The notes under the pieces were generated by a model. The model did not search any database, was not told the DNA's origin, and was given only the letters and a program-made list of their open reading frames with translations. Source: Sphingobium arseniciresistens (lineage in GTDB: Bacteria > Pseudomonadota > Alphaproteobacteria > Sphingomonadales > Sphingomonadaceae). Taken from it: a stretch of DNA of 64,000 nt. Below, piece after piece: positions 1-64,000 of this stretch (its first letter is position 1; the number at the start of each line of letters is the position of its first letter). The stretch spans positions 1 through 64,000 of the forward strand of contig JARFNK010000029.1 of the NCBI GenBank assembly GCA_029167225.1, in the 5' to 3' direction. The position numbers were made by a program, and so were the translations under genes.

Positions 1-23
1 GCCTCGGCGGAACCCACCCCCAG

Positions 24-44
24 CCCCTCCCTTCCAGGGAGGGG
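24..44. repeat. GC-rich perfect hairpin at window edge
   Basis: CCCCTCCCT is followed by a 3-base loop (TCC) and the exact reverse complement AGGGAGGGG. No T-run follows on the + strand. It may be the terminator of a gene left of the window or a small intergenic palindrome; the gene it belongs to is not visible. Confidence 0.4.
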
Positions 45-138
45 GGAAGGAAAAGCTGACCGTCCCCTAGCCACCCAACGCCGTCATGTCAGCGCGGGCT
101 GAGATCTCGTGAGGCTGGGCCGCGCAATTGGGATAGCG

Positions 139-158
139 ATGCCAGCCTGCGCTGGCAT
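139..158. repeat. Small REP-like hairpin
   Basis: ATGCCAGC, loop CTGC, GCTGGCAT: a perfect 8-bp stem. The short motif of a palindromic GCCAGC/GCTGGC stem with a CTGC-type loop resembles intergenic REP elements of many proteobacteria. It lies beyond the 3' end of the LLM oxidoreductase gene, which reads towards it. Confidence 0.45.
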
Positions 159-243
159 GACGATACAGGGACGAATGGCCACCATCCCAAAGGCGGTCGC
201 CGCGGACAGCCGAAACGCCTTACCTACAGCAAACAAACACCCC

Positions 244-1245
244 TCAAGCCGCCACGCTCTCGATCGCCTTCGCCGCGGCCATCGCAATGCCGAAGCTGTG
301 TTTGCGGGCGTCGGCGTCGAAGATCATGCCGCTCACCATCACTTCGTCCACCTGCGTCCGCGCGATGAAGGCGGCGAGGTCGCGTTCGACGTCGGCCTGG
401 GTGCCGATGCTCGATGCGCTGAGCATATTGGAGAGCATCGCGTTCGCCTGCATCGGCAGCATGTCGCGATAGCCCTTGATCGGCGGGGGCAGGCGACCGG
501 GGGTGCCGGTCCGCAGGGCAACGAAGCTCTGCTGCATGGAACTGGCGATCAGTTCCGCCTCTTCGCGGCTGTCGGCGGCGAAGACGTTGAAGCCCGCCAT
601 CGCATAGGGCTGCGCCAGATATTCCGACGGACGGAAGTCGCGGCGATAGATCGCCAGCGCCTCGTCCAGCGCGTCGGGCGCGAAATGGGATGCGAAGGCA
701 TAGGGGAGGCCCAGCGCGGCGGCGAGTTGCGCGCCATAGAGGCTGGAGCCCAAGATCCAGATATCGACCTGCGCGCCTGCCCCCGGCGTGGCGACGAAGC
801 CCATGCGGCTGTCGCCGGCGAAATAGGCCTGCAATTCCTGGATGTCGCGGGGGAACTGGTTGACGTCGCCAGACATGGTGCGGCGCATCGCCTGCGCCAC
901 CCTCTGGTCGGAGCCCGGCGCGCGGCCAAGGCCCAGGTCGATCCGGCCGGGAAACAGCGCGTCCAGCGTCCCGAACTGCTCGGCGATGGCGAGCGGCGCA
1001 TGATTGGGCAGCATGATGCCGCCCGCGCCGATGCGGATGGTCGAGGTCGCAGCGCCGATATGCGCGAGCACGACCGAGGTCGCGGCGCTGGCGATGCCGG
1101 CCATCCCATGATGTTCCGCCGTCCAGTAGCGATGATAGCCGATGGACTCGGCAAAGGCGGCGAGGTCCGCGGCGCGGGCGAGCGCGGTCGGCACATCGCT
1201 GCCCTGGGTGACGGGGACGAGATCGAGCAGGGAAAAACGGGTCAT
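244..1245 (-). CDS. LLM-class flavin-dependent oxidoreductase
   Basis: About 333 residues, a full-length luciferase-like monooxygenase with one domain. The N-terminal LLDLVPV strand, the TAEHHGM segment, the repeated GAGGIMLPNHAPL loop and the LGLGRAPGSDQ segment are characteristic of the MsnO8/YhbW-like group of F420/FMN-dependent enzymes. These enzymes oxidise small organic substrates with reduced FMN; the actual substrate cannot be read from sequence. I chose Met7 of the open frame (1245) because the family usually begins a few residues before the LLDLVP strand. A start at 1263 preceded by GGAAG is also possible. The gene stands alone, with oxidative-stress-type osmC upstream on the same strand about 100 bases away. 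Confidence 0.85.
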   Translation of the reverse strand: MTRFSLLDLVPVTQGSDVPTALARAADLAAFAESIGYHRYWTAEHHGMAGIASAATSVVLAHIGAATSTIRIGAGGIMLPNHAPLAIAEQFGTLDALFPGRIDLGLGRAPGSDQRVAQAMRRTMSGDVNQFPRDIQELQAYFAGDSRMGFVATPGAGAQVDIWILGSSLYGAQLAAALGLPYAFASHFAPDALDEALAIYRRDFRPSEYLAQPYAMAGFNVFAADSREEAELIASSMQQSFVALRTGTPGRLPPPIKGYRDMLPMQANAMLSNMLSASSIGTQADVERDLAAFIARTQVDEVMVSGMIFDADARKHSFGIAMAAAKAIESVAA

Positions 1246-1345
1246 GCCGCCAATATGGGGCATGATCCGTTTTCTTCCACTACTTTCTTTCGGCAGGCGT
1301 CAATTCGCCCGCGGCCGTCATGGCGGGGGCGGATGGTCGCGGTCG

Positions 1346-1777
1346 TCAGGCCAGGAATTCAGTGTCCAGCGTGATCTCTGCCTTCAGCAGCTTCGACACC
1401 GGGCAGTTCGCCTTGGCCTTGTCGGCCAGCGACTTGAAAGTCTCGGCGTCGGTGCCGGGCACCTTGCCCTTCAGCGTCAGGGCAACCTTCGTGATCGTAA
1501 AGCCGCCGTCAAGCTGCTCCAGCGTCACGACCGCGTGGGTCTCCAGCCGCTCCGCCGTCAGTCCCGCCTCGCCCAGGATCAGGGAGAGCGCCATGGTGAA
1601 GCAGCCGGCATGGGCCGCGCCGATCAGTTCCTCCGGGTTGGTGCCGGGCTGATCCTCGAACCGGGTCTTGAAGCCATAGGGCTGGGCATTGAGGGCGCCG
1701 CTCTGGGTGGAAATCGTCCCCTTGCCGTCCTTCAGGCCGCCGCTCCATGCCGCCGATGCGCTGCGATTGATCTTCAT
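1346..1777 (-). CDS. OsmC family peroxiredoxin-like protein
   Basis: 143 residues. The motifs TNPEELIGAAHAGCF and ANCPVSKLL carry the two conserved cysteines of the OsmC/Ohr fold, which reduce organic hydroperoxides in the cytoplasm. The SGALNAQPYGFKTRFE segment and the GCFTMAL spacing fit the OsmC branch rather than Ohr. The start at 1777 is preceded by AAGGA about nine bases upstream and gives the usual MKINRSASAAW beginning; a longer in-frame extension to 1852 has no family support. Likely a stand-alone gene induced by osmotic or oxidative stress, as in relatives; no operator was recognised. Confidence 0.88.
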   Translation of the reverse strand: MKINRSASAAWSGGLKDGKGTISTQSGALNAQPYGFKTRFEDQPGTNPEELIGAAHAGCFTMALSLILGEAGLTAERLETHAVVTLEQLDGGFTITKVALTLKGKVPGTDAETFKSLADKAKANCPVSKLLKAEITLDTEFLA

Positions 1778-1990
1778 GCCAATGTTCCTTCTCTTCGCCG
1801 CCGCAGGGGCGCGGTCGGCCGCAAATGATCCATGGTCCGCCATCAGGTGCAAGATGAAAACGCCCCGATTTCAACGAGTCCGGCGGTGATGCCTGTGTCT
1901 TTCGACGCGAAACGCCGCGCCGTGCGGAGGGAACGCACCGGGGCGCCACCGGTTCACCCTGTATCATCGCACAGATGACAGGAGAGAGAC

Positions 1991-2356
1991 ATGAGCGATA
2001 TTGCCATTGAAGAAACCGCGAGCCTCATCGCGTCCGACAAGGTGGAAGGCACGGCCGTCTATAATCGCGAAGGCGACCGGCTGGGCTCCGTCAGCAATTT
2101 CATGGTCGACAAGACGTCCGGCACGGTGCGCTATGCCGTGCTGTCGTTCGGAGGCTTCCTCGGGATCGGGCAGGATTATTATCCGCTGCCCTGGTCGAAG
2201 CTGACCTATGACACGGCGCAGGGCGGCTATGTCATCGATCTCGACAAGGAATTGCTGAAGAACGCACCGCGCTATGAGCGCGATCGCGAGCCCGTTTACG
2301 ACCGGGACTATAACCGCAGCGTCTATGATTATTATGGCGTGACCTTCCCCTTCTAA
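1991..2356 (+). CDS. PRC-barrel domain protein
   Basis: 121 residues with a PRC-barrel core at about residues 15-75 (VEGTAVYNREGDRLGSVSNF, then the LSFGGFLGIGQDYYPLPW strand). Such small soluble proteins are common in alphaproteobacteria and are thought to serve as protein or ligand interaction modules. The C-terminal tail is rich in Tyr, Asp and Arg. The start is well supported by GGAGAGAGAC just before the ATG. It is transcribed alone and followed by a hairpin terminator. No specific partner can be inferred from the neighbours. Confidence 0.85.
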   Translation: MSDIAIEETASLIASDKVEGTAVYNREGDRLGSVSNFMVDKTSGTVRYAVLSFGGFLGIGQDYYPLPWSKLTYDTAQGGYVIDLDKELLKNAPRYERDREPVYDRDYNRSVYDYYGVTFPF

Positions 2357-2390
2357 AGGTCTTCCCCTTCGAAAGGGTGGTCTTCAGGCT

Positions 2391-2428
2391 GGCCCGTGCG
2401 CCGATGATGGCGCGCGGGCCTTCTGTTT
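2391..2428 (+). terminator. Rho-independent terminator after PRC-barrel gene
   Basis: A 12-bp stem (GGCCCGTGCGCC / GGCGCGCGGGCC, one G-T pair) with loop GATGAT is followed by TTCTGTTT. It lies 34 bases past the stop of the PRC-barrel gene, and the opposing methyltransferase gene ends at 2461. Confidence 0.75.
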
Positions 2429-2460
2429 CACGCTTTGGCGCTGCGCCGGGATGCCGGCGC

Positions 2461-3093
2461 CTATTCCCCGCGGCGGGTGAAGCGGAAGATGGTGGCCGGC
2501 GGGAAGTTGCGCACGGTCTGCCCGGCGCGCACCACATTCAGGTCGAGCGCGGTAAGGATGTCTCGCGGCACCGGCGGGCGGAGCGAATAGGTGAACTGCA
2601 CCATGCTGCCGCCGGGCCGCAGCATCTTGAACGCCTCCGCCAATATGTCCTTCACCATCGGCTGGTCCATCGCGAGCAGCGGCAGGCCGCTGACGACGCA
2701 CTGATAGTCGCCGGGCGCACCGGCGGCGTGCGAGGAGACGGTCTGCGCCGGGCATTCGAGAATGGCGCTTCCGGGGAAATGGCGCCGCAGGCCGCGCGCG
2801 AAGGTGGGATTGATCTCCACCACCTCGAGCATGTCGGAGGGGAGGCCGATGGAGAGGATTTCGCGGGTGAAGGCGCCGGTGCCGCCGCCAAATTCCAGCA
2901 CGCGGCCACCGGCCGGGTCGATGTCGCGCACCATCAGCCGGGCGAGGTAGCGGCTGGAAGGGACGACGGACGCCGTCTGGCGCGGCTTGCGCAGCCATGC
3001 GCCCAGAAAGTTCAGATATTCCGCAGGACTGGGGCTGCCATCGCGCGAGCGGTCGACGGCGATAGCGCGGGGGCGTTTGAACCTGTCATGCAT
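2461..3093 (-). CDS. PmtA-like SAM-dependent methyltransferase
   Basis: 210 residues. The N-terminal stretch FLGAWLRKPRQTASVVPSSR leads into motif I (VLEFGGGTGAFTREIL, about residues 80-95), then VVEINPTFARGLRRHFP. This combination is typical of the short alphaproteobacterial phospholipid N-methyltransferase PmtA, related to the KsgA-type fold. PmtA converts phosphatidylethanolamine to methylated forms up to phosphatidylcholine at the inner membrane face. Related small methyltransferases of unknown substrate share these motifs, so the substrate is an inference. The gene lies 42 bases after the LysR gene on the same strand and may be cotranscribed with it. Confidence 0.65.
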   Translation of the reverse strand: MHDRFKRPRAIAVDRSRDGSPSPAEYLNFLGAWLRKPRQTASVVPSSRYLARLMVRDIDPAGGRVLEFGGGTGAFTREILSIGLPSDMLEVVEINPTFARGLRRHFPGSAILECPAQTVSSHAAGAPGDYQCVVSGLPLLAMDQPMVKDILAEAFKMLRPGGSMVQFTYSLRPPVPRDILTALDLNVVRAGQTVRNFPPATIFRFTRRGE

Positions 3094-3135
3094 GATGCTG
3101 GAGTGACCGTGTCTTTTGCGAACCGATTGATGTCT

Positions 3136-4038
3136 TTAGCGTGCCGATGGCGGGGCGTCGACTGCCTTGAGGGCCTCGACCCGTTCCGTGAGCCAGGCCG
3201 ATACCGCGGCGACCCGCGCGACGCCGGCCAGATCGCCATGCGTGACCAGCCAGAAGCTGCGGGTGATCTCGATTTCGTCCTGCATGACCGCGACGAGGGT
3301 GGGGTCGCGATTGCCAATGAAATCGGGCAATATGCCAATGCCTGCATGGCTGGCGATCATGCGATGCTGCACATTGATGCTGGTGCTGCGCATCGCCGCT
3401 TCCAGCCCCGGTTCCACCTCGCCAAGATAGTCCAGTTCGGGAGAAAAAATGAACTCCGGGACATAGCCGACGAGTGGGTGATGGCGCAGCGCGGCCCTCT
3501 GCTCAGGCCGGCCGGCCCGTTCCAGATAGCTGGGCGTGGCGTAGAGGTGCAGCCGGTAGTCGCCCAGCCGCCGCACCGTCAGCCGCCCGCGCTGCGGCCG
3601 TGCCAGCATCACCGCCATGTCGGCCTCGCGCTTGGAGGGGTTGAGAAAACCCGAAGCGGTGATGATGTCGAGCCGGATTCCGGGATGCCGCGCATGGAAA
3701 TCCGCGATCCCCGGCGCGAGTACCCAGGTGCCGAAGCCCTCGGCCACGGACAGGCGAACCTGCCCCGCAAGGCTGCGCTGTTCCCCGGTGACGTCCTCCA
3801 CGGCCGCCAGCGCCGCGCTCTCAGCGCGTTCGGCATGGCGCATCAGCGCCTGTCCCTTTTCGGTCAGCACTCGCTCGCCGCCTGCAAATTCGAACAGGTC
3901 CGCCTCCAGAGCCCGGCCGAGGCGGGTAAGGCGGCGGCCGATGGTCGTCGCATCGATACCCAGCGCGCGTGCCGCCGGCGCGACCTTTCGCGCCCGCGCC
4001 ACGGCAAGGAAAATACGCAGGTCGTCCCAATCCAGCAT
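3136..4038 (-). CDS. LysR family transcriptional regulator
   Basis: 300 residues. The N-terminal winged helix is clear (DWDDLRIFLAVARARKV ... GIDATTIGRRLTRLGRALEADLFE), followed by a periplasmic-binding-protein-like effector domain from about residue 90. It diverges from the isobutyryl-CoA/valine degradation operon starting at 4360, the classical arrangement for a LysR regulator controlling the neighbouring catabolic genes and itself. A CTGCA-N4-TGCAG palindrome sits 16 bases upstream of its start. Effector unknown; a valine catabolic intermediate would be the natural guess. Confidence 0.88.
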   Translation of the reverse strand: MLDWDDLRIFLAVARARKVAPAARALGIDATTIGRRLTRLGRALEADLFEFAGGERVLTEKGQALMRHAERAESAALAAVEDVTGEQRSLAGQVRLSVAEGFGTWVLAPGIADFHARHPGIRLDIITASGFLNPSKREADMAVMLARPQRGRLTVRRLGDYRLHLYATPSYLERAGRPEQRAALRHHPLVGYVPEFIFSPELDYLGEVEPGLEAAMRSTSINVQHRMIASHAGIGILPDFIGNRDPTLVAVMQDEIEITRSFWLVTHGDLAGVARVAAVSAWLTERVEALKAVDAPPSAR

Positions 4039-4053
4039 CGTCGCCCTTCATTG

Positions 4054-4067
4054 CTGCATTTTTGCAG
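4054..4067. promoter_or_regulatory. Candidate LysR operator
   Basis: CTGCA, TTTT, TGCAG is a perfect palindrome 16 bases upstream of the lysR-type start codon in the divergent intergenic region. Its position is suitable for autoregulation. The T-N11-A spacing rule of LysR sites is only loosely met. Confidence 0.35.
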
Positions 4068-4126
4068 TACTATGATGCAGGAATGTAGGATTGCATGCAG
4101 GAACGCAATGGATGATGCCGCCCTGA

Positions 4127-4160
4127 ACAACGGCATTGGACAACGGCATTGGACAACGGC
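4127..4160. repeat. 13-bp tandem repeat in divergent promoter region
   Basis: The unit ACAACGGCATTGG occurs twice in direct contact, followed by a partial third copy (ACAACGGC). It lies between the LysR gene and the acyl-CoA dehydrogenase gene, in a 321-base region (4039-4359) that otherwise shows no gene. Confidence 0.8.
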
Positions 4161-4359
4161 GTCTGGCAGCGGCGAGCTTGGCGGACAGGCGATCCCCTGG
4201 CTACGCCGGTGCGATGTTCATGGAGAGCCCTGTCGGATGTCCTTTCCCGCTCGCATAGATGGTAGCATCGCAAGCGTGTAGACTGCCATGACGCGCATAG
4301 GAAATGCCGATGGGAGCCGGATCGACCCGGCCTGACGCGAGTTGAAAATGAAGGCAGCC

Positions 4360-5502
4360 ATGACCCAATTCGACCTTACCGACGACCAGCGCGAGATCCA
4401 GGGGCTGGCGCGGCGCTTCACCGCCGATGCGATCACGCCCCATGCGGCGGAGTGGGACGAGAAGCATATCTTCCCCCGCGACACCATCCGCGCGGCGGCG
4501 GAACTGGGCTTTGGCGGTATCTATGTGAGCGAGGCCGCCGGCGGCATCGGTCTTGGCCGGCTGGAGGCGGCGCTCATCATGGAAGCGATGGCCTATGGCT
4601 GCCCGTCGACCAGCGCGTTCATCTCCATCCACAATATGTCGGCATGGATGATCGACCGCTTCGGCAATCAGGCGCTGAAGGACGCTTATCTGCCCGACAT
4701 GGTGCCGATGGCACGCATGGGCAGCTATTGCCTGACAGAGGCGGGCGCGGGCTCCGACGCGGCGAGCCTGAAGACGAAGGCGGTGCGGGACGGCGAGGAT
4801 TATATCGTCACCGGCTCCAAGCAGTTCATTTCCGGCGGCGGCGAGAATGAGGTCTATGTCGTGATGTGCCGCACCGGCGAGGATGGGCCGAAGGGCATCA
4901 GCTGCTTCGTGATCGACAAGGACATGCCCGGCGTCAGCTTTGGCGCGCAGGAAAAGAAGCTCGGCTGGCACTCGCAACCGACCGCGCAAGTCAATTTCGA
5001 CGGCGTGCGCGTGCCGGCGGGCAATATGGTGGGCGGCGAGGGTGAGGGGTTCCGCATCGCCATGATGGGCCTCGATGGCGGGCGGCTGAACATCGGCGCT
5101 TGCTCGCTCGGCGGCGCGCAGCGCTGCCTGGACGAAGCGGTGCAATATACGAAGGACCGCAAGCAGTTCGGCCAGAGCATCGCCGATTTTCAGGCGACCC
5201 AGTTCACCCTGGCGGACATGGAGACGGAGCTTCAGGGCGCGCGCACGCTGCTCTACGCCGCTGCGGTGAAGGTGAGCGAGAACGCGCCGGACAAGACGCG
5301 CTTTGCGGCCATGGCCAAGCGGCTTGCCACCGATACCGGCTCTTCGGTGGTGGACCGCGCGCTGCAGCTGCATGGCGGCTATGGCTATCTTCAGGATTAT
5401 CCGATCGAACGCTTCTGGCGCGACCTGCGCGTCCATTCCATCCTGGAAGGCACCAATCAGGTGATGCGGATGATCATCGCAAGGGACATGCTGCGCCAAT
5501 GA
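4360..5502 (+). CDS. Acyl-CoA dehydrogenase, probable isobutyryl-CoA dehydrogenase
   Basis: About 380 residues, full length for the family. Visible features are the N-terminal helical domain (DLTDDQREIQGLARRF), the FAD/substrate segment YCLTEAGAGSDAASLKTKA, the QFISGGG strand and, near the C-terminus, LHGGYGYLQDYPIERFWRD and the ILEGTNQVMRMIIARDML motif whose Glu is the catalytic base. It oxidises a branched short-chain acyl-CoA with FAD, passing electrons to ETF. The downstream hydrolase and 3-hydroxyisobutyrate dehydrogenase point to isobutyryl-CoA from valine. I start at 4360 (AAGGC six bases upstream); ATG 4348 and TTG 4342 are alternatives. The stop overlaps the next ATG by ATGA. Confidence 0.9.
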   Translation: MTQFDLTDDQREIQGLARRFTADAITPHAAEWDEKHIFPRDTIRAAAELGFGGIYVSEAAGGIGLGRLEAALIMEAMAYGCPSTSAFISIHNMSAWMIDRFGNQALKDAYLPDMVPMARMGSYCLTEAGAGSDAASLKTKAVRDGEDYIVTGSKQFISGGGENEVYVVMCRTGEDGPKGISCFVIDKDMPGVSFGAQEKKLGWHSQPTAQVNFDGVRVPAGNMVGGEGEGFRIAMMGLDGGRLNIGACSLGGAQRCLDEAVQYTKDRKQFGQSIADFQATQFTLADMETELQGARTLLYAAAVKVSENAPDKTRFAAMAKRLATDTGSSVVDRALQLHGGYGYLQDYPIERFWRDLRVHSILEGTNQVMRMIIARDMLRQ

Positions 5503-6581
5503 CCGAAGAGGTTCTGACGTTCATCGAGGGCGGCGTCGGCCGCATTCGCCTCAATCGCCCGCGGGCGATCCATGCGCTGACGCCGGGCATGTGCGCGGCG
5601 ATCAATGCCGCGCTGCTGGCATGGCGCGCCGATCCGGCGGTGGTGGCGGTGATGATCGACCATGCACCGGCGCCCGATGGCGATCCGAAACTGTCGCGCG
5701 GCTTCTGCGCCGGCGGCGACATCGCGCTGATCGCCAACAGCGCCAAGGCGGATTATGTGGAGGCGGAGCACTTCTTCCATGTCGAATATCGGATGAACCA
5801 TCTGCTGTTCGTCTATGAAAAGCCGATCGTCGCCTTCATGGACGGCATCACCATGGGCGGCGGCGTGGGGCTGTCCCTGCCCGCGCGCTATCGCGTGGCG
5901 ACCGAGCGGACGGTGTTCGCGATGCCGGAAACGGGCATCGGGCTGTTCCCCGATGTCGGCGGCGGCTGGTTTCTGCCGCGCCTGCCGGGGCGCATCGGCG
6001 TGTGGCTTGCGGTGACTGGCACGCGGATCGACGGGGCAGACGCGAAAGCCATCGGCCTTGCCACCCATTATATCGCTTCGGAAAAGCTCGATGCGGTGAA
6101 GGCGCGTATCCTTGCGGCGCCCGCCGATCTCGGGGCGATACTGGATGTCGCCGCAGACTCCCCGCCCCCCGCCAAGCTGGAGGCGCAGCGCGAGGGGATC
6201 GACCGCCTGTTCGCGGCGAACCGCTATGAGGATATTCTGGCCGCGCTGCAGGCAGACGGGTCCGAATGGGCGCAAAAACAGCTGTCCGTCCTCGCCACCA
6301 AATCCCCGCAGACGATCAAGGTGTCGCTGCGCCAACTGGCGGAAGGCGCGGCCTTCACCGACTTCGCCGACAATATGCGCAACGAATATCGGCTGGCCTG
6401 CCATGTCATCCGCCGCCCCGATCTGGTCGAGGGCGTCCGCGCGGTGATTTTCGACAAGGACAACGCCCCCAGATGGGAGCCCGCGACGGCGGAAGCTGTT
6501 ACCGACGATCTGGTCGATTCGCTCTTTGCGCCGCTGCCGGCGGACAAGGAGTGGACGCCGCTGACCGAATTAAGAGCCTGA
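5499..6581 (+). CDS. 3-hydroxyisobutyryl-CoA hydrolase (crotonase fold)
   Basis: 360 residues, longer than a simple enoyl-CoA hydratase and matching the HIBCH family. Crotonase oxyanion-hole segments are visible ([10 protein letters not shown] at about 66-75; [23 protein letters not shown]), with the HIBCH-typical [25 protein letters not shown] loop carrying catalytic Glu and Asp. The C-terminal part has the [34 protein letters not shown] motif seen in HIBCH proteins (motif split here by function, not by gap). It releases 3-hydroxyisobutyrate from its CoA ester in valine degradation. Translationally coupled to the upstream dehydrogenase through an ATGA overlap. Confidence 0.9.
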
Positions 6582-6600
6582 ACAAGGAGAGCCATTCCTC

Positions 6601-7377
6601 ATGTCCTATGAAACCATCCTCGTCGAACAGAGCGGCGCGGTGACGCTGATCACGCTCAACCGCCCCCAGGCGCTCAACGCGCTCAACGGGCAGGTGCTTG
6701 CCGACCTGATCGACGCCCTGGGCGCATATGACGCCGACCCGTCGCAGCGGTGCGCGGTGGTGACGGGCAGCGAAAAGGCGTTTGCCGCCGGCGCCGACAT
6801 CAAGGAAATGGCCGACAAGCCGATGGCCGATTTCTTTCTGGAGGATTTCTTCTCCGGGTGGACCAAGCATGTCGCGGCGACCCGCAAGCCATGGATCGCG
6901 GCGGTCGCGGGCTTTGCGCTGGGCGGTGGTTGCGAACTGGCGATGATGGCGGATTTCATCATCGCGGCCGATACGGCGAAGTTCGGCCAGCCCGAGGTGA
7001 AGCTCGGCGTCGCACCGGGCATGGGCGGATCGCAGCGCCTGACCCATGCGGTGGGCAAGGCGAAGGCGATGGAGATGTGCCTGACCGGCCGGATGATGGA
7101 TGCGCAGGAAGCCGAGCGCGCCGGTCTCGTCTCCCGCATCGTGCCCGCCGCCGATCTTCTGGAGGACGCGCTCAAGACCGCGGCGACCATCGCCGCGATG
7201 CCGCCGATGGCGACGCTCATCAACAAGGAGATGGTGAACCTCGCCTTCGAGACGCCGCTCAGCCAGGGCCTGTTCGGCGAGCGCCGCCTGTTCCAGATCC
7301 TGACCGGCACCGAGGACAAGGCCGAAGGCATGGCTGCCTTTGTCGAGAAGCGTCCCGGCGTCTGGAAGGGGCGGTAA
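6601..7377 (+). CDS. Enoyl-CoA hydratase
   Basis: 258 residues, standard length for a short-chain enoyl-CoA hydratase. Motifs: [10 protein letters not shown], the oxyanion loop [29 protein letters not shown] and [20 protein letters not shown], the last two bearing the two catalytic glutamates. It hydrates methacrylyl-CoA in valine breakdown or crotonyl-type substrates in general beta-oxidation; the operon context favours the former but the family is promiscuous. It follows the hydrolase gene by 19 bases, with AAGGAG before the start. Confidence 0.92.
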
Positions 7378-7548
7378 CGACACGGCCCTCAACCCCGAAG
7401 ACGGGGGGAGGGCGGCAATATCCGGGTGCCCGCTTATCTAAGGGCGCGGCGGGATGGGCAGGCATCGCACCTGCTGCCCGCCGTCGTCCTCGACCCGGTG
7501 CCCGATCTGCTCCCTCTCCAAGAGGGATTATTCGAGAGGATCCTGAAA

Positions 7549-8430
7549 ATGACGAACGCCACCATCGCTTTCATCGGTCTTGGCAATATGGGCGGGGGCA
7601 TGGCCCTCAACCTGCTGAAGCACGGTTTCGCCGTGCGCGCGTTCGATTTGGCGGAAGAGGCGCTGGCCCGCGTGGCCGCGGGCGGTGCGGTGCGGGTGGC
7701 GAGCGCGGCGGAGGCGGTGTCCGGCGCGGACGCGGTCGTCACCATGCTGCCGGCTGGCAAGCATGTCGAGGCGGTCTATACCGGCGATGTCTTCGATGCG
7801 GCCAAGCCCGGCACGCTGTTTCTCGATTGCTCCACGATCGACGTCGCCACCGCACGCCGCGTAACCGATGCTGCCATGGCGCGCGGCTTCGCCATGGTCG
7901 ACGCCCCCGTATCCGGCGGGATCGCCGCGGCGAATGGCGGCACGCTCACCTTCATGGTCGGCGGCACGGACGATGCCTTTGCCGCGGCGAAGCCGATCCT
8001 CTCGGCCATGGGCAAGGCGGTGATCCATGCGGGCGGCGCGGGCAATGGCCAGGCTGCCAAGATCTGCAACAACATGCTGCTGGGCGCCACCATGGTCGCC
8101 ACCTGCGAGGCCTTTGCCATGGCGCAGAAGATCGGCCTCGATCCGCAGACCTTTTTCGACATCTCCAGCATCTCCTCGGGCCAGAGCTGGTCGATGACCA
8201 GCTACTGCCCGCTCCCCGGCGTCGGGCCGCAGACTCCGGCGGACAATGACTATCAGGGCGGCTTCGCGGTCGCGCTGATGCTCAAGGATCTGAAGCTCGC
8301 CATGGAGGCGGCGGCATCGGTGGGAGCCAGTGTGCCGATGGGTGCGGCAGCCGAATCGCTCTACCAGATTCTCGCCAACAAGGGTGAGGGCGGGCGCGAT
8401 TTCTCGTCTATGATACAGATGCTGAGCTAG
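7549..8430 (+). CDS. mmsB: 3-hydroxyisobutyrate dehydrogenase
   Basis: 293 residues. The N-terminal Rossmann motif IAFIGLGNMGGGMALNL binds NAD(P). DAPVSGGIAAANGGTLTFMVGG and the GAGNGQAAKICNNM segment with the catalytic lysine identify the 3-hydroxyisobutyrate dehydrogenase branch of the beta-hydroxyacid dehydrogenases. It makes methylmalonate semialdehyde, the last step of this operon's part of valine catabolism; the next enzyme (mmsA) is not in the window. The start at 7549 is set by GAGAGGA upstream and by the Rossmann fold. The frame remains open 41 codons further upstream, but that segment has no family match. A 171-base spacer separates it from the hydratase. Confidence 0.93.
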   Translation: MTNATIAFIGLGNMGGGMALNLLKHGFAVRAFDLAEEALARVAAGGAVRVASAAEAVSGADAVVTMLPAGKHVEAVYTGDVFDAAKPGTLFLDCSTIDVATARRVTDAAMARGFAMVDAPVSGGIAAANGGTLTFMVGGTDDAFAAAKPILSAMGKAVIHAGGAGNGQAAKICNNMLLGATMVATCEAFAMAQKIGLDPQTFFDISSISSGQSWSMTSYCPLPGVGPQTPADNDYQGGFAVALMLKDLKLAMEAAASVGASVPMGAAAESLYQILANKGEGGRDFSSMIQMLS

Positions 8431-8755
8431 GCACCGGCCCGCCGCATTTTTTTGCATGAGGCGGTTTTTACGGAGCTGATTTTGCGGAATCCTGCAACGA
8501 AGGCGGGATTCGCATGATTTTTCTTCATATGCGCCGACATTAGCCGATCCTTGACCAGCTGTGATGGATTCGAACTATATTTCGGCGATATGTGCAATAT
8601 TTCTGCTTTAAACTGCGAAATATGACCGAACTTCCCAATCTGGCGTAACAGTGGAACAAACTGGCGCTATCGCACGCTTCGGCGCCGTTCACCTGAAAAC
8701 CACTCGCTGGACAGCCCTCCCAATCCATGGTTGATTTGCCGCATAACAGAAACGA
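8431..8755. other. Gene-free AT-rich stretch upstream of ECF sigma factor
   Basis: 325 bases without a convincing gene, clearly more AT-rich than its surroundings, with several A/T tracts. An 8-bp inverted repeat (ATATTTCG at 8577-8584, CGAAATAT at 8616-8623) flanks a 31-base spacer that itself holds AATATTTC. The region presumably carries the promoter of the sigma factor gene; no clear -35/-10 pair stands out. Confidence 0.5.
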
Positions 8756-9394
8756 ATGAAGGAGAGGCCTACCACAATAATGGGGGTCGCTGTGGATAGG
8801 GTTCGCGCTAAACTCGAATGGTTCAAGACATGTCTGCTGCCGCATGAAGCCGGGCTTCGTGCTCGCTTGCGGCGGATTTTATCCAACCATCATGAACTGG
8901 ATGATATGGTGGCGGAGATCATGACGCGCGCTTATGCCTGCGAGTCATGGGAACGCATCACTGCCGGTCGCTCCTACCTGTTCGCCATCGCGCGGAACCT
9001 GGTGATCGACAATGCCCGCCGGAACAAGGTGGTCAGTTTCGAATCCATCGCCGACCTGGAATTGCTTCAGGCCGGCCCCAATGTAGAGGCACAGATCCAC
9101 GCCCGCGACGCGCTTCGCCAGGTGCAGGAGATCGTCGATACATTGCCGCCGCAGTGCCGCCGCGCCTTCATTCTTCGCCGCATTCATGAAAAATCCATGG
9201 CTGAAATAGCGGAGGAGATGGAATTATCCGTTTCTACTGTTGAAAAACATCTCGCCAAGTCCGTCTCTCTGGTTATGCGTTCTTGGGCGGAGCGTGAAGA
9301 AACGGATTTCGAACGTGCAGAAGTCTTCGGACGTATCAAGCAGGCGGCAGATAGAGGAAGAAGCCGCACGGCTTCTTGTCCGGCTCAGCCTTGA
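8756..9394 (+). CDS. ECF RNA polymerase sigma factor, FecI-like
   Basis: 212 residues as drawn; a start at 8780 (ATGGGGGTC) would give about 204. Sigma region 2 covers HHELDDMVAEIMTRAYACESW and YLFAIARNLVIDNARRN; region 4 covers LPPQCRRAFILRRIHEKSMAEIAEEMELSVSTVEKH (helix-turn-helix). This pattern is that of FecI-type sigma factors, which with a FecR partner and a TonB-dependent receptor turn on iron or carbohydrate uptake genes. The fecR-like gene overlaps its 3' end, but no TonB-dependent receptor follows. The C-terminal ~20 residues after DFERAEV are Arg/Ser-rich and read through the overlap. Confidence 0.88.
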   Translation: MKERPTTIMGVAVDRVRAKLEWFKTCLLPHEAGLRARLRRILSNHHELDDMVAEIMTRAYACESWERITAGRSYLFAIARNLVIDNARRNKVVSFESIADLELLQAGPNVEAQIHARDALRQVQEIVDTLPPQCRRAFILRRIHEKSMAEIAEEMELSVSTVEKHLAKSVSLVMRSWAEREETDFERAEVFGRIKQAADRGRSRTASCPAQP

Positions 9395-10064
9395 CGCCTC
9401 CGACGAGGAGCGCGAGGCCGCGTGCCGCTGGATCGAAGCTGACCCGCGCCATGCCGTCGCCTTCGCCCGCGCAGAAGCGGCGTGGGAATATGCCGAAAGA
9501 CTGAAGGCGAGGCCGATCGAGGATGTGGCCCCGCAACCCGCCAAGTCGGGCAAGCCGAAATTCCCCCTCGCCATCGCCGGACTGGTTGCCGTGTCGCTCG
9601 TCACCATCGGCGGCATCGTGGGCATGCAGAAGCTCCACGATGTGGAGCGCTATCGCACCAACGTCGGGGAAGTCAGCCACGTCCGCCTCGCGGACGGCTC
9701 CGTCATGCATCTGGGCAGCAACTCGGCCGTAGAAGTGCGCCTGTCTCCATCGATCCGCACTGTGCGGTTGCTGAGCGGCGATGTGAGCTTCGACGTCGCG
9801 CATGACAAGGCGCGCCCCTTCGACGTTTCCGTCAACGACAGCGTGATCCGGGCCGTCGGCACGGCCTTCAACCTGCGCCTCAAGCCCGCGCTCGTCGAAC
9901 TGGCCGTGACCGAGGGGACCGTGGACGTGCGGTCCGGCGCGCGGCCGGTGGAGCATGTCTCCGCCGGCAATGGCGCCGCCATCCGCGCGCGCGGTTTTGC
10001 GCGCACGAAGATTTCCGACAGCGGCCATCACGCACATTCCGCCTCGTCCGGCTGCAAGCGATAG
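9315..10064 (+). CDS. FecR-like anti-sigma/sigma regulator, C-terminally short
   Basis: About 249 residues from the GTG at 9315; the frame is open from a TTG at 9240. An N-terminal cytoplasmic DUF4880-like segment (EEEAARLLVRLSLDASDEER ... WIEADPRHAVAFARAEAAWE) precedes a single membrane helix (FPLAIAGLVAVSLVTIGGIV). The periplasmic FecR domain follows (VGEVSHVRLADGSVMHLGSNSAVEV ... GTAFNLRLKPALVELAVTEGTVDV; written here in two parts). FecR proteins usually continue another 60-80 residues with an STN-like domain that contacts the receptor; here the protein stops in a Ser/His-rich tail. The start lies inside the sigma gene, so the two are translationally coupled. It may be functional but receptor-independent, or decaying. 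Confidence 0.75.
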   Translation: MQKSSDVSSRRQIEEEAARLLVRLSLDASDEEREAACRWIEADPRHAVAFARAEAAWEYAERLKARPIEDVAPQPAKSGKPKFPLAIAGLVAVSLVTIGGIVGMQKLHDVERYRTNVGEVSHVRLADGSVMHLGSNSAVEVRLSPSIRTVRLLSGDVSFDVAHDKARPFDVSVNDSVIRAVGTAFNLRLKPALVELAVTEGTVDVRSGARPVEHVSAGNGAAIRARGFARTKISDSGHHAHSASSGCKR

Positions 10065-10123
10065 GCTATGCCTGCGCGCGCTGACGGCATCGGACCGATC
10101 GGCGTACCGGCGCAGGAGAGACG

Positions 10124-11521
10124 ATGCCCGACCAGACCATGCCTGACCAGACCATGGCCGACCAGACGCCGGCAGGGCCGCAGGGCGCCGCAACGGGCGC
10201 GGCGCGGCCGGGCGCAAAACCCGATATCGTGACGAAAGGGCGCATTTTCGCCATTTTCGGTGGATCGGCGGGCAATCTGGTCGAATGGTATGACTGGTAT
10301 GTCTACTCCGCCTTCTCGCTCTATTTCGCGCCGGTCTTCTTTCCTGCCGGAGACCGCACCGCGCAGCTGCTGAACACGGCGGCGATCTTTGCCGTGGGCT
10401 TCCTGATGCGCCCGGTCGGCGCCTGGATCATGGGCGTCTATGCCGACCGGCACGGTCGCAAGGCGGGGCTTACGCTGTCGATCACGCTGATGTGCGCGGG
10501 GTCGCTGCTGATCGCGGTGACGCCCGGCTATGCCAGCATCGGTATCGCCGCGCCTGCGCTGCTGATGCTCGCGCGGTTGATGCAGGGCCTCTCCGTCGGC
10601 GGCGAATATGGCGCGAGCGCGACCTATCTGTCCGAAATGGCGGGCAGCCGGCATCGCGGTTTCTTCTCCAGCTTCCAATATGTCACGCTCATCATGGGGC
10701 AGCTCGTGGCGCTGGGCGTGCTGCTGCTGCTCCAGCATGTGATGGGGCGCGACGCGCTGGCCGCATGGGGATGGCGCATTCCCTTCGCGATCGGCGGCGT
10801 GCTGGCGGTGATTGTCTTCTACCTGCGCCGCCGGATGATGGAGACGCGATCCTTCGAAACGGTGAAGCAGGGCGAGGCCGATGCGGAAGGGATGCCGCCG
10901 CGATCCAGCATGTTCGCGCTGGTGCGGCACCATCCCGCGCAGGCCGGGCTGGTGCTGGCGCTGACGGCGGGCGGCACGCTCGCCTTCTATGCCTACACCA
11001 CCTACATGCAGAAATTCCTGGTCAACACCGCCGGCTTCAGCATCGAGACGGCCAGCGGCGTGATGGCCGGCGCGCTCGCCATCTACATGCTCCTGCAACC
11101 CGCCGTCGGCGCCCTGTCGGACGTGGTCGGGCGCAAGCCGATCATGGTCGGCTTCGGCATATTGGGGCTGGCGGGCACCGTGCCGATCTTTACCGCGCTG
11201 GAAACGGTGCAGACGTCGTTCCAGGCATTCCTGCTGGTGCTGCTCTCGCTGGTGATCGTCAGCGGCTATACCGCGATCAACGCGGTGGTGAAGGCGGAGC
11301 TCTTCCCGGCCCACATCCGCGCGCTCGGCGTCGCGCTGCCCTATGCCATCGCCAACGCCCTGTTCGGCGGCACGGCGGAATATGTTGCCTTCTGGCTGAA
11401 GGGGCAGGGGATGGAGCCGGCCTTCTACTGGTACGTCTCCGGCATGATCGGCATCTCCCTGATCGCCTATCTCTTCATGCGCGACACCGGCAAGCACAGC
11501 GCGATCGACCGGGATTATTGA
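10124..11521 (+). CDS. MFS transporter, metabolite:H+ symporter (alpha-ketoglutarate permease-like)
   Basis: 465 residues with twelve predicted membrane segments. NLVEWYDWYVYSAFSLYF opens helix 1 and the loop 2-3 signature is DRHGRKAGL, both typical of the MHS family that includes KgtP and ProP. SDVVGRKPIM marks the equivalent loop of the second half. It likely imports a dicarboxylate or similar small acid with protons. The N-terminus is unusual: MPDQTMPDQTMADQTP is a degenerate five-residue repeat before a Gly/Ala-rich cytoplasmic tail. GGAGAG five bases upstream supports the first ATG. It follows fecR by 59 bases and could be in the same transcript. Confidence 0.85.
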   Translation: MPDQTMPDQTMADQTPAGPQGAATGAARPGAKPDIVTKGRIFAIFGGSAGNLVEWYDWYVYSAFSLYFAPVFFPAGDRTAQLLNTAAIFAVGFLMRPVGAWIMGVYADRHGRKAGLTLSITLMCAGSLLIAVTPGYASIGIAAPALLMLARLMQGLSVGGEYGASATYLSEMAGSRHRGFFSSFQYVTLIMGQLVALGVLLLLQHVMGRDALAAWGWRIPFAIGGVLAVIVFYLRRRMMETRSFETVKQGEADAEGMPPRSSMFALVRHHPAQAGLVLALTAGGTLAFYAYTTYMQKFLVNTAGFSIETASGVMAGALAIYMLLQPAVGALSDVVGRKPIMVGFGILGLAGTVPIFTALETVQTSFQAFLLVLLSLVIVSGYTAINAVVKAELFPAHIRALGVALPYAIANALFGGTAEYVAFWLKGQGMEPAFYWYVSGMIGISLIAYLFMRDTGKHSAIDRDY

Positions 11522-11546
11522 AGGGGAAGGGCAAGGGCAAGGCCGG

Positions 11547-12242
11547 TCAGGGTATCAGACCGTCTGCTGCGCCATCGCCCATCATGAGGATGAATGCCAA
11601 CATGCATAGTCCCGCCAGAATGACGATGCCCCCGGCATAGAGAGCGGCCGCCGCTGCGAATGCAAAGATCGAGCGCCTGTAGAGCACGCAGCTTGCGGTC
11701 GCATAACAGATCAGCGGTATCGCCGTGATCGCAAGCCCCAAAGCCTCGCTCGCTTCTGCGAGCCCGTTCGCAAAATAGAGAAAGGGCACTCCGACGGCGT
11801 TGATCGCGAGCGACAAGGTCGCAAATTGTCGCCATGAAACGATTTTACGCGAACCGTTGAGAAGACAGTGCAGAGGTGCGCTGAGCAAGGTCGCGACGAT
11901 CGACAAGCCGATGGCAAGCAGCGCTTCCCCGAGAATGGGCACCTTCGGCAGGAACTGCGCTTCGCCGGGCAGGGCAAGGTCCGCGACACCGCAAAGGGCA
12001 GCCGAGGCCATCATGGAGGACATGGCCTTGCCGAGGCTGAACGTGCCGGCCGCGATATCCTCTGCGAGCTTGCGAGGATGCAGCACCTTGCTGACGGTAT
12101 CCAGATATTCGGCAACCGGCCCGAACAACGGGCGCAGAAGCTGGCTGGATTGGGAGGCGCCCATCTCGGTGCCGCATTGCCCGCAGAACGCGTCGGTATT
12201 CCAGCGCCCGCAATTCGAACATTGCTTCCGGCCCGTGTCCAT
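11547..12242 (-). CDS. Zinc-ribbon membrane protein of unknown function
   Basis: 231 residues. The N-terminus is a compact zinc ribbon: CSNC at residues 8-11 and CGQC at 20-23. After a cytoplasmic linker, roughly five hydrophobic helices follow (about residues 70-90, 100-125, 140-160, 165-190 and 195-222). The layout (short zinc ribbon fused to a Yip1-like membrane domain) recurs in bacterial proteins with no assigned job. GGGAG eight bases before the ATG supports the start. It faces the MFS gene (convergent) and lies downstream of the sirtuin gene on the same strand. Confidence 0.7.
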   Translation of the reverse strand: MDTGRKQCSNCGRWNTDAFCGQCGTEMGASQSSQLLRPLFGPVAEYLDTVSKVLHPRKLAEDIAAGTFSLGKAMSSMMASAALCGVADLALPGEAQFLPKVPILGEALLAIGLSIVATLLSAPLHCLLNGSRKIVSWRQFATLSLAINAVGVPFLYFANGLAEASEALGLAITAIPLICYATASCVLYRRSIFAFAAAAALYAGGIVILAGLCMLAFILMMGDGAADGLIP

Positions 12243-12280
12243 GCGCCTGCTCCCGATATGCCCGCGACCTTACACCAGCA

Positions 12281-12979
12281 TCACCCCAGCATCTCCGCCA
12301 CCCATTCAGGCACCAGCGTGCTCGCCGGGCCAAGGCGGGTCTCCTGGAAATAGATGCTGCCCGCCGACGGATCGAGATTGAGCTCCAGCGTCCGCGCGCC
12401 GACATGGGCCGCGGTCTGTACGAAGCCCGCGGCGGGGTAGACCGCGCCGGAGGTGCCGATGGACACGAACAGGTCGGCGCGGCGCAGGGCCTCGTCGATC
12501 CGGACCATCTCATAGGGCATTTCGCCGAAGAACACGATGTCCGGGCGCAGGCTGGGCGCTTCGCAAAAGGCGCAGTGGGTGGCGGGCGGCAGCGATGCTT
12601 CCCACGGGCGCGCCGCGCCGCAGGCCGCGCACAGCGCCGATTTCAGCTCGCCATGCATGTGCAGCATCCGCTGGGCGCCGGCACGCTCATGCAAATCGTC
12701 CACATTCTGGGTAACGATCAACAGGTCGCCGGGCCATGCGTGATCGAGCGCGGCGAGCGCCTCATGCGCCGGATTGGGCATGACCTCGGCCAGTTTCGCC
12801 CGGCGCTCGTCATAGAAGTGGTGGACGAGGGCGGCATCGCGCCGCAGCGCCTCCGGCGTGCAGACCTCCTCCACGCGATAGCCCTCCCATAGCCCATCGG
12901 GGCCGCGAAAGGTCGCAAGGCCGCTCTCGGCGGAGATGCCCGCGCCGGTCAACACCACGATATTGCGAATGTCTTCCAT
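12281..12979 (-). CDS. cobB: NAD-dependent protein deacylase (sirtuin)
   Basis: 232 residues. Sirtuin motifs in order: GAGISAESGLATFRG (11-25), TQNVDDLHERAG (90-101), catalytic His109 in LHMHGEL, structural zinc pairs C117/C120 and C136/C139, and FFGEMPY. The enzyme removes acyl groups from lysine using NAD+ in the cytoplasm. Tyr56 and Arg59 in FYDERR form the YxxR pair that marks class III sirtuins (CobB, SIRT5) and allows removal of succinyl as well as acetyl groups. It is divergent from dapB and not obviously part of an operon beyond the zinc-ribbon gene downstream. Confidence 0.92.
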   Translation of the reverse strand: MEDIRNIVVLTGAGISAESGLATFRGPDGLWEGYRVEEVCTPEALRRDAALVHHFYDERRAKLAEVMPNPAHEALAALDHAWPGDLLIVTQNVDDLHERAGAQRMLHMHGELKSALCAACGAARPWEASLPPATHCAFCEAPSLRPDIVFFGEMPYEMVRIDEALRRADLFVSIGTSGAVYPAAGFVQTAAHVGARTLELNLDPSAGSIYFQETRLGPASTLVPEWVAEMLG

Positions 12980-13098
12980 CGCAGGATCATAGGCGCAAAA
13001 ACGCGGTCATGTCGATCTCGTGATGACAAGCGCGAACGCCCGTGGCATCGCGCCGACAGACACGAGAGACGTACACGAAAACAGGCGAGCATCACGGC

Positions 13099-13872
13099 AT
13101 GGCGGGTATCAGCATCGGCATTTTCGGCGCGGCGGGCCGCATGGGGCAGGCGATCGCGGCGGTCGCTACCGATACGGGGTTGGCGATCGCGGGCGGCGTG
13201 GACCGGGCGGGCAGCGCGGGCGAGATCGCACCGGGAAAGCCGATCGGCGCGGATGCGGCGGCGCTGGCGCAGGCGAGCGACGTGCTCATCGACTTTTCGG
13301 TGCCGGCGGCGCTGGCGGCGAACCTGGATGCCTGCGTGGCGGCAGGCAAGCCCGTGGTCATCGGCACCACCGGGCTGGAGGCGGAGCATCATGCGCTGAT
13401 CGACGCGGCGGCGCGGTCCATCCCCGTGCTGCAGACCGGGAACACCTCGCTGGGCGTCAACCTTCTGGCGGCGCTGGTGGAGGATGCCGCGCGGCGGCTG
13501 GGCGATGACTGGGATATCGAGATCGTCGAGATGCACCACCGGCACAAAGTCGATGCGCCCTCCGGCACGGCATTGCTGCTGGGTGAGGCGGCGGCGCGCG
13601 GGCGCAACATCATCCTGGCGGATCATCGCGAGAGCGGGCGGGACGGCATCACCGGCGCGCGCGGGCGCGGCGTCATCGGCTTTGCGGCGCTGCGCGGCGG
13701 ATCGGTGGCGGGCGACCATCAGGTCATCCTGGCGACCGAGGGCGAGCGGATCGAGATCGGTCATCGCGCCGAGAACCGTGCGATCTTCGCGCGCGGCGCG
13801 GTGAAGGCGGCGCAGTGGCTGGCGGGGCAAAAGCCTGGCCGCTACGACATGAAGGGCGTGCTGGGGCTGTAA
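13099..13872 (+). CDS. dapB: 4-hydroxy-tetrahydrodipicolinate reductase
   Basis: 257 residues. The Rossmann motif IGIFGAAGRMGQAI begins at residue 5; VVIGTTGLE, the active-site region EMHHRHKVDAPSGTALLLGEA with its two conserved His/Lys residues, and the FGLRGGSVAGDH-like segment (here FAALRGGSVAGDH) follow. DapB reduces the dihydrodipicolinate precursor with NAD(P)H in the diaminopimelate/lysine pathway, serving peptidoglycan synthesis. I start at ATG 13099 (AGGCGAG upstream). The gene for another step of the same pathway, dapF, is also in this window near 44.2 kb. nth follows after five bases. Confidence 0.95.
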   Translation: MAGISIGIFGAAGRMGQAIAAVATDTGLAIAGGVDRAGSAGEIAPGKPIGADAAALAQASDVLIDFSVPAALAANLDACVAAGKPVVIGTTGLEAEHHALIDAAARSIPVLQTGNTSLGVNLLAALVEDAARRLGDDWDIEIVEMHHRHKVDAPSGTALLLGEAAARGRNIILADHRESGRDGITGARGRGVIGFAALRGGSVAGDHQVILATEGERIEIGHRAENRAIFARGAVKAAQWLAGQKPGRYDMKGVLGL

Positions 13873-13877
13873 GCGCC

Positions 13878-14555
13878 ATGAAGGCCGCCGACATCTTCGA
13901 CTTCTACAGCCGCCTTGCGGAGGCGAACCCGGCGCCGCGCACGGAGCTGGAATATGGCAATGACTATCAGCTGCTGGTCGCCGTCACCCTTTCCGCGCAG
14001 GCGACGGACGTGGGCGTCAACAAGGCGACGCGCGCGCTGTTCCGCGAGGTGAAGACCCCCGCGCAGATGGTCGCGCTGGGCGAGGAGGGCTTGAAGGCCC
14101 ATATCAAGACCATCGGGCTCTTCAACGCGAAGGCCAAGAATGTCATCGCGCTCTCCGAAATCCTCGTGCGCGATTTCGGCGGGGAGGTGCCGCAGGATCG
14201 CGACCTGCTGACGACCCTGCCGGGGGTGGGGCGCAAGACCGCCAATGTGGTAATGAACACGGCCTTTGGCTCGGAAACCTTCGCGGTCGACACCCACATC
14301 TTCCGCGTCGGCAACCGCACGGGCCTCGCGCCCGGCAAGACGGTGCTGGCGGTGGAGCAGAAGCTGGACAAGCAGACGCCCGGCCCCTTCCGCCGCGACG
14401 CGCATCACTGGCTGATCCTGCATGGCCGCTATGTGTGCAAGGCGCGCAAGCCCGAATGCTGGCGCTGTATCGTGGCCGACCTGTGCCGCTTCAAGCCCAA
14501 GACGCCGCCGCCCAAGGTCGCCACGCCGAGAACGCCGGGGCCGAAGGTCGCGTGA
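13878..14555 (+). CDS. nth: Endonuclease III
   Basis: 225 residues. The helix-hairpin-helix LPGVGRKTANVV holds catalytic Lys120; Asp138 in VDTHIFRV is the second catalytic residue. The C-terminal [4Fe-4S] cluster is intact: Cys187-X6-Cys194-X2-Cys197-X5-Cys203. The enzyme is a DNA glycosylase/AP lyase that removes oxidised pyrimidines in base excision repair. The C-terminal tail beyond the cluster is Pro/Lys-rich. It starts five bases after dapB and is presumably cotranscribed with it. Confidence 0.96.
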   Translation: MKAADIFDFYSRLAEANPAPRTELEYGNDYQLLVAVTLSAQATDVGVNKATRALFREVKTPAQMVALGEEGLKAHIKTIGLFNAKAKNVIALSEILVRDFGGEVPQDRDLLTTLPGVGRKTANVVMNTAFGSETFAVDTHIFRVGNRTGLAPGKTVLAVEQKLDKQTPGPFRRDAHHWLILHGRYVCKARKPECWRCIVADLCRFKPKTPPPKVATPRTPGPKVA

Positions 14556-14669
14556 CATGCGCCGCATGATGGTGCGTCGCGGGGCGCCCTGCGCCGTGCT
14601 ATGTTACGGAATATTGCATGGCGCGGCGTCTTGCATGCAGGGCGTTGTTTCGGGACAAGGAGAGTTGCC

Positions 14670-15068
14670 ATGATCCAAGATACTACCGCGATCCGCATGA
14701 TCGCCGGGCTCGCGCTGGCCGTGGCGCTGGGCGCCAGCGCGCCTTCCGCCGCGAAGAAGCCGACGCCCGTGCCGCTGGAACCCACCGGCAAGACGATGAG
14801 CTGTGTGCAGACGAACCGCATCCGCCAGACCGACGTGCGCGACGACAAGACCATCGATTTCCGCATGATCGACGGCAAGGTGTATCGCAACACGCTGCCC
14901 TATTCCTGCTCGGGCCTCGGCTTTGAAAAGAGCTTCATCTACAAGACGAGCATCTCCCAGCTCTGCTCGGTCGACACCATCACGGTGTTTCGCGCCGGCG
15001 GGGCGGGGATTCCCGGCCCGACCTGCGGCCTGGGCACCTTCGCGGAAATGAAGAAGCCCGCAAAATAG
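14670..15068 (+). CDS. Small exported protein of unknown function
   Basis: 132 residues. A signal peptide is visible (RMIAGLALAVALGASAPSAA, cleavage probably near residue 28), so the product should reach the periplasm. The mature part holds four cysteines (in SCVQT, YSCSGL, LCSVD and TCGLG), suggesting two disulfides. Arg/Asp-rich central residues (NRIRQTDVRDDKTIDFR) follow the first cysteine. I do not recognise a named domain; similar small cysteine-containing proteins are often annotated as hypothetical in sphingomonads. AAGGAGAG upstream sets the start at 14670. Confidence 0.7.
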   Translation: MIQDTTAIRMIAGLALAVALGASAPSAAKKPTPVPLEPTGKTMSCVQTNRIRQTDVRDDKTIDFRMIDGKVYRNTLPYSCSGLGFEKSFIYKTSISQLCSVDTITVFRAGGAGIPGPTCGLGTFAEMKKPAK

Positions 15069-15170
15069 GCTGGCAGGAAAGATGCGAAGAGCGCGCGCGC
15101 ACTCTTCGCATTTTGCCGCTGGCTTTGCCCCGCAGCCTTTGCTAAGCGCCCTCGACGGTCATTGACCAAG

Positions 15171-15247
<77 letters not shown>

Positions 15248-15288
15248 TTTCCATCCCATGACAGGCAATGGCCGCCGCGCACGGATCG

Positions 15289-15915
15289 TCATTCCCGGTC
15301 CGGCTGTGCCTGCGGCGAGGCGCGGATGAAGGCGTTCAGGGTCAGGCAGTTCGCTTCGATCTCCGGGATCCTGCCCCAGTCCATCCGCGCGCCGAAGCGG
15401 CGGGCGTTTACCAACTGTGGAACGAGGCAGATGTCCGCCAGCGTCACGCTGTCTCCAAAGCAGAAGCGCCCGCGCCCGTCGGCGATCAGGGCCGCGCACG
15501 CCTCCAGCCCATCCTCGATCACGTCGCGCGCCCACCCGGTCACGGCGGCTTCGTCCATGCCCAGCGCGCGCAGGCGGTCGAGGATCTTCAGATTCTGGAT
15601 CGGATGGATGTCGCAGGCGATCGCCTGCGCAAAGGCGCGTATCCTTGCCCGTGCGATCGGATCGGCGGGAAGCAGCGGCGGCTCTGGCACGATCTCGTCG
15701 AGATATTCGCAGATCGCGAGCGACTGGGTGAGCACGGCCCCGTCGGTTTCCAGCGCGGGCACGAGGCCCTGCGGGTTCAGCGCCAGATAGGCGGGGTCGC
15801 GCTGCTCGCCCTTGCGCAGATGAAGGGGGTGGTCCTCATAGGGCAGTCCCTTGAGGTTCAGCGCGATCCTGACGCGATAGGATGCGGTCGAGCGGAAATA
15901 GCCGTGCAGTATCAT
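15289..15915 (-). CDS. maiA: Maleylacetoacetate isomerase (zeta-class glutathione S-transferase)
   Basis: 208 residues. The N-terminal thioredoxin-like domain begins [22 protein letters not shown], with the SSxxxR/W-type glutathione-binding motif of zeta GSTs here as [18 protein letters not shown] and [11 protein letters not shown] bind glutathione. The all-helical C-terminal domain has [17 protein letters not shown]. MaiA isomerises maleylacetoacetate to fumarylacetoacetate in tyrosine/homogentisate breakdown, or acts on maleylpyruvate. Neighbouring genes of that pathway are absent from the window, so the exact substrate is inferred from family only. Confidence 0.85.
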
Positions 15916-16021
15916 CGTGCCTTCATCCTCTCGATCTTGCCTGGCCGCATGACGGCTGGCTTTGCCAGGATGATAGCGGGAATTGGGGGCGGTCGCATCC
16001 TTTGCTGAGGATCGACGGTGA

Positions 16022-16645
16022 CTATGCGCGTCCTGTGGTCTCGCGGCATTGCATGATGGCGATGGTCCAGAACAGGCCGAAGGCCCATCCGCCGATGACG
16101 TCGCTCGGCCAGTGGACGCCGAGCATGGGGCGGGACAGGCCGATGACGAGGCTGAGCGCCAGCGCGGCGATGACGGGCGTGCGCCTGCCGCCCAGCATCA
16201 GCGCGATCACCAGGCCCGTCATCAGTGAATTGGCGGCATGGCCGCTGGGAAAGCTGGCGGACTGAACGGCCACCAGATGGACTTCGGTGGGGCGTGGACG
16301 GGCGATCAGCCATTTTTGCAGCTCCACCGCGGCGCGACCCGCCTCGATGGCGATGAACAGCATCATGGCATCGCGGTGCCTTCCGCGAATCAGAAGCCAG
16401 ATCGTCGCCGCGACCGTCGCGATGAGCAGGGGCAGCCATCCGCCCAATTGCGTGACCATGCGCGCGGCCGATGAGAGGGCGGGATATTGCCGTGCGTAAA
16501 GGTTGGAGAGCAGCGCCGCATCCAGCGTCGAATGCTGTCCGCCCCAACTGAGCGCTGCGAGCCAGAGGATTGCGAGGATCAGGAGCAGGCCGACTGCCGC
16601 ATGCCCCCACCGCGCGCGACCCCTGTCGGCGTTTTGGATATTCAT
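16022..16645 (-). CDS. PAP2-family membrane phosphatase
   Basis: 207 residues and about six membrane helices. The three-part PAP2 active site is complete: KWLIARPRP, then SFPSGHAANS, then SRPMLGVHWPSDVIGG. Such enzymes dephosphorylate lipid phosphates (phosphatidic acid, undecaprenyl pyrophosphate or similar) at the periplasmic face. The substrate cannot be read from sequence. It is a single gene, transcribed away from the HU gene. Confidence 0.9.
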   Translation of the reverse strand: MNIQNADRGRARWGHAAVGLLLILAILWLAALSWGGQHSTLDAALLSNLYARQYPALSSAARMVTQLGGWLPLLIATVAATIWLLIRGRHRDAMMLFIAIEAGRAAVELQKWLIARPRPTEVHLVAVQSASFPSGHAANSLMTGLVIALMLGGRRTPVIAALALSLVIGLSRPMLGVHWPSDVIGGWAFGLFWTIAIMQCRETTGRA

Positions 16646-16960
16646 CGGGGATGTTCGGCCGGGAGTTTCGTCATGGCGATGAACGGCACCTTGTGTCTTT
16701 CACGTCGTGTCTTTCCACGTCGAGCGAATCCCTTGCGACATCACCGGCGGCGACGTTCACGGAGCGCCGAATCCGCCTGAAAAGCCTGCCGATTTGCCCT
16801 TGCGGCCGGCTTTTTTGCCGTTTCAGGGCGGCAAAAGCCGGATTTGAGCCGAAACGCCACCCCATATGTCACATTTTCCGTTGTTTGGCGCACATCATCC
16901 ATGGATATCCGCCGCGAGGGCGGCTATGCGAAGCCCTCTTCAACAGAGGAAGTTACTTAT
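16646..16960. other. Gene-free region upstream of HU
   Basis: 315 bases between divergent PAP2 and HU genes with no convincing coding frame. It holds GC-rich segments (GCGGCCGGC and GCCGG/CCGGC pieces) and a poly-T run after GCCGGC near 16810. It should contain both promoters; I cannot assign the boxes with confidence. Confidence 0.4.
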
Positions 16961-17236
16961 ATGAACAACAGCGATCTCGCCGACAGCATTGCCACGACCC
17001 ACAGCCTGACCAAGGCTGACGCGCGCAAGCTGGTCGATGGCCTGCTCTCTGCCATCGCCGATGCCGCTGCCAAGGGTGAGGAAATCTCGCTCAACGGCTT
17101 CGGCAAGTTCAAGGTCAAGGATACGCCGGCTCGCGAAGGTCGCAACCCGGCGACCGGTGAGACCATCCAGATCGCGGCCGCGAAGAAGCTGGCCTTCACG
17201 CCTGCCAAGGCGCTGAAGGACAAGCTGAACGGCTAA
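16961..17236 (+). CDS. HU-family DNA-binding protein
   Basis: 91 residues, the standard HU length. Recognisable stretches are MNNSDLADSIATTHSLTKADARK, the GEEISLNGFGKFKVK strand and the RNPATGETIQI arm whose Pro intercalates between base pairs (first stretch quoted in part). HU bends and compacts DNA in the nucleoid. The gene has GAGGA before the ATG; longer frames upstream are not supported. The ybaK-like gene starts five bases after its stop. Confidence 0.96.
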   Translation: MNNSDLADSIATTHSLTKADARKLVDGLLSAIADAAAKGEEISLNGFGKFKVKDTPAREGRNPATGETIQIAAAKKLAFTPAKALKDKLNG

Positions 17237-17241
17237 TCCCT

Positions 17242-17700
17242 TTGAGCGCTGACTCGGTCCGCGCCTTTTTCTCGGAAAAGGCGCCGGATATCGAAGTCAT
17301 CGATCAGGGCGTCAGTACGGCGACCGTGGCGGAAGCTGCGGTCGCCCTTGGCGTATCGCCCGCCCAGATCGCCAAGACATTGTCGATCCGCATCAAGGAT
17401 CAGGTCGTCCTGCTCGTCGCGCGCGGCGACGCCCGGCTCGACAATCGCAAGACCAGGGACGCCCTTGGCGCACGGCCCCGCATGCTGGGCGCCGATGAAG
17501 TGGAGGCGATTACCGGCCATCCGGTGGGCGGCGTCTGCCCCTTCGGGCTCGCCAGCGCACTGCCCGTCTATTGCGACATATCGCTGAAGGCCTTTACCGA
17601 AATCTATCCGGCCGCCGGATCGCGCACCACGTCCGTCCGCATCACGCCGGACCGGCTGGCGATGCTGGTGGACGCGCGCTGGGTGGACCTGTGCGTGTGA
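17242..17700 (+). CDS. YbaK/EbsC family aminoacyl-tRNA deacylase-like protein
   Basis: 152 residues from a TTG start five bases after the HU stop. The YbaK fold is indicated by ALGVSPAQIAKTLSIRIKD, DARLDNRKTRDAL and GHPVGGVCPFGL. Members hydrolyse mischarged tRNA such as Cys-tRNA(Pro) or Ala-tRNA(Pro) in trans. A lysine in the QIAKTL segment is the conserved active-site lysine of the family. The TTG start is the only good choice in frame; cotranscription with hup is likely. It could be ProX- or YbaK-type; sequence reading alone does not decide. Confidence 0.85.
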   Translation: MSADSVRAFFSEKAPDIEVIDQGVSTATVAEAAVALGVSPAQIAKTLSIRIKDQVVLLVARGDARLDNRKTRDALGARPRMLGADEVEAITGHPVGGVCPFGLASALPVYCDISLKAFTEIYPAAGSRTTSVRITPDRLAMLVDARWVDLCV

Positions 17701-17749
17701 TGCCTGCGGGCGGCTGACCCGCTGCCTCGGCAGGAGCGCGCGGCATGAT

Positions 17750-17776
17750 GAGCGGCGCGATATTCTCACGCCGCTC
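17750..17776. terminator. Bidirectional hairpin between convergent genes
   Basis: GAGCGGCG, an 11-base loop, and CGCCGCTC form a perfect 8-bp stem between the ybaK-like gene and the GH5 gene, which end towards each other. There is no T-run, so intrinsic termination would be weak. Confidence 0.45.
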
Positions 17777-17783
17777 CCCACAT

Positions 17784-20700
17784 TTACATCACGAACGCTT
17801 CCGGCGCGCCCTGCCAGCTTAGCTGGCCGTCCGCCGTATAATGCTGCAACAGGTTGGCGGTATCGGAGGACGCGGCATAATAGGTCACGTTCCTGCTGCC
17901 GTCGTCGAGCATGGTCGTGACATTCTTCGTGCCGTCCGCGCCATAGTTCGTCCAGCTCGCCAGGCTCCAGCTGGCGGTATAGTCGCCATAGCTGACGAGC
18001 ACGCCGCTCGGATCGTAATTTTCCATCCCGTAATGGCCGTTGCCGAGCATGAAGAGGTGCTGCTGCTCGACGCCCGTGGCGCTGTAGGTGATGCGGTCGA
18101 CAAACGACCAGGAGTCGGTATATTTCTCCCACATCGTGAGGATGTTGTTGTCGGCATAATGCGCCTGGACGATGGTGCCGTGGTCGTAGTCGGTGGCCGT
18201 CACCAGATCGCCATCGGCCGCATGGGTCTCCAGCCGCACCACGTCCAGCGTGCCGGGGTCGTAGATCTTCACCGTGAAGCTGTGGTCGGCGGCGTAGCTG
18301 CTTTCCTGCATCAGCTGGTTGGCGGCGTTGTAGAGCTTGGTCGACGCGATCGCACCGCTGGTCTCGTCATAGACGCTGAGCAGCGCCGTGCCGTCGCCCT
18401 GTTCGGCGAACTGGCGCAGCAGCTGGCCCTCGCTGTCGTACATCGCCCGCGAGACGATGTTGCCCGCCACGTCGACGATGTCGCTGATCGAGGCATGGCT
18501 GTCGCCATAGCCGAAGGTCTCGATGCGCACCGTGCCGTCACCCAAAGCCGTGCTGCTGGTCTTCACGTTGATGTAGTTTTCCAGCACGTCCATCTGCGCT
18601 GCGTCGAGCAGGCCGAGGCGCGGCTGGGTGGAGAACATGTAATTATCCTGCCAGACGGTGCCGGCCGAGAAATAGGACACGCCCTGCCACACATCCTCAT
18701 TGGCCTTGAGGAAGTCCATCATGTTGGTCAGCGCGTTGAGTGCGGTATCACTGGAGGCGACGCCGAATTCGCCCAGGTACAGCTTCACCCCCGCGTCCCG
18801 TGCCCATGCGGTGACATCCGCCAGCCGCTCCACGCCTATGGTCTCCGACACCACCCAGTCATGCGTGCCGGATGTGTCGTCCAGATATTGGTGGATCTCG
18901 AAAGCATAGTTGTTCAGCGGATCGACGATCGCGCCCCGCGCGCCGAGCACGCTGGCATTGTCGCTGGTGGTCCAGGTCGAACCGCCGCTCCAGTGGACGC
19001 CGGGGACGAGAATCTGCTGCGTCGCGCCGGTCGCGCGGATCGCCGCGATGCCCTCGTTCGCGATCGCCAGCCATTCCGCGGCGGTCGCCTGCTGCGGCTC
19101 GTTCATCAGGCCGAAGGCGACGTTGCTGTCCTGCGCGAAGTTGCTGGCCAGCTTGGTCCACACGTCGGCAAAGGCGCTGGTGGGCACGCCGTCGCTGCCG
19201 ATCATCTGGCCTTCATAGGCGCCGGCATTGTGCAGGTCGAGGATGACCTCCACGCCCAGCGTCTTGGCATAGGCCACGACATCCTGGATCTTGGCGAGAT
19301 AGTCGGTGTCGAGCGCACCGTTCAGCGTCGGCTGCAGGCTTTCCCAGGCGATCGGCAGGCGGATATTCTCCATGCCCTTGGCCGCGAAATACAGCATTTC
19401 CTCATGGGTCGGGAAAAAGTCGATGCCGGTCTTGCCGCCGGCCGGACCGATATATTCCGCCCCGTTGATGTTGATGCCGACGCTCAACCCCTTGGTGGTG
19501 GCCTCAGGCGCGGACGTGGGCGCCACCGCTTCGGGCTGTGCTTCGGGTTGCGGCGCTGCGACCGCGGGGGGCGTCGCAGGCGTAGGCGTGACGACATCGG
19601 CGAAGGTGAAATTGTCCGCGTGCAGATCCGCCAGGTTGACGTTCTGCAGCAGGATGCTGTCGCCATCGCCAAGGTTGATGAGCGTGTCCGCGCCTTGCTG
19701 GCTGAGATGTGAGGCCAGATCGGCAAAGCTGCCGATCGCATAGCTGCCGAGCTGGACCATGTCCGCCTCCGCGCCGCTCGCCGTGAAGTCGGTGACGATG
19801 TCGGCGCCGTCGCCGGCGGCGTGGATGAACAGGTCGCTGCCGCCGCCGCCGGTCAGCAGGTCATTGCCATGCCCGCCCTGCAACGTATCGCTGCCGTTGC
19901 GGCCGGCGAGCACATCGTCGCCGTTGGTCCCGACCAGATGTTGCGGGGCGATGGCTTCGGCGGCGGCTTTCGCGTCCGCTTCCGCTTGCGCAGCTGCGTG
20001 GGCCGCCTGGGCGGCGGCATGCGCCTCGGCGGCCGCTTGCGCCTGCGCGGCAGCATGGGCTTCCGCAGCCGCATGGGCTTCCGCCGCTGCCTTTGCCTCA
20101 GCGGCTGCCTGGGCCTCGGCGGCGGCCTTGACCTGCGCGGCGGCCAGCGCCTCCGCCTCGGCTTGTGCCTGGGCGGCGGCAAGGGCATCTGCTGCTGCCT
20201 TGGCTTCCGCGGCGGCCTTCGCTTCGGCCGCGATCCGTGCCGCCTCGATCTCCGCTGCGGAGGGCGCATCGACGAAGCTGAAATTCGCGCTGCCATTGGT
20301 GAAGAGGCTGGCCTTGGCGCCGGTCAGGGCAACGCCATTATAGGTCGCGCCTTCAAGGAACAGGCTGCGGTCTTCCTTGGTGGTGGCGTTCCACAGGTCA
20401 TTGAGGAACACGACCTTCACGTCATGGCTGCCATTGCCCCAGTCGCCGTGCAGCGTCAGCGTATCATATTCGCCCGAACCGCGGCCGGCCTGCGCGCCAT
20501 ATCGGCCGCCGACCTGCTTGCCGTCGACATACACCTCGAAAATGGCATTGCCCTTGTAGGCGTCCTGCGTGAGCTTGAGGACCAGCGTGTCGCTGCCGCT
20601 GCCCACCTCCGCCACCTTGCCAGCGACTGCGGTCGCGCGAAAGCCGATGTCATAGGCGCCGTTGGTGAACAGGCTCGCGCTCGATTTTGGCAGGTCCTTG

Positions 20701-21353
20701 CCGTTATAGGTCGCGCCGGTGATGTAGAGGTTGCGATCCTCGGTGGTGCTCGCGTTCCACAGGTCGTTGAGGAACTTCACCGTCACGCTGTGATCGCCCG
20801 TGCCCCAGTTGCCGCGCAGCGTGACCGTATCCTGCTGATCGCTGAAGCGCAGCGCAGAGGCAGACAGCGTGCCGCCCACCTGCTTGCCATCGACGAGGAT
20901 GACGAACTGGGCATTGCCCTTATAGGCGTCCTGCTGCAGCTTCAGCACCAGCGTATCGGCGCCGGAGCCCAGGATGGTGCTGGCGCCGGCCGGCGCGGTC
21001 GCAACATGGGTGAAGTTGAAATTGCTGGCCGACAGCTGGTCCATCCGCACATTGGTCAGCGTGATGCTGTCGGTCGTGCTCAGCTTGATGACGGTGTTGT
21101 TGCCGGACTGCACCATGAACTTCTTCAACTGGTCGAAGCTGCCGATCAGATAGCCGGAGAGCTCCAGCACATCGGCGTTCGCGCCATTGGCGTGAAAGTT
21201 GGAAATGGTGCCCAGCCCCCGGCCGCTTAGCAGCGTATGCAGGGTGCCGTTCCGGGACGAACCCGTATCCGACAACTGGTCATCGTTCCATGATGTGTAA
21301 TTTACGCCGAGCGCAGTTGTGTCGGCGTCAAAAGAACGGGAATAATCTACCAC
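17784..21353 (-). CDS. Mosaic secreted GH5 glycosidase with tandem CBM-like, Ala-rich and RTX segments
   Basis: 1189 residues. Order of parts: an RTX-type tail module (about 48-117); two CBM60-like xylan-binding repeats (about 127-225 and 250-345, each with DTLVLKL, GNAxF, VDGKQVGG and FLNDLWNA); a ~100-residue Ala/Glu/Lys/Gln rod (365-470); RTX nonapeptides ([23 protein letters not shown], 475-510); a second copy of the tail module (518-588); a Pro/Ala linker; and a GH5 catalytic domain (620-930) with acid/base Glu752 in LMNEP and nucleophile Glu862 in GEFG. The last 250 residues form YD-like repeats. There is no signal peptide, so type I secretion is likely. It should cleave a beta-linked polysaccharide such as cellulose, mannan or xylan. 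Confidence 0.88.
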
Positions 21354-21902
21354 GATGTTTCTTTCGGATGAATAACGGTTACGTCGATGTTCATCCTTTA
21401 CGGACTTGCTTTCAAAATTGACTGAAGCGTGAGGGATAACGGGCTGTTTACCGTGATCCCCTACTTCATTTCTGGCGGATTTTCGTTGCGACGGCGGTAT
21501 AAGGGGCGTTTACCAAGCGCTTGGCAGCCCTGTTTTATTGGCTTTGTGGTTAACGTGGGTTGGGCGCGGCTGTCGATGCCCGCCCCGCCTTCGGTGCGAT
21601 GTGCCGGTCCAGCGATGCGGCAGATTTCCGAAAGGCAGGAAATGCGAGGGGATCGCGGCGCCGTGGCTGGGCCTTTCGCTCGACCCGAAGCGGCGTGTTT
21701 CGCCATTTTCCTCGGCATGTGGAGCGTTTCCGGCGACTGCCCGGGAAGGGAGGGTCGCCCGCCTTCACCTGAGCGTGGGTCCGCAAGCGGCCGGGCGACG
21801 GCGCAATTGTGGGGAAAAGCAGCTGTCCCAAAATGGGACGGCACCCGTTAACCCTTTTTGAACCTTGGCATAAAAGGTAAATAATGCGTTAATTCGCCTG
21901 CT
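21354..21902. other. Gene-free region upstream of the GH5 gene
   Basis: About 550 bases without a gene I can support; the overlapping frames on both strands are short, Arg/Pro-rich and look like shadows. It must hold the promoter of the GH5 gene. A possible + strand promoter for the small downstream gene is TTGAAC (21858-21863) followed 17 bases later by ATAATG. Confidence 0.4.
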
Positions 21903-22112
21903 ATGCAGACAGGCCTTTCCGCACCCCACCCCGCATCACCGCCTTTCGGCACGCAGCGGCATGCGGCTGGCCATCCCTTTCGTCGCGCGCTTTCGGTCAG
22001 GGTGACGGCCATGCCGGTTTCGCCGCGGCCGCGCGAGGACGACAAGGACTGGAAGCTGTTCCTATTGAGCTTCGCGGCGTTCTTCACGGTGTTCTACAGC
22101 TTCATCGCCTGA
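21903..22112 (+). CDS. Small single-pass membrane protein (hypothetical)
   Basis: 69 residues from 21903, or 33 residues from the ATG at 22011. The C-terminal half is convincing as a small membrane protein: a charged stretch (SPRPREDDKDWK) followed by a Phe-rich hydrophobic helix (LFLLSFAAFFTVFYSFIA) at the very end, a tail-anchor-like layout. The N-terminal half is low-complexity His/Pro/Ala sequence and may not be translated. I know no named family. Neighbours on both sides point away, so it is monocistronic. Confidence 0.45.
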   Translation: MQTGLSAPHPASPPFGTQRHAAGHPFRRALSVRVTAMPVSPRPREDDKDWKLFLLSFAAFFTVFYSFIA

Positions 22113-22164
22113 TCGCGAGGGCAGGGGGCGTAGGTGTTCAATCCCGCGCCGGGGGAGGAAGGCC

Positions 22165-23520
22165 CTATTCCTTCACTTCGCTGCGGGCGATGACTTCGCC
22201 GCTGCCCAGCGCCGAGCACAGGCCGTCGTCGCAGGCGACATGCAGCTTCCATGCGAGCCAGGCCGAGGGCAGGCACATCGCGCTGACCAGCAACAGCTGC
22301 TGCACGACCGGCATGCCCATCAGGCTCAGGCTGATCGCGATCAGCGAGCCCGCCACCATCGCGCCGGAATTGACGATGTTGTTGGCGGCCACGGTCCGCG
22401 CGGCCTCGCACTTCTCCACCGATGTCGTGAGGAAGGCATAGAGCGGCACGACGAACATGCCGCCGAAGATGGCGACGCCCATCAGGCTGCCGGTCAGCAC
22501 CAGCGCATCGGGATGGTGCATGAAGTCCTGGAGGCTCAGCAGCGTGCCCGCCGGCGCCGGATCCCAGTTGCGGCACACGAAATGGAAGGCAAGGACGCAC
22601 AGGCCCATGCCGATGACGGCGGCGGGCGCATAGCGCGCGGATACACGCCCGTTGAGCAGGCGGTTCACCGCAACCGAGCCGATCGCGACGCCGATGGAAA
22701 AGATACCCAGGAACAGGCTGGCGACGGCCTTGTCCGCTGTCAGCACATTCTTCACCAGCGGCGGGAACTGGATGAACAGCACGGCGCCGATCGTCCAGAA
22801 GAAGCTGATCGAGACGATCGCGAGATAGAGATGCCGGATGTGCATGGTGCCGCGCACCAGCCGGGCGGAGGCGCGCACGAAATGGAAGTCGAGCGGCTGG
22901 CTGAGCGCGAGCGGCGGCGCGGGCGGCACCTGGCGCCCCGCCAGATAGCCGATGATCGCGGTGAAGACGACGCCGCCGGCGGCGACCTCGACCGGAATGA
23001 TGCCGGCGACGATGGTGCCGGCGAGGATGGCGAGATAGGTGCCCGCCTCGACCAGCCCGGTGCCGCCCAGCACTTCCTCGCCGCGCAGGTGCTGCGGCAG
23101 GATGGCATATTTGATCGGGCCGAAGAATGTGGAGTGGATGCCCATCGCGAACAGCGCCAGCAGCATCAGCGGAATGGCGAGCGCATGGACGGCAAAGCCC
23201 GCCCAGGCAAGGCCAAGGCCCGCCGCGCCCACCGCCATGATCGCGATCTCCGCCGCCTTCACGATGCGGATCAGCATCGCCTTGTCGCGCTGGTCGGCAA
23301 GCTGGCCGGAGAGCGCGGAGAGCAGGAAGAAGGGAATGATGAAGATCGCGGTGGCCAGCGCGCTGAACCATGTTTCCGTGCGCTCGTCATTATACACGGT
23401 GTAGACGACGAACAGCACCATCGCGTTCTTGAACAGATTGTCGTTGAAGGCGCCCAGCAGCTGGGTCACGAACAGCGGCAGGAACCGCCGCTTGTTCAGG
23501 AGATTGAGGGATGCCTGCAC
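22165..23520 (-). CDS. MFS transporter, LplT-like lysophospholipid carrier
   Basis: 451 residues and twelve membrane segments. The N-terminal RRFLPLFVTQLLGAFNDNLF motif, with the conserved FNDN in helix 1, plus the GPIKYAILPQHL segment, is diagnostic of the LplT/Aas-type MFS branch. LplT flips lysophospholipids across the inner membrane for re-acylation. Here only the transporter part is present; the acyltransferase/acyl-ACP synthetase domain that is fused or adjacent in other bacteria is not next to it. pgsA, also a phospholipid gene, lies on the opposite strand 207 bases away. Confidence 0.8.
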   Translation of the reverse strand: MQASLNLLNKRRFLPLFVTQLLGAFNDNLFKNAMVLFVVYTVYNDERTETWFSALATAIFIIPFFLLSALSGQLADQRDKAMLIRIVKAAEIAIMAVGAAGLGLAWAGFAVHALAIPLMLLALFAMGIHSTFFGPIKYAILPQHLRGEEVLGGTGLVEAGTYLAILAGTIVAGIIPVEVAAGGVVFTAIIGYLAGRQVPPAPPLALSQPLDFHFVRASARLVRGTMHIRHLYLAIVSISFFWTIGAVLFIQFPPLVKNVLTADKAVASLFLGIFSIGVAIGSVAVNRLLNGRVSARYAPAAVIGMGLCVLAFHFVCRNWDPAPAGTLLSLQDFMHHPDALVLTGSLMGVAIFGGMFVVPLYAFLTTSVEKCEAARTVAANNIVNSGAMVAGSLIAISLSLMGMPVVQQLLLVSAMCLPSAWLAWKLHVACDDGLCSALGSGEVIARSEVKE

Positions 23521-23727
23521 TGTTGACCGGTCTTCTATCTGTTTGAACGACTTGCGCGGGGTCTAGCGGCTGACGAGGGGCCTGTCCAATGCGTACCAAA
23601 TCCCATGCTGTCCCATGCTATCAATAGTGTTGACGCGCAAAGGTTGCGGGCGGGTTACGCCCCGGCGTTGTTTTCCGAAGCGCTGCCGCCGCTTGTCAGC
23701 GCATCCGGGCTGTGGCAGGCGATGGCG

Positions 23728-24279
23728 ATGCTGACGCTGCCCAATCTCCTGACCCTGTCACGCATCTTCGCCGTGCCGCTGCTGGTGGGGCTGCTGTGGT
23801 GGCCGCAATGGCGCACGGGCTATGGCTTTGCCTTCGGGCTCTACTGCCTGATGGGCATCACCGATTATTTCGACGGTTATCTGGCGCGGGCCAACGGCGC
23901 CGTCTCGCGGCTGGGCATCTTCCTTGATCCGATTGCCGACAAGATCATGATCGGCGCCGTCATCCTGATGCTGGTGGCGACGCGTGACGTCGCCGGGCTG
24001 CATATCGTCGCCGGGCTGGTGATCTTGCTGCGGGAGATCGCGGTTTCGGGCCTGCGTGAATTTCTCGCGGGGCTGCAGGTCTCCGTGCCGGTGTCGAAGC
24101 TCGCAAAATGGAAGACGGCGTTCCAGCTCGTCTGCTTCGGCGCGCTGATCCTTGCCGGCGCGCTGCCGCAATTCCCATGGATGCACGTCGTCGGGCTGCT
24201 GACATTGTGGGCGGCGGCGATCCTGACGCTCGTGACCGGCTGGGACTATCTGCGCGTCGGCATCCGGCACATGGATTGA
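23728..24279 (+). CDS. pgsA: CDP-diacylglycerol-glycerol-3-phosphate 3-phosphatidyltransferase
   Basis: 183 residues. Starts MLTLPNLLTLSRI, as is typical for PgsA, and carries the complete CDP-alcohol phosphotransferase motif: DG at the start of DGYLAR, G eight residues on, then DPIADK, with the two last Asp residues that bind metal and act as base. Four to five membrane helices. It makes phosphatidylglycerophosphate, the precursor of phosphatidylglycerol and cardiolipin. The upstream in-frame extension to 23605 is not family-like; ATG 23722 is a near alternative start. moaD follows after five bases. Confidence 0.95.
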   Translation: MLTLPNLLTLSRIFAVPLLVGLLWWPQWRTGYGFAFGLYCLMGITDYFDGYLARANGAVSRLGIFLDPIADKIMIGAVILMLVATRDVAGLHIVAGLVILLREIAVSGLREFLAGLQVSVPVSKLAKWKTAFQLVCFGALILAGALPQFPWMHVVGLLTLWAAAILTLVTGWDYLRVGIRHMD

Positions 24280-24284
24280 ATGCG

Positions 24285-24545
24285 ATGACGCAGCTGAGCC
24301 TGATCTATTTCGCCTGGGTACGCGAGGCCGTGGGCCGCGACAGCGAGCAGATAAGCCTGCCGCGCGAAGACATGCGCGTGGCGGACGTCATCGCCATGCT
24401 CGCGGCACAAGGCGGCGGCTATGCCGAGGCGTTCGCGCAGCCCGACCGGCTGCGCGCGGCGCTCGACCAGCAATTCGTGCCCATGGAGACGCTGATCGGC
24501 AAGGGACGGGAGCTTGCGCTGTTTCCGCCGGTAACGGGTGGGTGA
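24285..24545 (+). CDS. moaD: Molybdopterin synthase sulfur carrier subunit
   Basis: 86 residues, ubiquitin-like fold: LIYFAWVREAVG at the N-terminus, LPRED, ALFPPVTGG at the C-terminus. The terminal Gly-Gly is the thiocarboxylated end that donates sulfur to precursor Z. It forms the MoaD2-MoaE2 synthase with the product of the next gene. The start lies five bases after pgsA, so the three genes form a tight operon that mixes phospholipid and cofactor synthesis. Confidence 0.94.
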   Translation: MTQLSLIYFAWVREAVGRDSEQISLPREDMRVADVIAMLAAQGGGYAEAFAQPDRLRAALDQQFVPMETLIGKGRELALFPPVTGG

Positions 24546-24552
24546 CGGGCGG

Positions 24553-25002
24553 ATGATCGACGTTCGCGTCCAGGCGGAGGATTTCGACGGCGGCGCCGAG
24601 CTGGCCGCGCTCGAAGGGCTGGGCGGCGGCGGCGTCGCCAGCTTCACCGGCATCGTGCGCGGCGGGGGCGGGCTTTCCGCCCTCGTGCTGGAACATTATC
24701 CGGCGATGACGCAGCTTCAGCTGGAACGCATCGCGGACGAGGCCGCCCGGCGCTGGTCGCTGCTCGGCATTCGCATCATCCACAGGGTCGGCGCGCTGGC
24801 ACCGGGCGCGCGCATCGTGTTCGTCGGCACGGCGTCGCCACACCGCACGGCGGCGCTGGAAAGCTGCGCCTTCCTGATCGACTGGCTGAAGACCGACGCG
24901 CCCTTCTGGAAGAAGGAAATCCTTGAGGACGGCGCCGAGCGCTGGGTCGAGGCGCGGCAGGAAGATGTCGCCAAGGCTGCTGGCTGGAACAACGAGGGCT
25001 GA
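24553..25002 (+). CDS. moaE: Molybdopterin synthase catalytic subunit
   Basis: 149 residues. MoaE motifs: ASFTGIVRG, LEHYPAMTQ, RIIHRVGAL, VGTASPHRTAALESC and PFWKKE, with the conserved lysines of KTDAPFWKKE lining the active site. It converts precursor Z to molybdopterin with sulfur from MoaD. ATG 24553 is preferred; GTG 24538, which overlaps moaD, is possible. It converges with oxyR, with four bases between the two stop codons. Confidence 0.95.
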   Translation: MIDVRVQAEDFDGGAELAALEGLGGGGVASFTGIVRGGGGLSALVLEHYPAMTQLQLERIADEAARRWSLLGIRIIHRVGALAPGARIVFVGTASPHRTAALESCAFLIDWLKTDAPFWKKEILEDGAERWVEARQEDVAKAAGWNNEG

Positions 25003-25006
25003 GGGC

Positions 25007-25957
25007 TCAGGCGTCTTCCAGTACCGCCTTCTCTTCCGTGCCAGCCTGCTTGTTCTTCGGGGCGCCGCGCCGCAGGATCTCCGCCAACATGCGAAATTCC
25101 TTCTCGCGCGGGCTGTTGCGTCGCCACACCAATGCGATGTCGCGATGGGCGTTGGGGGATTTCAGCGGCCGCGCGATGATCTGGGTATTGGCGAGGATGC
25201 CGCCACGGATCGCCAGCTCTGGCAGCATCGTCAGTCCCAGGCCATTGTCGACCATCTGGACCATGGTGTGCAGCGATGTGCCCATCATCGTCGCCTCCGC
25301 GCGCAGCTCCGGCCGGTTGCACGCGGCCAGCGCATGGTCCTTCAGGCAATGGCCGTCCTCCAGCAGCAGCAGCCGGCTCTCGTCGATCATGTCGGGGGAG
25401 ATGAAGGCGGGCGGGTCGCGCGGATCGTCCTTCGGGAAGGCGACATAGAGCGGGTCGACGAACAGCAGCTCGCTCTCCACGTCGCCGGTCGCATAGGGCA
25501 GCGCGAGCAGCACGCAGTCGACCTGGCCATGGCGCAGCGATTCGATCGCCGCGTGGCTGGTCTCCTCGCGCAGATACAGTTTCAGGTCGGGCTTTTCCGC
25601 GCGCAGCCTGGGCAGCAACTGCGGCAGCAGGAACGGGGCGATGGTGGGAATGACGCTCATGCGCAGCTGCCCCGCCAGCGGCTTGCCCGCGGACTGGGCG
25701 ATGGCGGCCAGCTCCTCCGCCTCGCGCAGCACGCGATGCGCCTTTTCCACGATGCGGTCGCCCAGCGCGGTGAAGCGGACGACCCGGCGCGTGCGCTCCA
25801 CCAGCGTAACCCCGATCAGCGACTCAAGCTCGCGGATGCCGGCCGAAAGGGTGGACTGGGTGACGAAGCTGGCATCCGCAGCCCGGCCGAAATGGCCATG
25901 CTCCTTCAACGCCACAAGATATTGCAGCTGCTTCAGGGTCGGCATGTAGCTCGACAT
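25007..25957 (-). CDS. oxyR: Hydrogen peroxide-inducible regulator OxyR
   Basis: 316 residues. LysR-type HTH (QLQYLVALKEHGHFGRAADASFVTQSTLS; quoted in part by its ends) and effector domain. The peroxide-sensing pair is present: Cys204 and Cys213 in DGHCLKDHALAAC, with the conserved Leu-Lys-Asp-His between them as in OxyR. Oxidation to a disulfide switches on catalase, peroxiredoxin and iron genes. AAGGGA before the ATG at 25957 supports that start; the frame's extension to 26014 would run into the permease gene upstream. No katG or ahpC is adjacent. Confidence 0.93.
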   Translation of the reverse strand: MSSYMPTLKQLQYLVALKEHGHFGRAADASFVTQSTLSAGIRELESLIGVTLVERTRRVVRFTALGDRIVEKAHRVLREAEELAAIAQSAGKPLAGQLRMSVIPTIAPFLLPQLLPRLRAEKPDLKLYLREETSHAAIESLRHGQVDCVLLALPYATGDVESELLFVDPLYVAFPKDDPRDPPAFISPDMIDESRLLLLEDGHCLKDHALAACNRPELRAEATMMGTSLHTMVQMVDNGLGLTMLPELAIRGGILANTQIIARPLKSPNAHRDIALVWRRNSPREKEFRMLAEILRRGAPKNKQAGTEEKAVLEDA

Positions 25958-25997
25958 TGATCGTTCCCTTCGATGTGTGAAGGGTAATATAATCGCT

Positions 25998-26771
25998 CTA
26001 GCCGATATATCCAAGGGACTTGGCGATGCCGAAGGCGGACGTCGCCGTCAGGATGATGCCCACCGAGACGAGCAGAACCTTGGGGGCGATATGGCGCGCT
26101 AGCATGGCGCCGAAGGGCGCCGCGACCACGCCGCCGACCAGCAGGCCCACTGTCGCCACCGTGAAGGCGGTCAGTCCCAGGTTGAGCAGGAAGGTTATGC
26201 TGATGCTGAGCGTCAGGATGAATTCGACCGCGTTCACAGTGCCGATCGTGTGACGCGGGCTCGCGCCCTGGATCAGCAGGTTGGAGGTGACGATCGGCCC
26301 CCAGCCGCCGCCGCCAGAGGCATCGAGGAAACCGCCCAGCAGGCCCAGCGGGGCGACGACGCCCGGATCGCGGCTATGCGTGGGGAAATGGAAACTCCGC
26401 CAGATCAGATACACGCCGATGGCGACCAGATAGGCCTGGATGAAGGGCTTGATGAAGCCTGCGTCGATGTTCGAGAGCAGATAGGCGCCCGCCACGCCGC
26501 CGATGACACCGGGGATGACGAGCCGGGCGAACAGGCGCCAGTCGACATTGCGATGGAAGATATGGCTGAGCGCGGACACGCCGGTGGTGCAGGTTTCGGC
26601 GGCATGGACGCCGGCGGATGCTGCCGCGGGGGGCACGCCCAATGCGAGCAGCAAAGTGCTGGAAATGACGCCGAAGGCCATGCCCAGCGCGCCATCGACC
26701 ATCTGCGCGCCAAAGCCCACCAGGATGAACGGCCATATCGCATCGGCATGGACCATAAGGAAATCTGGCAT
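25998..26771 (-). CDS. TauE/SafE (TSUP) family sulfite/sulfonate exporter
   Basis: 257 residues, about eight membrane helices. The two repeats of the TSUP fold show as GFGAQMVDGALGMAFGVISS near the N-terminus and GGFLDASGGGGWGPIVTSNLL in the second half. Members export sulfite, sulfoacetate or related anions. It diverges from cysE (serine acetyltransferase) with 163 bases between, which supports a sulfur-related substrate. ATG at 26771 with AGGGG upstream is preferred to longer frames. It lies 40 bases upstream of oxyR on the same strand. Confidence 0.85.
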   Translation of the reverse strand: MPDFLMVHADAIWPFILVGFGAQMVDGALGMAFGVISSTLLLALGVPPAAASAGVHAAETCTTGVSALSHIFHRNVDWRLFARLVIPGVIGGVAGAYLLSNIDAGFIKPFIQAYLVAIGVYLIWRSFHFPTHSRDPGVVAPLGLLGGFLDASGGGGWGPIVTSNLLIQGASPRHTIGTVNAVEFILTLSISITFLLNLGLTAFTVATVGLLVGGVVAAPFGAMLARHIAPKVLLVSVGIILTATSAFGIAKSLGYIG

Positions 26772-26934
26772 TCGGTACGCCCCTGTAAGGATATTCTCTA
26801 TCGCATTGATTGGCTTTTCGCGCCCCGCCAAGCAAGTTTCTCTTTGCCGGTCTGAAGGCAAAAATCGGGGACGTCTGGAAAGTTGCGATCGAAAGCCTTA
26901 TCCTAGGGACAAGTTCAGGTTTTGAGGACTCCCT

Positions 26935-27642
26935 ATGTTCAGCACTCTCATCGGCTATCTTGAGTCGATCAAGTCGCGCGATCCTGCGCCGCGATCGCGC
27001 GCCGAGATCCTGCTTTATCCGGGAGTCTGGGCGGTCGCGCTGCACCGGGTGGCGCATGGTCTGTATCGGCGGCGGCTGTATTTCCTGGCCCGGGCAGTCA
27101 ATCATTTCGCGCGCTTCCTGACCGGGAACGACATTCATCCCGGCGCGAAGATCGGCCGGCGGCTGTTCATCGACCACGGCTTTTCGGTGATCGGCGAGAC
27201 GGCGGAAATCGGCGACGATGTCACCATCTACCAGAATGTCACGCTGGGCGGCACCGATCCGGCGAACGGCATCGCGGGCAAGCGGCACCCTACGATCGGC
27301 AATGGCGTCATCATCGGGTCGGGCGCGCAGGTGCTGGGGCCGATCAATGTCGGACCGCGCGCGCGCATCGGCGCGAACGCGGTGGTGACGAAGGAAGTGC
27401 CGGAGGGCGCCACGATGGTCGGCATTCCGGCGCGGCCCATGCTGGTTGACGTGACTGCCTATCAGCGCGAATTCGTGCCTTATGGCACGCCCTGCAGCGA
27501 GGGGCTGGACCCGGCGACGCAGAAGCTGGAACTGCTCCAGTGCGAGATGGAACGGCTGCAGAAGCAACTGGCCGAACTGCTTGCCGAGCGATCCCGCAAG
27601 GATCGCGACCGTAGTGCCGCGAAGGAGCGTGGCTGCGCCTGA
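26935..27642 (+). CDS. cysE: Serine O-acetyltransferase
   Basis: 235 residues. Begins with the short helical EpsC-type N-terminus ([27 protein letters not shown]) and continues into the left-handed beta-helix of hexapeptide repeats: [50 protein letters not shown]. His in DHGFSVIGE and the KRHPTIG loop are conserved active-site elements. It makes O-acetylserine for cysteine synthesis. The C-terminal ~45 residues are a charged helix ([19 protein letters not shown]) that may be a coiled coil and is an extension relative to short EpsC forms. The next gene's ATG overlaps its TGA. Confidence 0.94.
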
Positions 27643-27998
27643 TGGGAGACGTCACCCCGTTTCCGGGCCACGGGGCCAGGGCAGGCCAGGCAGGCATCCA
27701 GGTCGGCTTCGAGCGGCTGGAACTAATGCGGATCATGGATCTTTACGGCCGCATGGTCTCGGCTGGCCACTGGCGCGACTATGCGATCGACATGGGGCGC
27801 GAAAGCGCGGTGTTCTCCGCCTTTCGGCGCGCGGCGGAGCGGCCGGAATATCGGATCGAAAAGCGCCCGTCGCTGCGCAACCGCCAGGGCATGTGGGCGC
27901 TGGTGAGTGAAGCCGGCGCGATCCTGAAGCGCGGGCAGGAACTGGGGCCGATCTTGGCGCCGGTCGAACGCAAGCTGCTGCGGCTGGTCGAGGAATAG
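27642..27998 (+). CDS. DUF2794 domain protein
   Basis: 118 residues. The core FERLELMRIMDLYGRMVSAGHWRDYAI...FRRAAERPEYRIEKRPSLRNRQGMWAL (elements listed, not contiguous) is the DUF2794 signature; the family is restricted to alphaproteobacteria and has no known function. It is cytoplasmic, without membrane segments or cysteines. Start codon and cysE stop overlap by one base (TGATG), showing translational coupling. DUF2794 beside cysE suggests a role in sulfur or envelope metabolism, but that is only inference from neighbours. Confidence 0.85.
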   Translation: MGDVTPFPGHGARAGQAGIQVGFERLELMRIMDLYGRMVSAGHWRDYAIDMGRESAVFSAFRRAAERPEYRIEKRPSLRNRQGMWALVSEAGAILKRGQELGPILAPVERKLLRLVEE

Positions 27999-28002
27999 GC
28001 GA

Positions 28003-28034
28003 AAGGGGCGGCGCCTGCGCAGGAGCCGCCCCTT
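28003..28034. terminator. Bidirectional terminator between convergent genes
   Basis: AAGGGGCGGC and GCCGCCCCTT form a perfect 10-bp stem around a 12-base loop (GCCTGCGCAGGA). It starts five bases after the DUF2794 stop, with the opposing gene ending at 28062. Confidence 0.75.
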
Positions 28035-28061
28035 CTGCATTATCCTGCCCAGGGCTTTCGT

Positions 28062-29123
28062 TCAGGCCGCGACCATGTCCCGGTCGAGATAGGGCAACTT
28101 CACGCGCATCCCCTCGGGCAGGCCTTCCACCACCAGCTTGCGCGCCTTGTGCCAGAAGGCGGAGAGCAGCAGCAACGCCGATCCGATGACGAGCGCGGTG
28201 AAGGCGGCGGACAGTTCCACCGATCCCATCTTCTCGAACAGCGCATACATCGCGAAGAGGACATAGGCGAGGCTGGAGACCAGCAGGGCGCGCCGATCGA
28301 TCGCCAGCGCCACGACGCCGAAGGCCACATACAGGGCCAGCACGATCATCGCCGTGCCGCCGCCCATCTCCCCGCCGAAGACGCCCAGCAGGCGGAAGAT
28401 GGAATGGGCGATCGCGGGGGCGGCCGCAAGGTGCAGCCAGAAAGCGACGTCGGACCGGCGGGTGGTGCGGCTGCGGTCGCTCATGTCCCAGCGCATCGCG
28501 AGGATGAACACGCCGACGCCGCCGGCCAGCACCAGCCAGAAAATCCCCTCGTCGATGGTCGGCACCGCCGCATAGACGAGCGCGATGAGCACCGCCGCGC
28601 CGGCCACGGCACCCACTGCCACGGTGATCGGCACCATGAACCGGCGCCAGTGCAGCCAGGTGGCGCCGGCCGTGACGAGGGCCACGCCGGCGGTCAGGGT
28701 CGCGGCAAGGCTGTTCCCCGCATGGGGAAAGACCTGCATCGCGCCGGCCATCAGCCCCGCTGCCACACCGCCCGAAAAGCCGAGCAGCAGGACGATGCTG
28801 GGCAGCGCCATGCGGCGGACGCGGGTGAAATATTCGGCAAGGCCCCAGCTTGTGGCGGCGACCAGCAGGCCTGCGACCAGGGAAGGTTGATGGTCCGCCG
28901 CGCCCAGCCGGATCAGATTGCCCAGCCCAGCCACCGCGACCAGCAGGATGATGCCGGCGATTGAGACGAAGATGTCATTGAACCCTGTCAGAAGGCGGAA
29001 ATGCTCCTCGTCCACCATCGGGTTGACGCGCAGATGCGCGACATGGCTGCGCAGCGCATCGGCTGCCTGGGGACTGATCGCGCCCGCCTCGACGGCGGAT
29101 TGCAGGTCGCTTTCGCTATACAT
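28062..29123 (-). CDS. Polytopic membrane protein, DUF2157-like
   Basis: 353 residues. A soluble N-terminal ~70 residues (SESDLQSAVEAGAISPQAADALRSH, quoted to its ends) precede about ten hydrophobic helices and a cytoplasmic tail ending LPYLDRDMVAA. The pattern of a short SHOCT-like or 'AGxIsxxqa' helix pair plus a polytopic domain resembles DUF2157 proteins, with no known function. AAGGAG eight bases before ATG 29123 sets the start; the frame's extension to 29228 reads through the palindromic regulatory region and is rejected. It diverges from the porin gene. Confidence 0.65.
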   Translation of the reverse strand: MYSESDLQSAVEAGAISPQAADALRSHVAHLRVNPMVDEEHFRLLTGFNDIFVSIAGIILLVAVAGLGNLIRLGAADHQPSLVAGLLVAATSWGLAEYFTRVRRMALPSIVLLLGFSGGVAAGLMAGAMQVFPHAGNSLAATLTAGVALVTAGATWLHWRRFMVPITVAVGAVAGAAVLIALVYAAVPTIDEGIFWLVLAGGVGVFILAMRWDMSDRSRTTRRSDVAFWLHLAAAPAIAHSIFRLLGVFGGEMGGGTAMIVLALYVAFGVVALAIDRRALLVSSLAYVLFAMYALFEKMGSVELSAAFTALVIGSALLLLSAFWHKARKLVVEGLPEGMRVKLPYLDRDMVAA

Positions 29124-29157
29124 GGCTTTTCTCCTTCCCCTCGCCATCAGAGTATCA

Positions 29158-29185
29158 CAACTGTATTGCCTCATCAATACAGTTG
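29158..29185. promoter_or_regulatory. Perfect 11-bp inverted repeat, likely operator
   Basis: CAACTGTATTG at 29158-29168, six-base spacer CCTCAT, CAATACAGTTG at 29175-29185, with no mismatch in 22 bases. It lies 35 bases upstream of the membrane-protein start (minus strand) and 110 bases upstream of the porin start. The size fits a dimeric regulator such as GntR or TetR type. It would overlap the minus-strand promoter (TTGATG with GATACT downstream). Confidence 0.75.
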
Positions 29186-29294
29186 GGCTCCGGCGTGGTT
29201 TCGGGCGAGATTCACAAAAGTGACACATGTGTTACGCGAAATTGAAATAAATTAGACATAATCGCCGCGCTCGGGCGACGGCAGGGGATGGAAG

Positions 29295-30719
29295 ATGAAG
29301 AGCAGCACGCGTTTGAGCATGGGCACCGCCCTGGCACTCTTCCTTGCACCCTCGTCGCTTGCGGCGCAGACGATCGACGCGGCGGAGGCCGCCGAGCTTC
29401 GGGCGCAGATCGCGGCGCTCAAGGCGCAGGTCGAACGGCTGGAGGCGCGTCTGGACAAGGCGCCGGCGTCCGCGCCTGCTGCGGCCACAGCGCCCGGTAG
29501 CACGACACCCGCCACCCCGGCATCTGGCGCGGCGCCGCAACTGGCGGCCGCGAAGAATGCCGCGCCGGAAACATCCATCGCCTGGAAGGGTAGCCCGGTC
29601 TTCAGCAACGGTTCGGCCAGCTTTAAGGTGAAGGGCCGCATCCAATATGATGCCGGCGTGCTGATGGCGCCGGCCAGCGTGAAGGACCGCTCCAAGGGCT
29701 ATAGCAATGAGTTGCGCCGCCTGCGTCTGGGCGGAGAGGGCGTGCTGGGCGGCGGTTTCGGTTACAAGCTGGAAACGGAACTGTCCGACAACGCCGTCGA
29801 TCTGGTCGATACCTACATCACCTATGAGCGCGGCAAGCTGCTGCTGACCTTGGGCAACCAGAACGAGTTCCAGTCGCTGGACGAGCTGATCGGCGACACC
29901 ACCGGATCGACCATGGAGCGCGCAGCCTTCACCGATGCCTTCGGGTTCGAGCGGCGTCTTGGGCTCTCGGCGCAATATCGCTCCGGCATGCTGCTGGCGC
30001 AGGCGGGCGTCTTTTCCGACAGCGCCGACTCCCTGCTCAATTCCGCCGATGGCCCCAATGGCGGCGACGAGAATAACAGCTATGGCGTGGACGGGCGCAT
30101 CGTGCTGGCGCCCAAGATCGGCAAGACGCAGCTGCATTTCGGTGTGTCGGGCCACTGGCGCGATTTCAATCGGCTGTCGGAAAACCCGCAGCGCTACCGC
30201 CAGCGGCCCTATCTGCACAGCAGCAACAGCCGTTTCCTGGCGACGCCCTCCCTCTCGGCCGATGGCGAATCGCACTATGGGCTGGAACTGGCCGGCACGC
30301 GCGGGCCGCTGCACTGGGCGGGCGAGGCGCACTGGCTTACCGTGTCGCGTCCGGGCGACCTGGCAAGCCCGACCTTCTTCGGCGCCTATGCCGAGGTCGG
30401 CTATTTCCTGACCGGCGAGACGCGCAGCTACAAGAACGGCATCTTCGTCAGCACCAAGCCCAAGCGCCCGGTCGGCAGCGGCGGCATCGGCGCGGTGCAG
30501 GTGAACCTGCGCTACGACTATCTCGACATGAACGACAAGGGCATCGTCGGCGGCACGCAGAACGCCTTTTTCGCGGCGGTGATCTGGACGCCGATCGAGT
30601 TCCTGCGGTTCAACCTGAACTACGGCCATATCGACTATACCGACGCGGCCATCCTCGCCGGTGCCCGTTCGGACTATGGCGTCAACGTGCTGGGTGCGCG
30701 GGCAGAGCTGGATTTCTGA
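29295..30719 (+). CDS. Outer-membrane porin, OprO/OprP (phosphate-selective) type
   Basis: 474 residues. Signal peptide (TRLSMGTALALFLAPSSLAA), then a coiled-coil segment (AAELRAQIAALKAQVERLEARL in the first 60 residues) and an Ala/Pro/Thr linker. The barrel begins at KVKGRIQYDAGVLMAP and closes with the terminal Phe of RAELDF. The WKG start and FGRIQYD-like strand, NELRRLRLGGEG and DAFGFERRLGLS are porin O/P features. It would admit phosphate or pyrophosphate through the outer membrane. Next to it, on the other strand, are phoB, phoU and the pst genes, which supports a phosphate role. No clear Pho box was found in its own promoter. Confidence 0.85.
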   Translation: MKSSTRLSMGTALALFLAPSSLAAQTIDAAEAAELRAQIAALKAQVERLEARLDKAPASAPAAATAPGSTTPATPASGAAPQLAAAKNAAPETSIAWKGSPVFSNGSASFKVKGRIQYDAGVLMAPASVKDRSKGYSNELRRLRLGGEGVLGGGFGYKLETELSDNAVDLVDTYITYERGKLLLTLGNQNEFQSLDELIGDTTGSTMERAAFTDAFGFERRLGLSAQYRSGMLLAQAGVFSDSADSLLNSADGPNGGDENNSYGVDGRIVLAPKIGKTQLHFGVSGHWRDFNRLSENPQRYRQRPYLHSSNSRFLATPSLSADGESHYGLELAGTRGPLHWAGEAHWLTVSRPGDLASPTFFGAYAEVGYFLTGETRSYKNGIFVSTKPKRPVGSGGIGAVQVNLRYDYLDMNDKGIVGGTQNAFFAAVIWTPIEFLRFNLNYGHIDYTDAAILAGARSDYGVNVLGARAELDF

Positions 30720-30741
30720 GGTACGGCACGTTTACTTTGAT

Positions 30742-30835
30742 CCGTTCGCCCTGAGCTTGTCGAAGGGCTGCACTTCCTCCCTGCGTCACGCGCCTGAAAC
30801 GAAGTACGGTCCTTCGACAGGCTCAGGACGAACGG
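30742..30835. repeat. Sphingomonad intergenic palindromic repeat, copy A
   Basis: Left arm 30742-30766 starts CCGTTCGCCCTGAGC; right arm 30811-30835 ends CTCAGGACGAACGG. The 25-base arms are inverted with two mismatches and enclose a 44-base loop. The same element recurs at 47025-47115 and, degenerate, at 41853-41957. The sequence class is well known to be scattered between genes in sphingomonad genomes. Confidence 0.85.
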
Positions 30836-30899
30836 AGTGCAGGGGACGGGACGTCTCGCTCGTCACCCATTGCTCCCAAGCCCATCTTTCCCGCGCATG

Positions 30900-30936
30900 A
30901 AAAAAGGCGCCGTACCCGATGGGGCGCGGCGCCTTT
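30900..30936 (-). terminator. Rho-independent terminator of the pst-pho operon
   Basis: Read on the minus strand: stem AAAGGCGCCG, a 14-base loop, CGGCGCCTTT, then a further T-run (six T in all). It begins 24 bases past the stop of phoB, so it closes the whole pstS-to-phoB transcript. Confidence 0.85.
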
Positions 30937-30959
30937 CCAGTGATGTGGCAGCCCGGCGT

Positions 30960-31658
30960 TCAGGCCGCGTAGTCGGTGTCCAGCGCATAGCCGGCCGAGC
31001 GGACGGTGCGGATGATGTCGCGGTGGCCCTCGCCGTTGATCGCCTTGCGCAGGCGGCGGATGTGGACGTCCACGGTGCGCAGCTCGATGTCGCTGTCCTG
31101 CCCCCACACGCTGTCGAGCAGCCGCTCGCGCGAGAAGACCCAGCCGGGATGCTCCAGGAAATGCTTGAGCAGGCGGAACTCCGTCGGCCCCAGCGAAACC
31201 GAACGGCCGGCGCGGCGGACCTTGTGGCCCACCGTATCCATCTCGACGTCCGCGAAGGACAGCGTCTCGCCGGCCAGCGCCGGGCGCACGCGGCGCAGCA
31301 CTGCGCCGACGCGGGCGACCAGCTCGCGGGGCGAGAAGGGCTTGGTCACATAATCGTCCGCGCCGGTCTCAAGCCCGCGCACGCGGTCTTCTTCCTCGCC
31401 GCGCGCGGTCAGCATGATGATGGGCACGTTGGCCGTGCCGTTCATGCGGCGCAGGCGGCGGCACACCTCGATGCCGGACAGGCTTTCGACCATCCAGTCG
31501 AGCAGCACGATGTCGGGCACGTCCTCCTGCGCCATGATCAGAGCCTCCTCGCCGTCGACGGTGTGCGAGACCTCGAAATCCTCGCGCTTGAAATGCCAGA
31601 TCAGCAGTTCTGCGAGGGCGGCGTCATCTTCGACCAGCAGCATCTTTGCACGCGCCAT
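30960..31658 (-). CDS. phoB: Phosphate regulon response regulator PhoB
   Basis: 232 residues. Receiver domain with acidic pocket D11/D12, phosphoacceptor Asp54 (LLDWMVE) and Lys106 (VTKPFSP); C-terminal winged helix with GPTEFRLLKHFLEHPGWVFSRE and VDVHIRRLRKAI. The SLGPTEFRLL-VWG pattern and TAR-GEEEDRVRGLETGADDY are those of PhoB. Phosphorylated by PhoR under phosphate limitation, it binds Pho boxes such as that at 37015-37047. Start at 31658, ten bases after phoU; upstream frame belongs to shadow sequence in phoU. It is the last gene of the operon. Confidence 0.95.
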   Translation of the reverse strand: MARAKMLLVEDDAALAELLIWHFKREDFEVSHTVDGEEALIMAQEDVPDIVLLDWMVESLSGIEVCRRLRRMNGTANVPIIMLTARGEEEDRVRGLETGADDYVTKPFSPRELVARVGAVLRRVRPALAGETLSFADVEMDTVGHKVRRAGRSVSLGPTEFRLLKHFLEHPGWVFSRERLLDSVWGQDSDIELRTVDVHIRRLRKAINGEGHRDIIRTVRSAGYALDTDYAA

Positions 31659-31668
31659 GGCGATGTCC

Positions 31669-32361
31669 TCAATTGTCTTCGGGGGCTTCGCCGCGTTCCC
31701 GCTCGGGCAGGTTGCGGCCGGTGGCGGCATAATAGACCATCTCCGCGACGTTGGTCGCATGGTCGCCGATACGTTCGATATTCTTGGCGACGAACAGCAG
31801 GTGCGCGCATTCCGAGATCGTCTTCGGATTCTCGACCATATAGGTGACGAGCGTGCGGAAGATGCTGTTGTAGAAATCGTCGACCACCGTGTCGCGCTGC
31901 ACCACGGCCAGCGCCAGGTCGGCGTCGCGCGCGGAGAAGGCGTTGAGCGCGTCATGCACCATCTCGCCGGCGATCTGCGCCATGGAGGGGAGCAGCGAGA
32001 CGGGCTCGATCGTGCGGCGGTTCGACGCGATCAGAGGCACGCGCTTGGCGATATTCTTCGCATAGTCGCCGATACGCTCGACCACGCCGACGATCTTGAG
32101 CGCCGCGATCACCTCGCGCAGATCGTTCGCCATCGGCGCACGCAGCGCGATCGTCTGGATCACGAGCTTCTCGACCTCTGCCTCGATCGCGTCGATCTTC
32201 TGGTCGCCGATCACGACTTCGGCGGCCAGCGCCTTATCCTGCCGGGTAAGGGCGAGGATCGCGTTTTCCAGCGCGCTCTCTGCGCGGCCGCCCATCTCCG
32301 CGATCAGGCCGCGGAGCCGGTCGATATCCTCGTCGAATGCCTTGACTGTATGTTCTGCCAT
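31669..32361 (-). CDS. phoU: Phosphate signalling protein PhoU
   Basis: 230 residues: two three-helix PhoU repeats. Metal-cluster motifs of the family are visible as DxxID-like ExxxD patterns: [31 protein letters not shown] and [14 protein letters not shown], the last two being the conserved RIGDxAxNI signature in each half. PhoU connects the PstSCAB transporter to PhoR and represses the Pho response when phosphate is ample. Ten bases after pstB. Confidence 0.96.
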
Positions 32362-32371
32362 GTCTGCTTCC

Positions 32372-33163
32372 TCAGCCGTAGCGTCCGGTGATGTAATCCT
32401 TCGTCCGTTCCTGGCGCGGATTGGTGAAGATGTCCGACGTCACGCCATATTCCACCAGCGTTCCCAGATGGAAGAAGGCGGTGCGCTGCGACACGCGGGC
32501 GGCCTGCTGCATATTGTGGGTGACGATGACGATCGCGTAGCGGCCGCGCAGTTCGTGGATCAGTTCCTCGATTTTGGCGGTGGCGATCGGGTCGAGCGCG
32601 GAGCAAGGCTCGTCCATCAGGATGACCTCGGGCTCGACGGCGATGGCGCGGCCGATGCACAGGCGCTGCTGCTGGCCGCCTGAAAGCGCGGTGCCGCTGT
32701 CGTGCAGGCGGTCCTTCACTTCCTCCCACAGGCCGGCGCGGCGCAGCGACTTCTCGACGATCACGTCCATGTCCGCCTTTGCGCTCGCAAGGCCGTGGAT
32801 GCGCGGCCCGTAGGCGATGTTCTCATAGATCGACTTGGGGAAGGGGTTGGGCTTCTGGAAGACCATGCCCACCCGCGCGCGCAGCTGCACCACGTCCATG
32901 GAGGAGGAATAGATATCCTCGCCGTCCAGGGTGATCTCGCCTTCCACCCGCGCGCTGGCGACCGTGTCGTTCATGCGGTTGAGGGTGCGCAGGAATGTCG
33001 ACTTGCCGCAGCCCGAGGGGCCGATGAACGCGGTCACATTCTCCATGTCGACGTCGATCGAGACGCCCTTGATCGCTTCCTTCTCGCCATAGAAGACACG
33101 CACGTCGCGCGCGGCCATCTTGGGGTTGGCGGGCTTGAGCGCCAGTTGTTCCTGAGTCAGCAT
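32372..33163 (-). CDS. pstB: Phosphate ABC transporter ATP-binding protein
   Basis: 263 residues. Walker [10 protein letters not shown] (48-56), PstB-specific LRTLNRMND and [23 protein letters not shown] segments, ABC signature LSGGQQQR (160-167) and Walker B ILMDEP (181-186), switch His in [10 protein letters not shown]. It powers phosphate uptake through PstC/PstA. Position eight bases after pstA. Confidence 0.97.
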
Positions 33164-33170
33164 GTGTGTT

Positions 33171-34469
33171 TCACCAGCGCTTTTCGAACTTGTTGCGAAG
33201 ATAGATGGCCAGCCCGTTCATCGCGAGGAGGAAGGCCAGCAGGACGATGATGGCGGCAGAGGTCTTCTCCACGAATCCACGAGAGACCTCGTCGGACCAC
33301 AGGAAGATCTGCACCGGCAGCACGGTCGCGGGATCGGTGATGCCGCCCGGCGGGGTGGCGATGAAGGCGCGCATGCCGATCATCAGCAGCGGTGCCGTCT
33401 CGCCCAGCGCGCGCGCCATGCCGATGATGGTGCCGGTCAGGATGCCGGGCAGGGCGAGCGGCAGCACATGGTGGAAGACCACCTGCACCGGGCTCGCGCC
33501 GATGCCGAGCGCGGCATCGCGGATGGAGGGCGGCACCGCCTTGATCGCGTTGCGCCCGGCGATGACGATCACGGGCATGGTCATCAGCGCCAGGGTCATG
33601 CCGCCGACCAGCGCGGCCGAGCGCGGCAGGTTCAGGATGTTGAGGAAGATGGCGAGGCCGAGCAGGCCGAAGATGATCGATGGCACCGCCGCGAGGTTGT
33701 TGATCGACACCTCGATCATGTCGGTCCAGCGATTGCGCGGCGCATATTCCTCCAGATACAGCGCGGAGAGCACGCCGATCGGGAAGCTCAATGCCAGCGT
33801 GACCAGCATCGTCAGCACCGATCCCTTGAACGCGCCCCAGATGCCGACCAGGATCGGGTCCGTCGCGTCGCTTGCGGTCAGGAACGCGGCATTGAAGCCG
33901 GTGGAGACCAGCCCGCGCGCCTTGAGCCTGGCATAGGCGGCCTCGGCGGCGGCGGGGGCATGTCCCTTCGCGGCCATGTCGATCTCGGTCGAGGCGGGGA
34001 GCGAGAGGGTGCTCTTGCCGTTCAGGATCGACGGGTCGTCCTTGATCGCGTTGCGCACCGTCAGCCAGGCATTGGGGGACAGCAGCTTGTCGCCCTCCGG
34101 CCCGATCGCCGCGACGGCGGCCTGCGCCGTCACCGCCGGCAGGTTCGCGCCCGAAAGCGCCTGGTCGGCATTGCCGCCCTGCAGCAGGGCGGGGTCGATC
34201 ACCAGCGGCGCGGCGGCGAAATCGACCGGCACTGCGATTTCGGTGCGGGTGAAGCCGCGCGCGCCATTGCCGATCATCGTGAACAGCAGGAAGGCGAGGA
34301 AGCCGGCGGAGAGCACCACGGCGCCGAGCCCGAGCAGGCGGAAGCGGCGTTCCGACGCATAGCGCCGGGCGATGCGGCGGCGCATCGCGTCGGACTTCCA
34401 GTCGGTTGGCGTGCGGGGCGCGGCGGCGGCCTGATGCGTGGACTGGGCAGAGACCTGAAACGCGGTCAT
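33171..34469 (-). CDS. pstA: Phosphate ABC transporter permease PstA, extended form
   Basis: 432 residues, against about 290 for E. coli PstA. The extra N-terminal ~140 residues hold a membrane helix ([21 protein letters not shown]) and a large extracytoplasmic segment matching the DUF3333-type extension of many alphaproteobacterial PstA proteins. The canonical permease starts near [24 protein letters not shown], with the EAA loop around [16 protein letters not shown]. It forms the phosphate channel with PstC. Its start overlaps the pstC stop by ATGA. Confidence 0.93.
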
Positions 34470-35863
34470 TCGTAGGCCTCCCGATATTTCTTCACGACCC
34501 GCAGCGCCACGATGTTGAGCAGCAGGGTGACGATGAACAGCACCAGCCCGAGCGCGAAGGCCGCGAGCGTCTTGGCGCTGTCGAATTCCTGGTCGCCGGT
34601 GAGCAGCTGGACGATCTGGGTCGTCACCGTGGTCACGCTGGCAAAGGGGTTGAGCGTAAGATTGGCGGCGAGGCCGGCGGCCATCACCACGATCATCGTC
34701 TCGCCGATCGCACGGCTGACAGCGAGCAGTACGCCGCCGACGACGCCGGGCAGCGCCGCGGGGATCAGCACCCGGCGGATCGTCTCGCTGGTGGTGGCGC
34801 CCATGGCAAGGCTGCCGTCGCGCATCGCCTGCGGCACGGCGGCGATGCTGTCGTCGGCCATGGAGGAGACGAAGGGGATGATCATCACGCCCATCACCAG
34901 GCCGGCGGCGAGCGCGCTTTCGGAGCTGGCGCCGCTGATGCCGATGGCGACGGCGGCGTCGCGCAGCGCGGGGGCGACGGTCAGCGCGGCGAAATAGCCG
35001 TAGACGACGGTCGGCACGCCGGCCAGCACCTCAAGGATGGGCTTCATCCACCTGCGCGTCGTGGGCTTGGCATATTGCGTGAGGTAGATCGCGCTCATCA
35101 GGCCCAGCGGAATGGCGACGACCATGGCGATGATCGCGCCGACGAAGATGGTGCCCCAGAACAGCGGCACGGCGCCGAAGGCATCGTCATTGCCATAGCC
35201 CAGAGCGGCCGACTGCGGCGACCATTTCAGGCCGAAGAGGAAATCGACGGGGTTCACCATCGAGAAGAAGCGGATCGATTCCCACAGCAGCGAGGCGACG
35301 ATGCCCAGCGTCGTGATGATCGCGATCAGCGACGCGCCCAGTAGCGAGAACATCACCAGCCGCTCGACGCGGGTACGGGCGCGGAATTCCGGGCGGATGC
35401 GGGTGAAGGCATAGGCGCCGCCCGCAAAGGCCAGGGCCAGCGCCAGCAATACGCCCGCCATGCCGTAATGCGCGGTGGCGGCGCGATAGGGCTCGACCAG
35501 CGCCTGCGCCGCCGGATTGAAGGCGGCGGCCTGCTTGCCCGTTGCGATCGCCCGCGCTTCGCTCAATACGGCCCCGCGCGAGAAATCGTCGGCGGGCAGC
35601 GCCTGCGCCGCCGGATCGGTCAGCACCGCGCCGGTGATCAGGCCCGGCATCACATTGCTCCACACCGCCAGGAACAGGCAGGCGGGGAGCAGCGTCCACA
35701 AGGCCGCATACCAGCCATGGAAGGATGGCAGGCTGTGCATCGCACTGCGTCCGCCAGGGCCGCTGGGCGCGGTGTCGCGCATGCGCACGGCGCGCGCCCG
35801 CGCCACGACCCAGGCGACAACGCCCAGGCCGAGCAGCAGGAAGAGGATGGCGGGTCCGGTCAT
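34466..35863 (-). CDS. pstC: Phosphate ABC transporter permease PstC, extended form
   Basis: 465 residues, longer than the ~320 of E. coli PstC. The first ~190 residues contain three to four extra hydrophobic helices and a periplasmic stretch (PstC N-terminal domain type). The permease core begins near RVERLMFSLLGASLIAIITTLG and contains FLFGLKWSPQ, AIPLGLMSAIYLTQYA and AVSRAIGETMIVVMAAGLAANL, the last being the EAA-type loop. It sits 16 bases after pstS and overlaps pstA. Confidence 0.93.
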   Translation of the reverse strand: MTGPAILFLLLGLGVVAWVVARARAVRMRDTAPSGPGGRSAMHSLPSFHGWYAALWTLLPACLFLAVWSNVMPGLITGAVLTDPAAQALPADDFSRGAVLSEARAIATGKQAAAFNPAAQALVEPYRAATAHYGMAGVLLALALAFAGGAYAFTRIRPEFRARTRVERLVMFSLLGASLIAIITTLGIVASLLWESIRFFSMVNPVDFLFGLKWSPQSAALGYGNDDAFGAVPLFWGTIFVGAIIAMVVAIPLGLMSAIYLTQYAKPTTRRWMKPILEVLAGVPTVVYGYFAALTVAPALRDAAVAIGISGASSESALAAGLVMGVMIIPFVSSMADDSIAAVPQAMRDGSLAMGATTSETIRRVLIPAALPGVVGGVLLAVSRAIGETMIVVMAAGLAANLTLNPFASVTTVTTQIVQLLTGDQEFDSAKTLAAFALGLVLFIVTLLLNIVALRVVKKYREAYE

Positions 35864-35879
35864 GACGGGCGCGGCCGGC

Positions 35880-36935
35880 TTACTTCAGGCCGCTGGCGTC
35901 GAGGACGGCAAGCGACTTGACCGTTTCCGCGCTGGCCTTGCGCACCGCGTCGGGCGAAGCGACCATGCCGCGCTTGGTCAGCGGGCCGTTCGGCTCCCAG
36001 TCGCGGACATATTGCTCCAGATAGGCCTTCAGGCCCGGAATGGCGGCGATATGCGCCTTCTTCACATAGAGGTAGAGCGGACGGGCGCCGGGATATTTGC
36101 CGGTGGAGACATTGTCGTAGGTCGCCTCGACGCCGTTCAGCGCGATGTCGTTCAGCGTGTCCTTGTTCTCTTCCAGGAAGCTGAAGCCGAAAATGCCCAC
36201 CGCGTTCGGGTTGGCGGCCAGCTTCTTGACGATCAGATTGTCGTTCTCGCCGGAGTCCACATATTTGCCGTCTTCGCGGATGCGGGTGCAGGCCGCCTTG
36301 TAGGCGTCCTCGTCCTTCTCCTTCAGGGCCTTCATCGCCGGATCGCTCTGGCAGCCCTTTTCGAGGATCAGCTCGGCGAGCGAGTCGCGCGTGCCGCTGG
36401 TCGAGGGCGGGCCGAAGACGGAGATCGGAATGGCGGGCAGGCTGGCGTCGACATCCTTCCACGTCTGCGCCGTGTTCGGGCCCTTGCCGAACGGGTTGGC
36501 GGCCAGCGCCTTGTAGACCAGCTCGGGCGTCAGCTTCATGCCGGGGCCCTTGTTCGATTCGGCAAAGGCAAGGCCGTCGACGCCGACCTGGATCTCGACG
36601 ATCTCCTTCACGCCATTGGCCTGGCACTGCTCGAACTCGGATTTCTTGATCCGGCGCGAGGCGTTCTCGATGTCGGGATGCTGCGCGCCCACGCCGGCGC
36701 AGAACAGCTTCATGCCGCCGCCGGTGCCGGTCGATTCGATGATCGGCGACTTCATGCCGGGATTGTTGATGACGAACTGCTCGGCGACCGCGGTGGAGAA
36801 GGGATAGACCGTCGAGGAGCCGACCGCGCGGATCTGGTCCCGTGCCGAATCGCCGCCGGCCTTGTCCTGGCACGCGCCGAGCGAAAGGGCGGCAACGGCC
36901 AGCGCCGATGCCGAGAAAAGAGCCGTTTTCTTCAC
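35880..36935 (-). CDS. pstS: Phosphate-binding protein PstS
   Basis: 351 residues from a GTG start at 36935, chosen because GGAGG lies six bases upstream and a signal peptide follows immediately (KKTALFSASALAVAALSLGAC). The LGAC end is a lipobox, so the protein may be lipid-anchored in the periplasm. Phosphate-binding loops: RAVGSSTVYPFSTAVAEQF, ESTGTGGGMKLFC and GPPSTSGTRDSLAE. It delivers phosphate to PstCAB. Another 37 codons upstream are open but run through the Pho box and are rejected as coding. Confidence 0.95.
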   Translation of the reverse strand: MKKTALFSASALAVAALSLGACQDKAGGDSARDQIRAVGSSTVYPFSTAVAEQFVINNPGMKSPIIESTGTGGGMKLFCAGVGAQHPDIENASRRIKKSEFEQCQANGVKEIVEIQVGVDGLAFAESNKGPGMKLTPELVYKALAANPFGKGPNTAQTWKDVDASLPAIPISVFGPPSTSGTRDSLAELILEKGCQSDPAMKALKEKDEDAYKAACTRIREDGKYVDSGENDNLIVKKLAANPNAVGIFGFSFLEENKDTLNDIALNGVEATYDNVSTGKYPGARPLYLYVKKAHIAAIPGLKAYLEQYVRDWEPNGPLTKRGMVASPDAVRKASAETVKSLAVLDASGLK

Positions 36936-37014
36936 CTGAACCTCCAAGCTGTCGCGCCGATGACATCGGCTGGCGACCGTTTCGCTAGCGGCCCTAGCCG
37001 CTGATGATCGCCCC

Positions 37015-37047
37015 ATTGTGACAGTTAGGTTGCAGTTTGATGACAAT
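37015..37047 (-). promoter_or_regulatory. Pho box with three half-sites upstream of pstS
   Basis: On the minus strand three PhoB-type half-sites follow each other at exactly 11-base intervals: TGTCATCAAAC, TGCAACCTAAC, TGTCACAAT. This period and the TGTCA(T/C) core match the PhoB direct-repeat rule. The site ends about 80 bases before the pstS start, leaving room for a -10 region and leader. Confidence 0.8.
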
Positions 37048-37088
37048 GCCCCCGAGCGGGCATGATCCTTAATGATAATGTTGCAAAA

Positions 37089-38324
37089 TCAGTCATTTGC
37101 AACCGGCAACAATATCGTGATGGTGGTGCCGCGGCCCATGATGCTGGCGATGTCCAGCCGGCCGCGATGACGCTCCACCACATGTTTCACGATGGCGAGG
37201 CCAAGCCCGGTGCCGCCCATTGCCCGGCTGCGCCCGGAATCGACGCGGTAGAAGCGCTCGGTCAGGCGGGGCAGGTGGTCGGGCGCGATCCCTTCGCCCT
37301 CGTCCGCGACGGTCAGCTTCATCATGCCGGGCGATCCGGGGGTCAGGCCGACCGTGATGGGGGTACCGGCGCGCGCATATTTCACCGCATTGCCGATCAG
37401 GTTGTGCAGCACCTGCGAAAGCTGGGCGCGGTCGCCGCGCACCGGCTGCACATCGGCATTGATGGTCGCGACAACATCGCGCCCGCGCTCGCCGCCGCTC
37501 TGGCGGAAGACGTCCACGACCTCGGCGATGACGGCGGAGAGATCGACCTCCGTGTCGGGCGCGCGATATTTCTCCGCCTCGATGCGGGAGAGGGACATGA
37601 GGTCGTCCACCAGCACCTGCATCCGTCGCGCCTCGCCCTCCATGATCTTGAGGAAGCGCGCGCGGGTTTCCTTGTCGGCGCCTGCGACCGGATCGGTCAG
37701 CGTCTCGATGAAACCCAGGATCGCGGCCAGCGGGGTGCGCAGCTCGTGGCTCGCATTGGCGACGAAATCGACCCGCATCCGCTCGGCCGCATAGCTGCCG
37801 GAACGGTCGATCAGATGGACGATGCGGCGCGGCTCGCCGCGGGCCGTGTCAGAAAGCGGCGCAACATGCATTTCCCAGCGCTGGTCGCGGCTGCCAAGGC
37901 CGACAAGGCTGATCGTCATCGGCTCCACCAGCGGCGCCGAACTCGCCAGCTGCTCGGCGGCGGCCGGATGGCGGATGGCGATGCGGACATCCTCGTTCAC
38001 GATATGCGCGCCGAGCAGGCGCAGCGCCGGCCGGTTGGCCCGCGCCACCTTGCCCCGCGCGATCACGATCAGCGGTTCGGAAATCCCCTCCAGCAACAGT
38101 TCGAAGCCGGGATCGTCCAGAAGGTCGGGCGGATCCATCGGCTCGTCCGCGGCCCCCGGCGCGGCGGGCGGCGGCCGGTCCCACAGGATGAACATCGCGA
38201 GCAGCCCGGCGGCACCGGACACCAGCAGCGTCTCGATATTGCCGTTGAACAGCAGGGTGGCCAGCGCGCCGGCCAGTATCACCGTCACGGCGACCAGCAT
38301 CTGGACCGACATCCCCCGCGTCAT
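37089..38324 (-). CDS. phoR: Phosphate regulon sensor histidine kinase PhoR
   Basis: 411 residues. Two N-terminal membrane helices (MLVAVTVILAGALATLLF and LLVSGAAGLLAMFIL) with almost no periplasmic loop, as in PhoR; a PAS region (LLEGISEPLIVIARGKVARANRPALRLLG, quoted by its ends); the H-box NASHELRTPLAAILGF; N-box NLIGNAVKYA; and DEGEGIAP plus GGTGLGLAIVKH for ATP. It phosphorylates PhoB when PstSCAB-PhoU report low phosphate. Start at ATG 38324 (AGGA six bases upstream) is preferred to GTG 38342. It is upstream of the Pho box, so transcribed from its own promoter and possibly reading through into pstS. Confidence 0.93.
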   Translation of the reverse strand: MTRGMSVQMLVAVTVILAGALATLLFNGNIETLLVSGAAGLLAMFILWDRPPPAAPGAADEPMDPPDLLDDPGFELLLEGISEPLIVIARGKVARANRPALRLLGAHIVNEDVRIAIRHPAAAEQLASSAPLVEPMTISLVGLGSRDQRWEMHVAPLSDTARGEPRRIVHLIDRSGSYAAERMRVDFVANASHELRTPLAAILGFIETLTDPVAGADKETRARFLKIMEGEARRMQVLVDDLMSLSRIEAEKYRAPDTEVDLSAVIAEVVDVFRQSGGERGRDVVATINADVQPVRGDRAQLSQVLHNLIGNAVKYARAGTPITVGLTPGSPGMMKLTVADEGEGIAPDHLPRLTERFYRVDSGRSRAMGGTGLGLAIVKHVVERHRGRLDIASIMGRGTTITILLPVAND

Positions 38325-38459
38325 CGGCGTTCCTGCTCCCACTTATTCATGGTTACTGCTCTGGATTCTTTCACATGGAGTTGCGATGGCTAGCCTGAGC
38401 GAACCCATATGCCAATGCAGCGATGACAATTTGGCGTCGTTTACGCTTGATCAGGGAAA

Positions 38460-38921
38460 ATGACGGATAACAGGCGCATGAGCGACGACAAGGATCAGCA
38501 GGCGCCCGCGCAGGGCACGTCACACGGCCCGTCAAACGAGGGACTGGGCAACATGCTGGTGCCCTCGCGCCGGCAGTTGCTGATGGGCGGCGCGGTGGCG
38601 GCCTCGGCGATCGTGTCCATCCGCCCGGCGCTGGCGAGCACGGCCGCATCGGTGCTGAACTGCCAGATCCCCGTGCCTGACCCGGCCCGGTCGGGCAATT
38701 ATGTCGCGCCGGACGGATCGCTGGTCCCCGCCGGGACGGACGGCGCCTTTCCGGCCGCGGGCCGCGCCTTCAAGGGAGAGGACGTCAAGGCGGCGCTGAA
38801 CGGGCGCTCGCTGCCGGGCACCAGCTATGAGCAGAACCAGGCCTATCTCAATTATATCCGCCGCCTGCAGTCGGGGACGAGCGGCTTCACCTGCTATGCC
38901 TCGCTGCAGATGCCGCGATAG
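38460..38921 (+). CDS. Tat-signal protein of the HPr-rel-A cluster, unknown function
   Basis: 153 residues. A 36-residue hydrophilic N-terminal stretch precedes a twin-arginine signal: SRRQLL at 36-41, hydrophobic core GGAVAASAIVSI, and a likely cleavage after RPALA near residue 59. The mature part of ~95 residues has two cysteines, Cys68 in LNCQI and Cys145 in FTCYAS, and ends SLQMPR. No domain is recognised. The first gene of a four-gene cluster, it lies 55 bases before the PqqD-like gene, so it is the natural candidate for the substrate or peptide handled by that system. An alternative start is ATG 38478. Confidence 0.7.
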   Translation: MTDNRRMSDDKDQQAPAQGTSHGPSNEGLGNMLVPSRRQLLMGGAVAASAIVSIRPALASTAASVLNCQIPVPDPARSGNYVAPDGSLVPAGTDGAFPAAGRAFKGEDVKAALNGRSLPGTSYEQNQAYLNYIRRLQSGTSGFTCYASLQMPR

Positions 38922-38976
38922 GATCGCTGACCGGGCCATCGCGTTTTTTTAAGGGATTTGCGGCATAAGGCCGCGG

Positions 38977-39273
38977 ATGAGCGCCATCACCCAAGACCCG
39001 ATCCGCTATGCCGCCTGTCCGGGCAGCGACATGGTCGTGCGCCCACTTGATGCGCTGACCCTGATCTATCATCATCCCTCCGGTCAGACCCATATGGTGG
39101 TGAGTCCCGTGCCGGAGATCATGGACGCGCTTTCTGACGGACCCGCGACCGTGGGAGAGGTGGTTTCACGGCTGGAGGTGGCGTTTGATCTTGGCGCTGC
39201 CAATGAGGCCGCACCCGCCATTGCCGCGCATCTGGAAGAACTGGTCGCGCTCGGATTGGTCGCACGCGCATGA
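38977..39273 (+). CDS. PqqD-like protein of the HPr-rel-A system
   Basis: 98 residues with the PqqD/RRE fold pattern: DMVVRPLDALTLIYHHPSG (beta strands), then a helical C-terminal half ending LEELVALGLVARA, the typical PqqD-family last helix. PqqD-like domains bind leader peptides in RiPP pathways. NCBI families describe an HPr-rel-A-associated PqqD protein in exactly this neighbourhood; I assign it on motif and context. Its TGA overlaps the ATG of the kinase gene (ATGA). Confidence 0.85.
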   Translation: MSAITQDPIRYAACPGSDMVVRPLDALTLIYHHPSGQTHMVVSPVPEIMDALSDGPATVGEVVSRLEVAFDLGAANEAAPAIAAHLEELVALGLVARA

Positions 39274-40133
39274 TGTACGCGATTTCCCTGCGCATCGGCC
39301 CGGCCTGTTTCCGGGTGGGATCGGCATGGGGCGGGCCGATCGACCAGTTGAGCGCATTATATCGCGATTATCCCGCGCCGCTCGCCGGCATCGCGGACTT
39401 CACCGTGCGGCTGGAGCCGGTGAAGCCATGGCGCCGCTGGATCAGGCCGTCGGTGTTCATCACCGGCGACCATGGCCTTGCCGATGCCGCGCCGATGAGC
39501 CTGTGCCATGGCCTGCTGGCCGCTGAAATGGGCATGAACCTGCAGATGGCGCTGGGCTGGCGGCGGCATGTGCTGCTCCATGCCTCCTGCGTCGAGCGCG
39601 ATGGCCGGGCGCTGGTGATGACGGGCGAATCCGGCTCCGGCAAATCGACCCTTGCAGCGATGCTGGGAGAGCGTGGCTGGCGGCTGATGGGCGACGAGTT
39701 CACGCTGCTCGATCCCGTGACGGGGCAGGTGTTCGCCTTTCCGCGCCTCGTTTCGCTCAAGAACGGCGCGATCGAGGTGATGGAGGGGGAAGTGCTCGAC
39801 GGCCGCTTCGGCCCGTTGATGCGGCAGACGCCAAAGGGCGACATCCGCCACCTGCGCCCCCGCGCCGACGCCATCCGGCGCATGGACGAAGGGGCGGTGC
39901 CGGCGCTGCTGCTCTATCCGCGCTATGGCCATGAGGCTGATCGTCGCCCGGTGGGGCCATCCGAAACCTTCATGCGCCTCACGCAGGCATCGACTAACTA
40001 TGTCGCCATGGGCGAGGCGGGGTTCATGGCCTTGTCGCGCTTCTCTAGCGACGTGCCGGCCTGCGCCATCGACTTTCCCAGCGGCGAGGCTGCGGTCGAG
40101 ATGGTGGAACAGCTGTGGGAGCAACTGGCATGA
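39270..40133 (+). CDS. HprK-related kinase A
   Basis: 287 residues. The kinase core begins VLLHASCVERDGRALVMTGESGSGKST (quoted parts): the Walker A loop GESGSGKST is at 119-127, followed by RGWRLMGDEFTLLD with the acidic pair Asp142/Glu143, as in HPr kinase/phosphorylase. The N-terminal ~100 residues are unlike HprK. There is no HPr or PTS gene in the window. HprK-related kinases occur in lasso-peptide and other peptide-modification clusters as well as in this HPr-rel-A system, whose target is unknown. Both ends overlap their neighbours by ATGA, so strict co-translation is expected. Confidence 0.88.
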   Translation: MMYAISLRIGPACFRVGSAWGGPIDQLSALYRDYPAPLAGIADFTVRLEPVKPWRRWIRPSVFITGDHGLADAAPMSLCHGLLAAEMGMNLQMALGWRRHVLLHASCVERDGRALVMTGESGSGKSTLAAMLGERGWRLMGDEFTLLDPVTGQVFAFPRLVSLKNGAIEVMEGEVLDGRFGPLMRQTPKGDIRHLRPRADAIRRMDEGAVPALLLYPRYGHEADRRPVGPSETFMRLTQASTNYVAMGEAGFMALSRFSSDVPACAIDFPSGEAAVEMVEQLWEQLA

Positions 40134-41119
40134 ATGCGAAGCTGCTGGCCCGCGCCCTGCGTGATCCGGGCAGCACCTGCGGCCTCAGCGGCGAGCAGTG
40201 GAACGCGCTCATTGCCATGGCGCGGGGAGAGCGGCTGATCGGCACGCTCGCCATGCGGCTGCAGAACTGGGCGATGCCCGATCGTGTCGCGGCGATCCTG
40301 TCCGACGCCCGGCTCGATGCCGCGCGCGAGCGGCAGCAGGCCCTGTGGGAGGCGGATCGGGCGCACGCCGCACTGGCGCCGCTGGGCATCCCGGTCGTCC
40401 TGCTCAAGGGCACGGCCTATGTCGCGGCAGACCTGAAGGCGGGGGAGGGGCGCTTCATCGGCGATCTCGACATCCTCGTGTCGCGCGAGAAGATCGAGGC
40501 GGTCGAGCAGGCGCTGCTCGGCGCGGGATGGGAATGGGTGAAGTCCGATCCCTATGACGACCTCTATTATCGCCGCTGGATGCATGAACTGCCGCCGATG
40601 ATCCATAGCGCGCGGGACCGGATGATCGACGTGCATCACACCATCCTGCCGCTCACCGCCCGGCAGACGCCGGACGCGGCCGCGATGATCGCCGATGCCG
40701 TGGCCCTGCCCGGCGGGCTCTATGTGCTGTCGCCCGAGGACCGGGTCTGCCACGCCGTCGCGCATCTGCTGGCCGATGGCGACATGTCGGGTGGGATGCG
40801 GAACCTGTGGGACATCCGGTGTCTGCTGGAGGAGATATCGGATCGCCCGGCATTGATGGCTCGGGCGGCGCGGCATGGCCTTGCGCCCTTCGTTGCCCGT
40901 GCGATCCGGCTGGCGGATGCGCTCTATGGCGGCGCGCAGGTCAAGCGGCGGGACAAGCTCTATGTCCGGCACCTGCTGGCGCGCAATCAATGGGGGCAGG
41001 AGATCGGCAGGTCGCTGCGCTTTGCCTTTTTCGTGCGGTCGCACTGGCTGCGGATGCCGCCGAAGATGCTGGCGCGGCACCTGTTCACCAAATGGCGCAA
41101 GGGGCATCGGCCCGCCTGA
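40130..41119 (+). CDS. Nucleotidyltransferase family protein of the HPr-rel-A system
   Basis: 329 residues. The NTP_transf_5-type motif is visible: LGIPVVLLKGTAYVAADLKAG, then GRFIGDLDILVSREKIEAVEQAL with the catalytic-type DLD, then MIDVHHTILPL. These proteins have a polymerase-beta-like nucleotidyltransferase core and a helical C-terminal half; none has a proven substrate. In lasso-peptide gene clusters a similar nucleotidyltransferase accompanies an HprK-like kinase. It ends the operon and overlaps the kinase stop by ATGA. Confidence 0.85.
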   Translation: MNAKLLARALRDPGSTCGLSGEQWNALIAMARGERLIGTLAMRLQNWAMPDRVAAILSDARLDAARERQQALWEADRAHAALAPLGIPVVLLKGTAYVAADLKAGEGRFIGDLDILVSREKIEAVEQALLGAGWEWVKSDPYDDLYYRRWMHELPPMIHSARDRMIDVHHTILPLTARQTPDAAAMIADAVALPGGLYVLSPEDRVCHAVAHLLADGDMSGGMRNLWDIRCLLEEISDRPALMARAARHGLAPFVARAIRLADALYGGAQVKRRDKLYVRHLLARNQWGQEIGRSLRFAFFVRSHWLRMPPKMLARHLFTKWRKGHRPA

Positions 41120-41180
41120 AGAATGTGGCCGGCCTGAATGTGCTTCGGCCTGAATGTGGCCAGGCCCGAAGGCGGCAGGC

Positions 41181-41831
41181 TTATCCCTGCGGCGGTGTCG
41201 TCTCGCCGATCTCGTCGCTGTCGATCGTCTGGCCGACATTCATCCCGTGTCGCATCAGCATCGGGATGTTCGACGCGGCAAAGATGAAGGACACGATAGT
41301 CACGCCCCACACCTTCACGGCCAGCCATGTGTCGAAGCTGAGCGACGCGCGCATCGCTTCGTTGGCGATGGCCATGGCGACGAAGAACCACGCCCAGTTG
41401 CGCGACAGCTTCAGCCAGCCTTCCTCCGACAGCCCGTCATAGGCGGCCTGCAGCAGATATTTGAGCAGCGCCTTGCGGCGGATGAGCCCGGCGAACAGCA
41501 TCATCGCGAAGAAGATGTAGATGATCGTCGGCTTGATCTGGATGAAGCGCTGGTCGCGGAAATAGATGGTGAGCGATCCGAAGAAGAGGATCAGCACGGC
41601 CGAGAGCCACAGCATCGGCGACACGCGCTTCAGCTTGATGAGCGAGATGATGACGGCGATGGCGATCGCGGCCATGAAGGCGGCGGTGCCGACGACCATG
41701 GCGCTGATCGGGTTGCCCGCGCCCATGAAGTGGCCGGCGAACTTGTAGGTCAGGAAGAAGACCAGCAGCGGCCCGAAATCGAGAGCAAGGCTGAGCGTGC
41801 CGCCATGCTGCGGGGCCTTGGTTTCAGCCAT
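41181..41831 (-). CDS. Inner-membrane septation protein A family (YciB/IspZ)
   Basis: 216 residues with about six membrane helices. Family segments: LALDFGPLLVFFLTYKF, GLIRRKALLKYLLQAAYDGLSEEGW (quoted in part) and the NWAWFFVAMAIANE helix. IspZ/YciB is involved in cell-envelope and septum synthesis, with direct activity unknown. Start ATG 41831 is preferred; the frame's extension to 41987 is Arg/Ser-rich and passes through a repeat element. It lies downstream of ftsY on the same strand with the degenerate repeat between. Confidence 0.93.
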   Translation of the reverse strand: MAETKAPQHGGTLSLALDFGPLLVFFLTYKFAGHFMGAGNPISAMVVGTAAFMAAIAIAVIISLIKLKRVSPMLWLSAVLILFFGSLTIYFRDQRFIQIKPTIIYIFFAMMLFAGLIRRKALLKYLLQAAYDGLSEEGWLKLSRNWAWFFVAMAIANEAMRASLSFDTWLAVKVWGVTIVSFIFAASNIPMLMRHGMNVGQTIDSDEIGETTPPQG

Positions 41832-41852
41832 AAATAACGATCCTAGCTGACG

Positions 41853-41957
41853 TGCGTTCGCCCTGTTGGAACGCGGCAGGCGACACGTTCCAATGTCGAA
41901 GGGCTCTCCTTCCTTTCGGAAGGGAAGAACGGGGCGTCGACAGGCTCGGCCCGAACG
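41853..41957. repeat. Degenerate sphingomonad repeat with a nested hairpin, copy C
   Basis: Left arm starts GCGTTCGCCCTG and continues TGTCGAAGGGCT after an interruption; right arm GTCGACAGGCTCGG ends CCGAACGG near 41957. Where copies A and B have AGCT, this copy has TTGGAACG, 12 bases, CGTTCCAA (41866-41893), itself a perfect 8-bp hairpin. Confidence 0.6.
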
Positions 41958-41983
41958 GTGAAGAGAGCCATGCGCCGATATCA

Positions 41984-42916
41984 TCACCGCGCATAAGCGG
42001 CTCCCGCGATGGCGCGTGCCATGTCCTCGGCATCGAAGGGGCGCAGGTCCTCGATCTTCTCGCCCACGCCGATGGCATGGATGGGCAGGCGGTATTTCTC
42101 CGCTGCCGCGACCAGCACGCCGCCGCGCGCGGTGCCGTCCAGCTTGGTCATGACCAGCCCCGTCACCTGCGCGACTTCCTTGAACACCTCGATCTGCGAG
42201 AGGGCGTTCTGGCCGGTGGTCGCGTCCAGCACCAGCACGACGTCGTGCGGCGCCGCCGGGTTCAGGCGGCCGAGCACGCGGCGGATCTTCGCCAGTTCCT
42301 CCATCAGCTCGGTCTTGTTCTGCAGCCGGCCGGCGGTATCGACGATCAGCACGTCGATGCCGGTCGCAGTTGCCTGCTTCACCGCCTCGTAGACGATGCC
42401 GGCCGCGTCGCCGCCTTCCTTGCCGGAAACGATGGGGATGTCCAGCCGCTCGGCCCAGACCTTGAGCTGGCCGATGGCGGCCGCGCGGAAGGTGTCGCCC
42501 GCCGCCAGCATCACGCCATAATCCTGCTCCAGGAACAGGTTGGCCAGCTTGGCGATGGTCGTCGTCTTGCCGGAGCCGTTGACGCCGATCACCAGGATTA
42601 CCTGCGGGCGCGGAAACGCCTCGATCTCCAGCGGCTTGGCGACGGGCGCCAGCGTCTTGGTGATTTCCTCCGCGATGATCTCGCGCAGATAGTCCTCGGT
42701 CAGTTCCTTGTTGAACCGCCCCTCGGCCAGCCGCTCGCGCACGCGCGCCGCCATCGCCGGGCCAAGGTCGCTGACGATCAGCGCTTCCTCGATCTCGTCC
42801 AGCGTCTGGTCGTCCAGCGCGGCCTTGGTGAACAGGCCGGTGAGGTTGTCGCCAAGGCGATCGGACGTGCGCTTGAGGCCGCCGAACAGGCGGTCGCGCC
42901 AGCTTGTCTCGCTCAT
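41984..42916 (-). CDS. ftsY: Signal recognition particle receptor FtsY
   Basis: 310 residues: an N-terminal helical bundle (LKRTSDRLGDNLTGLFTKAALD) and the SRP GTPase G domain with G1 GVNGSGKTT (111-119), DTFRAAA, DTAGRLQNK and TKLDGTARGG. The acidic A domain found in E. coli FtsY is absent, as is usual in alphaproteobacteria. It docks SRP-ribosome complexes at the inner membrane and pairs with Ffh encoded at 49.2 kb. Last gene of the dapF-mtaB-ftsY operon, 13 bases after mtaB. Confidence 0.97.
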   Translation of the reverse strand: MSETSWRDRLFGGLKRTSDRLGDNLTGLFTKAALDDQTLDEIEEALIVSDLGPAMAARVRERLAEGRFNKELTEDYLREIIAEEITKTLAPVAKPLEIEAFPRPQVILVIGVNGSGKTTTIAKLANLFLEQDYGVMLAAGDTFRAAAIGQLKVWAERLDIPIVSGKEGGDAAGIVYEAVKQATATGIDVLIVDTAGRLQNKTELMEELAKIRRVLGRLNPAAPHDVVLVLDATTGQNALSQIEVFKEVAQVTGLVMTKLDGTARGGVLVAAAEKYRLPIHAIGVGEKIEDLRPFDAEDMARAIAGAAYAR

Positions 42917-42929
42917 TTCGTGAATCTCG

Positions 42930-44216
42930 TCATCGGCCCGCCTCTTGCGCGATCAGCACGCCATTCTCAAGCGCCGCGATGCGCCGGGTCACGATTTCGC
43001 CGGGCTGGGCGCTGTCGGGCAGGGCGACGGGGGCGAAGTTTTCCGCATGGCCGGCGCGTCCGCTGCGCTCCACCAATATCCGCTGCTGCGTGCCGACAAG
43101 CCCCGCGAGCCATGCCTCGCGCCGTATCGCGCAGGCCGCGCGCAGCCGCGCCGCCCGGTCCTTTATGGCACCGTGGGCGACCTGGGGCATCCGCGCGGCC
43201 GGCGTGCCGGGGCGCGGCGAATAGGGGAAGATATGGCCGTGGACGACGTCGCAGGCCTCGACCAGGTGCAGGCTGCCCGCGAACATCGCCTCCGTCTCTG
43301 TCGGGAAGCCGGCGATGATGTCGGCGCCGATGGCGATCTCCGGCCGCGCCGCCTTCAATCGCTCGACGAGCCTGATCGCGTCGGCGGCGCTGTGGCGGCG
43401 CTTCATCCGCTTGAGGATCATGTCGTCGCCCGCCTGCAGCGAGAGGTGAAGGTGCGGCATCAGCCGCGCGTCGCCGGTCACGATCTCGATCAGCCGGTCG
43501 TCCATCTCCACGCTGTCGACCGAGGAGAGGCGCAGGCGCTGCAGCCCCGGCACATGGGTCAATATGCGCTCGACCAGCGTGCCCAGCGACTGTTCGCCGG
43601 GCAGGTCAGCGCCATAGCTGGTGGCGTCCACCCCGGTCAGCACGACCTCGCCATAGCCCTGGTCCACCATCTCCCGCACCGCGCGCACCACCTCGCCGGC
43701 GGGCACGGAGCGGCTGTTGCCGCGGCCGAGCGGGATGATGCAGAAGGTGCAGCGATGGTCGCAGCCATTCTGCACCTCGATAAAGGCGCGGACGCGGTCG
43801 GCAAAACCGCTGGCCAGATGCGGCGCGGTGTCGCGCACGGCCATGATGTCGGACACGTTGATGCGCTCGCCGGTTGCAAGGCCAGGGCGCGCGAAGGATG
43901 CGGCATCCAGCTTTTCCCGGTTGCCCAGCACCTGCGCCACTTCGGGCATGGCCGCGAACATGGCAGGATCGGTCTGCGCGGCGCAGCCGGTGACGACGAT
44001 GCGCGCCTCCGGCCGGGCGCGATGGGCGCGGCGGATCGCCTGTCGCGTCTGCCGCACCGCCTCCATGGTGACGGCGCAGCTGTTGACGATGATGAGGTCG
44101 TCGCGGTCCTGCGCCAAGGTCCGCATCGTCTCGCTCTCGGCAATGTTGAGGCGGCAGCCCAGCGTGATCAGTTCCGGCCCGGAAGCCTGAACCCTGCTGC
44201 CACGCACGCTCGTCAT
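42930..44216 (-). CDS. mtaB: tRNA (N6-L-threonylcarbamoyladenosine(37)-C2)-methylthiotransferase MtaB
   Basis: 428 residues. Three cysteines of the N-terminal auxiliary cluster (Cys21 in LGCRLN, Cys47 in NSCAVT, Cys78 in TGCAAQ) and the radical-SAM triad Cys152-X3-Cys156-X2-Cys159 (CDHRCTFC). Downstream are HLHLSLQAGDDMILKRMKRRH and IGADIIAGFPTET, standard for MiaB/MtaB enzymes, with a TRAM-like C-terminus. It methylthiolates t6A37 of ANN-decoding tRNAs. Start at 44216 overlaps the dapF stop by ATGA; the longer open frame to 44672 is an antisense/shadow segment inside dapF and is not coding. Confidence 0.95.
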   Translation of the reverse strand: MTSVRGSRVQASGPELITLGCRLNIAESETMRTLAQDRDDLIIVNSCAVTMEAVRQTRQAIRRAHRARPEARIVVTGCAAQTDPAMFAAMPEVAQVLGNREKLDAASFARPGLATGERINVSDIMAVRDTAPHLASGFADRVRAFIEVQNGCDHRCTFCIIPLGRGNSRSVPAGEVVRAVREMVDQGYGEVVLTGVDATSYGADLPGEQSLGTLVERILTHVPGLQRLRLSSVDSVEMDDRLIEIVTGDARLMPHLHLSLQAGDDMILKRMKRRHSAADAIRLVERLKAARPEIAIGADIIAGFPTETEAMFAGSLHLVEACDVVHGHIFPYSPRPGTPAARMPQVAHGAIKDRAARLRAACAIRREAWLAGLVGTQQRILVERSGRAGHAENFAPVALPDSAQPGEIVTRRIAALENGVLIAQEAGR

Positions 44217-45019
44217 CCGAAGGCGTCCCAGTCCGCCGTGCCGTCGAACACATGGGTCGCAGGCCCGGTCATCACGATATGCTCGCCCGGTGCCCAGTCG
44301 ATCACCAGGTCGCCGCCGGGCAGCGATACGGTGACGGGGCCGGAGACGAGGCCAAGGCGGATGCCCGCGACGGCGGTGGCGCAGGCGCCGGTGCCGCAGG
44401 CGCGCGTCAGGCCGGCGCCGCGTTCCCACACGATCAGGCGGATGTGGTGCGGACCCTCTACCTGCGCGAAGTTCACGTTCACGCGGGCAGGAAACAGCGG
44501 GTCTGTCTCGATGATGGGGCCAAGGCGCGCGGCGGCCTCCATGTCGATGCCGCCGTTGAAGAAGATGACATGCGGGTTGCCGATGTTGACGGCGGAGGGC
44601 GCGGGCAGCTCTTCCCAGCTGACCGGCATCGTCCGCGTGTCCATCGCATAGGCCAGCGGGATCGCGTCCCACTCGAACCGGGGCTCGCCCATGTCGACGC
44701 TGGCGCCGCCGTCCACCTGCCTGGCGTCCAGCAGGCCCGCCTTCGTCTCGATCAGCACGTCGCGGCCCACGAACAGCGGCACGCAGCGCGTGGCATTGCC
44801 GCAGGCCTCGACTTCGCTGCCATCGGCGTTGAAGATCCGCATGCCGACATCGGCCCGCTCGGACTGGTCGATGATGATCAGCTGGTCGCAGCCGATGCCG
44901 GCATGGCGATCGGCAATCGCCTGCGCCCGCGCGCCCGTCATCGCGATCGGCACCTCACGCGCGTCGATCACGACAAAGTCGTTGCCCAGGCCGTGCATCT
45001 TGGAAAAATGACCATTCAT
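44213..45019 (-). CDS. dapF: Diaminopimelate epimerase
   Basis: 268 residues. FSKMHGLGNDFVVID near the start, catalytic Cys73 in EACGNATRC and Cys208 in RACGTGACA: the cofactor-independent two-cysteine active site that converts LL- to meso-diaminopimelate. It serves peptidoglycan and lysine synthesis, as does dapB at 13.1 kb. It leads the operon dapF-mtaB-ftsY. Confidence 0.97.
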   Translation of the reverse strand: MNGHFSKMHGLGNDFVVIDAREVPIAMTGARAQAIADRHAGIGCDQLIIIDQSERADVGMRIFNADGSEVEACGNATRCVPLFVGRDVLIETKAGLLDARQVDGGASVDMGEPRFEWDAIPLAYAMDTRTMPVSWEELPAPSAVNIGNPHVIFFNGGIDMEAAARLGPIIETDPLFPARVNVNFAQVEGPHHIRLIVWERGAGLTRACGTGACATAVAGIRLGLVSGPVTVSLPGGDLVIDWAPGEHIVMTGPATHVFDGTADWDAFG

Positions 45020-45136
45020 CGCGCGGGATGTAGGGCAGAGGGCTTTCTCTGTCCATAATAGAGGTTCTGGGATTCGCGCGCTTAACGGGCCGATAACCCA
45101 TCCTGTGAGATGGTTCCTGCAAGGGGGGATGGTTCA

Positions 45137-45400
45137 ATGAGGGCACGCAACATGATGAGGATCGAACCCGCCACCCGCGCCGGCCGCTGGGTATGCGATG
45201 CCGCGATCCGTGTGATCGGGGCAGGGGACAGGCAGATGACCGGCCGCGTCGGCAGCATTTCCGAGGCCGGCTTCATCGCCGAATGTGCCGAGCCGGTGCC
45301 GGCGGGCGCGATCGTGGCGCTCGACCTGCCCAATCGCGGCGAGGTCAAGGCCGAGGTGCGCTGGCTGCTGGGCTGCCGCTTCGGCGCACGATTTGTATGA
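45137..45400 (+). CDS. Small PilZ-domain protein
   Basis: 87 residues. The pattern ATRAGRWVCDAAIRVIG, then GRVGSISEAGFIAECAEPVPAGAIVALDLPNRGEVKAEVRWLLGCRFGARF (listed as its features: strand, NxSxxG-like SISEAG, LP turn, EVRW strand) is that of a short PilZ beta-barrel. The RxxxR c-di-GMP motif is only loosely present before the first strand, so binding of c-di-GMP is uncertain. AGGGGGGA precedes the ATG at 45137. It stands alone, divergent from dapF. Confidence 0.75.
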   Translation: MRARNMMRIEPATRAGRWVCDAAIRVIGAGDRQMTGRVGSISEAGFIAECAEPVPAGAIVALDLPNRGEVKAEVRWLLGCRFGARFV

Positions 45401-45445
45401 GCTTCGTGTAGGGTTCGCGTAAGGGCGGCCGGGCCTCCGCCGGGG

Positions 45446-46858
45446 TCAGGCGCCTTCCGCCGCGATCCTGCGCGATGCGCGGCCATGGCCGTAGAGGATG
45501 TAGACCGCCAGCCCCACGCCGTTCCAGATGAGGCACCACAGCAGCGTCTTGGCCGGCAGGCTGGAGAACAGATAGGCGCAGCCCAGGATCGCGCCGAGCC
45601 CGACCAGCGTCCCCGCCGGCACCCGGAAGGGACGCTTCAGCTCCGGCGCGCGGCGGCGCATCACGATGAGCGAGAGGCCCACGGCGGCGAAGGCGATCAG
45701 CGTGCCGGCGTTGGCGAGCGCCGCGATCTCGTCGATCGGCAGCACGCCGGCGATGACGGAGACGAGCACGGCGGTCAGCCCGGTGATCCGCGCGGGCGTG
45801 CCCCGGCGGGAGATCTTCGCCAGCCCCTGCGGCAGGAAGCCGTCGCGGGCCATCACCAGGAAGATGCGGCTCTGGCCATAGAGGAAACCCAGGATCACCG
45901 TGGGCAGTGCCACGACCGCCGCGATCGCGACGATGCGCGCGACCTGCCCCTGGCCCATTTCGCGCAGGATCAGCGCCAGCGGCTCCGGGCTGTCGGCGAA
46001 TTTGGTGAAGGGCATCGCGCCGACCGCTGCGGCCGCCACCAGCACATAGATGAGCGTGCAGGCGACCATCGATCCGACAATGCCGATCGTCAGGTCACGC
46101 TCGGGATTCTTGGCTTCCTCGGCAGCGGTCGAGATCGCGTCGAAGCCGTAGAAGGCAAAGAACACGATCGCCGCCGCCGCCATCACGCCGCGCTCCACCC
46201 CGTCCGGCCCCATCGTCTTGCCGAAGCCGAAGGGCATGAACGGGTGCAGGTTGGCGCTGTCGAAGGCGGGCAGGGCGATGAACACGAACAGCGAGAGGGT
46301 GGCGATCTTGATGAGCACCAGCGCCGTGTTCACCCGCGCGCTCTCATGCGTGCCGAGCGACAGCAGCCCCGCGACGACAGCGATGATGAAGATGGCGGGG
46401 ATATTGACGATGCCGCCCAGTTCCGGCCCCTGTGTCAGTCCCACGGGAAAGCCTATGCCGGTCAGCAGCGGCGCGGCATAGCCCGACCAGCCCACCGCCA
46501 CGGTGGAGACGACCAGCGAATATTCAAGGATCAGGCTCCACCCCACGACCCATGCGATGATCTCGCCCAGCGCCACATAGCTGTAGCTATAGGCGCTGCC
46601 CGCCGCCGGCATCATCGTCGCCATTTCGGCATAGGCGAGCGCGGCGCAGGCACAGATGACCCCGGCGATCGCGAAGGAAAGCAGCACCGACGGGCCGGCC
46701 CGGTCCGCGCCGACACCGATCAGCGTCAGGATGCCGGTGCCCACGATCGCGCCGACGCCGAGCGCCAGCAGGTGCGGCCAGGACAGCGTCTTGGCGAGCT
46801 GATGCCCATCCTGCGCCGCGCCCATGGCGGCGATCGGCTTGCGGCGTGTCCAACTCAT
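45446..46858 (-). CDS. APC-superfamily amino acid permease (YfnA/CAT-like)
   Basis: 470 residues, twelve or more membrane helices. The N-terminal LSWPHLLALGVGAIVGTGILTLIG carries the unwound helix 1 motif GAIVGTGI of CAT-type permeases; AALAYAEMATMMPAAGSAYSYSYVALGE and FYGFDAISTAAEEAKNPERDL are also diagnostic (elements quoted in part). It imports amino acids, probably cationic or branched, with protons; specificity is unknown. The start at 46858 follows the family; the frame's extension to 46984 is Arg/Cys-rich and has no match. Confidence 0.88.
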   Translation of the reverse strand: MSWTRRKPIAAMGAAQDGHQLAKTLSWPHLLALGVGAIVGTGILTLIGVGADRAGPSVLLSFAIAGVICACAALAYAEMATMMPAAGSAYSYSYVALGEIIAWVVGWSLILEYSLVVSTVAVGWSGYAAPLLTGIGFPVGLTQGPELGGIVNIPAIFIIAVVAGLLSLGTHESARVNTALVLIKIATLSLFVFIALPAFDSANLHPFMPFGFGKTMGPDGVERGVMAAAAIVFFAFYGFDAISTAAEEAKNPERDLTIGIVGSMVACTLIYVLVAAAAVGAMPFTKFADSPEPLALILREMGQGQVARIVAIAAVVALPTVILGFLYGQSRIFLVMARDGFLPQGLAKISRRGTPARITGLTAVLVSVIAGVLPIDEIAALANAGTLIAFAAVGLSLIVMRRRAPELKRPFRVPAGTLVGLGAILGCAYLFSSLPAKTLLWCLIWNGVGLAVYILYGHGRASRRIAAEGA

Positions 46859-47024
46859 GCACAATGCTCCCCCGAGATCCTGCCCCCTAGCATGGCGTGA
46901 TGGGCCGGGGTTGCAAGGGGGAGCGTGATGGGCGCGCCCGATGAAACATCCCGATGCTGCGCGCCGTAGGCGGCGAGGACACATTCTGTTCTATCGATAA
47001 GGGATCAAAAGGAGGGGCAACATC

Positions 47025-47115
47025 CCGTTCGCCCTGAGCTTGTCGAAGGGCTGCGCTTCCTCTTCTGTTTCACGCCCAAGAACATACGGTCCTTCGACAA
47101 GCTCAGGACGAACGG
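47025..47115. repeat. Sphingomonad intergenic palindromic repeat, copy B
   Basis: Left arm 47025-47049 starts CCGTTCGCCCTGAGC; right arm 47091-47115 ends CTCAGGACGAACGG, separated by 41 bases. Nearly identical arms to copy A at 30742-30835. It lies in the 312-base gene-free stretch 46859-47170 between the permease and the porin, which holds nothing else I can identify apart from the permease promoter. Confidence 0.85.
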
Positions 47116-47170
47116 GTGTAAGCCCGATCTTGATGGCTTGGCGCCAGAGCGGAATTCGTCCCCGCCCGCC

Positions 47171-48505
47171 TCAGAACATCGTCGTCACATTGAACGAGGC
47201 ATAGCGCGTCCAGTGGGCGGATGGGGCATTGGGGGCGTCGCGCAGGAAGTGGCCCTTGGCCAGCAACACGCCGTCCAGCTCCACGCGCAGGCGGGCCGGC
47301 AGCAGCCAGTAGCGCCATCGCGCCTCAAGCTGATGGCCTGCAAAGTCGCCGGAAAGCTCCCGCGCATCGCGCACGCCGGTCGAGGAGAAGCTGTCCTGCT
47401 TCGCCGCAAGCCACATCGCGCGGTAGACGGCGAACCAGTCCATCCTTTTGCTGGGGGTGGCCTCCAGCCTGATGCCGGTGGTCATGATGTTCGTGCGGCC
47501 GATGGCATTGTAGAGGCCCGAGGGCGCCAGGTCCGCCCGGCGCATCCCGAACAACGGATCGAACCGGCCATAGCGCCCGCCGGCCTTGTCGCCGCTCGCG
47601 CGGTCAAGCTCGACCGACAGCCGCGGCTGCCAAGGGGCCGCGAAGCTGTAGCCCATGTCGGCGTGAACGAAGGTGGCGCTGACCGATTGGCGCGGCGCGG
47701 CGGGGGCAAGCGTGCGGCTGATCTCGCCGGTCTGCCACATGAGTTCGACCTCATAGTCGAGCGCGCCGGGGGCGGGATCGGCGATCAGGCGCGCGGCAAC
47801 GGTGTTCAGCGAGCGGTCGCGGGTCTGGCGACCGGGGGCATCGCGTTCGCCAAGGTGGAAATAGGACAGTTCCGCCATGGCCGGGCCAAGCGCCTTGGCC
47901 TTGCTCAGCACGCCGCCCCAGAGCACGAGGTCGAAACTTTCCGTGTCGACCTTGACCTTATTGTCGCGCAGCGATGTGGCATCGCCCGGCCGGCGCACCT
48001 GCGGGAGGGTATAGATGAACGTCGCCTTCACGCCGCCGGGCGCGGCGATGTCCGTGCGCAGGCCGGTATATCCGTTGGTCGTGTTGCGATAGTCGTCCGC
48101 CGCGACAAGCCGCCGCGACCCGAGGTTGAGGGTCATCCGCCCGGCCGTCACCGACAGCTTGGTGCCCTTTCCGAAGGCGTCGGCGATATCCGTCCCGACA
48201 TAGGCCTGGACCAGTTCCAGCGCGTTTACTTCATTGGTGCTGAGCGGCGTGCCCGGATCGGCGCCATAGGCGCGACTGTCGAACAGCTCGGCGCCCAGCC
48301 GAATGGATTGCGCATGATATTCGCCAAGGATCTGCGTGCGGATGTTCGTGAGCGAGTCCTTGTCGTCGAAGCCGGCCCGTGCCTGACCCGCGATCGTCTC
48401 GTAGCGCAGGCGCACGCTGCCGCTGAGCTTGAAGTCATCGTCCGCCAGCGCGGCGGTGGGCGCGAAAAGGCAGAGCAGGGCAAAAGGGGCAATTCGGGCA
48501 GACAT
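47171..48505 (-). CDS. Alginate-export-family outer-membrane beta-barrel
   Basis: 444 residues. Signal peptide IAPFALLCLFAPTAALA, then barrel strands starting DFKLSGSVRLRYETIAGQ, with the RYxxEtlxGqaragfDdkD pattern, AGRMTLNLGSRRLVAADDYRNT and a C-terminal Phe (NVTTMF). The family (Alginate_exp, AlgE-like) includes specific outer-membrane channels for polysaccharides or aromatic acids. Substrate unknown; there are no alginate genes here. It is a monocistronic gene facing the repeat element. Confidence 0.85.
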   Translation of the reverse strand: MSARIAPFALLCLFAPTAALADDDFKLSGSVRLRYETIAGQARAGFDDKDSLTNIRTQILGEYHAQSIRLGAELFDSRAYGADPGTPLSTNEVNALELVQAYVGTDIADAFGKGTKLSVTAGRMTLNLGSRRLVAADDYRNTTNGYTGLRTDIAAPGGVKATFIYTLPQVRRPGDATSLRDNKVKVDTESFDLVLWGGVLSKAKALGPAMAELSYFHLGERDAPGRQTRDRSLNTVAARLIADPAPGALDYEVELMWQTGEISRTLAPAAPRQSVSATFVHADMGYSFAAPWQPRLSVELDRASGDKAGGRYGRFDPLFGMRRADLAPSGLYNAIGRTNIMTTGIRLEATPSKRMDWFAVYRAMWLAAKQDSFSSTGVRDARELSGDFAGHQLEARWRYWLLPARLRVELDGVLLAKGHFLRDAPNAPSAHWTRYASFNVTTMF

Positions 48506-48741
48506 GACGCGTCCTTCATCAACATGGACGCGATACTTGGGCGGTTGCCTGTAACGGGGGGATCGCAGCCCCCGGAAGGCCGGATAAACCGAAACTTTCA
48601 GCGGAAGTCAATCGGGCTCCTCGGCCAAGATTTCATGGGATGAGCGGCCCGCGAGACCCGAAAACTGCGCGCTGGCGAAAGGGTGCTCTGTCTTATTCGG
48701 GCAGGTGCGCCTATAGGCCCGGTACAAAGCATGGAGGCCAT

Positions 48742-48933
48742 ATGGCTGATTTATACCTCAAGGCGCTGGAATCGGAGCGCAAGAGCCTGTGGGCCGTGTG
48801 TCGGCTCAAGGGTCTCGCCTATGACACGCCCGAGCGGCAGCGGATCGCGCAACTCGACGAACTGCTGCGCGAGCATAAGGCGAAGGTGAAGACGGCGACA
48901 TCGAAGACGGCGACATCGAAGACGGGGCGCTGA
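48742..48933 (+). CDS. Small cytoplasmic protein, unknown function
   Basis: 63 residues. LYLKALESERKSLWAVCRLKGLAYD forms a helical start; YDTPERQRIAQLDELLREHKAK is an amphipathic helix. The C-terminus repeats TATSK twice because a 15-base unit (GACGGCGACATCGAA) is duplicated at 48891-48925. GGAGG seven bases upstream gives a strong ribosome-binding site. No known family. Confidence 0.6.
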   Translation: MADLYLKALESERKSLWAVCRLKGLAYDTPERQRIAQLDELLREHKAKVKTATSKTATSKTGR

Positions 48934-49088
48934 ACGCGCGGGCGTCGAGACTTCCATGCCGCCCCGCCGGCCTTGCGTCTCCTGCCGTTTTGGGCTAGGG
49001 CGCGGCCCGTATTCCGGTGACTCCAACGAGTCATCGGGCTCCTAGACACCTCCAGGGGGCGCATATTGGGCGCTTCGGATGGACGCTG

Positions 49089-49120
49089 GCCGGCGAGGTT
49101 TCGCCCGCCGGCGGTTTTGT
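49089..49120 (+). terminator. Terminator-like hairpin in the ffh leader
   Basis: GCCGGCG and CGCCGGC form a 7-bp stem around a 10-base loop, followed by GGTTTTGTCG. It lies 57-88 bases before the ffh start, after the small 63-residue gene, so it may end that gene or attenuate ffh. Confidence 0.35.
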
Positions 49121-49176
49121 CGTTTAGGGGCATGTGCGTTTTTCTGGGCCGCTGCGGTCCGTTGGTTGAGGTGACG

Positions 49177-50652
49177 ATGTTCGATTCGCTGAGCGATCGC
49201 CTGGGCGGCGTATTCGACAAGCTTCGTGGGCGCGGTGCGCTTACCGAGGCCGATGTCCGCTCGGCCATGCGCGAAGTGCGGATCGCGCTGCTGGAGGCGG
49301 ACGTCGCCCTGCCGGTGGTGCGCGATTTCGTCGACAGCGTGACGGAGCAGGCGGTTGGCCATAATGTGCTGCGCTCGGTGACGCCGGGCCAGCAGGTGGT
49401 GAAGATCGTCAGCGACGCGCTGACCGCGGTGCTGGGCTCCGAAACGTCCGACCTGCTGATCGACGTCACCCCGCCCGCCGTCATCATGATGGTCGGCCTG
49501 CAGGGCTCGGGCAAGACGACCTCCACCGCGAAGATCGCCAAGCGGCTGAAGGAAAAGGACCGCAAGAAGGTGCTGATGGCGTCGCTCGACGTCCAGCGCC
49601 CGGCCGCGCAGGAGCAGCTGGCGGTTCTGGGAACGCAGACGGACGTCGCGACCCTGCCGATCGTGCCGGGCCAGCAGCCCGTCGACATTGCCCGCCGCGC
49701 GATGCAGGCCGCCAAGCTCCAGGGCTTCGACGTGCTGCTGCTCGACACCGCCGGCCGCCTGCATGTCGATCAGGCGCTGATGGACGAGATGAAGGCCGTG
49801 GCGGACGTCGCGACCCCGCAGGAAATCCTGCTGGTGGTCGACTCGCTGACCGGCCAGGACGCCGTCAACGTCGCGCAGAGCTTCACTGCGCAGGTGCCGC
49901 TGACCGGCGTGGTGCTCACCCGCATGGACGGCGACGCGCGCGGCGGCGCGGCGCTCTCGATGCGCGCCGTCACCGGCCAGCCGATCAAGTTCGCGGGCGT
50001 TGGCGAAAAGCTCGACGCGCTCGAGCCCTTCCATCCGCAGCGCGTCGCCCAGCGCATCCTTGGCATGGGCGATGTCGTCAGCCTGGTGGAAAAGGCGGCG
50101 GAGAGCATCGACGCCGAGGAAGCGGACAAGCTCGCCAAGAAGATGGCCAAGGGCCAGTTCGACCTCAACGACCTGCGCGCGCAGTTGAACCAGATGCAGC
50201 GCATGGGCGGCCTTGGCGCGCTGGCGGGCATGATCCCCGGCCTCAAGAAGGCGCAGGCGGCGATGGCCCAGAGCGGCGCTGGCGACAAGTCGCTGGTGCG
50301 GATGGACGCCATGATCGGTTCCATGACTGGTGTGGAGCGCGAGCGCCCGGCGATCATCAACGCCAAGCGCAAGATCCGTATCGCCAAGGGTTCCGGCACC
50401 ACGGTGCAGGAGGTCAACCGCCTCCTCAAAATGCACCAGGAAATGGAATCCGCGATGAAGAAGATCCGCAAGATGGGCGGATTGAAGGGGCTGGGCAAGA
50501 TGTTCGGCGGCGGCGGTGGCGGCATGGGCGGTCTGGGAGGCCTGCTCGGCGGCGGCGGTGCCGGCGGGATGCCCGGTGGCGGCATGTCCGGCCTGCCCGG
50601 CGGTGACATGCCCAAGCTGCCGCCCGGCTTCGACAAGTTCATGAAGAAATAA
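49177..50652 (+). CDS. ffh: Signal recognition particle protein Ffh
   Basis: 491 residues. N domain, G domain with G1 GLQGSGKTT (107-115), DVQRPAAQEQL, DTAGRLHVDQ and TRMDGDARGG, then the M domain (DLNDLRAQLNQMQRMGGL ... INAKRKIRIAKGSGTTVQEVNRLLK; ends quoted). The tail after residue 455 is unusually Gly/Met-rich (GGGG, MGGLGG, MPGGGM runs). It binds signal sequences and 4.5S RNA and partners FtsY. The start ATG 49177 follows GAGGTG. It heads the rpsP-rimM-trmD-rplS block, with 59 bases to rpsP. Confidence 0.97.
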   Translation: MFDSLSDRLGGVFDKLRGRGALTEADVRSAMREVRIALLEADVALPVVRDFVDSVTEQAVGHNVLRSVTPGQQVVKIVSDALTAVLGSETSDLLIDVTPPAVIMMVGLQGSGKTTSTAKIAKRLKEKDRKKVLMASLDVQRPAAQEQLAVLGTQTDVATLPIVPGQQPVDIARRAMQAAKLQGFDVLLLDTAGRLHVDQALMDEMKAVADVATPQEILLVVDSLTGQDAVNVAQSFTAQVPLTGVVLTRMDGDARGGAALSMRAVTGQPIKFAGVGEKLDALEPFHPQRVAQRILGMGDVVSLVEKAAESIDAEEADKLAKKMAKGQFDLNDLRAQLNQMQRMGGLGALAGMIPGLKKAQAAMAQSGAGDKSLVRMDAMIGSMTGVERERPAIINAKRKIRIAKGSGTTVQEVNRLLKMHQEMESAMKKIRKMGGLKGLGKMFGGGGGGMGGLGGLLGGGGAGGMPGGGMSGLPGGDMPKLPPGFDKFMKK

Positions 50653-50711
50653 GTTCAACCCGATCACGTCATCAAAATTCAGAATATATCAGAAAGGCAA
50701 GGTAACTCTCC

Positions 50712-51152
50712 ATGGCAACTTCCATTCGTCTGTCGCGCGGCGGCTCCAAGAAGCGTCCCTATTACAAGATCGTCGTGACCGACAGCCGCTCGCCCCGCGA
50801 CGGCAAGTTCATCGAGCGCATCGGCAGCTACAACCCGCTGCTCGCCAAGACCGACGAGAAGCGCGTCGTGCTGAACGTCGAGCGTGCGAAGCACTGGGTC
50901 GCCGTTGGCGCGCAGCCGACCGACCGCGTTGCCCGCTTCCTTGACGCCGCCGGTGTCAAGGAACGCGCTGCCCGCGTGAACCCGAACAAGGGCAAGCCCG
51001 GCGAGAAGGCCACCGAGCGCGCTGAAGAGCGTGCGGCCAAGATCGCCGAGGCCGAAGAGGCCGCTGCAGCCGCCGCCGCTGCCGCCGCGCCTGCTCCCGC
51101 CGAGGAAGCACCGGCTGAGGAAGCTGCTGCAGAAGAGCAGGCTGAAGGCTGA
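50712..51152 (+). CDS. rpsP: 30S ribosomal protein S16
   Basis: 146 residues; the S16 core ([39 protein letters not shown] begins it; elements only) ends near residue 85. The remaining ~60 residues are an Ala/Glu/Lys-rich tail, mostly [20 protein letters not shown]-like, that most S16 proteins outside alphaproteobacteria lack. The core stabilises 16S rRNA in the 30S body. rimM starts six bases after its stop. Confidence 0.96.
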
Positions 51153-51157
51153 GCCTG

Positions 51158-51655
51158 ATGCAGGATGCGCCCGTCACTCTCGCCGCCATTGTTGGCGCGC
51201 ATGGTGTGGCGGGCGAAGTCCGCCTGAAGCTCTTCGGTGAAGGCGTCGAAAGCCTCAAGACCTACAAGAGCTTCGATGCGGCCGGGCAGACACTGACGCT
51301 CAAGTCGGTGCGGCCCGGCCCCAATGGCGCCGTTGCCCGCTTCGCGGAAATCCGTGACCGGACGGCTGCCGAGGGGATGCGCGGCACCGCGCTCACCGTT
51401 CCCCGATCCGCCCTGCCGCCGCTTGGCGAGGGCGAATATTATCATGTCGACCTGATCGGCCTTCCCTGCGTCAGCGATGCCGGCGATCCGCTCGGCATGC
51501 TCGTCGCCATCGAGAATTTCGGTGCCGGCGACATCATCGAGATCGAGCGGCCCTTCCAGGAAGGCGCCAAGGGCGCACGCCGCTTTATGGTGCCCATGCA
51601 TGCGGTCACTCTGTCCGAAGAGCGGGCCGTGATTGACGCGACCTTCGCGGAATAG
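51158..51655 (+). CDS. rimM: Ribosome maturation factor RimM
   Basis: 165 residues. VTLAAIVGAHGVAGEVRLKLF starts the N-terminal RimM barrel; GEGEYYHVDLIGLPCVSDAGDPLG and AIENFGAGDIIEIE lead into the PRC-like domain, ending FMVPMHAVTLSEERAVID (segments quoted in part). It helps 30S head assembly through S19. In most genomes trmD follows directly; here four foreign genes intervene. The last base of its stop codon is the first base of the vapBC operator palindrome. Confidence 0.95.
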   Translation: MQDAPVTLAAIVGAHGVAGEVRLKLFGEGVESLKTYKSFDAAGQTLTLKSVRPGPNGAVARFAEIRDRTAAEGMRGTALTVPRSALPPLGEGEYYHVDLIGLPCVSDAGDPLGMLVAIENFGAGDIIEIERPFQEGAKGARRFMVPMHAVTLSEERAVIDATFAE

Positions 51656-51675
51656 TATATACAGCCTGTATATAC
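51655..51675. promoter_or_regulatory. vapBC operator/promoter palindrome
   Basis: GTATATACAG, one C, CTGTATATAC: a perfect 10-bp inverted repeat with one base between arms. It lies 17-37 bases before the antitoxin ATG. AbrB-type antitoxins bind such palindromes as autorepressors. The site begins at the last base of the rimM stop codon. Confidence 0.85.
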
Positions 51676-51691
51676 GAAAGGTTCCGCCGCC

Positions 51692-51964
51692 ATGAGCGAG
51701 GAATATCGCGCCAAGGTTTTCAAGTCCGGCAACAGCCTCGCCCTGCGCCTGCCCAAGGCATTGGGGCTGGAGGAAGGGGCCGAGATGCGCCTGCGCGAGG
51801 AGGGCGGCAAGTTTGTCTTCGAGCCGATCCCTGCCGAACCGCGCAAGATAGACCTGACGGGCATTGCCGGCTCCATGCCTTGGCTTGAGCCGCTGACCCG
51901 TGAAGAGCGCGCATTTGAAGAGCGCGAACTCGACTGGGAAGGAAAGCAGCTCAAGCGTGACTGA
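51692..51964 (+). CDS. vapB: Antitoxin VapB (AbrB/MazE fold)
   Basis: 90 residues. The swapped-hairpin AbrB motif AKVFKSGNSLALRLPKALGLEEGAEMRL is at residues 7-34 (ends quoted). The C-terminal half (WLEPLTREERAFEERELDWEG) is acidic and aromatic, the part that wraps the toxin. Preceded by GAAAGGTT and by the palindromic operator. The toxin's GTG start lies inside its last codons, so the two are coupled. Confidence 0.93.
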   Translation: MSEEYRAKVFKSGNSLALRLPKALGLEEGAEMRLREEGGKFVFEPIPAEPRKIDLTGIAGSMPWLEPLTREERAFEERELDWEGKQLKRD

Positions 51965-52340
51965 GCCGCTCTTCCTGCTCGATTCCAACATCATCATTTA
52001 CATCCTGCGGGATGCCTCCTGCCTTGCCGCGCAGCAGATGCAGCGCTGCGCCGTCGGAACGGTCGCGACGTCGGCCATCGTCCATGGCGAGGTGATGCGC
52101 GGCGTGGGGGTGCGGGAGCCGCTGCAAAGGCCCGTGGCAGAGCGCTTCTTCACGCTCGTGCCCGTCCTGCCTTTCGACATGGCGGCGGCTTCGCGCTATG
52201 CGGAGTTGCCCTTCAAGCGGGGGAGCTTCGACCGGTTGATCGCCGCACATGCGCTGTCGCTCGGCCTTGTGCTCGTCACCAACAACCAAGCCGACTTCGC
52301 CGACATCCCCGACCTTCGCATGGAGAACTGGACGATATGA
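51957..52340 (+). CDS. vapC: Toxin VapC (PIN-domain ribonuclease)
   Basis: 127 residues from GTG 51957, which overlaps vapB by eight bases. PIN catalytic acids: Asp9 in LLDSNIIIYIL, Glu45 in IVHGEVMRG, Asp92 in GSFDRLIAAHAL, and Asn110/Asp113 in VTNNQADF. VapC toxins cleave tRNA or rRNA to halt translation. The C-terminus (LRMENW) is also standard. Its stop overlaps the serine hydrolase start (ATGA). Confidence 0.94.
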   Translation: MTEPLFLLDSNIIIYILRDASCLAAQQMQRCAVGTVATSAIVHGEVMRGVGVREPLQRPVAERFFTLVPVLPFDMAAASRYAELPFKRGSFDRLIAAHALSLGLVLVTNNQADFADIPDLRMENWTI

Positions 52341-53860
52341 CCTTGCGCAGCCTTGCCCTGATCCTCGCCGCGCAGATGCTGGTCATGCCTTTCGCCTCGG
52401 CGTCGGCGCAATCACCCGCGCCCGTTCCGCCGAAGATTGCCGCCGCCATGCCGGATATCGACCGCATCTTCGCCGATTTCCAGCTGGACAGCCATGCGCC
52501 CGGCCTCGTCTACGGCATCGTGGCGGACGGGCGGCTGGTGCATGTGAAGGGGCTCGGCGTGCAGGACACGGCGCAGAACCGGCCGGTGACGCCCGACAGC
52601 CTGTTCCGCATCGCGTCGATGACCAAGAGCTTCACCGCGCTCGCCATCCTGAAGCTGCGGGAGGAGGGGAAGCTCTCGCTCGACGATCTCGCCGAAACCT
52701 ATGTGCCGGAAATGCGCGGATGGACCTATCCCACCGCCGACGCGCCGCGCATCCGCATCCGCGATCTGCTGACGCACACCGCCGGCTTCGTCACCGATAA
52801 TCCCTGGGGCGACAGGCAGCAGCCGCTCAGCCAGGCCGACTTCACCAGGATGTTGAAAGAGGGCGTGCCCTTCAGCAGCGCGGCCGGCACAAGCTATGAA
52901 TATTCCAATTTCGGTTTTGCGCTGCTCGGGCGGATCATCGCCAATATCACCCACATGCCCTATCGCAGCTATGTGGAGCGCGCGATCCTGACGCCGCTCG
53001 GCATGGCTGCCAGCGGTTTCGAAGTGACGGAGGCCCCGGCCGATCGCCGCGCCATCGGCTATCGCTGGGAAGACGGGCGATGGAAGGAAGAGCCGACCAT
53101 GGCGGACGGCGCCTTCAACGCCATGGGCGGGCTTCAGGTCAGCGCCAATGATTATGCCCGTTATGTCGCGTTCCTCCTGTCCGCTTGGCCTGCCCGCGAC
53201 GGCGCCGACACCGGGCCGGTGAAGCGTGCATCGGTGCGGATGCTGGCGGAAGGCAGCAATTTCGTGACCGTTTCCCAACGCACCGGCAAGAGCGGTCCGG
53301 GCGCCTGCCGTCTTGCGGCGGCCTATGGCTTCGGGATGCGCGTGGCGCAGGATTGCGACCTTGGCCTGACGCTGAGCCATGGTGGCGGCTATCCCGGCTA
53401 TGGCAGCCATGTGCTGCTGATGCCGCAATCGGGCATCGGCATCTTCGTCTTCACCAACCGCACCTATAATGGCGGGGCGCCCGCCGCATGGGATGCCGCC
53501 GTGGCGCTGCAGAAGGCGGGGGCGGTGGCAAGGCGCGCCCTCCCGGTGTCTGCGCTTCTGGCGGACGGCTATGCGGCGGCAGGGCGAATCTACGCCGCGG
53601 GCGATGTCATGGCGGCAAAGGACAGCCTCGCCATGAACTTCCTGATGGACAAGGATGCGCCCGCCTGGGCCAGGGCGATCGCGGCGGTGAAGGCGAATGC
53701 GGGGGCCTGCAAGACCGACGCGCCGATCACGCCGACGGGCGCGATGTCGGGCAGCTTCACCTGGGCGTGCACCAATGGCCGGGTGCAGGGCGAGATCCTG
53801 CTCGCGCCGACCAACCGCGCGACCATTCAGGAACTGAAATTCACGGGGCTGGCGCAATGA
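52337..53860 (+). CDS. Beta-lactamase-fold serine hydrolase, exported
   Basis: 507 residues. Signal peptide (LALILAAQMLVMPFASASA). Class C-like active site: Ser94-X2-Lys97 in ASMTKS, Tyr189-Ser-Asn in YEYSNFG, and the HGG-type triad LSHGGGYPG near 355. These enzymes hydrolyse peptidoglycan peptides, esters or beta-lactams; which is not readable. After the catalytic domain (to ~400) there is a ~100-residue C-terminal domain (MNFLMDKDAPAW ... GEILLAPTNRATIQELKF). It is coupled to vapC and to the next small membrane protein by ATGA overlaps, an odd operon for such a gene. Confidence 0.85.
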   Translation: MTLRSLALILAAQMLVMPFASASAQSPAPVPPKIAAAMPDIDRIFADFQLDSHAPGLVYGIVADGRLVHVKGLGVQDTAQNRPVTPDSLFRIASMTKSFTALAILKLREEGKLSLDDLAETYVPEMRGWTYPTADAPRIRIRDLLTHTAGFVTDNPWGDRQQPLSQADFTRMLKEGVPFSSAAGTSYEYSNFGFALLGRIIANITHMPYRSYVERAILTPLGMAASGFEVTEAPADRRAIGYRWEDGRWKEEPTMADGAFNAMGGLQVSANDYARYVAFLLSAWPARDGADTGPVKRASVRMLAEGSNFVTVSQRTGKSGPGACRLAAAYGFGMRVAQDCDLGLTLSHGGGYPGYGSHVLLMPQSGIGIFVFTNRTYNGGAPAAWDAAVALQKAGAVARRALPVSALLADGYAAAGRIYAAGDVMAAKDSLAMNFLMDKDAPAWARAIAAVKANAGACKTDAPITPTGAMSGSFTWACTNGRVQGEILLAPTNRATIQELKFTGLAQ

Positions 53861-54138
53861 TGCTGACGGCCTTCCTGCCCTGGCTTTATCTCGCTTCTCT
53901 GGTGGGGGCGGGCTGGCGGCTGTTCACGCTGCGCTGGCGGCGATGGCAGAGGGTGTTGGCGGGCGTGATGCTGGTCGTCATCACGCCGATGCTGTTCATC
54001 CTGCCCGCGCTGCTCAATCCCAGCTCGCCGATGGCTGATCTGCAGATGGCGATCGGCGTGGGCATGCTGGCCGCCGGCACCGTGGCGATGCTGTGCGGTG
54101 TTGCGCTCGGCTGGTTCTGGGCTAAGCGCGCGCGATGA
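53857..54138 (+). CDS. Small three-helix membrane protein, unknown function
   Basis: 93 residues. Three hydrophobic helices (about 3-20, 32-55 and 64-88) with Arg-rich loops ([12 protein letters not shown] between the first two) and a basic end (WAKRAR). No domain recognised. It overlaps the serine hydrolase stop by ATGA and the trmD start by ATGA, so it is translated between them. Only MM start at 53857 fits; the longer open frame to 53488 overlaps the hydrolase. Confidence 0.7.
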
Positions 54139-54872
54139 CCTTTGTTGCGCAGATTCTCACCCTCTATCCGGAGATGTTCCCCGGCCCCCTTGGCATGTCG
54201 CTCGCCGGGCGGGCGCTGGGTGAGGTGAAGTGGTCGTGCCATCCCATCCAGATCCGGGACTTCGCGACGGACAAACATAAGTCGGTGGACGATACCCCGG
54301 CCGGCGGCGGCGCGGGCATGGTGCTGCGCGCGGACGTGCTGGCCAGCGCCGTCGATCATGCGCTGGCGCTGGCGCCCGACCTGCCCGTGATCGCGATGAC
54401 GCCGCGCGGCGCCCCGGTCACGCAGGCGCGGGTGCGCGCGCTCGCATCCGGCCCCGGCGCCACGATTCTCTGCGGCCGTTTCGAGGGTTTCGACGAGCGG
54501 ATTTTCGAAGGCCGGCCGATCGAGCAGCTCTCCATGGGCGACATCATCCTGTCGGGCGGAGAAATGGGCGCGCTGATGCTGCTGGATGCTTGCGTTCGTC
54601 TGCTTCCCGGTGTAATGGGCGCCGCTTCCAGTGGGGATGAGGAGAGCTTCGAAAGCGGCCTCCTTGAATATCCGCACTATACCCGACCCGCTGAGTGGGA
54701 AGGGCGCACGATCCCGCAAGTGTTGCGATCTGGGGATCATGCGAAGATCGCGGCCTGGCGGAAACAACGGGCCGAGGATGATACAAGGCTAAGGCGGCCG
54801 GACCTTTGGGAGCGTCACAGGGACGTTCGGGACCAGTCGCCCTCTGGTGCGCAACGAACGAAGAAGGACTAG
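54135..54872 (+). CDS. trmD: tRNA (guanine37-N1)-methyltransferase
   Basis: 245 residues. [20 protein letters not shown] starts the SPOUT domain; the trefoil-knot SAM site shows as [14 protein letters not shown], then [20 protein letters not shown] (quoted in part), and the C-terminal helices include [13 protein letters not shown] and [16 protein letters not shown]. It methylates G37 to prevent frameshifting. rplS starts seven bases after its stop. Confidence 0.97.
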
Positions 54873-54878
54873 AGGCAT

Positions 54879-55247
54879 ATGAACCTCATCCAGCAGATCG
54901 AGGCGGAGAACATCGCCGCCCTCGCAAAGGACATCCCGGAATTCCGCGCCGGTGACACGCTGCGCGTCGGCGTGAAGGTCATCGAAGGTGACCGCAGCCG
55001 CGTCCAGAACTATGAAGGCGTGTGCATCGCCCGCTCGAACAAGGGCATGGGCAGCAACTTCACCGTGCGCAAGATCTCGTTCGGTGAAGGCGTGGAGCGC
55101 GTATTCCCGCTCTATTCGCCGAACATCGATTCGATCACCGTCGTCCGTCGCGGCGTGGTGCGTCGTGCGAAGCTTTACTATCTGCGCGGCCGCACCGGCA
55201 AGCGCGCGCGTATCGCCGAGCGTCGCGACGTCCGCACCGAGGGCTGA
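54879..55247 (+). CDS. rplS: 50S ribosomal protein L19
   Basis: 122 residues with the L19 signature: [52 protein letters not shown] and [18 protein letters not shown] (each a part). It sits at the 30S-50S interface. It ends the ribosomal block and is followed by a strong terminator. Confidence 0.98.
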
Positions 55248-55282
55248 TATCGCCGCATCGCGGTTCAAGTCGAAAGAAATGA

Positions 55283-55311
55283 GGGCGCCGGATCATTCCG
55301 GCGCCCTTTTT
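55283..55311 (+). terminator. Rho-independent terminator of the rplS block
   Basis: Perfect 10-bp stem GGGCGCCGGA / TCCGGCGCCC, loop TCAT, then TTTTT. It starts 36 bases after the rplS stop. Confidence 0.93.
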
Positions 55312-55495
55312 CGTTGCGCGCTGCCGGGGCGGAAAGGGTGTTTCCTAAATATTTCTCGGAAATCAGTGGTTTGCATTTCGCTTCGTGCCAGCAATATTTT
55401 GTAACAGGCCAAGCATAGGCGGGACATCCTGCATCACTAGATAATGTTCCGTACCGGCGCGCTGAGACCGTCGGGCTTTTTCTAAGGAGACCCAC

Positions 55496-55963
55496 ATGAA
55501 CCTGAACCTCCTCGTCGGGGGCGCGCTGCTTTGCCTCGCCGCCATCCCCGCGACCGCATCTGCCGAAACCGTCGTGCATCAGGCCGATGTCGCGCATGCC
55601 GCCATGCCCGTGAAGGCCACCTACAAGACGCAGTGGGCCGTCACCACGGACGAGATCGCCCCCAAGCACGCCTCGCGCCAGATCCTTCCCATATGCCGCT
55701 GGCAGGCCAATGTCGTCGTCGCCCGTGAAGTGCATGGCGCAAACGGCGCGATCGCGGCACTCGGCAAGCCCGTCCATCAGCTCGCCGGCACCAGCGGCAC
55801 CGAAATGGGCCGCTGCGCCGACGCCAAGGGCCGCATCAACGCGGAAGTCGCCCGCCATGCCGGCAAGCAGCAGTCCGCCAGCGTGCAGGCTGCGCAGCAG
55901 GATCATGGCGCGCTGATGAGCGAACTGGACGGCGTGGCGCGTCTGGCCGGCAAGGCCATCTGA
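55496..55963 (+). CDS. Exported protein of unknown function
   Basis: 155 residues with a signal peptide (LNLLVGGALLCLAAIPATASA, cleaved about residue 23). The mature part is hydrophilic, with one or two cysteines (ICRWQ, RCADAKG) and a C-terminal helical stretch rich in Gln and Ala (KQQSASVQAAQQDHGALMSEL). No known family. AAGGAG before the ATG. Followed by a 12-bp-stem hairpin at 55993. Confidence 0.7.
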   Translation: MNLNLLVGGALLCLAAIPATASAETVVHQADVAHAAMPVKATYKTQWAVTTDEIAPKHASRQILPICRWQANVVVAREVHGANGAIAALGKPVHQLAGTSGTEMGRCADAKGRINAEVARHAGKQQSASVQAAQQDHGALMSELDGVARLAGKAI

Positions 55964-55992
55964 CACGCGCCTGTTGGCAGCACCGATCTAAA

Positions 55993-56024
55993 GGCGCCCC
56001 CGACACTGACCCGTCGGGGGCGCC
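55993..56024 (+). terminator. Long GC-rich hairpin after exported-protein gene
   Basis: GGCGCCCCCGAC, loop ACTGACCC, GTCGGGGGCGCC: a perfect 12-bp stem 30 bases past the stop. No T-run follows, so termination may be factor-dependent. Confidence 0.6.
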
Positions 56025-56110
56025 TGTCACGCCATATGCCTCTTCGCATGGTTGAAACTCCAGCAGGAGGCTTCTAAGTCAATGCCCTGTCGCAAAGGCC
56101 CACATCACCG

Positions 56111-56821
56111 ATGACTGCCCCCAACGTACTGATTGTCGAAGATGATCCAGCATTGCGCACGCTGGTGATGCGGTCGTTGCAGCAGAATGGCTTTGTCGGT
56201 CGGCCGGCGGGGTCCGCGCCGGAAATGTGGAATGTCCTGAACGACATGCCCATCGACGTGGTGATCCTGGACGTGATGCTGCCGGGCACGCAAGGCCTGG
56301 ACCTGTGCCGCCAGATCCGCCAGCAGAGCGACGTGCCCATAATCTTCGTAAGCGCGAAGGGCACGGAGGTCGACCGCGTCATCGGCCTTGAGCTGGGCGC
56401 GGACGACTATCTGGCCAAGCCCTTCGACACCCGTGAGCTGATCGCCCGCATCCGCGCGATCCTGCGGCGCGGCCGGATGGACCGGCAGCATGAGGGCGCG
56501 GGGCGTCGCGAGGCGCGCTTCGATGGCTGGACGGTGGATTTCCCCCGCCGCGAGGTGCGCTCGCCCAGCGGCGCCGCCGTCGACCTGACCGGCGCCGAGT
56601 TCGACCTGCTGACCACGCTGATCGACAACCCTCAGCGTGTGATCGCCCGCGAGCGCCTGATCGAAATGTCGCGCACCCGCCTGGGCGACAGTTCCGACCG
56701 CAGCGTCGACGTGCTCATCAGCCGCCTGCGCCGCAAGATCTCGCAGACGGGCGGCACCGCGCCGATCGTGACTGTGCGCGGCATCGGCTATATGTTCAGC
56801 GCCGAAGTGGAGCGCGTTTGA
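56111..56821 (+). CDS. OmpR-family response regulator
   Basis: 236 residues. Receiver with Asp11/Asp12 pocket, phosphoacceptor Asp54 (VILDVMLPG), the conserved Lys in YLAKPFDTRE; C-terminal winged helix (LTGAEFDLLTTLIDNPQRVIARERLIE; quoted by ends) ending VRGIGYMFSAEV. The sensor kinase follows, overlapping its stop. Regulated genes unknown. Confidence 0.93.
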   Translation: MTAPNVLIVEDDPALRTLVMRSLQQNGFVGRPAGSAPEMWNVLNDMPIDVVILDVMLPGTQGLDLCRQIRQQSDVPIIFVSAKGTEVDRVIGLELGADDYLAKPFDTRELIARIRAILRRGRMDRQHEGAGRREARFDGWTVDFPRREVRSPSGAAVDLTGAEFDLLTTLIDNPQRVIARERLIEMSRTRLGDSSDRSVDVLISRLRRKISQTGGTAPIVTVRGIGYMFSAEVERV

Positions 56822-58149
56822 ACGCATGGTTGCATCCGTCGGTAGGGCTGGTCGGGCGAATCCTGGCCATTGTCCTGCTGACGATCCTGATCGAATTCTG
56901 CGCCAGCACGGTCCTGTATGACCGGGCCAGCAACCTGCGCGTGCGCGAGGATGAGGCGCATCGCGTCGCCGAGCATCTGGCATCCGCGAGCCGGGTGATG
57001 ATCCAGCGCCAGCCGGCCGAACGGCCTGCGGTGGCGGCCCGGCTTTCCAGCAAGAATTTTTCGGTCCGCTGGCTGCCGGTGATGCCCCCCGCGCCGCCCA
57101 TGTCTGCTGCGCTCATCGACATGCGGGATCAGGTGATCGCCTGGGAGCCTGCGCTGAACGATCATCATCTGCATCTCTACCTGAAGGCGCCGGGGCGGGG
57201 CGGCACGGTCGCGGGCGGCATCATGCTGGCGGACGGCAGCTGGCTGGCGTTCAAGGCGCCGCAGCTGGTGGACGAGAACAAGTTCCGCGTCGCGTGGTTC
57301 GCGATGATGGGGGTCATCGCGATCGGGGTCAGCCTGATCGCCATCCTGCTGATCCGCTGGACGCTGCGGCCGGTCCGCACGCTGTCAAAGGCGGCGGCCC
57401 TCATCGGCCATGGGCAGGAGGTCGAACCGATCCCCGAGCATGGCGGCGGCGAGGTGCGCGGGCTCATCCGCGCATTCAACGAAATGCAGTCGCGCATCCA
57501 TTCCCTGATCGCCGACCGGACGGAGGCGCTGGCGGCGGTAGGCCATGACCTGCGCACGCCGCTCAGTCGCCTCCAGCTGCGCTCCGAGGCGATCAGCGAC
57601 GATGCGCTGCGCGCGGCGATCAGCACCGATGTCCGCGAGATGGAAGGCATGGTGTCCTCCCTGCTCGCCTATCTGGGCGGAGAGGATGATCCCGAAGCGC
57701 GCCAGCGCGTCGATGTCGCCGTGATGGTCGCGACACTGGTGGACGAGGTGGAGGATGCCGGCGGCCTGGCCAGCTATGAGGGGCTGGACCATGCCGAACG
57801 CAGCGTGCGGCCGGTGGGCTTCAAGCGGGCCATGCGCAATATCGTGGAAAATGCCGCGAAATATGGCGATCGGGTCGCGGTGACGGTGCAGGACGACGAT
57901 GGCGCGCTCGTCATCATCGTCGAGGATGATGGGCCGGGCATCGCGCCGGACATGCTGGACGAGGTGCTCAAGCCCTTCATCCGGCTTGATCCCGCGCGGG
58001 GCAGGAATACCGGCGGGCTTGGCCTTGGCCTTGCCATCTCGGCTCGTGCGATCGAGCTGGAAGGGGCGAGCCTGACGCTCATGAACCGCGAAGAGGGCGG
58101 CCTGCGCGTCACGGTGCGGTTGCCAAGGGAAGCGCCTGCGTCCGCCTGA
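56818..58149 (+). CDS. Membrane sensor histidine kinase
   Basis: 443 residues from a TTG start overlapping the response-regulator stop. First membrane helix LVGRILAIVLLTILIEFCA, periplasmic region of ~130 residues, second helix near 160-182 (MMGVIAIGVSLIAILLIRW), HAMP (TLRPVRTLSKAAALIG), H-box with His243 (AVGHDLRTPLSRL), N-box NIVENAAKYG, D-box DDGPGIAPDM and G2 GGLGLGLAIS. It belongs to the EnvZ/RstB-like group. The sensed signal is unknown. Confidence 0.92.
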   Translation: MNAWLHPSVGLVGRILAIVLLTILIEFCASTVLYDRASNLRVREDEAHRVAEHLASASRVMIQRQPAERPAVAARLSSKNFSVRWLPVMPPAPPMSAALIDMRDQVIAWEPALNDHHLHLYLKAPGRGGTVAGGIMLADGSWLAFKAPQLVDENKFRVAWFAMMGVIAIGVSLIAILLIRWTLRPVRTLSKAAALIGHGQEVEPIPEHGGGEVRGLIRAFNEMQSRIHSLIADRTEALAAVGHDLRTPLSRLQLRSEAISDDALRAAISTDVREMEGMVSSLLAYLGGEDDPEARQRVDVAVMVATLVDEVEDAGGLASYEGLDHAERSVRPVGFKRAMRNIVENAAKYGDRVAVTVQDDDGALVIIVEDDGPGIAPDMLDEVLKPFIRLDPARGRNTGGLGLGLAISARAIELEGASLTLMNREEGGLRVTVRLPREAPASA

Positions 58150-58433
58150 TGCGGGTAGGGCTGATGGACATCCCGCCCTGACGGCCTGCAAATGGCGATG
58201 TCGACCCTAAGGGCGCGGTGCTCTTCGCAATTGGGGCGGGGGCGGCACACCATAGGCGCATGTCGTCGCGCTTTCAGGCCCGGTCGACACGCCTCCACGC
58301 TTTCTCCATCGCCCAGACATAATTCCTCACAAATCCGCTGCGCCGCAGCAAAGTGACATCCCTATTCTCCGATAGTCGCAAGAACCCTGCCTGCCCCCTG
58401 GCGGGGCGGCGAAAATTATACGGAGAGAGCATC

Positions 58434-59129
58434 ATGAACGAGCTCATTGGTCGCGTTTACAGTTTCGAGAAGCATGTCTTCCCCAACCAGAGCGCCCTGT
58501 ACAACCGCCTCGCAAGCGACGGTCAGAGCCCCAAGGCGCTGATGATCTCCTGCGCGGACAGCCGCATCGTGCCCGAGCACATCATGCAGGCCGAGCCGGG
58601 CGACCTGTTCGTCTGCCGCAACGCCGGCAACATCGTGCCCCCCTTTGCGACCCAGAATGGCGGCGTGTCCTCGACCGTCGAATATGCGGTCGTGGCGCTG
58701 GGCGTGCGCGACATCATCGTGTGCGGCCATTCGGACTGCGGCGCGATGAAGGCGCTGGTCCATGAGGAAGCGCTGGCGCCCATGCCCAACGTCGCCGCCT
58801 GGCTGCGCCACAGCCATGCCGCGCAGAAGGTCGCGCGCGAAAGCTATCCCGACATGTCGGACCATGAGCGGGTTCGCACCGTCAGCCTGGAAAATGTCGT
58901 CGCGCAGCTTGCGCATCTGCGCACCCATCCGTCGGTCGCGGCCGGCATCGCCCGCGGCGAGATCGCGCTGCATGGCTGGTTCGTCGACATCCATGCCGGC
59001 GTGATCCTGGGCCTTGACGGCGAGACGGGTCGCTTCCTGCCGATGCGCGAGGGCGAACCGATGCCGGTCGCGTTGCCGCATCAGCAGCGCCGGGCCTCCG
59101 ACACGACCTATCTCCAGGCCGCAGAATAA
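58434..59129 (+). CDS. Beta-class carbonic anhydrase
   Basis: 231 residues. Zinc ligands Cys40 (SCADSR, with the Asp-Arg dyad Asp42/Arg44), His99 and Cys102 (CGHSDCGAM). It interconverts CO2 and bicarbonate in the cytoplasm. GGAGAG before ATG 58434; the frame's extension to 58353 is not family-like. The SulP transporter starts 11 bases later, so the pair probably manages bicarbonate together. Confidence 0.95.
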   Translation: MNELIGRVYSFEKHVFPNQSALYNRLASDGQSPKALMISCADSRIVPEHIMQAEPGDLFVCRNAGNIVPPFATQNGGVSSTVEYAVVALGVRDIIVCGHSDCGAMKALVHEEALAPMPNVAAWLRHSHAAQKVARESYPDMSDHERVRTVSLENVVAQLAHLRTHPSVAAGIARGEIALHGWFVDIHAGVILGLDGETGRFLPMREGEPMPVALPHQQRRASDTTYLQAAE

Positions 59130-59140
59130 GGGAAAGCCCG

Positions 59141-60637
59141 ATGGCCATCTCCATGCCCAAGAGTTTCAGCCGTGACTTCACGGCATCCATCGTTGTCTTC
59201 CTGGTGGCGATGCCCCTGTGCATGGGGATTGCCGTCGCGTCCGGCGTGCCGGCCGAAAAGGGACTGATCACCGGCATCATCGGCGGCCTTGTCGTCGGGT
59301 TCCTCGCCGGATCGCCGCTGCAGGTCAGCGGCCCTGCCGCCGGCCTTGCGGTCATCGTGTTCGAGATCGTGCGGGACCAGGGGCTTTCGGCCCTTGGCCC
59401 GATCCTGATCATCGCCGGCGCCATTCAGGTGATCGCCGGCGTGCTGCGCGCCGGGGGATGGTTTCGCGCCATCTCCCCCGCCGTGGTCCACGGCATGCTG
59501 GCGGGCATCGGCATATTGATCGTCGTCGGCCAGTTCCATGTGCTGTTCGATGACAAGCCGCTGCCGAGCGGACTGTCCAACCTGATGGCCATGCCCGGCC
59601 AGATCCTGGGCCTCAACGAGCAGTCGGCGCTGATCGCCTTCCTCGTCGGCCTGACCACCATCGGCGGCATGCTCGGATGGGAGAAATTCCGTCCGGCCGC
59701 GCTTCGGCTGGTGCCGGGCGCGCTCGTCGGCGTGATGCTGGCGACGATCGTGGCCTTCGCCCTTGGCCTGCCGGTGGCGCGCGTGACCGTGCCTGAATCC
59801 ATCGTTGCGGCGGTCAACCTGCCGGAAGCCGGAATCCTGTCGCAGTTCACCAACCCCACGATCATCATGACCGCGCTCGCCATTGCCTTCATCGCCAGTG
59901 CCGAAACGCTGCTGTCGGCGGCGGCGGTCGACCGCATGCATGACGGCGTGCGGACCGACTATAACAAGGAACTGCGGGCGCAGGGCGTGGGCAACATGCT
60001 GTGCGGCGTAGCGGGCTCGATCCCGATGACCGGCGTCATCGTCCGCAGCTCCGCCAACGTTCAGGCCGGCGCGATGACGCGGCTGTCCGCCATCCTGCAT
60101 GGCGTCTGGATCCTCGGCTTCGTCGCGCTGCTGCCCTGGTTGCTGCGTGAAATCCCGATGGCGGCGCTGGCCGGCATCCTCGTCATCACCGGCGTCCGTC
60201 TGGTCAGCGTTGCCCATGTGAAGCACCTGTTCCACCAATATGGTCCGCTGCCCGCCATCATCTGGGCAGTCACGCTGGTGATGGTGGTCACGACGGACCT
60301 GCTGACCGGCGTGCTCACCGGCCTTGCGCTCTCGGTACTGGAGCTTCTGCCCCATGTCCGCCGCCTTGGCCTGACCATGGACACGCAGCAGCAGGGCGGC
60401 GCGCATGAGATCGCGCTCGGCGGTTCGGCAACATTCCTGTCGCTGCCCAAATTGTCGGCCAAGCTGGAGGAAGCGCCCGTCGGGCAATTCATCCGGCTGA
60501 ACATGGAGCGCCTGTCCCATATCGACCACACCTGCGCAGAGATGCTGCGCGAGTGGATCGATCGCCGTCGTCGCGCGGGCGGCAATATCGAACTGGCCGG
60601 CGCCACCGACCGGATGCGGCGCTATGTCGGCCATTAG
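59141..60637 (+). CDS. SulP-family anion (probably bicarbonate) transporter
   Basis: 498 residues: ten or more membrane helices beginning FLVAMPLCMGIAVASGVPAEKG (SulP signature), with GPAAGLAVIVFE and a C-terminal STAS domain (~400-498; FIRLNMERLSHIDHTCAEMLREW, in part). SulP members take sulfate, bicarbonate or dicarboxylates; the carbonic anhydrase directly upstream points to bicarbonate, as in BicA-type systems. The substrate remains inferred. Confidence 0.88.
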   Translation: MAISMPKSFSRDFTASIVVFLVAMPLCMGIAVASGVPAEKGLITGIIGGLVVGFLAGSPLQVSGPAAGLAVIVFEIVRDQGLSALGPILIIAGAIQVIAGVLRAGGWFRAISPAVVHGMLAGIGILIVVGQFHVLFDDKPLPSGLSNLMAMPGQILGLNEQSALIAFLVGLTTIGGMLGWEKFRPAALRLVPGALVGVMLATIVAFALGLPVARVTVPESIVAAVNLPEAGILSQFTNPTIIMTALAIAFIASAETLLSAAAVDRMHDGVRTDYNKELRAQGVGNMLCGVAGSIPMTGVIVRSSANVQAGAMTRLSAILHGVWILGFVALLPWLLREIPMAALAGILVITGVRLVSVAHVKHLFHQYGPLPAIIWAVTLVMVVTTDLLTGVLTGLALSVLELLPHVRRLGLTMDTQQQGGAHEIALGGSATFLSLPKLSAKLEEAPVGQFIRLNMERLSHIDHTCAEMLREWIDRRRRAGGNIELAGATDRMRRYVGH

Positions 60638-60967
60638 GGCCATTTGATCGGCCAGTGTTCATGCTGATCTCGTTCGCCATGGCCAGTCAATGCTCCAGGC
60701 CGGAAGCCATGCGCTTCCGGCCTGGAAACAATTTAGAAACAAATCGAAAATCTATTTCTATAAATGAGAAACTATTGAGCAACAAACCGTTGCTTCATCA
60801 GCACATCAGTCATGCTTGTTTGCATTTCGGGAAATCGGACATGTCATTATTCCGCAGTTGCGAATAACATTTGTTCACCCGATCGATTCATTACCTTGTC
60901 TTGCGGCATGAGATCACTGAACGATTGGGCGCAGGGTGGAACATTCTTTGTAAAAAGGGGAATGTTC
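60638..60967. other. Gene-free AT-rich stretch before the TorF-like gene
   Basis: 330 bases with no gene. It begins with the hairpin at 60695-60725, then is markedly AT-rich (60730-60960), containing A/T runs such as AATTTAGAAACAAAT and GAAAATCTATTTCTATAAATGAG; this should hold the porin promoter. I do not see a clear -35/-10 pair. Confidence 0.4.
60695..60725 (+). terminator. 12-bp-stem hairpin after SulP gene
   Basis: CCAGGCCGGAAG, loop CCATGCG, CTTCCGGCCTGG: a perfect 12-bp stem 57 bases after the SulP stop. An A-rich region rather than a T-run follows. Confidence 0.6.
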
Positions 60968-61780
60968 ATGAAATTCTATCTCGCTTGCGCCGTGTGTGCG
61001 CTGATGTCGAGCGCACCGGCTCTCGCTCAGGAAGAACCTTCAGGACCGATCACCGTAACGGGCAGCGTCGGTCTCGTTTCCGATTACCGTTTCCGCGGCG
61101 TCTCGCAGAGCGACGAGGAAATGGCGATCCAGGGCGGCGCCACCATCACCCATGAAAGCGGCTTCTATGTCGGCACCTGGGCATCCAACCTATCGGGCTG
61201 GGGCACCTTTGGCGGCGCGAACATGGAGCTGGACATCTATGGCGGCTACACCCTGCCCGTGGGCGGCGGTACGCTTGATGTCGGCCTGACCTGGTACATG
61301 TATCCGGGCGGCTTCTCGAACACCGACTTCGCCGAACCCTATGTGAAGCTCAGCGGCACCGCCGGCCCGGTAAAGCTGCTCGCCGGCGTCGCCTATGCGC
61401 CCAAGCAGGAAGCGCTGGGCAACTGGTCGAACACGCCTGAAAGCGTTGCCGGCGACAAGGAGGACAATCTGTACCTCTGGGGCGACATCAGCTCCGGCAT
61501 CCCCAACACGCCGCTGACGCTGAAGGGCCATATCGGCTATTCGGACGGCAACCCCGGCCTTGGCCCCAATGGCACCAGCGTCGCGCCGACCGGCAAATAT
61601 TGGGACTGGCTGGTAGGCGCTGACCTGGCCGTCGGCCCGGCAACGCTGGGCGTCGCCTATGTCGACACCGACATCAGCAAGTCGGAATCGGCCTATCTGC
61701 TGCCGAACCTCTCCTCGACCAAGGACGGTTCGTCGATCGTATCGGGCAAGATCCTCTTCACCGCCTCGATCGCCTTCTAA
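60968..61780 (+). CDS. TorF-family putative porin
   Basis: 270 residues. Signal peptide MKFYLACAVCALMSSAPALA; barrel begins TVTGSVGLVSDYRFRGVSQSD, the characteristic opening of the TorF (TIGR02001-type) family, with GFYVGTWASNLSGWG and a C-terminal Phe (FTASIAF). Start 60968 chosen because AAGGGGA lies 6-7 bases upstream; the ATG at 60962 touches that box. Transported substance unknown. Confidence 0.88.
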   Translation: MKFYLACAVCALMSSAPALAQEEPSGPITVTGSVGLVSDYRFRGVSQSDEEMAIQGGATITHESGFYVGTWASNLSGWGTFGGANMELDIYGGYTLPVGGGTLDVGLTWYMYPGGFSNTDFAEPYVKLSGTAGPVKLLAGVAYAPKQEALGNWSNTPESVAGDKEDNLYLWGDISSGIPNTPLTLKGHIGYSDGNPGLGPNGTSVAPTGKYWDWLVGADLAVGPATLGVAYVDTDISKSESAYLLPNLSSTKDGSSIVSGKILFTASIAF

Positions 61781-61923
61781 TTCGGGCGCAAGCCTCACGG
61801 GCAGGTGCCGGGTTTGGTTCGCCAGGCCCGGCATCGTCATTTCAGGGTGAGGCCGTCTCCGTCGTCCCGATCAGCCGACACGGCAGGCCTGATCCTTTCA
61901 TGCTTGCTGCAGGACCATATCCC

Positions 61924-62787
61924 TCAGTCATAATAAGCCGGTTCGTGCAGCAGGCGCTGAGACAGCGCCAGATCATGCGCGATCCACACCTGGGCATCCA
62001 GGCTCTTCGCCAGCGCCGCCACCATCGCTCGGGACTGCGGGGTCTGCGTCTTGCGTTCGGCATCCGGCATTCGGTTGAGCGTCGCCTCTTCCTTGAAATG
62101 ATAAAGGTCACCCGCGAGGATGACATTGCCCGTTTTAGGCAGTTTCACCACCGCCACGCTGTGCCCCGGTGAGTGACCGGGCGCGGATTTGATAATGACG
62201 CTGCCATCACCAAATACATCGTGATTATCTTCGATGATGATCGTCTTGGCCGTTTCCAGACCGACCCAATCCTGCTTTTCACGCGTGTAGCCGTTCGGGC
62301 CAAACATGAAATCGCGCTCGGCCTTTGAAACGAGCCAGGTCGTCGTACGCGAAAATAGGTTGCCGTTTCCGCTATGATCCCAATGGGCATGCGACAGCGA
62401 GAGATAGGTGATCTGGTCGGGCGTGTACCCGATGTCGGCAAGTTGGCCGAGCAGGCTGCGCATCCTGACGACGGCGACATGCTTGTTCGGCTGGAATTCG
62501 CCCAGCGGCCTTCCCGTGAAGCGATCCGAAACGCCGGTATCCCACAGGAACGTGCCTTTTGGATGCACGATCAGGAAGCACATATTGGCCATGATCGTGC
62601 TGGCAACCTCATCGCGCGTCAGATTGAAGCCTTCGGGCATGTCTGTGGCGAGGGCGCCGCAATCGAGCACATAGAGCCGCGGCCCGGAAACCGCCGGCTT
62701 GGGTCGCAGTTCGGCTGAAACAGTTGGCGGAAAAATGAGGGCAGCCGCGCAGTATATCGCCAGATTCCGCAGTATTGCCATTCTCAT
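61924..62787 (-). CDS. Exported MBL-fold hydrolase, N-acyl homoserine lactonase-like
   Basis: 287 residues. Signal peptide (ILRNLAIYCAAALIFPPTVSA). The metallo-beta-lactamase core has Zn motif HAHWDH (133-138), His in APGHSPGHS, Asp in LAGDLYH and His in WIAHDLA, the dinuclear site of AHL lactonases such as AiiA. The upstream strand LWDTGVS and FQPNKH also fit. If it acts on AHLs in the periplasm it would be a quorum-quenching enzyme, but the MBL family has many substrates. ATG 62787 with GAGGGGAG upstream is the start; the frame's extension to 63006 is spurious. Confidence 0.8.
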   Translation of the reverse strand: MRMAILRNLAIYCAAALIFPPTVSAELRPKPAVSGPRLYVLDCGALATDMPEGFNLTRDEVASTIMANMCFLIVHPKGTFLWDTGVSDRFTGRPLGEFQPNKHVAVVRMRSLLGQLADIGYTPDQITYLSLSHAHWDHSGNGNLFSRTTTWLVSKAERDFMFGPNGYTREKQDWVGLETAKTIIIEDNHDVFGDGSVIIKSAPGHSPGHSVAVVKLPKTGNVILAGDLYHFKEEATLNRMPDAERKTQTPQSRAMVAALAKSLDAQVWIAHDLALSQRLLHEPAYYD

Positions 62788-63134
62788 CGCCGCTCCCCTC
62801 GAGGCCGACACCAATCGTTGATGTGATTGGCATTCGATAAATATCGTAGGAGGATCGCTGGTGATTACTACTGCTTTCGCCGTCCAGCCGTTAACATGTG
62901 TGCCGCCGCTGCCGCGCACCCGTTTCTTGGCGCGAGGCGGCCTGCCTGATTGCGGGCGCGAGCGTTGATCTGCCGTCGGCTGCACGCTGCCTTGCGGGAG
63001 ATACATGACGGATCCGGATCAAGAGAACGGCGAATCGCATCATCTGGACGAGAGAGGGCCATGCACACATGGCCACGGCGCATGCTGCTGCCGCGCTTGG
63101 CCAAATATCGCAATCCATGTTGCCAAGAGAATAT
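62788..63134. other. Gene-free region between MBL hydrolase and tRNA-Lys
   Basis: About 350 bases without a supported gene. Visible structure: a CCAATC/GATTGG inverted pair near 62809-62830, the palindrome CGATAAATATCG (62835-62846), which may belong to the hydrolase promoter, and a perfect hairpin GGCCATG, CACA, CATGGCC (63057-63074). Confidence 0.45.
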
Positions 63135-63210
63135 GGTGAGCCCTGCTGGATTCGAACCAGCGACCTACTGATTAAAAGTCAGTTGCTCTACCGACTGAGC
63201 TAAGGGCCCG
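63135..63210 (-). tRNA. tRNA-Lys (anticodon TTT)
   Basis: 76 bases including encoded CCA. Acceptor GGGCCCT pairs with AGGGCTC (one G-T). Anticodon stem ACTGA/TCAGT with loop CTTTTAA gives TTT. T-arm GCTGG-TTCGAAT-CCAGC is perfect. CCA ends at 63135 on the minus strand. Confidence 0.97.
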
Positions 63211-63250
63211 GCTGGATCACTTCCGTTGCGGAAGCGTGCCTGAGGGCTTC

Positions 63251-63279
63251 CCACTAGGGAAGGACGGGATTGGGGTCAA
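63251..63279 (-). promoter_or_regulatory. Possible promoter of tRNA-Lys
   Basis: On the minus strand TTGACC (63274-63279) and TAGTGG (63251-63256) are separated by 17 bases, about 40 bases upstream of the tRNA 5' end and just after the folK stop. The -35 is good; the -10 is poor. Confidence 0.3.
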
Positions 63280-63285
63280 TCGGCT

Positions 63286-63807
63286 TTACGTGGAAATTGG
63301 CTGCGGAAAATGCGCGCGGAAACGCTTTGCCGCCAACCGGGCATGGAGATGACGCACGGCAAGGCCGCTCCGCGGGTCGCGCCAGCCCGGGGCGATGGCG
63401 GCGAGCGGGGCCAGCACGAAATCGCGGGCGTGCCACGCCATATGGGGCACTGTCAGCGGGCGGGATCGCCAGCGGCCCCCGCTCCACAGGATGATGTCGA
63501 GGTCCAGCGTCCTTGCGCCCCAGCGGCGGCCCTTGCCGCGCCCGAACTGCCGCTCCAGCGACTTGAGATGGGCGAGCAGCGCGGGGGGGCTGAGCGGGCT
63601 CTCGACGACGACGGCTGCGTTGGCGAAGGTGCGGGCGGATGGGCCGAGCGGCGCGCTGGCGATGATGGGGGAGGCCGCGCACAGTCTTGTCGGGCCGCTG
63701 TCCAGCGCCCGCATCGCGGCACGCACGATCGCCTGCGGGCCGAGGCGCGCGGAAAGCGGCCGGTTCGATCCAATGGCAATGGCGTAGCGTGACGAGCCTG
63801 TCATCAT
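63286..63807 (-). CDS. folK: 2-amino-4-hydroxy-6-hydroxymethyldihydropteridine diphosphokinase
   Basis: 173 residues. HPPK motifs: YAIAIGSNRPL at the start, LKSLERQFGRGKGRRWGARTLDLDIILW with the metal-binding DLDI, and HARDFVLAPLAAIAPGWRDP (elements). It transfers pyrophosphate in folate synthesis. The ATG at 63807 or 63804 (adjacent) begins the domain; the open frame to 63987 upstream is Arg/Pro-rich and not family-like. It reads towards tRNA-Lys. Confidence 0.93.
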   Translation of the reverse strand: MMTGSSRYAIAIGSNRPLSARLGPQAIVRAAMRALDSGPTRLCAASPIIASAPLGPSARTFANAAVVVESPLSPPALLAHLKSLERQFGRGKGRRWGARTLDLDIILWSGGRWRSRPLTVPHMAWHARDFVLAPLAAIAPGWRDPRSGLAVRHLHARLAAKRFRAHFPQPIST

Positions 63808-64000
63808 GCTACGCCTATCGCCACATGCCGGGTTGCGAAAGCCCGTTCCTGCGCAGCTTGGGGTTGGTGGCGTCTGGGGGCTCGCCCCGATCCCATGGAC
63901 GGCCGGGATGGACCGCCCAGAGCATCGCGCCTCGCCCAGATGTCGAACCCTTCTCCTCCTTGGAAAAGAAGAACGGTCCTCAGCCATCGGAGCGAGTCAC

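Follow-up and report, generated by a model that had tools for sequence, protein, structure and literature searches.

What do the enzymes of an HPr-rel-A gene set act on, and what part is played by the exported protein encoded beside them? These questions are raised by four genes of Sphingobium arseniciresistens that lie within the 64,000-nucleotide stretch of DNA analyzed here (hereafter, the window). Open reading frames on the plus strand between positions 38460 and 41119 encode a Tat-signal protein, a PqqD-like protein, an HprK-like kinase, and a nucleotidyltransferase (Table 1). The families of the kinase and of the PqqD-like protein are already named in NCBIfam. A search of the open-access literature yielded no paper on HPr-rel-A, HprK-related kinases, or NTP_transf_5, and none that joins HprK with PqqD and a nucleotidyltransferase, or PqqD with an exosortase. 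It is argued below, largely from sequence comparison, that the four genes probably work together in modifying and exporting a protein, the Tat protein being the likely dedicated substrate, decorated before export.

Table 1. Features of the gene set and its immediate surroundings
Feature	Position	Strand	Remarks
PhoR-like histidine kinase, divergent neighbor	37089..38342	-	kept across the order; genomic context
Tat-signal partner protein, likely substrate	38460..38921	+	153 aa; signal at about residues 37-61; predicted acceptor Ser148
Tat protein tail, SGFTCYASLQMPR	residues 141-153 of the 153-aa protein		
PqqD_rel_X (TIGR04353), RRE-like recognition protein	38977..39273	+	98 aa
HprK_rel_A (TIGR04352), HprK-like kinase	39270..40133	+	287 aa
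NTP_transf_5 (PF14907) nucleotidyltransferase	40130..41119	+	329 aa from ATG at 40130

Gene Layout and Family Assignment

The original prediction described four genes in one direction, three of them joined by ATGA sequences, and this arrangement is confirmed. The two overlaps are located at 39270-39273 (pqqD and kinase) and 40130-40133 (kinase and nucleotidyltransferase), and a gap of 55 bases separates the Tat gene from pqqD. The Tat protein, which carries the Tat-like signal RRQLLMGGA..ALA, might also start at 38478, where its profile match begins, and an earlier GTG at 40115 appears in the open reading frame listing as an alternative start for the nucleotidyltransferase.

As had been proposed, the set is of the HPr-rel-A type: in NCBIfam scans the kinase scores 218.9 bits for TIGR04352 (cut-off 200) and the PqqD-like protein 64.5 bits for TIGR04353 (cut-off 35), which places both in these families. 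A Pfam scan of the nucleotidyltransferase gave 180.5 bits for PF14907, and the Tat protein of the window matched no NCBIfam or Pfam family at an E value of 0.1. The GESGSGKST loop of the kinase is intact, and the presence of GDLDILV agrees with the earlier assignment of the nucleotidyltransferase to the DLD type.

Against the profile for HPr(Ser) kinase proper (TIGR00679), the window kinase scores 23 of 240 bits, which is under the cut-off. The reported lack of an HPr gene in the window also holds, with all three genome matches to PF00381 located on other contigs. Contig C99 of the same genome carries another HprK-like gene and an HPr gene about 1.4 kb apart. Because this other HprK-like gene lies close to the HPr gene, the window kinase looks like a second, specialized one. 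A defense role for the set was rejected, as PADLOC gave no matches for any of the four proteins.

Distribution of the Gene Set

In the sample taken from the order, a kinase over the cut-off is present in 126 of 296 genomes, and the Tat profile is matched in 88, all of which are among the 126. Within the family to which the window belongs (about 213 sampled genomes, counted from the listing), the Tat profile and the kinase over the cut-off occur in the identical 70 genomes, with no discordance. An internal contrast is provided by one genus (g11), in which three sampled genomes carry both genes and four carry neither. These co-occurrence counts are not independent because the genomes are related. 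The Tat profile gives a single match in 86 of the 88 genomes. The 18 matches outside the window's family are weak and mostly cover the signal part, and in three genomes (G029, G055 for one of its two matches, and G070) a match falls on a different contig from the kinase.

By coordinates, the kinase and Tat genes are unlinked in 13 of the 70 genomes, comprising 12 from a single genus (g6) and G053. In the unlinked genomes that were read (G267, G119, and G053), the Tat gene has kept its place next to phoR, and in G053 a pqqD gene accompanies it. All four genes are present in 83 of the 112 loci of the initial set, including that of the window and that of the laboratory Sphingobium strain SYK-6 (L099); most of the remaining loci are short and come from other families of the order, and their Tat proteins are too divergent for that search. 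Free variation of the neighbors between genomes had been named in advance as an outcome that would count against the system. Instead, the four-gene order is kept in these loci and is matched across the family, and it is the downstream genes that do vary. The original prediction had left the Tat protein without a purpose; by these comparisons it is the constant partner and the likely substrate.

In broader samples, a kinase over the cut-off was found in 9 of 337 genomes at the class level and in 61 of 398 at the phylum level, these samples including 2 and 13 members of the order, respectively. It was found in none of the 14 control genomes, for the class and phylum samples alike. Another 53 kinase loci outside the named set, eight of which belong to the window's family, were collected, and 49 of them have a Tat-signal protein upstream on the same strand, about 4 kb away in the case of L161. 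For L145, L201, and L203 the Tat-signal protein is encoded elsewhere in the genome (L200, L202, and L204), and no Tat partner is present on the 4.5-kb contig of L194. At L206 the Tat gene is cut by the contig end, and a signal match occurs at the end of another contig. Examination by eye of the Tat-unlinked enzyme trios at L201 and L203 revealed a gene for a MarR-like regulator just upstream of pqqD.

Conservation and Models of the Enzymes

Non-functional kinase loops in relatives had likewise been named as a possible refutation, and none was encountered: an alignment of 26 kinases has H104, the P-loop residues Gly122, Gly124, K125, and Thr127, and the pair D142-E143 invariant. The His-Lys-Asp-Asp set of lasso kinases is presumably represented by H104, K125, and D142 followed by E143, so that the presumed fourth residue, Asp in the lasso kinases, is Glu in the window kinase; this correspondence to PadeK is putative. 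Among 29 aligned nucleotidyltransferases, D112, D114, D167, and H169-H170 are invariant. Judged by their sequences, the kinase and the nucleotidyltransferase both look active.

The model of the nucleotidyltransferase (pLDDT 93.7) resembles pol-beta type nucleotidyltransferases, its best fold matches being MenT1 and ANT(2'') nucleotidyltransferases with modest overlap (best E value 2.2e-4; TM 0.37 by query length). Searches for solved relatives returned none for the nucleotidyltransferase or the PqqD-like protein and P-loop matches only for the kinase.

The Tat Partner Protein

Read by eye, the partner proteins share a common plan. A Tat signal is usually followed closely by a Cys; the middle varies and is often of low complexity, and the end is more constant. 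The end is the most conserved region in the window's family, with a mean majority share of 0.97 versus 0.41-0.82 elsewhere. All 83 near partners, including that of the window, end with T-C-x-x-S plus a short tail. The choice of distant partners relied on Tat signal and position, with a script for some and inspection by eye for others; six further loci were also read by eye. Among 44 distant partners, 35 have C-x-x-S within their last 60 residues, in every case preceded by S, T, or N (Ser in 30, Thr in four, and Asn in one) and always with Ser as the last residue of the motif; reading by eye located C-x-x-S also in the L234 partner, which is outside the 44. In the last 60 residues of control genes, C-x-x-S occurs in 7 of 244 and [STN]-C-x-x-S in 1 of 244, where the controls are heuristic calls from class- and phylum-level loci only and still contain other genes of the set. 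These patterns make the C-terminal tail of the Tat protein the best candidate for the modification site.

The motif is not universal. It is absent from 13 of 49 distant partners (L193, L229, L231, L232, L238-L240, and L243-L248), nine of them among the 44 and four among the loci read by eye, which constitute a second kind, and therefore a single acceptor site cannot serve every member; the idea of one acceptor motif for all partners is ruled out. Several second-kind partners, as noted by eye, have in common a Cys that precedes a G-[YWF]-rich stretch, and those at L231, L232, L240, L243, L244, L247, and L248 look like an undescribed family. A kinase tree with 54 rows, of which 52 were labeled, requires 2 changes of partner kind versus 11.8 for shuffled labels, and none of 500 shuffles gave a value as low, a comparison that asks only whether the partner kinds cluster.

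A pattern in the signal peptide, P-x-x-x-[TS]-[LIFMVA], is present in 34 of 34 distant partners of the C-x-x-S class and in three of nine others. This pattern was picked after the sequences had been inspected, and the window's family has Ser in the Pro position. It occurs in none of 20 other Tat-like signals of the window's own genome; these controls came from 23 loci, three of which yielded none, and some of them (for example, L249 and L256) look like wrong frames. In view of this pattern in distant partners, the PqqD-like protein may, as suggested at the outset, bind the Tat protein near its N-terminus.

The model of the window Tat protein is poor overall (mean pLDDT 66), with a confident core at about residues 81-130 and low confidence in the tail. 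It matched no PDB fold at an E value of 0.001, and comparison of the Tat profile with solved structures gave one weak match (E value 0.14). None of eleven partner proteins scanned (that of the window and ten distant ones) reaches an NCBIfam or Pfam cut-off. Two further features of individual partners were recorded. Two Tat partner genes lie side by side in the sets at L146:7704-9112 and L159:10731-12320, and the partners at L153, L154, L157, and L205 have Asp-rich or Ser-Asp/His-Asp runs in mid-protein that are like the spacers of surface proteins.

Genomic Neighborhood and Alternative Roles

A search for an additional constant member, as had been recommended, found only the phoR-pst group besides the four genes to recur in most of the 72 named loci that exceed 16 kb, according to clustered heuristic gene calls. 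Nothing downstream of the set recurs in more than 34 of these 72. Genes for septation protein A and FtsY lie downstream of the set at 41181-42916 in the window, and downstream neighbors encoding a septation protein, FtsY, or a MiaB-like protein occur in none of the 80 named loci.

The association with phoR raises the prospect that the set serves phosphate control, either by modifying a component of the Pho regulon or by reporting the phosphate state to PhoR. Of the 80 named loci, 78 have a divergent phoR upstream, and L051 and L065, which make up the remainder, are cut by contig ends; it is likewise there in 17 of 20 further loci from the order and in 3 of 13 loci of a mixed set. Furthermore, in the three genomes read in which the enzymes have moved away, the Tat gene is still found by phoR. 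Such a role is nevertheless very improbable. A phoR relative is found near the set in none of 20 phylum-level loci, and a search for a Pho box upstream of the Tat gene gave no clear enrichment, as the threshold was reached in 12 of 97 regions versus 7% of shuffles. In the three genomes with moved enzymes (L200, L202, and L204), phoR and the Tat gene keep the adjacent, divergent arrangement of the window (37089-38460).

Other neighbors relate to polysaccharides. In 23 of the 80 named loci, and in no other named locus, the Tat gene and pqqD are separated by a glycosyltransferase gene; one such protein was scanned, and its best match was an XrtA-system glycosyltransferase, well below the cut-off. 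Nine proteins from five distant loci, chosen for their polysaccharide-like look, were also scanned. Genes at four of the five loci (L229, L230, L235, and L240) match XrtA/PEP-CTERM polysaccharide families, and at L242 the one scanned protein matches a flippase-like domain only, below the cut-off. At L230 and L235, a gene for the XrtA amidotransferase (TIGR03108), which is under the lasso cyclase cut-off, follows the nucleotidyltransferase gene. This gene context suggests a surface-polysaccharide role. The window's genome has one exosortase match, which is off the window's contig; it lies at G000:C99:181237-184551, and a strong match to asparagine synthase comes within the next 2 kb, an arrangement like that of an XrtA-type locus.

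The same glycosyltransferase genes and XrtA/PEP-CTERM matches would also fit a scheme in which the enzymes modify a small molecule or glycan and the Tat protein is a co-working effector that handles the product outside the cell. This scheme is unlikely for three reasons: to our knowledge, PqqD-type and RRE proteins act on a peptide or protein; the hypervariable middle of the Tat protein between constant ends suits a substrate better than an enzyme; and the protein has no likeness to a curated family or solved fold. A substrate role for the Tat protein remains the preferred reading.

Comparison with Known Systems

Two described systems combine similar enzymes, with leaders and export routes that differ from those proposed here. 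In paeninodin- and pseudomycoidin-type lasso peptides, the kinases PadeK, ThcoK, and SyanK, the last of which comes from a Sphingobium, are described as phosphorylating the C-terminal Ser of the precursors, and the nucleotidyltransferase PsmN as required for the hexoses found on that Ser phosphate (PMC9266682). The present set resembles these clusters in pairing an HprK-like kinase, there acting on a C-terminal Ser, with a nucleotidyltransferase (PMC9266682). A likeness to the modification part of lasso clusters without the cyclase and protease had been recognized at the outset, and it withstands scrutiny. The lasso leader protease (PF13471) has five matches in the genome and asparagine synthase (PF00733) has ten, with no match to either on the window's contig, and a lasso peptide cluster is rejected on these grounds. 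PF13471 is absent altogether from 15 of 30 system-bearing genomes. The PF13471 matches of the window's genome, on contigs C1, C40, C35, C32, and C12, each lie within a few kb of an asparagine-synthase match, and the genome probably has five lasso clusters away from the window.

The second system is that of the linear polyphosphorylated peptides (LPPs), whose reported production in Bacilli depends on an RRE, together with an HprK-like kinase and an NTP transferase encoded in capsule loci (PMC13381572). According to this source, LppK phosphorylates Ser3 and refuses Thr or Tyr at that position, deletion of the NTP transferase LppN brings no visible change in a heterologous host, and LPPs and paeninodins are restricted to Bacillota; its main text does not contain the terms twin-arginine, Proteobacteria, Pseudomonadota, PqqD, or TIGR04352 (PMC13381572). 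At the level of enzyme types, the present set and the LPP loci have in common a discrete recognition protein, an HprK-like kinase, and an NTP transferase; a key Ser in the precursor, here a putative one, and a polysaccharide-locus setting are further parallels (PMC13381572). They differ in export, as LPP precursors are described with a YxxP-type leader, cleavage by a SipW-like peptidase, and an MsbA-like transporter, whereas the window has a Tat-signal protein and a PqqD-type protein (PMC13381572). The LPP leader motif YxxPxVLxHQxIxFETxxS is absent from the 153-residue protein on reading, and gene clustering found no SipW-like peptidase or MsbA-like transporter that recurs in most of the 72 named loci. 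A more distant parallel is SynChlorMet, which likewise pairs a kinase (ScmC, TIGR04249) with a PqqD relative (ScmD, TIGR04248); these matches are weak, with scores far under the cut-offs (24.2 of 125 and 13.9 of 100 bits, respectively).

Enzyme types shared with LPP and paeninodin clusters, together with the two partner copies at L146 and L159, might be taken to mean that the exported protein is the precursor of a linear RiPP, whose active product would be a modified C-terminal peptide set free by cleavage. We regard this as improbable, because heuristic gene calls show no protease gene shared by a majority of the 72 named loci, the core of the window protein is confidently predicted, and nearly all genomes with the Tat profile have a single match.

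Proposed Mechanism

The favored reading, that the whole Tat protein is the substrate, can be set out as a series of steps whose order is itself conjectural. The Tat protein would be made in the cytoplasm, and the PqqD-like protein might bind it in the way that leaders are bound by RREs. The Tat signal is a possible binding site, and occupying it would also delay export. Next, the HprK-like kinase could phosphorylate the invariant tail Ser of [S/T]-C-x-x-S, which in the window would be Ser148. Finally, the nucleotidyltransferase might add a nucleotide or a sugar-derived group to the Ser phosphate. This step is the weakest of the proposal because LppN was without effect in a heterologous host. 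The modification is placed in the cytoplasm because nucleotides are available there.

The Tat pathway carries folded, finished proteins, which would explain the use of this route. The folded, decorated protein would exit via Tat, as its signal suggests, and may work at the cell surface or in extracellular polysaccharide.

Implications

That the Tat protein nearly always travels with the kinase, nucleotidyltransferase, and PqqD-like protein suggests that the set decorates it before export. A named but purposeless gene set thereby gains a concrete candidate substrate and a single candidate residue. More tentatively, such sets might produce widespread secreted phospho- or phosphoglycoproteins of proteobacteria, in which the HprK-like kinase and the nucleotidyltransferase decorate a dedicated Tat substrate on a C-terminal Ser. 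The PqqD-type protein would then serve both in recognition and in Tat proofreading, as a chaperone that delays export until decoration is complete, and the protein would be anchored to surface polysaccharide through its decorated tail.

If the proposed modification is true, the kinase and nucleotidyltransferase chemistry of small peptides, which is best described in Bacillota, would extend to whole exported proteins in Proteobacteria, and RRE-type recognition would be joined to the Tat pathway. It would also explain the placement of these genes in polysaccharide and phosphate loci.
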